Below, piece by piece: positions 1 through 28,926 of a stretch of 28,926 nucleotides of DNA. Location of the stretch: positions 1 through 28,926 of the IMG/VR virus record IMGVR_UViG_3300048839_000569. The stretch is one strand, 5' to 3'. A program made the translations under genes and the position numbers. The first letter of the stretch is position 1. Each line of letters begins with the position of its first letter. This DNA is from a virus. Below the pieces are notes generated by a model. The model was not told where the DNA came from. It did not search any database and was given only the letters and a program-made list of their open reading frames with translations.

Positions 1-56
1 CTGATGCGGCAGAGGCCGATGCTTCGCATTCCGAATAGTTCGGCTGAATAATGAAA

Positions 57-98
57 ATACCCATGTATTAATATGCAATTGGATTCTTACATGGGTAT
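57..98. promoter_or_regulatory. Conserved 11-bp inverted repeat, 20-base spacer
   Basis: The arms ATACCCATGTA (57-67) and TACATGGGTAT (88-98) are perfect inverted repeats. The second repeat copy has the same arms at 28164-28174 and 28195-28205, with the same 20-base spacer length although the spacer bases differ. Preserved arms and spacing suggest a binding site for a dimeric protein, or a hairpin. Which protein binds is unknown. Confidence 0.6.
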
Positions 99-117
99 GT
101 TCAATATTCCGGCGGCA

Positions 118-136
118 CATACCCCCCGGGGGTATG
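118..136. promoter_or_regulatory. CATAC-GGTATG palindrome (candidate operator)
   Basis: The 19-base near-palindrome CATACCCCCCGGGGGTATG has 9-base arms around one central base. The other repeat copy carries the same site at 28225-28243 with a central A, and a degenerate 19-base relative with the same CATAC/GTATG ends is at 22164-22182 beside the packaging promoter. Repetition beside control regions suggests a repressor or activator site. Confidence 0.55.
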
Positions 137-395
137 CCGATCTCCCTCCCTACGCCATATCCACTAGACATACGTCCGGGGGAGATGACAGCACGTGCCC
201 GGGAAGGCGGTTGCGCGGGCCGCTGACGGGCGGAAGGGGTGGGAGTGGTGCCATCTATCCACCCGGCCTATGCGCGGCCCGCAAAAGCCCGCACAGTGCG
301 TCTCGCGCATGCGCGCATGTCTGACGCGCATGCATGTGCGCCCGCGCATGTTAGCTGCGCATGCGCGTTCCTACGCATACGTGTGGAACGTAGTG

Positions 396-734
396 TTAGA
401 TGCCTTTGAGACCACAAATTGTAAAGACGACTTCATCACGGATCGGCAGATTGCCGCCGCGTATGCTGGGATAGGTCGCTTCGATCAGGAGCCGCCGGCG
501 AGCTTCTGAGACGGCGCCGATCCGGAGATCGTCGCCGCTCAGTACAATGGTGACCGGGGTATCGGGAGTGGCGGGCACGGCGGCGCGGCCATTCACGACG
601 AGCCCCTGCGCCGTCAGGAGCGACCACGCGAACGTGGCCGGGGTGACCGGTGCCCCGGTTTCGTCGTGAATGGTCACATCAACAATGTAGGTACTTCCCT
701 CGATCGCGGAGGGAGACTGAAGCGTGATCGGCAT
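396..734 (-). CDS. Small predicted beta-rich tail protein (last gene of the structural operon)
   Basis: This 112-residue protein has no recognised family. The first ~70 residues alternate hydrophobic and polar residues, with a TYIVDVTIHDETGAPVTPA stretch typical of immunoglobulin-like folds in phage tail and adhesion proteins. The start is the ATG at 734, chosen because GAGG lies five bases upstream and the longer upstream extension lies inside the neighbouring gene. It begins 8 bases after the preceding tail gene ends and is the last gene before the left repeat. A role as a tail-tip or fibre accessory protein is inferred from position and composition only. Confidence 0.7.
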   Translation of the reverse strand: MPITLQSPSAIEGSTYIVDVTIHDETGAPVTPATFAWSLLTAQGLVVNGRAAVPATPDTPVTIVLSGDDLRIGAVSEARRRLLIEATYPSIRGGNLPIRDEVVFTICGLKGI

Positions 735-742
735 GGCGGCCT

Positions 743-1288
743 CTACGAAATAGTGATCGTCACGGTCAAAAGGAGCGATGTGGCGCTTGTTTTCGTGCCG
801 AGATCCTCCACAAACCTGTTGAGCATCGTCCCGCCCGAGGCGGCGTTGAACACACCTGCCTCGTTGATCGCGAAATTGCCGTTGGCGGTGCCGACGGTAG
901 CGCGAAACGTGAGCGTCTGGCCGGAGCGCTGCGGGTAGGTCGCGTCCATCGCCTGCCGGTGCGTGCTGGCGCCGATCAAATCGGTCTGGTTCGCCGCCGC
1001 TGCCGTGCTGCTGTTGCCGATGCCGATGTATGCATTGGCGTTGCCGAACGTCGTTCCGCCTGCGCCGATCAGCAAATCGAGCAGCAGACCAATGCCGGAA
1101 TTGACCAGGATGTTGTCGGCCTCGCGCACGTCGATCGGCGCGCCGGCCAGACCCGCGTCGATCTGCTCCGCCGTCCAATCCCCTGCGTAGTAAGCGGCAG
1201 TCAGCCGCCCCTTCCATTTCAGACCTTCATGCAGGTCGCCGCCGATAGCGGCGCCGATCGCGTCTGTGCTCATACTTCGATCAATCAC
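743..1288 (-). CDS. Tail-tip/fibre-like protein
   Basis: This 181-residue protein starts at a GTG whose GTGA overlaps the stop codon of the preceding lectin-like gene. AGGAGG lies five bases upstream, so translation is probably coupled. Residues ~60-150 have a Gly/Asn/Thr-rich pattern (GNANAYIGIGNSST, then FAINEAGVFNAASGGTML) common in phage fibre or baseplate proteins that describe an exposed beta structure. No catalytic motif is visible. It lies between the repeat-rich lectin-like protein and a small beta-rich protein at the distal end of the tail operon, which fits a receptor-side role. The exact family is not identified. Confidence 0.75.
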   Translation of the reverse strand: MIDRSMSTDAIGAAIGGDLHEGLKWKGRLTAAYYAGDWTAEQIDAGLAGAPIDVREADNILVNSGIGLLLDLLIGAGGTTFGNANAYIGIGNSSTAAAANQTDLIGASTHRQAMDATYPQRSGQTLTFRATVGTANGNFAINEAGVFNAASGGTMLNRFVEDLGTKTSATSLLLTVTITIS

Positions 1289-3153
1289 GGGATCCTCCTG
1301 ACAATGACCGCCGGAGCGGTGTTGGTAACGCTGGCCGCAGGCGCGGCCGGAACAATCTGAAATGCAGGCGATCGCACCTGCGCCGAAACATGCGCGGTGC
1401 GGATCTCTGCCGTTGCGCCCGCCCGCCGCGCCTGCGCACGCACATACGGCGGCTCAGGTCGTATCGGCGCCTGCGCGGCGCAGGTGTCGAGGGCGGTCGC
1501 GGCATCGGGGGCAACGGCGATGAAGAGTGCGCTGATGCTGTCGAGCGCAACGGCGGCATCGCCGATCGTCACGCTCCCGGCGCCGCCGACGGCATCAGCG
1601 GCGGCGCCGGCATCGCTCGCTACAACACCTGGCTGTGCGGCGATGGCATCGGCGCCGGTGGACGTATCCGTGAGGGCCGCCACACGCGCGCCGCTGGCAG
1701 CGTCCGCGCCTGCCCCGGCATCGGACACGAGCGCGCCGAACGTTGCCGCTGCGCCGTCGAGCGCCGCGCCGTTATCGGCGATGGCGGCTGTGCGGAGTGC
1801 CGCCGCCTGGTCGGTCGCTGCGCCGCTATCCGCAACGCTGGCCGTGCCGTCGCCGGACGTGCTGACGCTGTCGAGCGCGCCGGCGCTGTCTGCGATCGTG
1901 GCAAACCGCGCCGCCGCAGCGGCGTCCGTCGCGGCTGCGGTATCGGCAAGCGCGGCGGCCGTGAGTACGGCGATCGCGTCGTCACCGCTGGCCGTGTCGT
2001 CGAGCGTCGTGCGCAGTTCGGCGCTGAACTCGTCGGCGCTCGTGGCCGCATCGGTAACCAGACGGCCATAGACACTGGCAAGCGCATCGTTGCCGGTTGC
2101 GGCATCGTTGAGCCCGGCCACCGCCGCGCCCGTGACACCATCTGCCGCGCTCCCGGTGTCGCCCGTCGGTGTCGTAGCAGCGGCGGCAGCGGTGTCGAGC
2201 GCAGCGGCGCTGTCAGGGAGCGTAGCAAGGCGCGCCGCGGCGGCAGCGTCCGTAGCCGCCGCGGCATCGCTGATGCCTGCCGTTGCGATACCGCTGACCG
2301 CATCACCGCCGGCGGCGGCGTCTGCCGCGGTTGTCGCTGCCGCGCCGCTGAGATCGTCAACCGCCGCGCCGGTGTCGGGTAGCGTGACGAATGTGGTGCG
2401 CAGGCTGCTGAGTACGTCCGCGCCCGTGCCGCTATCGGCAATACTGGCGGTGCGCAGGCCGGCGATGCTATCCGCCCCGGCGCCGGTGTCGCTGCGCGTG
2501 GCTGCGCGTGCGCCGCTGACGGCATCAGCCCCGGCGCCGCTGTCGGTGCGTGTTGCGGTGCGTAGGCCAGTGACAGCGTCCGATCCGGAACCGCTATCGG
2601 TGACCGTCTCTTCGACCGGCGGGCTGGTGAGATTTCCTGCCTCCCAGTTGTCGATTCGTGACCGCGTCCCGCTCTCGCCGCCGTAGTAGCCGCCGACGCC
2701 GGGCGTCCCGGTGCTGTACGTCGAGTCGGTGAGGCTGAACACCAGATTGCCGTTGTGGTACCCGCGCAGGGTCGTTCCTTCGGCCTGAAGTTCAATGGTG
2801 TCGTTGACCGCAATCGTGCGCGCATCGTCATCCAGCGGCGTGTACACCCCGCCGGACGTGATCCGCCCGATGAAAATACCGTTGGACTGTGCGTCCAGGA
2901 TATAGGCCCCGGACGCCGATGCGCGCACGGCAACGCCGATCGTGACGTTCGGCCCGATCGCCACGATCGTCCCGCGCGCGAACTGGTCATTCTCAAACGA
3001 ACCTGCGCCTGTCCACTGGGCGTATCCGTCCCCGCCCGCGTCATTCTTCCGACACGAGTTGGTGTTGACGAAAAACGTCCCGACGCGGTTCGTCCAGTTC
3101 CCGCCGACGCCGCCGTTCGAGCGGTTGAAGTTGTCCGAGGCGATGATGGTCAT
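1285..3153 (-). CDS. Tail protein: lectin-like N-terminus plus ~21 Asp-rich 18-residue repeats
   Basis: The protein has 622 residues from the ATG at 3153, which overlaps the tape-measure stop in TGATG; a GTG one codon upstream is the alternative. Residues 1-175 resemble a concanavalin/LamG-type sandwich domain (DNFNRSNGGVGGNW opening, later GYHNGNLVF and GGYYGGE), a glycan-binding fold frequent in tail proteins. Residues ~181-565 are about 21 degenerate repeats of roughly 18 residues built on DSGxGADAVSGxRTA, with paired aspartates six residues apart. The final ~55 residues are Pro/Ala/Arg-rich. It directly follows the tape measure, where distal tail, fibre or adhesin proteins are encoded. 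Receptor or surface-glycan binding is an inference. Confidence 0.85.
   Translation of the reverse strand: MTIIASDNFNRSNGGVGGNWTNRVGTFFVNTNSCRKNDAGGDGYAQWTGAGSFENDQFARGTIVAIGPNVTIGVAVRASASGAYILDAQSNGIFIGRITSGGVYTPLDDDARTIAVNDTIELQAEGTTLRGYHNGNLVFSLTDSTYSTGTPGVGGYYGGESGTRSRIDNWEAGNLTSPPVEETVTDSGSGSDAVTGLRTATRTDSGAGADAVSGARAATRSDTGAGADSIAGLRTASIADSGTGADVLSSLRTTFVTLPDTGAAVDDLSGAAATTAADAAAGGDAVSGIATAGISDAAAATDAAAAARLATLPDSAAALDTAAAAATTPTGDTGSAADGVTGAAVAGLNDAATGNDALASVYGRLVTDAATSADEFSAELRTTLDDTASGDDAIAVLTAAALADTAAATDAAAAARFATIADSAGALDSVSTSGDGTASVADSGAATDQAAALRTAAIADNGAALDGAAATFGALVSDAGAGADAASGARVAALTDTSTGADAIAAQPGVVASDAGAAADAVGGAGSVTIGDAAVALDSISALFIAVAPDAATALDTCAAQAPIRPEPPYVRAQARRAGATAEIRTAHVSAQVRSPAFQIVPAAPAASVTNTAPAVIVRRIP
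1462..2610 (-). repeat. Tandem ~54-bp coding repeats, about 21 units
   Basis: These encode repeat units of roughly 18 residues with Asp at two positions six apart (DSGAGAD, DTGAGAD, DSGTGAD) and an Ala/Thr-rich remainder. Units near the N-terminal side (high coordinates) are closest to consensus, and later units drift to DAAAATD-like forms. Some carry insertions of a few residues. The regular acidic spacing could bind calcium or form a stiff stalk, but neither is shown. Confidence 0.85.
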
Positions 3154-6100
3154 CACACGCCCCGCTTCTTCATTTGGTAACGGAACTCTTCGGCGATCTC
3201 TTTCCCAAGGCGTCGACCATCGACGATGCTGGCAATCGCCGGAGTCGTCACCGTGATAGGAATGCTCTCGATGTAGGTGTCGCCTCCGCCTTGCGGTGCC
3301 GCTGTTGCGCTACTTCCGACGGCGGATGCTGCGATGCTCGCTCCGGCCGCCAGCGGCAGCGCGCGCTGGGCAGCCAGGATGCTGGCAACGGCAGACGTAC
3401 TGTCGATCGTGGGAAGCGGGATGCGCACGTTCAGGAGGCTGCGGGCCATGCGTTGGACGGCGTTCAGCGGGCGGTCGGACTCGGCGTCGATGCCGAGCTC
3501 CGCGCCTTGCGGAATGGAGCGCCCGAACTCATCACGGAACCGCTTGGAAGGCGACGCGGCGCCGATCGCCTTCATCGCTGCGCCCAACAAGTCGTTCGCC
3601 TTCTGCGCAACGAAGCGCAGGAGGGCGTCCCACCCGGCGTTGATGCCGTTACGAATGCCATCGACAATGGCCTTGCCGATGCCGGCCGCCGAACGCACGA
3701 TCAGATCGACTTGCCCGCCAAGATACGTTTCGATCCCGCTAATGACGGTGCCGAGTGCCTTCAGTAGTTCATCCAGCGCAACGACAACCCAGGAGATGAA
3801 GGCAGGAACCCATTGCGCTAAGGTGCTGACAATGCCGGGGATCTGGTCAATTAGCCATCCCAGGAACTCGCCGTAGAGAATACCCAGTGTCAGGATGAGT
3901 TGAGCCGCCGCCGGGCCAACCCACGAAATGAAAGCGATGATCCACTGTCCTAGCGTGCTGGCAATTCCCGGAACCTGTGCTGCAATCCAGCCATAAAACT
4001 GGGAAACGAGCGCAAGAAACTGCGCTTGCATCTGCGGCGCGCTGGTGACGATCCACTGAAAGAGCTCGGCGCCCCATTGTGCGAGTGCGGACACAATCCC
4101 TGGGATTTGCTGAGCAATCGCCGTCAGGAGCGTGCCGACGAAGATTGCGAAGGTCGTCAGCATCTCCGGGCCGGCCTCAACGATCCAATTCAGGAACGCG
4201 AATGACCACGCCTTCAGTGCGCCGATGATGCCGGGCAGTTGCCCGCCGACGGCGCCGATCACATTTGCGCCCACCTCGCCCATGAAGCCGAGGATGCCGG
4301 GGAGTTGCTGGCGCAGCCCTTCGAGCAAGCCCAACAGGAGTTGCTGCCCGGTCGCAATCAGTCCCGGCACGGCGCCCAGCAGCCCGGCGATGGCCTGCGG
4401 AATGACCTGGGTAAAGAACTGCGGCAGTCCGTTGACGGCACCGCCGATGCGGTCAATCGCCTGCTTCGGCATCTCGGCGGCTCTGCCGATCCGATCAAGC
4501 GCACCCTTCGCGGCCTCCGCCGCCTTATCGAAGGTCTCGCGTACCTGGGTAACGGACTCGCCAATCGCCGCGAACGGGCTGGTGATTTCGCCCGCCAGCG
4601 CCCCCAGCGCGCCGCCTCCGCCGCCCCCGCCCCCACCGCCAGCGGCCCGCCCGCTGCCCGACTCCTTTGCCGCCTTCTCCGCTTCCCGGCGCTGCTGATC
4701 CTCCAGGCCCGCAATCTGCTGCGCGACCTGATAGTATTCAGCACTGTCTGCACTGAGTCCTTGCTGCTTCTGTCGCAGGAGATCGAGCTTTCCAGCGGTG
4801 TCACTGGTTGCCAGTTGGTAGGCAAACTGCGCATCCGCCAGTGCCTTGGCTTCCCGCTCTTGCTCCGCAACGCGTGCTTCCTGTTCGCGCTGCACCTGCT
4901 GCTCGGCGCGCGACACTTCGCCCAGCTTGCGGTAGTACTCCTCGCTGCCCTCAGTTGTGGCGGCAAGCTCTTCGCGCAGGCGCGCCAGTTTCTCTTCGCT
5001 GCTGGCGACGCTCAGTTCGTACTCGCGCTGGGCCGCCGCTGCGCGTTGCGCGGCCCGCTCTTCTTCGGTGAGCCCTTCCGCCTTCGGCGCTTTGCCCCCG
5101 CCTCCGCCTCCGCCGCCCCGTTGTTGCTGTCCCTCCAGGCGCCGTTGTTCGGCCAGCAGTTGGTTCTGCCGCTCGTTGGCCTTGTTCAGCGCTTCTTGCT
5201 GTTCGAGTTGCCCCTGCGCCGCCTCTTGCGCCTGCTTCGCGGCGGCGACGCGCTGCGCAGCTTCGCGCTGTTTGGCCTGCGCGGCGGCGAGTGCGGCCCG
5301 CCGTTCGGCGATCAGTTGCGGGTTGCCGCCGGCAATGGCCTGTGCGAGAGCAACCTGTGCCTGTGCAACCGCCGTGCCGGCCGCCCGCTGATCCCGCTGC
5401 GCCTCGTTGAGTCGCTGGCTGGCTTCGAGCGTGGCGATGTAGGCGCGGGCCAGCCGCTCCGCCGCTTCGCCGGCTGGGCCGGCGGCCTCACGAATCGCGG
5501 CGAACGTGGACTCGCTGACGCTCCCGGCCTCACGCAACTCAGTGATGGCCGCCGTGATCGCCGCTTCGCTCCCGACGACGCGGCTCAGGATGTCCTGGTC
5601 GCTGTCGCCGGCCGCCGCCCCGGCGCTGCGGATCATGCTCTCGATGCCGCGACCCAGCGTGTCGAGCGCAGAGAGATCGGCTTTCCCCCAGCCGTCCAGA
5701 TAGACCTGCGCGGCTTCCGTGCCCCATGTATCCAAGTCAGGAAGCAGCGGCGGCGGTGATCCAGGGGTGAGCCAGTAGCTCACCATGTCGCCAATGACGG
5801 CCAGCGCACTGGCGACGGCACCCACGGCAGCCGCCATGCCGTCGGCGAACGCATTCACCAGGCCCGAGCCCCACGAACGGGCCGGGCCAATGAGACCAAC
5901 CAGGACTCCGCCGACAATGCTTGCCAGCCGCGCAAGCTGATCGAGCACCGGGTTGAAGATGCTCAACTGCACCACGCCGCTGGCGAAAGCAGCAGCCAGC
6001 GCGGCGATGATCGCAACCAACGCGCCCACGGGACTGAGCAGGAACCCGAACGCTGTACCCAGTCCGCCGATCACCAGGAGCAGCGGGCCGGCCGCAGCGG

Positions 6101-7622
6101 CGACGGCGGCAAAGGCCAGCACGCCGTTTGTGATGGCCGGGTTGAGCTCGGTGATACGATCGACCAGCCCGGCCACTGCCAGCACCGCATTTTCGAGCGG
6201 CCCCAGGAACGGCTCGGCCAGCGTGAGGCCAACCGTTTCCAGCGTGGATTTCAGACCGTCGAGCGCACCGAGCAGCCCGGAGTTGATCGCGGCGGCCTGC
6301 CGGGACGCGACGCCCGCTTGCCCGATCTGCGACTGAAGCGCGGCGAACCCTTCCGTCCCTAAACTTAGGAGCGGAATGATCGCCTTCATACCATCGGCAA
6401 GGAAGATGGTATTGAGCGCAGTGGCCTGCTGGGCCGGGGTGAGACCGCGCAGTCCGGCTTCTACGTTCGCCAGGAGTTGCTGGAAGGGCAGGAACCGCCC
6501 TTGCGCGTCAGTCGTGGCAATGCCGAGCTCGCGCAGTTTGGCGGCTCCGGCCTCGGTCGGCGCCTGGAGCTTGATGATTGCGTTCTTAACTGCGGTTGCA
6601 CCGTCGCTGCCCGACAGGCCCGACTTGGTGAGGGCGGCCAGCACCGTGTTGAGGTCGAGCACCGCCTGCTCTGCCGGGTAAATGTCGCCGGTGAGTGAGG
6701 CGAACGCAAAACCTGCCTGGGCCAGACCGTCACCCAGGTCGGTGATGTTGGCTGATGAGGCGTTTGCAGCGGCGGCCAGTTGATCAGCCACGACGGTGGC
6801 CTGATCGCCACTGAGGCCGAAGGTGTTGAGGGCCGCAGCTGTCAGGCGGGCGGCGGTCGCATTGTCGGTTTGGGCGGCAGCGGAAAGTTGGAGTACACCT
6901 CGCGATGCGGCGATCGTGTCTTCAACGCTGACACCGGCCTTCGCCAATTCCAGCATCGCTGTGGCCGCGTCTGCTGCCGATGTGCCGGGGAGCGAGATGT
7001 CAGAACCGAGCGCAATCGCTTCCGCCCGCAGCGCCGCCATCTGCGCCTCGGTGGCACCGGTCGTGGCCTGCAGGACGTTCTGCGACCGCTGAAACTCAGC
7101 GGCCATTTGGATGGCACTGCCGCCCACGGCCGCCAGCGGCACGCTAATGGCAGCCGTCAAAATGCCGCCGGTCGCGGCCATGTTCTGCCCGGCCTGCTGG
7201 ATCTGCCGCCCCGCGCTCGTTACCTGTGCGGCTACCGTCCCGGCCACGCCGCCGAGACTGCGGAGGCCGGTTTCGAGCGCCTTCACACCGCCGACGGCAC
7301 TTTGTGCCTGTGGCCCGGCGCGGGTGAACTGCTGGGTGCCGACTGCAACCTGTCGCCCTGCCTGCTGTGCGGCCTGCGCCGTCTGCGCAAACTGCTGATC
7401 CAGCGTGCGCAGTTCCAGATTTACTCGCGTGATGCCGCCGGGGTTCGACCCAAGCGCACTGAGTGCCTGATTGATTCGCGTGCTGGCAGCCTGCGCGGTT
7501 GCACTGAGTGCGTTATAGCTATCCTGTATCTGTTTGAAGGAATCGGCGACCGTCTTCGCCGCGCGGCGAAGACTTGAGACATCCAGGCGGATGCTGCCGG
7601 AAACCGATCCGAGGTTGGACAT
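3153..7622 (-). CDS. Tail tape measure protein (TP901-type core)
   Basis: This 1489-residue protein is the window's largest and sets tail length while guiding tail-tube assembly. Residues ~170-420 carry the TP901-type core (AAEFQRSQNVLQATTGATE, then SDISLPGTSAADAATAMLELAKAGVS and LNTFGLSGDQ...). Hydrophobic Gly/Ala/Leu segments occupy about 500-620. A long charged coiled coil runs ~740-950 and is interrupted by two poly-Gly tracts. Four exact-length 44-residue QxPGI repeats follow at ~1128-1303. The C-terminus has the ASPSKRFRDEFGR motif common in tape measures. The ATG at 7622 follows GAGG inside a strong hairpin. Tail-chaperone-like ORFs lie upstream and a tail-tip protein downstream, the normal order. 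Confidence 0.97.
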   Translation of the reverse strand: MSNLGSVSGSIRLDVSSLRRAAKTVADSFKQIQDSYNALSATAQAASTRINQALSALGSNPGGITRVNLELRTLDQQFAQTAQAAQQAGRQVAVGTQQFTRAGPQAQSAVGGVKALETGLRSLGGVAGTVAAQVTSAGRQIQQAGQNMAATGGILTAAISVPLAAVGGSAIQMAAEFQRSQNVLQATTGATEAQMAALRAEAIALGSDISLPGTSAADAATAMLELAKAGVSVEDTIAASRGVLQLSAAAQTDNATAARLTAAALNTFGLSGDQATVVADQLAAAANASSANITDLGDGLAQAGFAFASLTGDIYPAEQAVLDLNTVLAALTKSGLSGSDGATAVKNAIIKLQAPTEAGAAKLRELGIATTDAQGRFLPFQQLLANVEAGLRGLTPAQQATALNTIFLADGMKAIIPLLSLGTEGFAALQSQIGQAGVASRQAAAINSGLLGALDGLKSTLETVGLTLAEPFLGPLENAVLAVAGLVDRITELNPAITNGVLAFAAVAAAAGPLLLVIGGLGTAFGFLLSPVGALVAIIAALAAAFASGVVQLSIFNPVLDQLARLASIVGGVLVGLIGPARSWGSGLVNAFADGMAAAVGAVASALAVIGDMVSYWLTPGSPPPLLPDLDTWGTEAAQVYLDGWGKADLSALDTLGRGIESMIRSAGAAAGDSDQDILSRVVGSEAAITAAITELREAGSVSESTFAAIREAAGPAGEAAERLARAYIATLEASQRLNEAQRDQRAAGTAVAQAQVALAQAIAGGNPQLIAERRAALAAAQAKQREAAQRVAAAKQAQEAAQGQLEQQEALNKANERQNQLLAEQRRLEGQQQRGGGGGGGGKAPKAEGLTEEERAAQRAAAAQREYELSVASSEEKLARLREELAATTEGSEEYYRKLGEVSRAEQQVQREQEARVAEQEREAKALADAQFAYQLATSDTAGKLDLLRQKQQGLSADSAEYYQVAQQIAGLEDQQRREAEKAAKESGSGRAAGGGGGGGGGGALGALAGEITSPFAAIGESVTQVRETFDKAAEAAKGALDRIGRAAEMPKQAIDRIGGAVNGLPQFFTQVIPQAIAGLLGAVPGLIATGQQLLLGLLEGLRQQLPGILGFMGEVGANVIGAVGGQLPGIIGALKAWSFAFLNWIVEAGPEMLTTFAIFVGTLLTAIAQQIPGIVSALAQWGAELFQWIVTSAPQMQAQFLALVSQFYGWIAAQVPGIASTLGQWIIAFISWVGPAAAQLILTLGILYGEFLGWLIDQIPGIVSTLAQWVPAFISWVVVALDELLKALGTVISGIETYLGGQVDLIVRSAAGIGKAIVDGIRNGINAGWDALLRFVAQKANDLLGAAMKAIGAASPSKRFRDEFGRSIPQGAELGIDAESDRPLNAVQRMARSLLNVRIPLPTIDSTSAVASILAAQRALPLAAGASIAASAVGSSATAAPQGGGDTYIESIPITVTTPAIASIVDGRRLGKEIAEEFRYQMKKRGV
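3714..4241 (-). repeat. Four 132-bp tandem repeats in the tape measure gene
   Basis: Units start at 4241, 4109, 3977 and 3845 (read on the minus strand) and are exactly 132 bp apart. Each encodes 44 residues opening with QLPGI, QIPGI, QVPGI or QIPGI, followed by a Trp-containing amphipathic stretch (for example ALAQWGAELFQWI). Whole-unit gain or loss would keep the frame and change the tape length by 44 residues. Confidence 0.9.
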
Positions 7623-7626
7623 GGGG

Positions 7627-7656
7627 GCGGCGCCTCATAGGTGGCTGAGGCGCCGC
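7627..7656 (-). promoter_or_regulatory. Hairpin covering the tape-measure ribosome-binding site
   Basis: A perfect 11-bp stem (7627-7637 with 7646-7656) and an 8-base loop sit in the 79-base gap between the chaperone-like ORF and the tape measure. The 3' arm contains GAGG, the only evident Shine-Dalgarno sequence, and ends four bases before the ATG at 7622. Folding would hide the site and limit translation. There is no U-run, so a classical terminator is less likely. Confidence 0.65.
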
Positions 7657-7701
7657 GTGGAGTGGGGCGCGAAGCGGGGGGGCGCCAGAGGGCGCGGTGA
7701 C

Positions 7702-7974
7702 TTACCAGATCCCGTCTTCGGGGATCGCCATCGTGCGGATGGGGCCGACATTGCCGTACTGCGGCAAGGTCTCCAGCGGATCGGCAAAGGTCTGCGGCGT
7801 GCGACTGAGATCCGGGCGGGACGCGGCGCCGCGCTTCGTTTCCGTCGGCTGGGTTTGCTCGTTGTGCTTGAGTGCCTGCGTCAGCACGGCAACATCCAGC
7901 ATGTAGTCGTGCCACGAGCCGCGCAACACCGCGCTTGGTCGGCAGCCGTAGCGTTGTGCGACGGCGTCCAGCAT
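7702..7974 (-). CDS. Probable tail assembly chaperone, distal part
   Basis: The call is 90 residues from the ATG at 7974, chosen because GAGG sits five bases upstream and the longer 119-residue version lacks a site. Residues 1-40 (LDAVAQRYGCRPSAVLRG, then SWHDYMLDVAVLTQAL) resemble the helical C-terminal part of tail chaperones encoded just before tape measures. The remainder is polar and probably disordered. The frame stays open upstream to about 8061 and overlaps the preceding short ORF in another frame. The true product could therefore be made by +1 frameshifting rather than by separate initiation. The protein would help fold the tape measure during tail assembly. Confidence 0.65.
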   Translation of the reverse strand: MLDAVAQRYGCRPSAVLRGSWHDYMLDVAVLTQALKHNEQTQPTETKRGAASRPDLSRTPQTFADPLETLPQYGNVGPIRTMAIPEDGIW

Positions 7975-7984
7975 CGCCGCCTCG

Positions 7985-8143
7985 TCAGGATGCCGATGCA
8001 GGAAACGCGGCGATGGGGCCAACCCCCGACGTGGCGAGCGTGAAGATAGCCATCCGATCATCCCAGGGGATTTCCGTCACGAGCAGGCTGTTCGTGTAGC
8101 GCTGCACCAGAAACGCCCGCTCCGGCCCCGCCAACTCGGGCAC
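7985..8143 (-). CDS. Short ORF or frame extension between chaperone ORFs
   Basis: This 52-residue reading frame starts at the GTG at 8143, with AGGG seven bases upstream. It has protein-like content (FLVQRYTNSLLVTEIPWDD). It is in the same frame as the upstream chaperone ORF, separated only by that gene's UAG at 8171-8173 and nine open codons. It stops at TGA 7985-7987, eleven bases upstream of the next ATG. It may be a separate small gene, or the middle part of a longer chaperone made by UAG readthrough and a +1 shift into the downstream frame. I cannot decide from sequence alone. Confidence 0.5.
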   Translation of the reverse strand: MPELAGPERAFLVQRYTNSLLVTEIPWDDRMAIFTLATSGVGPIAAFPASAS

Positions 8144-8170
8144 ATCCTCACCCTGAGCGGCGTCGTCTAG

Positions 8171-8539
8171 CTACTGCGCCACTTGCGCTTCTTCCACCTC
8201 GCCGCTGTAGGTCTCTGCGACGCGCTGGACGATGCTTTGCGCAGTCGCCAGGCTCAGGACGGCCGGGCGGCGCACCATCGCGCACACGACGGCGTTAATC
8301 GTTGCGGCGAGTGCGTCCATGTGCTCCATCGCAATCGTCTGCGATTCAGCTTCGCTTTTGCCTTGCAAACCGGTAAGCGTGCCGAGGATAGACTGCGGGA
8401 TTGCCCCCTGCTCGGCCAGGTCAAGCACACTGGCCTGCCGGAGCGTGAGCACCAGGCCGTCGGCGGTCGTGTGGGTGATCGTGCGCAACTTGCGCCATTC
8501 GGCGAGATTGCTGATGGTTGGCGGGGATTGCGTGGGCAT
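8171..8539 (-). CDS. Probable tail assembly chaperone, proximal part (gpG-like)
   Basis: The protein has 122 residues from the ATG at 8539, which has AAGGAG eight bases upstream; the longer reading has none. It is mostly alpha-helical (LVLTLRQASVLDLAEQGAIP, then a hydrophobic DALAATINAVVCAMVRRPAVL helix pair). It sits between the tail tube and tape-measure genes, the fixed location of gpG/gpGT tail chaperones. It ends CAG-UAG-CUA, and the same frame remains open for 61 further codons. Family assignment rests on position, length and helical content rather than on a diagnostic motif. Confidence 0.7.
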   Translation of the reverse strand: MPTQSPPTISNLAEWRKLRTITHTTADGLVLTLRQASVLDLAEQGAIPQSILGTLTGLQGKSEAESQTIAMEHMDALAATINAVVCAMVRRPAVLSLATAQSIVQRVAETYSGEVEEAQVAQ

Positions 8540-8561
8540 ACAAGCTCTCCTTGGGAGCGGC

Positions 8562-8583
8562 GGGGGATGGAACACCATCCCCC
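8562..8583 (-). terminator. Perfect 9-bp hairpin after the tail tube gene
   Basis: GGGGGATGG (8562-8570) pairs with CCATCCCCC (8575-8583) around a four-base loop. It sits between the stop codon of the major tail protein and the Shine-Dalgarno site of the next gene. With no U-run it is more likely a partial terminator or an mRNA 3'-end stabiliser, which could keep the tail tube more abundant than the chaperone. Confidence 0.55.
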
Positions 8584-8617
8584 GAGCGGATCATGGGCCG
8601 CGTCGGACTGCGGCAGA

Positions 8618-9136
8618 CTAGGTCGTCGGCAGGTTCGTGCTGGTCTCGTTGCGCACAATATCGACCATGCCGTTGGTCGTATCTTCGAGCGCCACACCGG
8701 TGGCCTTGGTGACGAAGAACTCACCACCCTTGAACTCGCCTTCAATGTTGGAGAGCTTCGCTTTCCAGAACTTGATGTGCACGTCGCCCGCGTCGGTGAT
8801 TACCTGGCCGTAGATCTTCACATACGGGTAGGCGTCGCCGCCCCGCAGTTTCAGCGTGCTGGTGCGGTTCGGGGTCGTGCCGGCGGCGGTCACCGTCCGG
8901 CCCGTGAGTGCGGCGTAGGCTTCGAGGCTGATACCGCCGGCTTCGAGCTCCCAGTCGATCTTTTTGAGGAAGGTCACCGAAGCAACAACCGTGTCGTCGC
9001 CTTCCAACTCGGCGGTCTCGGGCTCTTCGGCCCACTTCATCGTCCGCGCCCACGGCAGCGTTACCGCAGAACCGGTAGGCGGAACAATGGTGATTTTGCG
9101 CATGCCATACGGTGCAACCGGCCCGGAGAGGCTCAT
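8618..9136 (-). CDS. Major tail (tube) protein
   Basis: This 172-residue protein has a beta-rich composition and the order seen in siphovirus tube proteins: an N-terminal strand-rich part (YGMRKITIVPPTGSAVTLPW), a middle GGISLEAYAALTGRTV segment, and the C-terminal YVKIYGQVITDAGDVHIKFWKAKLS hairpin typical of tube monomers. It polymerises into hexameric rings around the tape measure. The start overlaps the preceding HhH-domain gene in ATGA (9133-9136), indicating coupling. It is followed by a stable hairpin and then the tail chaperone genes. Position after the tail-completion genes strongly supports the call. Confidence 0.9.
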   Translation of the reverse strand: MSLSGPVAPYGMRKITIVPPTGSAVTLPWARTMKWAEEPETAELEGDDTVVASVTFLKKIDWELEAGGISLEAYAALTGRTVTAAGTTPNRTSTLKLRGGDAYPYVKIYGQVITDAGDVHIKFWKAKLSNIEGEFKGGEFFVTKATGVALEDTTNGMVDIVRNETSTNLPTT

Positions 9137-9492
9137 GCAGATTGTCCTTTCGATGTCTTGGTCGCATTGCGGGCCGCGTCACACCAGCCGCGCAGCGTGG
9201 GCAACGACACCGAAAGGGCGTCAGCAAGCGCCGAAGATGGGCGCATATCGGCGAGATCAGCAGCACTGGCAACACCAGCCAGCGCCAGCGCTGCGCACTG
9301 ATCGGTCGTGAGTCCGATCAGGACGAGCGGGTCGTCGTCGGCAATCACAAACTCGGCGCCGGGGGATGTCAGCAGTTCGGCGAGCAGCGCCGACTCCGCA
9401 ACGTCTTGCACCCATGCGCCCGCATCACCGTGCCATGTGTAATCGCCGACGACGCGGCGCACCAGGCCATATCCGGTATAGCGCACTCTCAT
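9133..9492 (-). CDS. Small protein with C-terminal helix-hairpin-helix-like domain
   Basis: In this 119-residue protein, residues 1-50 are strand-rich (MRVRYTGYGLVRRVVGDYTW). Residues ~57-105 fit a helix-hairpin-helix-like pattern (LVLIGLTTDQCAALALAGVA, then a SLPTLRGW helix). The fold normally contacts DNA or mediates protein packing, and it is surprising between a tail-terminator candidate and the tail tube. Start and stop overlap both neighbours by four bases, so it is translated as part of the morphogenesis operon. It may be a joining or neck accessory protein. DNA contact at the head-tail junction is only a possibility. Confidence 0.75.
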   Translation of the reverse strand: MRVRYTGYGLVRRVVGDYTWHGDAGAWVQDVAESALLAELLTSPGAEFVIADDDPLVLIGLTTDQCAALALAGVASAADLADMRPSSALADALSVSLPTLRGWCDAARNATKTSKGQSA

Positions 9493-9917
9493 GACAGTCT
9501 CCGCATCGCCACTTCATAGCGGCTCACGATTAGCGAACTCCTCAGCGCGTCGTCGCGGGCGTCCAGCACGTCATCCGCCCACGTCACCTCGTATATCGCG
9601 TCCTGACTGCCGGAGAACGTCGTTCCGGACAGGAGCGTGTAGGCGCGGCGGCGTGCCGGCTCGATCGCGGAAGCTCCCTGTGATTCGTAGAAAAAGAGGC
9701 GCACGATCTGCCGCGCCGCACCCGGAACCACCGGGTCGCCCGTAAGTGGCCCGGAGGCCGCGAGCATGCACGGACGCAGGCCGCGCTGGGCGTCGAATGC
9801 GGCCGGCGTGCTGCTTCGGCTGATCTCCCCCACGGCGCTCTTCGCATAAATCCCGCCGGGGAGAAGCGACCCAAGCGCAGCGTCGGCCTGCAACTGTGTA
9901 ATAAGTGCGTCCATCAT
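9489..9917 (-). CDS. Probable tail terminator / tail completion protein
   Basis: The protein has 142 residues from the ATG at 9917, whose ATGA overlaps the previous stop; a second ATG follows immediately. The opening MMDALITQLQADAALGSLLPGGIY and the later RQIVRLFFYESQG and YEVTWADDVLDARDDALRSSLIVSRYEVA resemble DUF3168-like tail terminator proteins, which cap the finished tube and dock it to the head. It directly follows the HK97 gp10-like protein, the normal order. The family match is by pattern and position, not by an invariant motif. Confidence 0.75.
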   Translation of the reverse strand: MMDALITQLQADAALGSLLPGGIYAKSAVGEISRSSTPAAFDAQRGLRPCMLAASGPLTGDPVVPGAARQIVRLFFYESQGASAIEPARRRAYTLLSGTTFSGSQDAIYEVTWADDVLDARDDALRSSLIVSRYEVAMRRLS

Positions 9918-10279
9918 GGCTCCAGTACCCGTTGCAACATGCCGCGAATCGTCGGCGCCAGTTTTTCCAACGTGGGCATGATGATCGCGTAGGTTCCGCC
10001 GTGGGCAAGTTCCAGGAACACGCCATACGACACGCTGTGAAACAGCACGATCCGCACAATGTCCTGCGCTGCTGCGGTACTCAGCGCGGTGCAGGTGAGA
10101 CCGGCGCGGGCGTCGCCCGTGCGATCCGTCCATTTCGCGTCGGCCTGGGCAGTGCGCTCGATAAGCTCCTGAATATCGAGGATCAGGCGGTCGAGGCGCC
10201 GATCCGTGCGGCGCAGGTAGGCGAACGTGGCCTGCTCAATGTCGGCTGGCGTGCCGTTCCATGTGGAGCTGATGCTCAC
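9914..10279 (-). CDS. HK97 gp10-like tail completion protein
   Basis: This 121-residue protein has the diagnostic segment HSVSYGVFLELAHGGTYAII at residues ~80-100, followed by PTLEKLAPTIRGMLQRVLE; the family typically has Y-x3-LE-x-G and a trailing P-T/L-helix. Proteins of this group act at the head-tail neck and complete the tail. Its ATGA overlap with the head closure gene upstream and with the tail terminator downstream shows a tightly packed operon. No anomaly is seen. Confidence 0.88.
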   Translation of the reverse strand: MSISSTWNGTPADIEQATFAYLRRTDRRLDRLILDIQELIERTAQADAKWTDRTGDARAGLTCTALSTAAAQDIVRIVLFHSVSYGVFLELAHGGTYAIIMPTLEKLAPTIRGMLQRVLEP

Positions 10280-10614
10280 TGCAATGCCTCCGCCTCTGCC
10301 GACATGCGGGCGATGCGCTGCGGGTCAACGAAGCGCACCCGGTAGCGCTGACCCTCGTGGAAGAACTCGTCGCCTTCCTGGATGTCCAGACCGCGATCGC
10401 CTTTCACGAGCACCCCGCCCCGCGCCTCCCCCGCCTCGTCGCTTTGCTTCCGACTGCCCTGTCCGCCCATTCCGACGATCCGCACCGTCTGCGTGGGCGG
10501 GGCGGCGGGGCGGTTCAGGATGGCGATCGTCACCAAGTTGTCGGCGCGCGCCGCAGCCAGATCCGCGCGCATTTGTGCCCAGTCGTCGTTGTCCATCAGG
10601 CCGTAGTCGCTCAT
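10276..10614 (-). CDS. Head closure / head-tail adaptor protein
   Basis: The protein has 112 residues. Residues ~68-105 (VLVKGDRGLDIQEGDEFFHE, then QRYRVRFVDPQRI) form the small beta-barrel signature of SPP1 gp16-like head closure proteins. These proteins sit below the connector, close the channel after packaging and receive the tail. A polar, Gly-rich stretch precedes it. The gene overlaps the connector gene by four bases (ATGA) and overlaps the gp10-like gene downstream in the same way. Confidence 0.85.
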   Translation of the reverse strand: MSDYGLMDNDDWAQMRADLAAARADNLVTIAILNRPAAPPTQTVRIVGMGGQGSRKQSDEAGEARGGVLVKGDRGLDIQEGDEFFHEGQRYRVRFVDPQRIARMSAEAEALQ

Positions 10615-11306
10615 ACCTGCCGTCCTGTGGGTGCGATGCGGGCGCGGCTGCCGTAAGGGATGGCGCGGCCATCACTCGATTGCGCCGCCTGAAGTTGCTG
10701 TACCGCCGCGCTGAACTGCTGCTCCAGATCATCGGCCTGATCACGCAGCGCCGCGCTGAGTTTTTCCTTGCTCACGCGCTCGTCGCCCTGCTGGTAGCTC
10801 CATGCCTGCCGCGCCGTGGCGGTGGCCTGAAGGCGCAAGACGTTGGCGCGCGCCTTGAGGATGATGACCCTTCCGTCCGTATCGCTCAGCGTGGGGTACG
10901 TCTCGGTGGTCTCATCCAGCAGATGGATCGCGTCGTAGTCCAGATCACGGACGCTGCTGTGGGCAGGCGTGGGCGTGATGGTGATGATGCCCGCCGCAAC
11001 TGTCACCCGCTCGTTCGGCCATCCGTCCGTCGGCGCGGGCAGGATGCCCTGCGGCGTAATCAGCGGCCCCTGCTCCACGCCCATGCCGTAGAGCCGCCGA
11101 ATGCGCAGGATGTCCGCCGGCGCGGCGTACGTGGCCGTTCCGGCGGTGATGGTCAGCGGCACGATGCGGGGCGCCGGCACGAGCATGCTGTAGGCGCTGA
11201 CGGCGTCGCGGACTGCGTCCAGCAGTTGATCGTCCGTGGGGACGCCCGCAACGCGGGGAACGTCGTCCAGCAGCCGATTCGTGAGCGTTGTGAGCGCCAG
11301 CGCCAT
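10611..11306 (-). CDS. Head-tail connector protein (adaptor-like)
   Basis: This 231-residue protein has an alpha-helical N-terminus (LLDDVPRVAGVPTDDQLLDAV, AVSAYS), a central beta segment (IVPLTITAGTATYAAPADIL, ITPTP) and a C-terminal helical region rich in Gln/Ala. This layout is common in head-tail connector adaptors of siphoviruses, which form a ring under the portal. Beta and helix limits are rough. It begins 5 bases after the preceding small gene ends, with GAGGG upstream of the ATG. It lies between capsid-side genes and head closure, which supports the role. Confidence 0.75.
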   Translation of the reverse strand: MALALTTLTNRLLDDVPRVAGVPTDDQLLDAVRDAVSAYSMLVPAPRIVPLTITAGTATYAAPADILRIRRLYGMGVEQGPLITPQGILPAPTDGWPNERVTVAAGIITITPTPAHSSVRDLDYDAIHLLDETTETYPTLSDTDGRVIILKARANVLRLQATATARQAWSYQQGDERVSKEKLSAALRDQADDLEQQFSAAVQQLQAAQSSDGRAIPYGSRARIAPTGRQV

Positions 11307-11311
11307 ATCGG

Positions 11312-11596
11312 TTACCGCCCTCGCTTCGCCGGAGCAATCGGGGCCGTCTTCGCGGGAGCGGGCAGGTCGGTCGTATCAGCGGGCGGCAGCAACTCACCAG
11401 AGCCGTCGCCGCTCGTCTCTGCGGCCATCCCCGGCTCCAGGGCACCGGGCGGGTTTACCAAGGCGATTTCATCGGGGCGGGCCAGCGCAAGTCGGCGCGC
11501 CTCGGCCTCCGTCACCTCGCGGGTTTCGCCGGGATCGAGGTACGTGGCCCCGACGACCACTGGGCCACTCCCGATATTGCGTATCGTCCACTGCAT
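11312..11596 (-). CDS. Small head-region protein of unknown function
   Basis: The protein has 94 residues. Residues 1-50 look like a small beta domain (MQWTIRNIGSGPVVVGATYL, DPGETREVTEAEARRL), and the remainder is Ala/Pro/Thr-rich and probably disordered, ending in a basic KRGR. Small proteins of this shape follow capsid genes in many siphoviruses and may be decoration or head-fibre proteins, but no diagnostic motif is present. The ATG at 11596 has AAAGGA nine bases upstream. A short 5-bp hairpin (11613-11628) lies in the gap after the capsid gene. Confidence 0.75.
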   Translation of the reverse strand: MQWTIRNIGSGPVVVGATYLDPGETREVTEAEARRLALARPDEIALVNPPGALEPGMAAETSGDGSGELLPPADTTDLPAPAKTAPIAPAKRGR

Positions 11597-11629
11597 CAGC
11601 GGTTCCTTTCAGCCGCGTTCAGGCGGCAA

Positions 11630-14350
11630 TTAGGCGATCTTGACGTAGGCGCCTTTCTGCGGGATGGGCGTGACGCGGCCATTGAACTCTTCGACGTAGT
11701 ACTGCTCATTGGCCTTCAGCAGGCCGTTGGAGTCGTACGCCGGGTACGGCCCGAAGATCGTGAGCGGCTGGTATACCCGGTGCTGCACCAACTCCCGATG
11801 CACCACCAGCACGTAGTCGTCGCGGAAGTTGGTCGTGCCGTAGACCGGCAGACCCTTCACGGTGAGCATGCCGGCAGCGTCGCGGCCGACGCCGTTCACG
11901 CCGAAGATGTGGAAGTTGTTCTCCGGGTTGGTGAGCCGGTCGTGGTTCGTCACGCTCATGACGATGCCGGTCGGCTCATAGAAGCGGTTCTGCACTTTGA
12001 CCTTCGCCGCGCCGATATGACCGACGAGCTTCGCCAGCGTCTCGCTGGCTGCCGTCCAGGTGCCGCCGCTGTTGTTCGCCACGAGCAGCGACTGCTCCAG
12101 ACCTGCCAGGAACAGGTCGCCGTCGATCTTGCGCATAATGCGCTCCATCAGCATCTGGATCGAGCGCGTCACGGCGTCGTAGCCCTGCTGGCTCTGCGAG
12201 AAGAGCACCGCCTCACGCGTGATGTCCGTCGCCAGACGATCCGCTGCACAGGTGAGCGTGACGTGATCGAGTTGCGCCTTGCCGCGCTCGATCCCGACGT
12301 TCTCACCCTTGCGCATCGCCTGATAGGTGTAGGTCACACGGATCGATTGCGCGTTGGTGATCGTCGCAATGGCGCGAATGCGGCCGTTGCTGTAGTCGAT
12401 CACGTAGTCCGTGCCTTCAACGTAGGTCACATCGGCAGCAGCGTTCGTCACTGTCACCGACCCGACGTTGACCCGCTTGTTTGCGAGGTTCGCCCAGCCG
12501 TTCAGCACGGCGGAGACGGTCTCCGCCGTTACGGTCGGCTGGCCGCCGGTCTCGTAGGCGAAGCTCTCGTAGAACACCAGCGTCGGGTTCGTGTCGATCG
12601 TGTCCACGTCGAACACCTGCGCGGCGACGAGCTGCGGCACCGCCTGCGCGATGATTGCGCGGCTCACGCTGTAGGGGATGTTGAAGTCGCCGGTGGTGTT
12701 CGCCTCGAACAGTTCGGCCTCCGCCTGCAACTGCCGCCCGTACATTGTGTCAAACCGGCGCAGCATCGACTCGGCCAGCACGTCGGCGCGGTTCTGCGGC
12801 GCGTTGGCCTGCCGCGCCGGCGCACCGAGACCCCGGCGCCGCATCTGCTCGTTCAGTTCGATGCTCACGCGGGCGAAGGCGGGCTGACCCGTGGCGCGCT
12901 CGATCACCGGCGCAGCCTCGATGCGGCCCGTGCCTGACGGGCGGCGGCCCTGATCTTCCAGCGTCTTCCCGGCCAACAGTGCGTCGATCGTGGCGCGGCG
13001 GCGCTTCAGCACGGCGTCGGCCTCTTCGATCGTCTTGGGGTTGTCGGCCTGCACGTCGGCGATGAGGTTGGTGCGCACGTTTTCGTCGTATGACTCAATC
13101 GCGCCGACCGTCTTGGCGATGTGATCGGCCACGAGCCGCTTCTGCTCGGCCTCTTCCAGCGCCTGCTTCTCGGCCTGCACCTTCGCCAGTTCGGCGGCGT
13201 GCTGCTTCCGCGCCTCTTCCAGCGCTTCGCGGCGGGCCTCTTCGCGGATGGCGTCGGCCTTGGCCTGCTCCTGGAGCTTCTTGTGCTCCGCGTCGCGCCG
13301 GGCGGCATCGGCCTCCGCCAGAATCTCGCGCACCCGATCCGGGTACTTCGCCTTCAGCGCATCCAGCGTCAGTTCGTTCTCTTCCACGGTCGGTGCCTCC
13401 TTGGGCGAATGAGCGGAGGCGGCCGGATGGCGGCGCGACTCCAGTACGGCTACAACTCCATTTGGGTCGCTGGGTTCAAGCACCAAGTCGTACCCGGAAA
13501 TATGTAATTCGGTGATGTCGTCCACCGGCTCACCGTTGAGGGTGATGCGCTCGGCATAGCCCCATGCCCGCTGCGACAGACCAGGGAACACCTTGTGTTC
13601 CATCAGCGTGATCGCATCGCGGCCTTTGCTCGTCGGGACGATGATGCCTTCCACGGCAACGCGCCCGTCCGACTCGATCAGCCAGTCATCCCAGCGGACG
13701 ATCGTCTCCAGGAACGCCGGGCGCTGGCCCTTGTCGCTGGGGTGCTGATCCTCACCCAGCACGGCGCGGGCACCCAACTCGTTCTTCCGCTGGCGGGCCT
13801 CGTTCAGCGCCGCCTCCAGCACCGGCCGCCGATAGCGTCGCCCGTTCGCGTTCACGACTTCCGCCGTGATGCCGTAGCCGCGAATCTTCCGCGCACCCGT
13901 CTTGCGGTCGGCCTCGCCCAAATCGACAATCTGGATCTCCTCAGTGAGATCGACCGCCGCCGCGTCGCGCTGCACCGACTGGCGGCGCTGGGCCGACTCG
14001 GTGGCCTGGATGCGGTAGGTCAACTCCACCACTTCCCACTGATCGCGGGGGGTGAAGGTGTAGGAGCCTTCGCCGTCCGGCTGGAACGCCACGTAGTAGT
14101 ACTCATCCGGGGGAAGCTTGGAGTGCTTGACGATCAGGTGATCGGCGAACACCTCTTCGATGTAGAGGTAGTCCTCCATGGCGTAGTTGTCATGGAGCCC
14201 GCGAAACGCGCGGTAGAACGCGCTGCGGATCATCGCCATCGTGTAGTCAAGCGAGCCCTTCACGAGCTCGTCCAGGTGACGACGATCGGCGGGGAGGGCG
14301 GCACGGGCCGCCTCAATCAGTGGGGTGCCTCGGGCCTGTTTCCTGCGCAT
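11630..14350 (-). CDS. Fused prohead protease, scaffold-like coil and HK97-type major capsid protein
   Basis: One 906-residue reading frame joins several head functions. Residues 1-150 are a predicted N-terminal domain of unknown role. Residues ~153-300 resemble a serine prohead protease, with candidate catalytic His203 in EDQHPSD and Ser259 in FPGLSQRAW. Residues ~335-415 are a highly charged scaffold-like coiled coil. From ~500 the capsid domain begins, with an inserted beta segment at ~637-677 (VTYVEGTDYVIDYSNGRI) and a normal C-terminus (TGIVMSV, LKANEQYYVEEFNGRV). The protease would remove the scaffold during maturation. Separate genes are the usual arrangement. The ATG at 14350 follows AGGGG. 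A 240-base structured leader separates it from the tRNA gene. Confidence 0.9.
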   Translation of the reverse strand: MRRKQARGTPLIEAARAALPADRRHLDELVKGSLDYTMAMIRSAFYRAFRGLHDNYAMEDYLYIEEVFADHLIVKHSKLPPDEYYYVAFQPDGEGSYTFTPRDQWEVVELTYRIQATESAQRRQSVQRDAAAVDLTEEIQIVDLGEADRKTGARKIRGYGITAEVVNANGRRYRRPVLEAALNEARQRKNELGARAVLGEDQHPSDKGQRPAFLETIVRWDDWLIESDGRVAVEGIIVPTSKGRDAITLMEHKVFPGLSQRAWGYAERITLNGEPVDDITELHISGYDLVLEPSDPNGVVAVLESRRHPAASAHSPKEAPTVEENELTLDALKAKYPDRVREILAEADAARRDAEHKKLQEQAKADAIREEARREALEEARKQHAAELAKVQAEKQALEEAEQKRLVADHIAKTVGAIESYDENVRTNLIADVQADNPKTIEEADAVLKRRRATIDALLAGKTLEDQGRRPSGTGRIEAAPVIERATGQPAFARVSIELNEQMRRRGLGAPARQANAPQNRADVLAESMLRRFDTMYGRQLQAEAELFEANTTGDFNIPYSVSRAIIAQAVPQLVAAQVFDVDTIDTNPTLVFYESFAYETGGQPTVTAETVSAVLNGWANLANKRVNVGSVTVTNAAADVTYVEGTDYVIDYSNGRIRAIATITNAQSIRVTYTYQAMRKGENVGIERGKAQLDHVTLTCAADRLATDITREAVLFSQSQQGYDAVTRSIQMLMERIMRKIDGDLFLAGLEQSLLVANNSGGTWTAASETLAKLVGHIGAAKVKVQNRFYEPTGIVMSVTNHDRLTNPENNFHIFGVNGVGRDAAGMLTVKGLPVYGTTNFRDDYVLVVHRELVQHRVYQPLTIFGPYPAYDSNGLLKANEQYYVEEFNGRVTPIPQKGAYVKIA

Positions 14351-14647
14351 GCAAACGCCCCTGTACGCGTGGGGCGCAGCAGGGGCGCGGGTGAGAAAGC
14401 ACCGGAAAGGTGCGAGGGGGAGATAGAGTTGTGGGCGGGCTCTGCACCCGCCCGGCGCGCCGTTGATCTACGGCGGTAGATCATCAGTGTGGCTGGCGTC
14501 GGGCCACTCGCAATCACGAGCACTTGGGGTGGGAACCGGGGCCGGTATCTGGCATGATGCAGACGTTCTGCCGGCAGTGTGCAAAGCACCGTCTGCGCCG
14601 CCCTCCGCAGTTCCCTACCTCCCGACGCCCCGCTTAATTGTGGGCAT
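14351..14647 (-). other. Untranslated leader of the capsid gene
   Basis: I see no gene in this 297-base stretch. Read on the minus strand it contains several strong local folds: the three-way junction at 14559-14596, GATCTAC/GTAGATC, GGGCGGG/CCCGCCC and GCACC/GGTGC hairpins. It lies between the tRNA 3' end and the capsid ATG and is presumably part of the same transcript. The folds could mediate tRNA-mRNA processing, translational control or transcript stability. Coding potential on the plus strand here is not convincing. Confidence 0.6.
14559..14596 (-). ncRNA. Three-way junction RNA element in the capsid leader
   Basis: The 7-bp closing stem GCAGACG/CGTCTGC (14559-14565 with 14590-14596) encloses two further hairpins: CTGC-CG-GCAG (14568-14577) and GTGC-AAA-GCAC (14579-14589). 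The element is nearly symmetric, so a fold is possible on either strand. It matches no RNA family I know. Its position between tRNA and capsid gene on one transcript suggests a processing or regulatory element. Confidence 0.45.
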
Positions 14648-14722
14648 TGGTCGCGGTGGTCGGATTTGCACCGACGGCCTCCGGGTTATGAGCCCAGCGA
14701 GCTACTGCTGCTCCACACCGCA
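14648..14722 (-). tRNA. Initiator-like tRNA-Met (CAT) with altered elbow
   Basis: The 75-base molecule includes an encoded CCA. The stems pair fully, with a few wobble pairs: 7-bp acceptor, 4-bp D, 5-bp anticodon and 5-bp T stem. The loop CTCATAA carries anticodon CAT, and three G-C pairs flank it as in initiator tRNAs. The first acceptor pair is U1-G72 (initiators usually have an unpaired 1-72). Two unusual features stand out: the D-loop is only seven bases (AGCAGTA) and lacks the consecutive G18-G19, and the T-loop is TGCAAAT, so position 55 is G rather than U. Those are the bases that normally lock the elbow. It may be a functional variant, a mimic or a decaying gene. It lies first after a promoter. 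Confidence 0.8.
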
Positions 14723-14725
14723 TTG

Positions 14726-14785
14726 TCAGACACGATGGGCGTGTGTCTGATGCAGATGATAGCACGAATGTCAATATGAACGCAA
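14726..14785 (-). promoter_or_regulatory. Promoter/operator for tRNA and capsid-tail operon
   Basis: Minus-strand TTGCGT (14780-14785) and TATCAT (14756-14761) are 18 bases apart, with an extended TGC before the -10. Downstream is an 8-bp inverted repeat (14726-14733 with 14743-14750). A segment of about 30 bases here (GCATCAGACA, ACGCCC, GAC) matches the packaging promoter at 22164-22205, so both are probably controlled together. Transcription would begin near 14749, ~27 bases before the tRNA. Confidence 0.6.
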
Positions 14786-14794
14786 CTTGGCGCG

Positions 14795-15187
14795 TTATCC
14801 GTCAGGCGTCCGTACCTGATCCGTATCATCATTTGCGGCTTCCTGCGCCGTCCGTACGATCTCCGTACGGCGTGCTGGAAGGTTGGCGCGCGGTTCCCAC
14901 GGATCGCCATGCACCCGGATACGGCGGCGAATGCGATGCAATACCGGGTTGTACTCACACAGAAGCATCCAGGCATCGTCGGCGAAGACCTTCACCCACA
15001 CTTCGGGATCGCCGGATGGGTTCGGCGGCGGGAGTGTGTTTTCGCCCCACACCTTCCGGCCATGCCAGCGGCGATGCACGCGAATGCGATGGGTGGTCGG
15101 GTCGTAGTAGGCGATCGGGGTGACGAGCAGGCGCGCGGTGATGGGCACCCACGGATCGGCAGGTGCGTTAGTCGGGATCTGATCCAA
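14795..15187 (-). CDS. Small protein of unknown function after the MuF gene
   Basis: The call is 130 residues from the TTG at 15187, chosen because GGAGG lies six bases upstream; the longer upstream extension is inside the MuF-like gene and lacks a site. It overlaps the MuF-like gene by 20 bases. The protein is basic in the middle (THRIRVHRRWHGRKVW), has aromatic-rich strands (DAWMLLCEYNPVLHRIRR), and its tail is polar. I do not recognise a family. It ends just before the promoter of the tRNA-capsid operon, so it is the last gene of the packaging-portal block. Confidence 0.75.
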   Translation of the reverse strand: MDQIPTNAPADPWVPITARLLVTPIAYYDPTTHRIRVHRRWHGRKVWGENTLPPPNPSGDPEVWVKVFADDAWMLLCEYNPVLHRIRRRIRVHGDPWEPRANLPARRTEIVRTAQEAANDDTDQVRTPDG

Positions 15188-16304
15188 TGGTGTCCTCCAT
15201 CTTGTCAGGTTCGTTGGTAAGCCATGCCGTGAGTGCGCCGGCCATAAGCGGCGCGAGACGCAGACGGGCCAGGGCGTCGCGGGCCACGCCCAACCAGGAG
15301 CGATACGCCTCATAGGCTGCGTCCCGCCCGTCGGCCAGATACGTGGTGATCTGCCGCGCCACGTCTGCCGGGTTCAGTAGCACGGCCGCCTGATAGCACA
15401 TGCAGTTGGCGTGATAGGGCGGCACGGGTTGATTGCCTTTCGGGTAGATGCCGTCGTTGTTCGGGCCTCCCCCGGCATGCACATCGCAAATGTCGGGCTT
15501 GGGGTGCGACCCGGAGAGTTTGATCTGCACACCCGTTACCCAGGGCGTCCGTGCCGCCACCCGCGCGGCGCCGGCCTGATGGATCGCGCTCAGTTCCGTC
15601 CGGGCCAGGCGCAGGGCGTTGTACGCGACCCCGCGGGCATCGCACGGGCTGCCGCTCACGAGGCCGGTGAGATCGCCGGCGGCAATCTGGCCGGGAGTGA
15701 GCGCTAGGCGCTGCGTCGTCCAGCGGGGGCAGCCCGCCCCGGCGCCAAGGAACTGTTCCAAGTCGGATGCCAGCGACGCCGCGTTCTTCCCCCGCGCGAC
15801 GCCGCTGATGATCGTCTCGTCTAATCCCTGCCGCGCGTCGCGGTCGAGTCGCCATAGGCGCTGACTCAAATTGCGCCCGCCCAGCGATCGGTCGCGGGCC
15901 GCATTCAGGAGATCGTCTAGGTCGGCGGTGAGCGCCCGCCCTGCGCCGATCACCGCTTCGGTCGTCGTGCCGCCCACCTGTCCGAAGAAGGCGTCATGCT
16001 GCACCGCCAGCACGCCGTACGGAATAGCCGCGGCATGGCGCAGCGCCCGGTTCAGCAGGCGCTCGTACGCCGGGAAGGCGGCGTCCCATGCCTCGTTCAA
16101 CGCCCGCATGATGCCGAAGTAGGCTTCTGCCGGCACGCTGCCGTCTGCGGCGGTGTTGCGCCGAATGGCCCGCACGCCGGTCTCCTGCACATCAAGCAGC
16201 AGCGCATGCACTCGCCCCGTCACGTACAGGTTCAGCCGGATCAGCGCGGTCTGACTGGCGTCCGGTAACAGGTCAAGCTCCAGGCTGTCGAGCGGGTCAC
16301 TCAT
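15168..16304 (-). CDS. MuF-like head morphogenesis protein
   Basis: In this 378-residue protein the N-terminal two-thirds is helical. Residues ~225-303 hold the SPP1 gp7/MuF signature: the TELSAIHQAG helix, SHPKPDICDVHAGG, then PPYHANCMCY. Histidines and cysteines around 267, 273, 276, 298, 301 and 303 could bind metal. Such minor capsid proteins are packaged with or bind the portal during procapsid assembly. The start codon directly follows the stop of the small upstream gene (TAG-ATG). The following gene overlaps its C-terminus. Order portal-MuF is the usual one, here with two small genes between. Confidence 0.88.
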   Translation of the reverse strand: MSDPLDSLELDLLPDASQTALIRLNLYVTGRVHALLLDVQETGVRAIRRNTAADGSVPAEAYFGIMRALNEAWDAAFPAYERLLNRALRHAAAIPYGVLAVQHDAFFGQVGGTTTEAVIGAGRALTADLDDLLNAARDRSLGGRNLSQRLWRLDRDARQGLDETIISGVARGKNAASLASDLEQFLGAGAGCPRWTTQRLALTPGQIAAGDLTGLVSGSPCDARGVAYNALRLARTELSAIHQAGAARVAARTPWVTGVQIKLSGSHPKPDICDVHAGGGPNNDGIYPKGNQPVPPYHANCMCYQAAVLLNPADVARQITTYLADGRDAAYEAYRSWLGVARDALARLRLAPLMAGALTAWLTNEPDKMEDTIGSDPD

Positions 16305-16532
16305 CTAGCCCTCGTTCAGCGTCCGCATCGCCCGCAACCGCTCCGTCGTGACCCCGTCGCGGATGGCCTGAAGGATCGTCAGGTGACTGATACCGCCTGC
16401 CCGCGCCCCGCATGCGGCCTCTACCAGATCGGCGTCGGTGGCCCACGTCCGGTAACTGTCCACCTCTTGCGCCGTGATGCCGTAGCGCTGGGCCAGCGTG
16501 ATCGTGTCGGCAAGTTCGTTCATCGGTCGCAT
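16305..16532 (-). CDS. Small protein of unknown function between portal and MuF
   Basis: This 75-residue protein starts at the ATG at 16532, which overlaps the previous stop in TGATG and has GGAGG five bases upstream; a start 12 bases upstream (16544) is also possible. It is helical, with MNELADTITLAQRYGITAQE and SHLTILQAIRDGVTTERL, a look compatible with a small head-assembly or DNA-binding helper. I do not recognise the family. It is conserved in orientation and coupling within the portal-MuF block. Confidence 0.7.
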   Translation of the reverse strand: MRPMNELADTITLAQRYGITAQEVDSYRTWATDADLVEAACGARAGGISHLTILQAIRDGVTTERLRAMRTLNEG

Positions 16533-17053
16533 CAGTCCCTCCATTCCAGCGTGCAATGTATCCACCCCGTCGGCGGTGGCGAGACGGTGATTCGCGCTCG
16601 TGTGTGCGGCGTCGGCCACGCAACCGGCGACACACCGTACTGCGGCATATCGTCGCGGGCGGTCATCTCCACCTGCACCCGGAGCCATTCAGCCGTCCCG
16701 AGGTGCAGCGGGTAACTGCTCACCTGCTTCACCCCGTCCGCGAACCACGCCCCGCGCTGCTCCCACGCAGGCAGCAGGAGCGAGAGCGCCACATCGGTGA
16801 GCAGGGCGTTGCGCTCGGCAACCTGCATATTGGTCGTGAGTGCGCTGCTCAGTTGGGCATAAGACAGCCGGCCACGCTGCACGAGCATGACCGCGCCAAA
16901 CAGCCGATCCGCCGTGTGTCCGCGTTGGATTTGACCTGAACGGCGGCGCTCGGTCGCGTCCCCGTGCATGTCGGCGGTGGCGGTGCGCAGCACGCCCCGG
17001 CGCCAGATGCCCCAGCGCACGCCGTGCCGACTGAGGGGAAGCAGTGGGTTCAT
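16532..17053 (-). CDS. Hypothetical protein coupled to the portal gene
   Basis: The call is 173 residues from the ATG at 17053, overlapping the portal stop in ATGA; the much longer open frame upstream lies within the portal gene and is rejected. The protein has a basic N-terminus (SRHGVRWGIWRRGVL, ERRRSGQIQRGHT), a helical middle (SYAQLSSALTTNMQVAERNALL) and an aromatic, strand-rich end (TGWIHCTLEWRD). No diagnostic motif is visible. Position suggests a head or neck component. Confidence 0.75.
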   Translation of the reverse strand: MNPLLPLSRHGVRWGIWRRGVLRTATADMHGDATERRRSGQIQRGHTADRLFGAVMLVQRGRLSYAQLSSALTTNMQVAERNALLTDVALSLLLPAWEQRGAWFADGVKQVSSYPLHLGTAEWLRVQVEMTARDDMPQYGVSPVAWPTPHTRARITVSPPPTGWIHCTLEWRD

Positions 17054-18426
17054 GCGCCCCCCTTCAAGACCTTCAGCACCTGCCCCATGCGCTGCATCTG
17101 CACCCCCTGCAACGCCCCGGCCTCCTGTGCCAGCCGCGCCGCCTCGCTCGGCTCCAACGCGTTCATCTCTACCAGCGTATCGAGCACGGCCTGCGCATCC
17201 AGCGTGGGGATGAGTCGCGCCACAAGCGGCCACAACTGTTCCGGCGGCAGGCCGGCCGCCTTCAGCTTGATCGCGGCATCGGCCGCGTCGCGGGCCGTCG
17301 TCGCCGTCAGCACATCCATCGACGGCGGGCTGATGGTATAGGTCAGCGACTCGGGGTAGATGCCCAACAGCAGCCATTGCAGGCGCACCAGCGGCTCCAC
17401 AATGTCGCCAATGGCCCAACTTGTCACCTCACCGAGCGCCCGGTTGTACTGATCCTGCTGCTCCTTCAGCACGTCCCGGTTAATGTTCTCCCCGTAGCCG
17501 ATCAACGGAAGCGGGATGGGCGCCGCGATCGCCCACGTCCGCATCTGGTGCAGCACATCGCCGATTGCGTCCAGGTTGGCGTCACCCTGCACCGCGTCGA
17601 TCCCGCTGCCGTTTTCGCCGTTGATGAAGAAGTCGGCCAGCGCGATGTTCGGATCGTCCAGGGTGTCCTGGTTACGGAGTTTGTACGCCTCGACCTGATC
17701 CCCGTTGGCCCCGATGAGCTTATGCACAAAGCGTAGGCCGGCGCGCGTCTTCCGTCGCACGGCCACGTCGTACTCGCCTTCGCGCATCCGCAGATACGAG
17801 TCGCGGGCGGCGCCGAACAGCGGAAAGCCGTAGCGCTGGCCGTCGTCGTGATCCCAGCGGGCGTGCGTGATCTGCCACTGGGCGAACCAGATCGCATCAC
17901 GCGGCGGCGTGTCGTCCCAGCTCTCGCCCATCCAGTAGGCGGCGGTTGGATCGGCAAACCGATCCGTGTAGTCGCTGTGCCGGCGCATCTCCAGCGTGGG
18001 CTTGCGGGTGACGAGCGCAATCCGGTTCTGGCTATCCACGCCATGCTCTAAGAACAGATCGCCGTCATCAAACGCCAGCCGGAGCCAGTCGTCCAGCCGG
18101 TGATTGAGTTTGAGGCGCAGCATCAGCGCGTCGGCGATTTCCTGCGCCCGTTCCGCCGTCGGCCCGTCCTCCACGGTAATCTGCACGCCCCCGCGCACGG
18201 CGTCGCGGGCCACGGTCGCAATCACGCCGCGCGCACGCGGGTCGCTGCGGCGCATCTTGCGGCAGTCCTCGATGCGGGCGCGCCGCTCGTCACGGGCGCG
18301 GAGTTTCGCGCCGAGGTCGGCCGGCTTCGGACGTGGACGAGGCACCTCGTCGGACGTGGTGCGCTCCGGGTCGTCCGGCGTCGGGAGGCGTTGGAACCAG
18401 CGGTTGAACCGGCCAATGAGCGTCAT
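17050..18426 (-). CDS. Portal protein
   Basis: The protein has 458 residues from the ATG at 18426, with GGAG seven bases upstream; the track-like longer reading adds residues without a ribosome site. The portal pattern runs DDWLRLAFDDGDLFLEHGV, then a PRDAIWFAQWQITHARWDHD strand pair, then LRFVHKLIGANGDQVEAYKL and PIPLPLIGYGENINRDVLKE. It forms the dodecameric ring at one capsid vertex through which DNA is packaged, and contacts the terminase. It lies downstream of both terminase genes and upstream of MuF, the standard order. Confidence 0.92.
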   Translation of the reverse strand: MTLIGRFNRWFQRLPTPDDPERTTSDEVPRPRPKPADLGAKLRARDERRARIEDCRKMRRSDPRARGVIATVARDAVRGGVQITVEDGPTAERAQEIADALMLRLKLNHRLDDWLRLAFDDGDLFLEHGVDSQNRIALVTRKPTLEMRRHSDYTDRFADPTAAYWMGESWDDTPPRDAIWFAQWQITHARWDHDDGQRYGFPLFGAARDSYLRMREGEYDVAVRRKTRAGLRFVHKLIGANGDQVEAYKLRNQDTLDDPNIALADFFINGENGSGIDAVQGDANLDAIGDVLHQMRTWAIAAPIPLPLIGYGENINRDVLKEQQDQYNRALGEVTSWAIGDIVEPLVRLQWLLLGIYPESLTYTISPPSMDVLTATTARDAADAAIKLKAAGLPPEQLWPLVARLIPTLDAQAVLDTLVEMNALEPSEAARLAQEAGALQGVQMQRMGQVLKVLKGGA

Positions 18427-18430
18427 AGGG

Positions 18431-18592
18431 CTACTCCGTTTCGGGCGTGCGCAACTCGCGTTGTATATTGAACAATGCGGCAACATGGATGATGCACACC
18501 GTCAGATCCGTGTGCTCTCCATTGGTTATTCCGTATGGCCCGCCCTGAACGTCAATGACGTACTCAGGATATTCCGGTGTGGTACGTCGCAT
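18431..18592 (-). CDS. Short gene just upstream of the portal
   Basis: This 53-residue protein has its ATG at 18592, with AGGGG five bases upstream, and a TAG stop 4 bases before the portal start. Content is protein-like (EYPEYVIDVQGGPYGITNGE, then HTDLTVCIIHVAALFNI). The length is below many gene-calling cutoffs, so it may be missing from standard annotation. No family is recognised. The portal's Shine-Dalgarno sequence lies at its 3' end, so translation may be coupled. Confidence 0.7.
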   Translation of the reverse strand: MRRTTPEYPEYVIDVQGGPYGITNGEHTDLTVCIIHVAALFNIQRELRTPETE

Positions 18593-18684
18593 ATGCACCC
18601 CTGATCAAGAAGGCGGGCCAGCATCCGTACGGCTCGCGCCGCATTAAATATCTCGTTGCTGTCGAGTTTTGCCCGCTCCGCTTT

Positions 18685-18939
18685 CTATTCGGGGTCGTTC
18701 TCCATCGCCCGATACAGCTCGTTTTCTCGTTCGAGGATCGCCCGGCGCCGCTCGGATTCCTTTGCCGGATCGGTGTCGAGCAGCGCCTGGATGGCAGCGA
18801 GCATCACAGCTTTGTCGGCATCAGGAACGGACATTGCCCGAAGCTCCGCGTCCATGTGCTGTAACTCTTCGGGCGTCTCGGCTCCAATCAGTCCGAACAG
18901 GGCCGCGCGGAGGCGGGCGATCGTTTCTTGTGGGCTCAT
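18685..18939 (-). CDS. Small acidic-helical protein of unknown function
   Basis: The 84-residue protein is helical and charge-rich throughout (TIARLRAALFGLIGAETPEE, SERRRAILERENELYRAM). The ATG overlaps the previous stop in ATGA. It ends GAA-UAG-AAA, and the same frame stays open for 52 more codons, including KAERAKLDSNEIFNAARAVR. That region overlaps the next small gene. A readthrough product or a recently acquired stop cannot be excluded, but most likely the UAG is the true end. No function is recognised. Confidence 0.7.
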   Translation of the reverse strand: MSPQETIARLRAALFGLIGAETPEELQHMDAELRAMSVPDADKAVMLAAIQALLDTDPAKESERRRAILERENELYRAMENDPE

Positions 18940-19271
18940 CGTCTCCCTCGTTTCTTCATGGCTTTACGGTGTGCCCGGCGTGCGGCCCGGCGGTTCGACG
19001 GCCATCGGATGCCCAGTACCTTGATCAGCGGATGGCTCTTGTGCAGTCCGTGGAGCCGGACTTTGAACGACGTTGATGCGTAGCGAATGAGTGTGCCGTC
19101 TATAAGCACGAGATCGTCGTAGGTCAGCACCTTGTCTGGTGTCGCGGGATCAGGCGAGGTGAACCGGATCGTGTCTGTGACTACGCCAGGAAGCGGAGTC
19201 CAATCCTTGCCGTCCCGTGAAACGGAGATGGTCGTATCCGGCCCAAACCGCATTACGGATGTCATTGGCAT
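18936..19271 (-). CDS. Small basic-tail protein of unknown function
   Basis: The protein has 111 residues from the ATG at 19271, with AAGGG about eight bases upstream; a second ATG lies 6 bases downstream. Residues ~6-75 are beta-rich (VMRFGPDTTISVSRDGKDWT, DDLVLIDGTLIRYASTSFKVRL), and the C-terminus is strongly basic (RRAARRAHRKAMKKRGRR), consistent with nucleic-acid or procapsid-interior contact. No family is assigned. It is part of the coupled run between terminase and portal. Confidence 0.7.
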   Translation of the reverse strand: MPMTSVMRFGPDTTISVSRDGKDWTPLPGVVTDTIRFTSPDPATPDKVLTYDDLVLIDGTLIRYASTSFKVRLHGLHKSHPLIKVLGIRWPSNRRAARRAHRKAMKKRGRR

Positions 19272-19276
19272 CGCGT

Positions 19277-19678
19277 CTACCCTTGCTGCTGCGCATGCTT
19301 GCGCGCCCGCTCGTTCTTCTGGATGCGCGCCCATCGGCGTCGTTCCGCCCGGTTGCGCGGTGGGCCGCCGAACAGCGAATACATCAACTGCTCGTCCTGG
19401 TGCTTCTCCGCCGTGGTTGTCTTCATCGCCGCCTTCATTTCAGCTAACGCTTCCGCTGTTTTCGTTGTGGCCTGTGCAAACACCTTCGCCGCATCATCAA
19501 TCACGGTACGAACGAGCATCTGAGACGCCCACGCCGGTAGCGGATCGGGCGGCGCGCTGATCGTCGGTCGGTCGTCCTGATAGATCACCTCGTAGCGCGT
19601 CACGTCGCCCGTCGTGATCTTCCACAGTGCGCCGCCGTCCGGGCCATTCGCCACATGGCTCTGTTCCGTCGTCTGCAT
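19277..19678 (-). CDS. Hypothetical protein after the terminase
   Basis: This 133-residue protein is predicted to be a helical coiled coil at ~60-95 (VIDDAAKVFAQATTKTAEAL, AEMKAAMKTTT), followed by a basic end (RNRAERRRWARIQKNERARK). The opening is beta-like (ALWKITTGDVTRYEVIYQDD). Start and previous stop share a base (TGATG). It resembles scaffold-like or head-assembly helpers only in its general features. No family is assigned. Confidence 0.7.
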   Translation of the reverse strand: MQTTEQSHVANGPDGGALWKITTGDVTRYEVIYQDDRPTISAPPDPLPAWASQMLVRTVIDDAAKVFAQATTKTAEALAEMKAAMKTTTAEKHQDEQLMYSLFGGPPRNRAERRRWARIQKNERARKHAQQQG

Positions 19679-20007
19679 CAGAGTGCGTCCTCCAGCGCTT
19701 GCAGCGCCGCGTTCAATCGCTCCTCAGCTTCTTGTACAGCGCGTTCGTGTTCAACGGCTTGCGGCCGATAGCGCGGCCCGTTTGAACTGCCGTGCGGTAG
19801 CGATAATTCAGTACGCATCACTTCCGCCCCAAGCGCCGCCCGTGCTGCGCGCCGGTCGCGCAGTGCCCGGATAACATCGTTCATCGCTTTGTCTTTCGGC
19901 GACTCCGGCACACGCACCCGGTATTTATCGCCGTCGTTTGCGAATAGTGGCGTATGCACCGGCGATACCTCCTCGAAGTCCCCTTCCTGGTCAAAGTAGC
20001 GCGGCAT
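19678..20007 (-). CDS. Hypothetical helical protein after the large terminase
   Basis: This 109-residue protein directly abuts the large terminase stop and is preceded by a very strong GGAGGGAGGGAG ribosome site, so high expression is likely. The N-terminus is acidic. The rest is helical, with repeated Ala/Arg/Glu runs (ALRDRRAARAALGAEVMRTE, AVQEAEERLNAALQALE) suited to a coiled coil. Function is unknown; a scaffold or terminase-related helper is only a positional idea. Confidence 0.75.
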   Translation of the reverse strand: MPRYFDQEGDFEEVSPVHTPLFANDGDKYRVRVPESPKDKAMNDVIRALRDRRAARAALGAEVMRTELSLPHGSSNGPRYRPQAVEHERAVQEAEERLNAALQALEDAL

Positions 20008-21570
20008 TTACTCCCTCCCTCCTAACAGCGACCGTACGCGGTTGCTATGGTTGCGGCTGCTCCCGCCGGCCTGCCCCTGCGTCACCAGCGCCCGTGAGCG
20101 GGCCATGTGCGCCAGGGCAAAGGCGTCGGCGTCGTCGTCCATCTCACTCTTCGGCGCCCGCAGCGTCGCGCCGTTGATGCTTGCCAGTTGCAGGTAGGTC
20201 GTCAGGTGATGCACCACCACCTGCTGATCCTTCAGCGCGCTGGCAATGTCGTTGTAGAGTTGCACCTTGCCGATACTGTTGCTCAGCCAGCCGTCGCGCC
20301 CGTCCAGGCCCGGCAGCCGCGCCACGTCCGGCGCATGGTCGCGAAGCCAGAGCAGCACAGTGTGTCCGTGGTTGTTGCGCTCGATGAGTGCCCCCGCCCC
20401 GTGATAGGCCCGGCTCAGCGCGGCGATGTGTCCCGCGAACACACTCGGCTCAAACAGCCCGCTCAGCGCCGCTACCTCTTCGCCCGTGTCGGCGTCCAGC
20501 ACCCGCAGCGCGCTCATGTCGCTGTTGGGGTTGCCCTCGGCCGGGTCAGCGCCAATCACGTAGCGCCGGCCCTCCTGTGGGCGCTGGTAGACCTGCAGCT
20601 GATCCAGCGCCAGCAGCATCGCCCCGGCGTCGGGGATGGGATCGCACGGCACGTAACACTGCTGAAGCCACGGCCCCGGCAACCGCTTGTCCTTGCTGCG
20701 CGGGGAGAGCGCTTCCGCTGGCGTCGCCGGGTACTGCTCGTACAGACTATCGAGGCTGCCCTCGTTCGCCAGCGCCTCGGCCTTGCGCTGCTCGTACCAC
20801 GCCTCGGTGCGGTCGGGCCGCGCACTCCAGGGCAGGAACAGCCCCAGCCACTCAGTCAGCCCCTTCACGGCGGACTGGTAGATGCGCTGGAACGTGCTGC
20901 CCGGCTTGTCCTTATCGACGCGGCTCAGCAGGACAAGTTGCCCGCCCGCGTCGATCGTCGGGCCGACCGACCCCAGCAACCCCTCCAGGTCGTTGATCAG
21001 ATCCGCCTCGTCCACAATGGCGAGTGATGCGGTGTAGCTATCGCCGCCTGTCGTGGGGAACGCCCGCGCCTCCGACTCGTTACCGAGCCGCCAAACGTGA
21101 TCGTTGCTCACGTTGGCCCGCTCCTGCATCCAGACGGGCAGCCGCGCATACATCCCCTTCAGTCGGCGGATCAGTTCCATGGCTTCATCGTCTCGCTTGC
21201 TGAACAGCAACACGGTCGCAATCGGGTCGAAAATGAGTTGATGCAGCCCGTAGGCCAGCACCAGCCAGGTCATGCCGAGTTGCCGCGCCTTGAGCAGGCA
21301 CACCTTCTGCCGCGTCGGGAGCGCCGCCAGTACGTCGATTTGCGCCGGCCACAGCGTAAACGGCACCCAGCGCCGAATCGTGGCGTTGTAGATCTGGACG
21401 TAGTGCTCCACAAAGTAGGCCCGGTCGTCCTTGCACCGTTGCCATTCGGCTTCCTGCTCATCCGTGCGCTGGCTCGTCGCTGCTTGCGCCAGCGTGTCCG
21501 CCAGACGCAGGGCCAAGTAGCGCTCGGATGTCATGGGAGATGGAAGCCAACTGTGTGCGATCTGTGACAT
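20008..21570 (-). CDS. Terminase large subunit
   Basis: The call is 520 residues. The ATPase half shows KARQLGMT (94-101), the variant Walker A of large terminases, and AIVDEAD (184-190), the Walker B with catalytic Glu188. The nuclease half has candidate acidic residues at Asp342 (IGADPAEG), Glu397 (LIERNNHG) and an Asp cluster at 478-482 (MDDDADA). It cuts concatemers and pumps DNA through the portal. The start is uncertain: 21570 and 21534 both lack a clear site, and both overlap the small subunit gene. Portal lies four genes downstream. Confidence 0.95.
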   Translation of the reverse strand: MSQIAHSWLPSPMTSERYLALRLADTLAQAATSQRTDEQEAEWQRCKDDRAYFVEHYVQIYNATIRRWVPFTLWPAQIDVLAALPTRQKVCLLKARQLGMTWLVLAYGLHQLIFDPIATVLLFSKRDDEAMELIRRLKGMYARLPVWMQERANVSNDHVWRLGNESEARAFPTTGGDSYTASLAIVDEADLINDLEGLLGSVGPTIDAGGQLVLLSRVDKDKPGSTFQRIYQSAVKGLTEWLGLFLPWSARPDRTEAWYEQRKAEALANEGSLDSLYEQYPATPAEALSPRSKDKRLPGPWLQQCYVPCDPIPDAGAMLLALDQLQVYQRPQEGRRYVIGADPAEGNPNSDMSALRVLDADTGEEVAALSGLFEPSVFAGHIAALSRAYHGAGALIERNNHGHTVLLWLRDHAPDVARLPGLDGRDGWLSNSIGKVQLYNDIASALKDQQVVVHHLTTYLQLASINGATLRAPKSEMDDDADAFALAHMARSRALVTQGQAGGSSRNHSNRVRSLLGGRE

Positions 21571-22120
21571 GCTTTTGGAGAATGTGGCTGATTGCGCCGA
21601 TGAGGATCATGGCGCGCTCAACCGTGATGGTTTGCTGCGCCTCAACGAGGCGTTTGCGCTCCGACTCCACGAGGCGCCGGCGCTGCTCGATCGTACTCTG
21701 CACGTCGTTCCAAATCGCGAAGTCCGCCGCGCCCGCCTTCAGTGCCCGCCCAAGCTCGTGAAAGAGCTTGTCCTCGTGCGGGCCGCCTCGGGCATCGGCC
21801 AGATCGACCCACAGGTCGCGGGCCTGTCGCCACGCTGCCCCCGCTTCGCCGGTGTCCACACGGGCTAAGAGGTCAGCGAGACGGGCATCGATCAGGGCCA
21901 CCTCGGCGCGCAGTTCCAGGAGTTGCGGATCGTCCTGCGCTTCCTGGTAGCGGGCGGCTAAGCGGTCGGGGATGTACTTGGAGTAGCGGCCCGTCTTGAA
22001 CTGCGGGAGCGCCGCGCCCACGGGTGTCTTGCCGCCATGCACCGTACACACCTGCCGCCCGCTCACGGCTCTGCGCTGGCATTGCTTCCCACTAGACTTT
22101 GCTTTGGCCTGACACTGCAC
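21458..22120 (-). CDS. Putative terminase small subunit, HGG-motif type
   Basis: This 220-residue protein has an N-terminal Cys/His-rich module: CQAKAKSSGKQCQRRAVSG, then VCTVHGGKTPVG and FKTGRYSKYI. That CxxxxxxxCxx...CxxHGGxxP layout is common next to large terminases and is often annotated as a small terminase. A long charged helical region follows. It would recognise phage DNA at packaging sites. The GTG at 22120 has GAGG eight bases upstream. The leader includes a possible nine-codon upstream ORF (ATGAGGGTT...TAG, 22154-22123). The 3' end overlaps the large-subunit reading frame. Confidence 0.8.
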   Translation of the reverse strand: MQCQAKAKSSGKQCQRRAVSGRQVCTVHGGKTPVGAALPQFKTGRYSKYIPDRLAARYQEAQDDPQLLELRAEVALIDARLADLLARVDTGEAGAAWRQARDLWVDLADARGGPHEDKLFHELGRALKAGAADFAIWNDVQSTIEQRRRLVESERKRLVEAQQTITVERAMILIGAISHILQKHVTDRTQLASISHDIRALLGPASGGHAGASSDEPAHG

Positions 22121-22163
22121 CGCTAAACCCTCATAGTGCAGACAACCCTCATGGTGTCGGCGT

Positions 22164-22205
22164 CATACCCTACGGGCGTATGTCTGATGCAAATGACAGT
22201 ATAGC
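22164..22205 (-). promoter_or_regulatory. Promoter/operator for the packaging block
   Basis: Minus-strand TATACT (22198-22203) has an extended TGC; the -35 is weak. Directly downstream, 22164-22190 carries GCATCAGACAT...ACGCCC...GAC, closely matching the segment at the tRNA-capsid promoter. The 19-base CATAC...GTATG palindrome (22164-22182) overlaps the transcribed region and resembles sites in the long repeats. The same regulator may act at all of them. Confidence 0.65.
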
Positions 22206-22221
22206 ATGAACATCCAATGAA

Positions 22222-22248
22222 AAACCCTCAGCAATGCGCTGAGGGTTT
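22222..22248 (-). terminator. Terminator of the accessory operon
   Basis: An 11-bp perfect stem AAACCCTCAGC/GCTGAGGGTTT with a five-base loop. On the minus strand it is followed by a TTTTT run, so it would end transcription of the accessory genes just before the packaging promoter. A weaker run exists on the other strand. Confidence 0.8.
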
Positions 22249-22255
22249 GCAAACG

Positions 22256-22336
22256 TGTGCTATACTGTGGTCACACCGGGAAAAGCCTTCCGAAGAACCG
22301 CCCGAGCGCCGCCATCGCTCGGGCGGTTCGCTTTTT
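22256..22336 (+). ncRNA. Possible short plus-strand RNA, extended -10 to terminator
   Basis: TGTGCTATACT (22256-22266) is an extended -10. A 14-bp perfect hairpin (22295-22308 with 22316-22329) followed by GCTTTTT (22330-22336) is a strong rho-independent terminator on the plus strand. A transcript of about 64 bases is predicted, with no reading frame. The opposite strand is the gap between the accessory and packaging operons, so the hairpin might instead serve minus-strand transcription. Confidence 0.4.
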
Positions 22337-22343
22337 GGCCTGT

Positions 22344-22664
22344 CTATGCCGCAAGCGCAGCGCCGCCAATGTTCAGTACCACGGGCAAGATACTGATAAC
22401 ACCTTCGTCATCTGTATCTGATGTGCTGATTAGAGCGACGTACGATGTCGAAGGTTCATACTGTTCGATCATCTGCCAGATGTCTTCCGCAAGCTCCGTT
22501 GCGTCAAGGCTCCGCAATACCTGATCTCGGAATGAGTCGAATCGTGTCATCGGAACATAAAACGGCTCATCTGTGATGGCTACGATCATGCCGCGCCCTT
22601 CTGTTGCGTACCCAGTCTGCGCCATCCGAACAATCCCCGCGACAAACACGTCGTCATGATCCAT
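22344..22664 (-). CDS. Small acidic hypothetical protein, end of the accessory operon
   Basis: The protein has 106 residues from the ATG at 22664, with GGGAG eight bases upstream; a GTG three codons earlier is too close to that site. It looks like a compact alpha/beta fold (DDVFVAGIVRMAQTG, EGRGMIVAITDEPFYVPM, DSFRDQVLRSLDATELAED). No family is recognised. It ends just before terminator structures, so it is the last accessory gene. The acidic composition and small size resemble many phage regulatory or inhibitory proteins, but nothing specific is shown. Confidence 0.75.
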   Translation of the reverse strand: MDHDDVFVAGIVRMAQTGYATEGRGMIVAITDEPFYVPMTRFDSFRDQVLRSLDATELAEDIWQMIEQYEPSTSYVALISTSDTDDEGVISILPVVLNIGGAALAA

Positions 22665-22679
22665 GAGACTCACTCCCTG

Positions 22680-23165
22680 TTATACCAATTCGTCAAATTC
22701 AGCCCCTAGAGACAGGTCAATACCCAACAGCCGTGCGATCTCCTGAAGTTCGTCTATTCGGATCTGCCATTCAATCGCGGACATTTTCGCCTCGAATGCC
22801 ACGAGTGCAGAAGAAGCCTTGTCGTCAGCTTTGCGCCCTGACTTAAACACATTCGACTCGTGTAATGCCAACCGCCTGATCAAAGCAAGCCTAAGCCCTT
22901 CGGTGATCACCACAGGCGCATGCAACGTCGGCACGCCCGCGTAGGCCGGCGCGGTGTACAGGTTCAGCCCGTAGCCGCTGTATGCAGGGCCGAGCCGTTC
23001 GCCGAACAACCGCCGCTCACCGCTGTGCAGGATCTTCACCTCGCACCGTACCGTGTCGCCCTCGATCTCCGCGTCTGCGAGTGCCTCGCATTCGACGTTG
23101 CCTTGTGCCCCGCACTCCCAAAAGCGATCCCCGGACTTCAGGTTCTTCAGTTCAACCCGCTCCAT
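22680..23165 (-). CDS. Hypothetical protein, accessory operon
   Basis: In this 161-residue protein, residues ~1-55 are beta-rich (VELKNLKSGDRFWECGAQGN, ADAEIEGDTVRCEVKIL), followed by a Gly/Tyr-rich stretch (GPAYSGYGLNLY) and a charged helical C-terminus (SALVAFEAKMSAIEWQIRID). The opening DRFWECG-like segment resembles small beta-barrel domains of unknown function. GGA lies upstream of the ATG. No catalytic motif is visible. Confidence 0.75.
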   Translation of the reverse strand: MERVELKNLKSGDRFWECGAQGNVECEALADAEIEGDTVRCEVKILHSGERRLFGERLGPAYSGYGLNLYTAPAYAGVPTLHAPVVITEGLRLALIRRLALHESNVFKSGRKADDKASSALVAFEAKMSAIEWQIRIDELQEIARLLGIDLSLGAEFDELV

Positions 23166-23332
23166 CGTCGTTTTCCTTTCGTACGCCCGCCATGCAGCCG
23201 AGCGTGATAGGCCCGTGCATCGGTCGCGCTGTACGGCGACGGCAAGCGCGGGATGTCCAGCCCGATCAGCGCCGAGCTATGCGAATGTACGCCCAGCCAG
23301 CGCCATGCCGCGTAGGCGCTGATGCGCAGCAC
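23147..23332 (-). CDS. Possible small protein overlapping the next gene start
   Basis: The call is 61 residues from the GTG at 23332; a frame extends further upstream into the DUF488 gene, but without a ribosome site. Composition is aliphatic and basic (LRISAYAAWRWLGVHSHSS, AYHARLHGGRTKGKRRWSGL). It fills the gap of about 210 bases between the DUF488 gene and the following gene, with a 19-base overlap at its 3' end. No family is recognised. The start and reality of the gene are uncertain. Confidence 0.4.
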   Translation of the reverse strand: MLRISAYAAWRWLGVHSHSSALIGLDIPRLPSPYSATDARAYHARLHGGRTKGKRRWSGLN

Positions 23333-23373
23333 GGCAAGACGCAGGGCGGGCGGAACGAGAAGGCAGCGCCCAG

Positions 23374-24045
23374 TTATCGACGGGCATCCGACACCTCGCT
23401 CCAATGCGCCCCGTCGCGCTCCAGGTGCGTCACGGCACACCCGAAGCGATCCGCCAGCCAGAAGGCGGCCACGCGCCGGTGGCAACTATGTACGTCCTGG
23501 CAGCCGCAGAGCAGGATGGCCGGGCGCTCCTGGAGGATCGTGCGCAGTTCCGGCAGCGCCGCCTCGGGCCGCGTCAGGGACAGCGGCCAGCCCTCTTTGT
23601 AGTTCGGGTTGCCGAGCGCGCTCATGCCCACGTACGCGCCGCCCACGAGGGCGCGGAAGCCGTCCGGCCGCCACTGGGGTGCGCGGCTCCACGCCCGGTA
23701 GCGAATGTCCACGAGGACGGCGCCACGCTCCGCCACGAGCGCCTGAAGGGCCGCGGGCTTCCATCCGGTGTAGCCCAGCGTGTAGAGCTGGTGGCGCACC
23801 GGCGTGCGCGGCTCCCGGCGCGGCCCGCCCGGCACGTCCATCGTACGGAGCCATGCCCGGTCAGCCTGGTTCTGGCACACCCAGCACAGCACGCTCTCGG
23901 CCTGCCACTCGTAGCGCCGGTAGCAGTCCATGCAGAACGGCGTGCTGCACTGGGTGCAGCGCTGTCCAGGGTTGCCGCACGACGCGCATTCGGTGCCTGC
24001 GTCCAGTCCGTCGAGCAGATCGCCGGTGATGTCGAGAATGATCAT
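23374..24045 (-). CDS. Zinc-finger-DUF488 fusion protein
   Basis: In this 223-residue protein, residues 20-57 contain eight cysteines (C20, C23, C30, C33, C38, C41, C54, C57) in a RING/B-box-like spacing, probably two zinc sites. Residues ~87-210 fit DUF488: HQLYTLGYTGWKPAALQAL, VLVDIRYRAWSR, GLNPNY-like GNPNYKEGW, and the C-terminal CGCQDVHSCHRRVAA with conserved Cys/His. DUF488 proteins are of unknown activity, though their context often suggests nucleic-acid or nucleotide chemistry. A zinc finger could supply nucleic-acid or partner binding. The start overlaps the previous stop by four bases, so it is coupled to the DUF5131 cluster. Confidence 0.85.
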   Translation of the reverse strand: MIILDITGDLLDGLDAGTECASCGNPGQRCTQCSTPFCMDCYRRYEWQAESVLCWVCQNQADRAWLRTMDVPGGPRREPRTPVRHQLYTLGYTGWKPAALQALVAERGAVLVDIRYRAWSRAPQWRPDGFRALVGGAYVGMSALGNPNYKEGWPLSLTRPEAALPELRTILQERPAILLCGCQDVHSCHRRVAAFWLADRFGCAVTHLERDGAHWSEVSDARR

Positions 24046-24281
24046 GACGGAACCTCAATCGGTGAACCGTTCAGGTAGAGCGGCATGCCCTGGGCGACCT
24101 GATCCAGGGTCTTCATGTGATCTACGTCGTAACTGAGGGCACCCGGAAACTCTTCTTTGAGCGCCTTCAGCGCAAGGCCTATAGCCGATTCTTCCGAGTA
24201 CGCGTTTCGTATGCGAATGCCTGAAACGATCCCCCTCTCGTCTGGCCTTACAGTGATGAGCAGGATATGCGTCTGAATCAT
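24042..24281 (-). CDS. Small hypothetical protein, accessory operon
   Basis: The protein has 79 residues from the ATG at 24281, which overlaps the previous stop (ATGA). It opens MIQTHILLITVRPDERGIV and continues IRIRNAYSEESAIGLALKAL, a compact alpha/beta pattern. No family is recognised. It sits between a possible membrane protein and the zinc-finger-DUF488 gene, with four-base overlaps on both sides. Confidence 0.7.
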   Translation of the reverse strand: MIQTHILLITVRPDERGIVSGIRIRNAYSEESAIGLALKALKEEFPGALSYDVDHMKTLDQVAQGMPLYLNGSPIEVPS

Positions 24282-24619
24282 CCGAATACCCCCATCAGTC
24301 CAAGCACCCCGATCACGGTGAACAGCACACCAAACCCCAAAGCATACGGGGTGACGCGGGCAAGGAAACGCGCATGGGCATAGCCGGGGTGCCAGGGCCG
24401 CCAGCCGTAGGGGTTGCCGCGATCCCACTGGCGGTAGCGGCGCAGGTCGTCCAGCACTTGACGGGCGGCTTCGGCGATGAGTGCCCGCGTCTCTGCGTCG
24501 TCGGGCTGGAGCGCGGGCGGAAGGGGTGTAGGCTGCACCACGGTGCCCAGCGCCAACTCGATGCGGATGGCCGTCGCCAGTTCGTTGGCGTCCAGGTGGA
24601 TGCGCGGGGCGTCGCTCAT
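24278..24619 (-). CDS. Small protein with a C-terminal transmembrane segment
   Basis: This 113-residue protein has a charged, helical N-terminal two-thirds (NELATAIRIELALGTVVQ, LIAEAARQVLDDLRRYRQWD). The last ~24 residues are a hydrophobic segment (VTPYALGFGVLFTVIGVLGL) that would span the membrane once, putting the rest probably in the cytoplasm. It overlaps the DUF5131 gene in ATGA. A holin-like role cannot be excluded, but one segment and a large soluble domain make it weak. It may anchor the cassette's enzymes. Confidence 0.7.
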   Translation of the reverse strand: MSDAPRIHLDANELATAIRIELALGTVVQPTPLPPALQPDDAETRALIAEAARQVLDDLRRYRQWDRGNPYGWRPWHPGYAHARFLARVTPYALGFGVLFTVIGVLGLMGVFG

Positions 24620-25518
24620 GACGGCACCTGATCCCAGGTGCGCCCGTCGAGCAGGCGGCCGGCCGCCTTCTTGCCGACGCGCATCATGTACGTACCGTCA
24701 ACGTAGTCGTGATGTTCAGTCCACTGCTCACGGGACACGGTCTCCGGTTCCGCCCACTCGCCATGCTGCTTGAAGAAAAACGGTACCCCAGCGACGACAC
24801 ACTGATCTCGAATACTCCGGAACCAGTCAGGGTTCGGCGGGCGGGCCTTGGGGCCGCTCTCACCGCCCGCGATCACCCACTGAAGCATCGCCTCGTATCC
24901 GCATCCATCCGTGAAGCCGAACGCGTTCATGCCTGAACGGCCGACCGGATCGCCGTACATGGCCCGGTCGATATTCACCGGCCCGAGCAGCGGTTCCATA
25001 GAGAGAAAGCGAATAGGCGACGGCACTTCACACAAGTGAGGAATGCGCTCATCCGCTGCCTTCTGGTGCTCGGTGCTGACCCCATGCCAGATGTGGCGCG
25101 GGCCGAACTTGGAATAGCGGCGGTTCGTGTACTCCGCCATTCGCTGCGCCCGCTTCGTGAGCACCTGGAACGTATGCCAGGGCGCGGACTCCATCACCGT
25201 GTAGATCTGGTCGATCTGGCGGTCGGTCACGCTCTCGTGAAACAGGTCGCTCATGCTATTCACGAAGATGCGGCGTGGCCGCTTCCACCGGAACGGCAGC
25301 GTCAGGTTCGCGTCGTCCATGTTGATCACGCCCGTGAAGACAGCGCGCCCCGTGCTCACCCGCTTTGCGGTGCCCGCATACTTCGCTTGCCCCATGGCTT
25401 CCAGGCGCAGCGCCATGCCGGCGGCATAGCAGTTCAGGCAGCCCTCGCTCACCGGCGTGCAGCCGGCCAACGGATTCCAGGTCGCATCTGTCCATTCAAT
25501 GTTGCTACTGTCTCCCAC
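24616..25518 (-). CDS. Gp37/Gp68-family protein (DUF5131), radical-SAM-like cysteine motif
   Basis: The protein has 300 residues from the GTG at 25518; AAGGAG lies eight bases upstream, whereas a longer frame starts inside the previous gene. Residues 6-31 carry the family start NIEWTDATWNPLAGC then SEGCLNCYA, giving C20-x6-C27-x2-C30, which may bind a cluster. Other features are FVNSMSDLFHE (85-95), HIWHGVSTEH (142-151) and VIAGGESGPKARP (215-227). The family is spread among phages and has no established reaction; a radical-SAM-like chemistry is suggested by the cysteines and is an inference. It overlaps the membrane-protein gene. Confidence 0.9.
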   Translation of the reverse strand: MGDSSNIEWTDATWNPLAGCTPVSEGCLNCYAAGMALRLEAMGQAKYAGTAKRVSTGRAVFTGVINMDDANLTLPFRWKRPRRIFVNSMSDLFHESVTDRQIDQIYTVMESAPWHTFQVLTKRAQRMAEYTNRRYSKFGPRHIWHGVSTEHQKAADERIPHLCEVPSPIRFLSMEPLLGPVNIDRAMYGDPVGRSGMNAFGFTDGCGYEAMLQWVIAGGESGPKARPPNPDWFRSIRDQCVVAGVPFFFKQHGEWAEPETVSREQWTEHHDYVDGTYMMRVGKKAAGRLLDGRTWDQVPS

Positions 25519-25520
25519 CG

Positions 25521-25829
25521 TTACAACTCCTTGCTGTTCACGCCGAAGTGTGCCCACCCCGCAGCGGCGGCGGGCGCGCGCTGGCGCAGTGTCGCCCGGA
25601 GTTCGGGCGTGTCGTAGTTCGTCGGGAAGCGCACCATGTAGGGCTTCCCGTCCAGCGCTCGGCGCCATTCGCTCCCGTCCGTGTGCAGGCGGGTCACGGC
25701 GTTGGGCAGGTCAATGGTGCGCGGGCGCTCCGTGGCGTTCAGTCGAGCGATGCGCAGGCGCATCGAGACGCGCTGCACTGCCTGCACCCACATGCGGAGA
25801 CCACGCGGGTTATTTAGTCGAGACCACAT
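25521..25829 (-). CDS. Small hypothetical protein upstream of DUF5131
   Basis: The protein has 102 residues from the ATG at 25829, with GAGG six bases upstream; the longer frame begins inside the upstream gene. It is basic, with a Leu/Arg-rich first half (MWSRLNNPRGLRMWVQAVQR, MRLRIARLNATERPR), then a beta/turn part (GSEWRRALDGKPYMVRFPTN). The stop ends 2 bases before the DUF5131 GTG. No family is recognised. Confidence 0.7.
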   Translation of the reverse strand: MWSRLNNPRGLRMWVQAVQRVSMRLRIARLNATERPRTIDLPNAVTRLHTDGSEWRRALDGKPYMVRFPTNYDTPELRATLRQRAPAAAAGWAHFGVNSKEL

Positions 25830-25837
25830 CAGCAACC

Positions 25838-26089
25838 TCACGCCGTCGCTTGCTGCCCTGGAGCAGAGATCATCGGTGCCGTTTGATGACGGAAGAAATA
25901 CGCCGGACGCCCATCCGGCAGCCGCAGGTTCATCCGCTCCCAAAAATCGGGATCTCTTTCGTTCGCGTTTTCACTGTAGCCCGTCACGACAGACTGCACC
26001 CGCAGTCCTGCACCGCTTGTCCATTCCAGTGTGTCGCCGACCTGGATGGGCCGCCCGTTGCGGTCGGTGAATGGTTTAATAGCACTCAT
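25838..26089 (-). CDS. Small beta-rich hypothetical protein
   Basis: The protein has 83 residues from the ATG at 26089, with AAGGA eight bases upstream; the longer reading covers the hairpin leader. The content (GRPIQVGDTLEWTSGAGLRV, QSVVTGYS, DFWERMNLRLPDGR) looks like a small SH3-like barrel of the kind seen in phage accessory proteins. The gene starts ~24 bases after a hairpin repeated upstream of another gene in this operon. Confidence 0.75.
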   Translation of the reverse strand: MSAIKPFTDRNGRPIQVGDTLEWTSGAGLRVQSVVTGYSENANERDPDFWERMNLRLPDGRPAYFFRHQTAPMISAPGQQATA

Positions 26090-26113
26090 AGCAGTGATCC
26101 TTGCGTATGTGTA

Positions 26114-26142
26114 ACCTGGGAGCCGGCACAGCACCGGCCCCG
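26114..26142 (-). repeat. 29-base hairpin leader, copy 2
   Basis: The 29 bases match 27112-27140 exactly. On the minus strand GGGGCCGG pairs with CCGGCTCC (one G-U pair). It lies after the stop of the 311-residue gene and just before the ribosome site of the next. Its repetition in two neighbouring leaders suggests a processing or stabilising element. Confidence 0.75.
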
Positions 26143-26155
26143 TCTGCGCATCGCC

Positions 26156-27091
26156 CTAACGACCGGCCGCCGCGTCCACGAGCGCCCGCAGCCAGTCCAC
26201 CGCCTTCAGCGGCACGGTGGTATCGCCGTAGTCCGAACTGAGGTAGATCGCCTGCTCAGGGTCGCGGAGCAAATACTGCCGCCCGTCCTTCGGGACATGC
26301 GTGAAGCCACGAACCTCCAGGCCGGTGCTCCACGCCAGATCCGCGTTGTAGGCGTCCTTCAGGCTGGAAAACGCGTAGCGCTCGATCGTCGGCAGGCTGG
26401 CGTCCGTGATGCGGATCGGCACGTTGATGCTGGCGCGGTGCAGCCACCCGTCCTGCAACGTGTCGTGCAGGCTCCAGGCGTGCTCATACTCGGCACACTC
26501 GGTGTCGCTGGCCGGTGCGGTACACCAGCGCCAGCGGTAGAGCGTGAGTGTCACCCCGTCAGGCCAGCGCCAGCACTGCGCCAGTGCGTCCTGCACGGCT
26601 GCTTCATAGACGGGCCGAGCGGCGGCGTCCTCCGCCTGCGCCGCAGCAAGCTCGGCGGCATACTGGGCGGCCCGTTCGGCAATGCGGCGAATGGTCTCAT
26701 CCACACTTGCCAGCACGTCCAGGATCGCAACACGCCGCACTTCGTCCGATGTGCCGTACAGCAGGAACGTCTCAGCACCGGCGACGTGTTGCGCAGAAAG
26801 GCGCAGACCAGTCCCGCCGCGATGGTCTCCAGACCGCACCCAAAACGGAACCCCTTCCGGCAGCACGCCATCCGCCGTGTTGATGTAAGCGTTGTGTCCG
26901 TACTCGTCCAGGTACAGCGGTGTGAATGCCGACTGGAGGTCGTTCGGGATCAAGTCGCCGATCCGTTTGCGTAGTTCAGCCAGTTCTGCGCTTTGCTTTG
27001 CCCGCTTCTCGTCTCGGGCGGCGCGCTCCCGTGCCCGCTCTGCCGCCTGTCGCTCCGTGATCCGCTCCTGAATGGCTTGCTGAATGCTCAT
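26156..27091 (-). CDS. Hypothetical protein with N-terminal coiled coil
   Basis: This 311-residue protein has a charged helix at residues 1-45 (QQAIQERITERQAAERARER, AARDEKRAKQSAELAELRKR), an alpha/beta middle (LGEYGHNAYINTADG-like, SGDHRGGTGLRLSAQHVAGA), a second coil (RRIAERAAQYAAELAAAQAE) and an aromatic C-terminus. No family is recognised. It lies between two identical hairpin leaders. GAGGAG precedes the ATG. Confidence 0.75.
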   Translation of the reverse strand: MSIQQAIQERITERQAAERARERAARDEKRAKQSAELAELRKRIGDLIPNDLQSAFTPLYLDEYGHNAYINTADGVLPEGVPFWVRSGDHRGGTGLRLSAQHVAGAETFLLYGTSDEVRRVAILDVLASVDETIRRIAERAAQYAAELAAAQAEDAAARPVYEAAVQDALAQCWRWPDGVTLTLYRWRWCTAPASDTECAEYEHAWSLHDTLQDGWLHRASINVPIRITDASLPTIERYAFSSLKDAYNADLAWSTGLEVRGFTHVPKDGRQYLLRDPEQAIYLSSDYGDTTVPLKAVDWLRALVDAAAGR

Positions 27092-27111
27092 ATGCTCCTC
27101 GGTGGTGGTTT

Positions 27112-27140
27112 ACCTGGGAGCCGGCACAGCACCGGCCCCG
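27112..27140 (-). repeat. 29-base hairpin leader, copy 1
   Basis: Identical to 26114-26142 and similarly placed, between a stop codon and the ribosome-binding site of the next gene (ATG at 27091). It ends about 20 bases before the start codon. Confidence 0.75.
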
Positions 27141-27149
27141 CTGCGCTCC

Positions 27150-27692
27150 CTAGTTCCAGGCGATAAACACCGGCCCCAACCCTTCGACCGCCCGCTGATT
27201 GTCCTGCTTGCGCACAGGCGTACCTTCCACGAGGTAGTGCTTGTGGGCATCCCACGTATCCGGCACGTCATCCCGCTGGCTCTTCGTGGTGTCGAGGCCA
27301 AACACGTACAGGTGTCCTGGGATCAGCACGTCCGCATCGCCCGGCCCTTCGGCGCGCATCGGGCCGCGCCAGATGTAGCCCAGTAAATCGGCGACGCGCT
27401 GGGCCTCGCTCGGCTGCACGGTGTACACGGCGACCTGGTAGGGACTTCCACACCAGGCCATGCCGTCGCTGTCGGCGTACCAGCAGCCGCCGGTGAGTTC
27501 GCCGAGTCGGTTCGCCAGATCGCCGTCGCCGTCTACGGTGGGCTGAAGCGCAGCCACCGTGTCGAGTACCGCGCTCAGTTGGATCTGCGCCTCTTGAAGC
27601 GCGCTGGCCGCTGCGTCGTAGGCGGCGCGCGCCCGGTCAACGGCACGGCGGGCGAGTCGTTCGGTGTGGGTGATGTCGAGTGTGTGTGTCAT
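27150..27692 (-). CDS. Hypothetical protein with N-terminal coiled coil
   Basis: In this 180-residue protein, residues 8-55 are a predicted coil (HTERLARRAVDRARAAYDAA, ASALQEAQIQLSAVLDTVAA). The remainder has strands and Trp/Tyr-rich patches (GGCWYADSDGMAWCGSPYQV, WDAHKHYLVEGTPVRKQDNQ). AGGAG lies nine bases upstream of the ATG. No family is recognised. It resembles the downstream 311-residue protein in architecture (coil then globular part), but not clearly in sequence. Confidence 0.75.
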   Translation of the reverse strand: MTHTLDITHTERLARRAVDRARAAYDAAASALQEAQIQLSAVLDTVAALQPTVDGDGDLANRLGELTGGCWYADSDGMAWCGSPYQVAVYTVQPSEAQRVADLLGYIWRGPMRAEGPGDADVLIPGHLYVFGLDTTKSQRDDVPDTWDAHKHYLVEGTPVRKQDNQRAVEGLGPVFIAWN

Positions 27693-27720
27693 TGCTCGTT
27701 GCTCCTAAGACGCTGTTCTG

Positions 27721-27945
27721 CTATGCCGCCTGCTGCGCCAGCGCTACCAGCTTCGCACCACCGGCCGCCATTGCTGCGTCGCTGCTCGGGTAGTAACCCC
27801 CGAACGCGTTGCCCACATACAGGGCGTAGTCGCCGGGCGCCTCACACACCACCCGCACCATCCCGCATGCGCTGCGGTCAGCCTCATAGGGCAGGAACGT
27901 GACACGGGCTTCTCGGCGAGTGGACTGGCGGGTGGTGCGTGCCAT
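27721..27945 (-). CDS. First gene of the accessory operon, small hypothetical protein
   Basis: This 74-residue protein has a basic start (MARTTRQSTRREARVTFLPY), then MVRVVCEAPGDYALYVGNAF and an Ala-rich helical end. GGGAG lies seven bases upstream of the ATG. It is the first gene after the palindrome-bearing promoter, a position often held by small regulatory proteins, but no DNA-binding motif is evident. Confidence 0.75.
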   Translation of the reverse strand: MARTTRQSTRREARVTFLPYEADRSACGMVRVVCEAPGDYALYVGNAFGGYYPSSDAAMAAGGAKLVALAQQAA

Positions 27946-27970
27946 CGGTGATCTCCCTTCACGTCAGACG

Positions 27971-28019
27971 CTTGTCATATGCATATGACAAGTATACACC
28001 CTCCGCCCCGTGAAGTCAA
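27971..28019 (-). promoter_or_regulatory. Strong promoter overlapped by a perfect 22-bp palindrome
   Basis: Minus-strand TTGACT (28014-28019) and TATACT (27991-27996) are 17 bases apart, close to the sigma-70 consensus. The palindrome 27971-27992 (centre TGCA) is perfect over 22 bp, touches the -10 and spans the expected start near 27984. A dimeric repressor bound here would block initiation. It drives the accessory operon. Confidence 0.85.
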
Positions 28020-28067
28020 CCCCCTCTGCTGGAGATTGCCCAAAATCCACCCCCCCAAAACCACCCG

Positions 28068-28094
28068 ATTCGGCGGGATACCCCTTCGCCGAAT
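28068..28094. other. 8-bp inverted repeat in the control region
   Basis: ATTCGGCG (28068-28075) and CGCCGAAT (28087-28094) around an 11-base loop. It lies between promoter and long repeat. It may be a binding site or a weak terminator. There is no clear U-run. Confidence 0.4.
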
Positions 28095-28107
28095 GCGATC
28101 TGGCGTA

Positions 28108-28466
28108 CTGATGCGGCACAGGTCGATGCTTCGTGTTGCGAATAGTTCGGCTGAATAATGAAAATACCCATGTAATAATATGCAATAGAGTCTTTACATG
28201 GGTATGTTCAATATTCCCGGCGTGCATACCCCCAGGGGGTATGCTGATCACCCCTGAACGCCATATCCAACAGACACGCGCCAGGGGGAATAGACAGAAC
28301 CGCCCCAGGAAGGCACCCAGGACGGCACGAGGCGGGCGGAAGGGGCGGGAGTAGTGTCATCTATCGATTAGCACTATCGACGCGCCAGAAGCCCGTACAG
28401 TGCGTTATAGGCCATGTCCTCGCGCATGCGCGCACGCGTTAGCTGTGCGCGCGCGTTCCTCGCATA
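28108..28466. repeat. Right copy of long imperfect direct repeat
   Basis: Same orientation as 1-380. It includes the conserved 11-bp inverted repeat (28164-28205), the CATACCCCCAGGGGGTATG palindrome (28225-28243) and one GCGCATGCGC block (28422-28431). The noncoding stretch 27946-28515 also holds the accessory promoter. I see no credible gene here; the open frames that exist cross the palindromes and lack ribosome sites. Confidence 0.85.
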
Positions 28467-28470
28467 CAAA

Positions 28471-28492
28471 GCGCCCCGGTTCGCCGGGGCGC
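28471..28492 (-). terminator. Terminator after the 67-residue protein gene
   Basis: A perfect 9-bp stem GCGCCCCGG/CCGGGGCGC around a four-base loop. On the minus strand it is followed by TTTG. It lies 23 bases after the stop codon of the small gene. Confidence 0.75.
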
Positions 28493-28515
28493 ATCAGGAC
28501 GAGCAATGGAGGGTG

Positions 28516-28719
28516 TTAGATGCGAACGGAGGCGGGCGGGGGTAAGCTCTCGATCTGCTCAGCCAGCCAGCGACGGGCCGAAGGGCTGCCGGCTTCGGCG
28601 TCGCGGCGGGCCTGGAGGATGATCGCGGTTGCGAGTCCCACCGGCCCGACCAGGTTGGTGCGCTGGGTAAAGGCGTGGGGTGTACGGCGGCTCCGGCGGC
28701 GGCGTGGGGTGGTGCTCAT
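28516..28719 (-). CDS. Small basic protein of unknown function
   Basis: The protein has 67 residues from the ATG at 28719 with AGGAG upstream; the longer frame would start in the upstream gap without a site. The N-terminus is very basic (MSTTPRRRRSRRTPHAF), followed by a hydrophobic helix-like stretch (LVGPVGLATAIILQARRD) and an acidic end. DNA or RNA binding is possible. It is monocistronic between a possible small RNA and a terminator. Confidence 0.7.
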   Translation of the reverse strand: MSTTPRRRRSRRTPHAFTQRTNLVGPVGLATAIILQARRDAEAGSPSARRWLAEQIESLPPPASVRI

Positions 28720-28742
28720 GGGAATGCTCCTGTGCTGTGCAT

Positions 28743-28851
28743 TTGACGAAGGTGCAACGGATGTGCTAGGCTCAGAGCGCAGCGCCGTTGCTCCCGCTGC
28801 GTTGCTCCTGCTGGGCGCCCGTCGCATCTCTCCCGTGCGGCGGGCGCTTTT
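28743..28851 (+). ncRNA. Possible small RNA with its own promoter and terminator
   Basis: Plus-strand TTGACG (28743-28748) and TAGGCT (28767-28772) are 18 bases apart. A 7-bp hairpin follows (28778-28784 with 28795-28801). Then comes a terminator: a 12-bp stem with one G-U pair (28815-28826 with 28836-28847), then TTTT. The predicted transcript is ~70 bases, starting near 28779, with no reading frame. It is on the strand opposite to all neighbours. The extended region resembles the promoter at 22256. Confidence 0.45.
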
Positions 28852-28856
28852 GTGCT

Positions 28857-28926
28857 CTAGTCCTTATCGATCACGACGACGCGCGTCGCCACACCCGTCG
28901 GGCGATCCGACCGGGCAAAGCTGCCA
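28857..28926 (-). CDS. 3' end of an unknown gene, cut by the window
   Basis: Only the last 22 codons and the TAG stop (28857-28859) are inside the window. The end reads ...VATRVVVIDKD. This is too short to identify. It is the upstream neighbour of the 67-residue gene and in the same direction. Confidence 0.5.
   Translation of the reverse strand, partial: GSFARSDRPTGVATRVVVIDKD

Follow-up and report, generated by a model that had tools for sequence, protein, structure and literature searches.

Outside the locus studied here, DUF5131 and DUF488 belong to separate candidate defence pairs. DUF5131 pairs with a Three-Cys-motif protein, TcmP, in PADLOC systems PDC-M30/PDC-M41, and DUF488 (PF04343; PDC-M19A/M45) pairs with PDC-M19B. 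We found no reported biochemical activity for the DUF5131 family; a search of a 5.39-million-paper library returned no paper naming DUF5131, and literature searches gave little on DUF488 or TcmP. In 2023, Burroughs and Aravind are said to have grouped RapZ-C, DUF488 and DUF4326 and to have predicted DNA-end processing in conflict systems. Members of the related DUF4326 clade are predicted to act on the terminal phosphates of ADP-ribose derivatives (PMC9503650). The solved structures nearest to DUF5131 are those of spore photoproduct lyase (SPL), a DNA-repair radical SAM enzyme with the canonical CX3CX2C motif. In SPL, the Tyr immediately following the third of the cluster cysteines is part of a proposed radical relay, and the hydrogen atom donor is C140 (Gt) or C141 (Bs) (PMC3742179). 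Cysteine spacings other than CX3CX2C can also support radical SAM chemistry (PMC3742179).

The window analysed here is an IMG/VR virus record of 28,926 bp with a G+C content of 56-70%. Its terminase, portal-like, head and tape-measure genes lie on the minus strand throughout. Close relatives of the phage were sought in viral contigs using its terminase, portal and tape-measure proteins, and none were found. An operon spanning ~27945 to 22344 includes the following genes:

25838..26089, minus strand: 83-aa gene without a family, 8 nt upstream of the cassette
25521..25829, minus strand: basic 102-aa protein, without a homologue in phage records
25518 (GTG)-24616, minus strand: DUF5131 protein (Gp37/Gp68, PHROG 2045), 300 aa, beginning 2 nt past the preceding stop
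24278..24619, minus strand: membrane protein, 113 aa, with a 4-nt overlap with the DUF5131 gene
24042..24281, minus strand: 79-aa protein, with a 4-nt overlap with the 113-aa gene
23374..24045, minus strand: DUF488 protein, 223 aa, with a 4-nt overlap with the 79-aa gene
22680..23165, minus strand: 161-aa gene without a family, the next well-supported operon gene downstream of the cassette

The first-pass annotation had presented the five genes from 25829 to 23374 as a coupled cassette whose products act together. The minus-strand run is spaced as described: one junction is a 2-nt gap and the other three are overlaps of 4 nt. All the features ascribed to it are present too, namely both families, the cysteine motifs and the membrane segment. 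The last of these is a single C-terminal segment in the 113-aa protein (residues 94-112; mean hydropathy 2.3). A longer start for the DUF5131 ORF at 25668 was rejected, as the homologues begin at the GTG at 25518. As with the basic protein, searches of the phage collection returned no homologue of the 113-aa or the 79-aa protein. The limits of the five-gene set are arbitrary because the 83-aa gene stops 8 nt short of the basic gene and ORFs continue after the DUF488 gene; the operon therefore begins further upstream than the cassette. Moreover, the structural module has at least four 4-nt overlaps of its own (1285-3156/3153-7622, 8618-9136/9133-9492, 9133-9492/9489-10133 and 10276-10614/10611-11306), so such coupling is normal for this phage and is no special sign of shared function.

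Four DNA elements were recognised in the window:

28019-27991, minus strand: sigma-70-like promoter, TTGACT-N17-TATACT, with 10/12 consensus matches
27992-27971: operator-like 22-nt perfect palindrome, CTTGTCATATGCATATGACAAG, overlapping the promoter
22295..22329: GC-rich, terminator-like hairpin of 14 pairs, separating the end of the operon from the terminase genes
14648-14722, minus strand: tRNA gene with a CAT anticodon between structural genes, possibly tRNA-Met or tRNA-Ile2

The cassette had also been credited with an operator-like promoter of its own. The sequence match and its palindrome exist, but they lie ~2 kb upstream of the cassette, where the promoter would drive the whole early operon. 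The region holds two promoter-like sites, where chance alone predicts 1.1. The near-consensus promoter overlapped by the 22-nt palindrome suggests a dedicated early-operon repressor; no gene for one was recognised in the window. Separately, a 48-nt intergenic element occurs at 26095-26142 and 27093-27140 (81% identical), preceding two successive operon genes. Its core is GGGGCCGGTGCTGTGCCGGCTCCCAGGT, with a short hairpin.

The DUF5131 protein is a clear member of its family, matching PF07505 with an E-value of 5.8e-95 (317.9 bits; curated cut-off 28.9) and PHROG 2045 at 5.5e-104. The motifs CX6CX2C and IEWTDATWNP are common to the window protein and ~80 phage relatives; its operon neighbours are unusual for the family. 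In an alignment of 58 sequences, comprising the window protein and 57 viral relatives, the CX6CX2C cysteines (C20, C27 and C30), Y31 and C240 were invariant (58/58), as were D91, K122, E220 and K250. The strict conservation of C20/C27/C30-Y31, D91, K122, E220 and C240 suggests an active site. TIGR04471, which describes radical SAM mobile pair protein A, matched the window protein below its cut-off (4.9e-7), and relatives reached 5.6e-19.

A structural model built from the 58-protein alignment (pLDDT 89.3; pTM 0.87) is a TIM-type barrel with cysteines directly after strands 12-14/17-19. Six SPL chains headed both fold rankings, with a best Foldseek E-value of 1.5e-3 (prob 0.99) and VIA Z-scores of 12.7-13.2 (rmsd 3.0-3.1 Å over ~204 residues). 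Viperin, RlmN, SuiB and LIAS followed at Z ~10-11, and the first 34 VIA matches were radical SAM enzymes only (Z 8.8-13.2). DUF5131 and SPL both carry a Tyr directly after the third cysteine; they differ in that DUF5131 has CX6CX2C in place of the canonical CX3CX2C. A manual alignment of SPL FEAACTSD with DUF5131 FVNSMSD places the SPL donor cysteine at DUF5131 position 88, which is Ser in 49/58 and Ala in 9/58 sequences; the preceding position, 87, is Cys in 10/58. The hydrogen-donor cysteine of SPL thus seems to be missing; with Ser or Ala apparently in its place, DUF5131 is better not named an SPL. At the profile level, a Pfam scan of the window protein returned PF07505 alone at E<=1, with no match to the SPL family PF20903, and the comparison with three SPL sequences by hhalign, a weak test, was not significant. 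A MAFFT alignment of the two families was misaligned.

These differences bear on whether the barrel performs radical chemistry at all. The cysteines might instead bind zinc or a structural cluster in a nucleic-acid-binding protein or a methyltransferase regulator. The non-classical spacing, the Ser or Ala at the donor position and the absence of a sequence-profile link to SPL favour such a role. Nevertheless, we regard it as unlikely, given the strict conservation of C20/C27/C30-Y31, D91, K122, E220 and C240 and the precedent for chemistry with other spacings (PMC3742179). DUF5131 is most likely an unconventional radical SAM enzyme that acts on nucleic acid.

The genomic company of DUF5131 was examined in the 80 closest viral and 80 closest bacterial loci. 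By the curated family PF00145, C5-cytosine methyltransferases were present in 17/50 virus records with DUF5131 versus 4/50 with DUF488. A larger enrichment (29/80 vs 9/120) was set aside as biased, the underlying models having been seeded from DUF5131 neighbours. A methyltransferase lay within ~3 kb of DUF5131 in all four annotated phages inspected (LunaStella, prophiT36-2a, Jambalaya and vB_LagS-V1), in which DUF5131 occupies early regions near RecE/T, RepA, RuvC or methyltransferases. None of the ten operon proteins of the window scanned by profile was a DNA methyltransferase. One phage record annotates an ASCH gene beside DUF5131; an ASCH identity for a recurrent DUF5131 neighbour was not confirmed by Pfam. 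As a further observation, a second, weakly recognised radical SAM protein is encoded two genes after the DUF5131 gene of one virus (L274:2280-2984; PF04055, E 0.005), and also matches peptide-maturase-like models at 1e-4.

In bacteria, the short form of DUF5131 had an adjacent, co-directional TcmP gene (TIGR04474) at 29 loci. By contrast, the same model found TcmP in 0/80 viral DUF5131 loci. The window protein matches the DUF5131 components of this pair, PDC-M41B and PDC-M30B, at 2.1e-78 and 3e-75, but 0/10 operon proteins of the window match TIGR04474.

The 223-aa DUF488 protein likewise belongs to its family (PF04343, E 1e-8; 36.3 bits against a cut-off of 22.2). The domain occupies residues 85-211 and contains the GY-G, D-R, LGN and C-x7-CHR motifs. 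The last of these, C180 and C188-H-R190, is invariant in 31/31 aligned DUF488 sequences. The window member differs from the family in two respects. First, the near-invariant Glu182 is Cys, giving C180-x-C182. Second, the eight N-terminal cysteines form four CxxC pairs (C20/23, 30/33, 38/41 and 54/57; residues 20-57), an arrangement consistent with a two-zinc cross-brace finger. No close relatives of this ZnF-DUF488 were found in viral or genome contigs; the matches in phages and plasmids were to distant DUF488 domains. Its PADLOC matches were marginal (2.3e-5, for PDC-M19A, and 5.5e-5), and none of the ten operon proteins scanned was the PDC-M19B partner needed for a PDC-M19 pair.

The DUF488 model had a mean pLDDT of 75.8, reaching ~90 or more over most of the domain; the zinc-finger region was of low confidence, and the fold search covers the DUF488 domain only. 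The best VIA match was a diphthine synthase domain (Z 9.0 over 109 residues, barely above background), and Foldseek (best E 0.014) listed tetrapyrrole methylases, an RNA 5'-phosphatase and dual-specificity phosphatases. The protein shares a catalytic-Cys architecture with the DUF4326-like clade of the rhodanese-phosphatase superfamily, and its fold matches to diphthine synthase and dual-specificity phosphatases are weak. Membership of this superfamily agrees with, but is not proven by, the weak fold scores and the reported grouping with DUF4326. ZnF-DUF488 is most likely a cysteine-dependent enzyme acting on nucleotides or nucleic-acid ends.

The search for viral DUF488 genes used a DNA pattern for L-L-C-x7-C-H-R, which detected >110 DUF488-like genes (L172-L291), mostly of the short 'LAPT' type (DUF488-N3a). 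A ParB-like gene lay within 1.5 kb of the DUF488-like gene in 10/113 loci, and tandem pairs of different DUF488 genes occur in several viruses (L176, L255, L259, L264, L289 and L291).

Shared function of the cassette would be expected to leave DUF5131 near DUF488 elsewhere, and essentially no such co-occurrence was found outside this phage. In samples that comprise the nearest DUF5131 relatives, many of them fragmentary records, DUF488 was present in 0/50 virus records (whole records searched with PF04343 and its sister PF22751, DUF488-N3a) and in 33/50 bacterial genomes, where the closest same-contig pair was ~25 kb apart. Among Actinomycetota, 36/296 genomes had a DUF5131 match, 34 of them above the family cut-off; 13 of these 34 also encode DUF488, none of them nearby. 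Overall, 83 distinct DUF5131-bearing bacterial genomes contained no DUF488 gene closer than 10 kb to DUF5131, one genome (G055) being common to the nearest-relative and Actinomycetota samples. In the reverse direction, 2/50 virus records with a DUF488-type gene encode DUF5131. The two genes are separated by ~8 kb in L274, with replication and terminase genes between them, and by ~6 kb in L294. By these three counts (0/50, 2/50, and no pair closer than 10 kb in the 83 genomes), DUF5131 and DUF488 are not a recurrent pair.

The two families do meet at one locus in temperate phages of Gordonia. Nymphadora and Jablanski are near-identical, sharing 92% identity over 1.8 kb that encodes integrase, HTH and metalloprotease genes. 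Directly after this shared segment, the two phages carry different pairs:

Nymphadora, L002:3974-5271: DUF488 (PDC-M19A) and a PDC-M19B gene
Jablanski, L003:3001-4870: DUF5131 (PDC-M30B/M41B) and a TcmP gene

The pairs are thus alternatives beside the integrase and metalloprotease genes. The occupation of one prophage locus by either pair supports related biological roles for DUF488 and DUF5131, which may be in lysogeny-linked conflict, and not joint action. The window operon shows neither partner.

These data allow the cassette to be weighed as a single nucleic-acid- or nucleotide-modifying counter-defence machine comprising DUF5131, the membrane protein, the 79-aa protein and ZnF-DUF488. The shared operon with its three 4-nt overlaps, the candidate-defence status of both families, their common locus in the sister Gordonia phages and the two other viruses that encode both at 6-8 kb would fit such a machine. 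It is nonetheless improbable: DUF488 is absent from the 50 DUF5131 virus records and from within 10 kb of DUF5131 in the 83 genomes, the Gordonia genes are alternatives and not companions, overlaps are frequent throughout the phage, and no homologues of the small linking genes turned up in the phage collection. Joint action of the cassette genes is thus not supported, and what had been read as a joint machine is probably an ordinary neighbourhood. A sequential scheme, in which DUF5131 would modify or repair bases and ZnF-DUF488 would then process ends or nucleotides on phage DNA, merging the two candidate defence systems, seems very improbable indeed.

The Gordonia loci also raise the question of whether the genes serve prophage-borne anti-phage defence, such as superinfection exclusion, instead of the phage's own replication. 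PADLOC candidate-defence models match both DUF5131 and DUF488, and the Gordonia pairs stand beside integrase and immunity genes. Against this, the usual partners, TcmP and PDC-M19B, are absent from the ten operon proteins scanned; other annotated phages keep DUF5131 near the RecE/T, RepA, RuvC or methyltransferase genes noted above; and the scans of window proteins recognised neither an integrase nor a repressor. We consider such a defence function to have a low probability.

What survives of the proposal, chemistry on nucleic acids or nucleotides or a part in conflict, is its plausibility for each protein taken singly; a shared role finds no support in co-occurrence. A nucleic-acid role is plausible for DUF5131 because its fold resembles that of a DNA-repair radical SAM enzyme and it keeps company with methyltransferases in phages. 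A conflict role is plausible because PADLOC includes both families in its candidate defence systems. Each of the two proteins is probably an accessory enzyme acting on nucleic acids or nucleotides. The explanation we favour, with reasonable though not high confidence, is a tailed-phage early/accessory operon that holds two unrelated accessory enzymes, a predicted radical SAM DUF5131 and a predicted cysteine-dependent ZnF-DUF488. They would share one transcript because the phage packs its genes tightly, and not as the two components of a conserved machine.

In the favoured explanation, C20, C27 and C30 of DUF5131 would hold a [4Fe-4S] cluster at which SAM is bound and reductively cleaved. The resulting 5'-deoxyadenosyl radical would attack a base in nucleic acid, the likeliest being a pyrimidine of phage or invading DNA. 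ZnF-DUF488 would be a rhodanese-phosphatase-like enzyme that depends on a cysteine and is recruited by its finger to nucleic acid or to a partner protein; its predicted substrate is a nucleotide, a sugar-phosphate or a nucleic-acid end.

DUF5131 is widespread in phages and bacteria, and its SPL-like fold, invariant Cys, Tyr, Lys and Glu residues and association with C5-cytosine methyltransferases point to a testable class of reaction. The swap between the Gordonia phages indicates that DUF488 and DUF5131 modules fit one prophage niche, linking two uncharacterised candidate defence systems.
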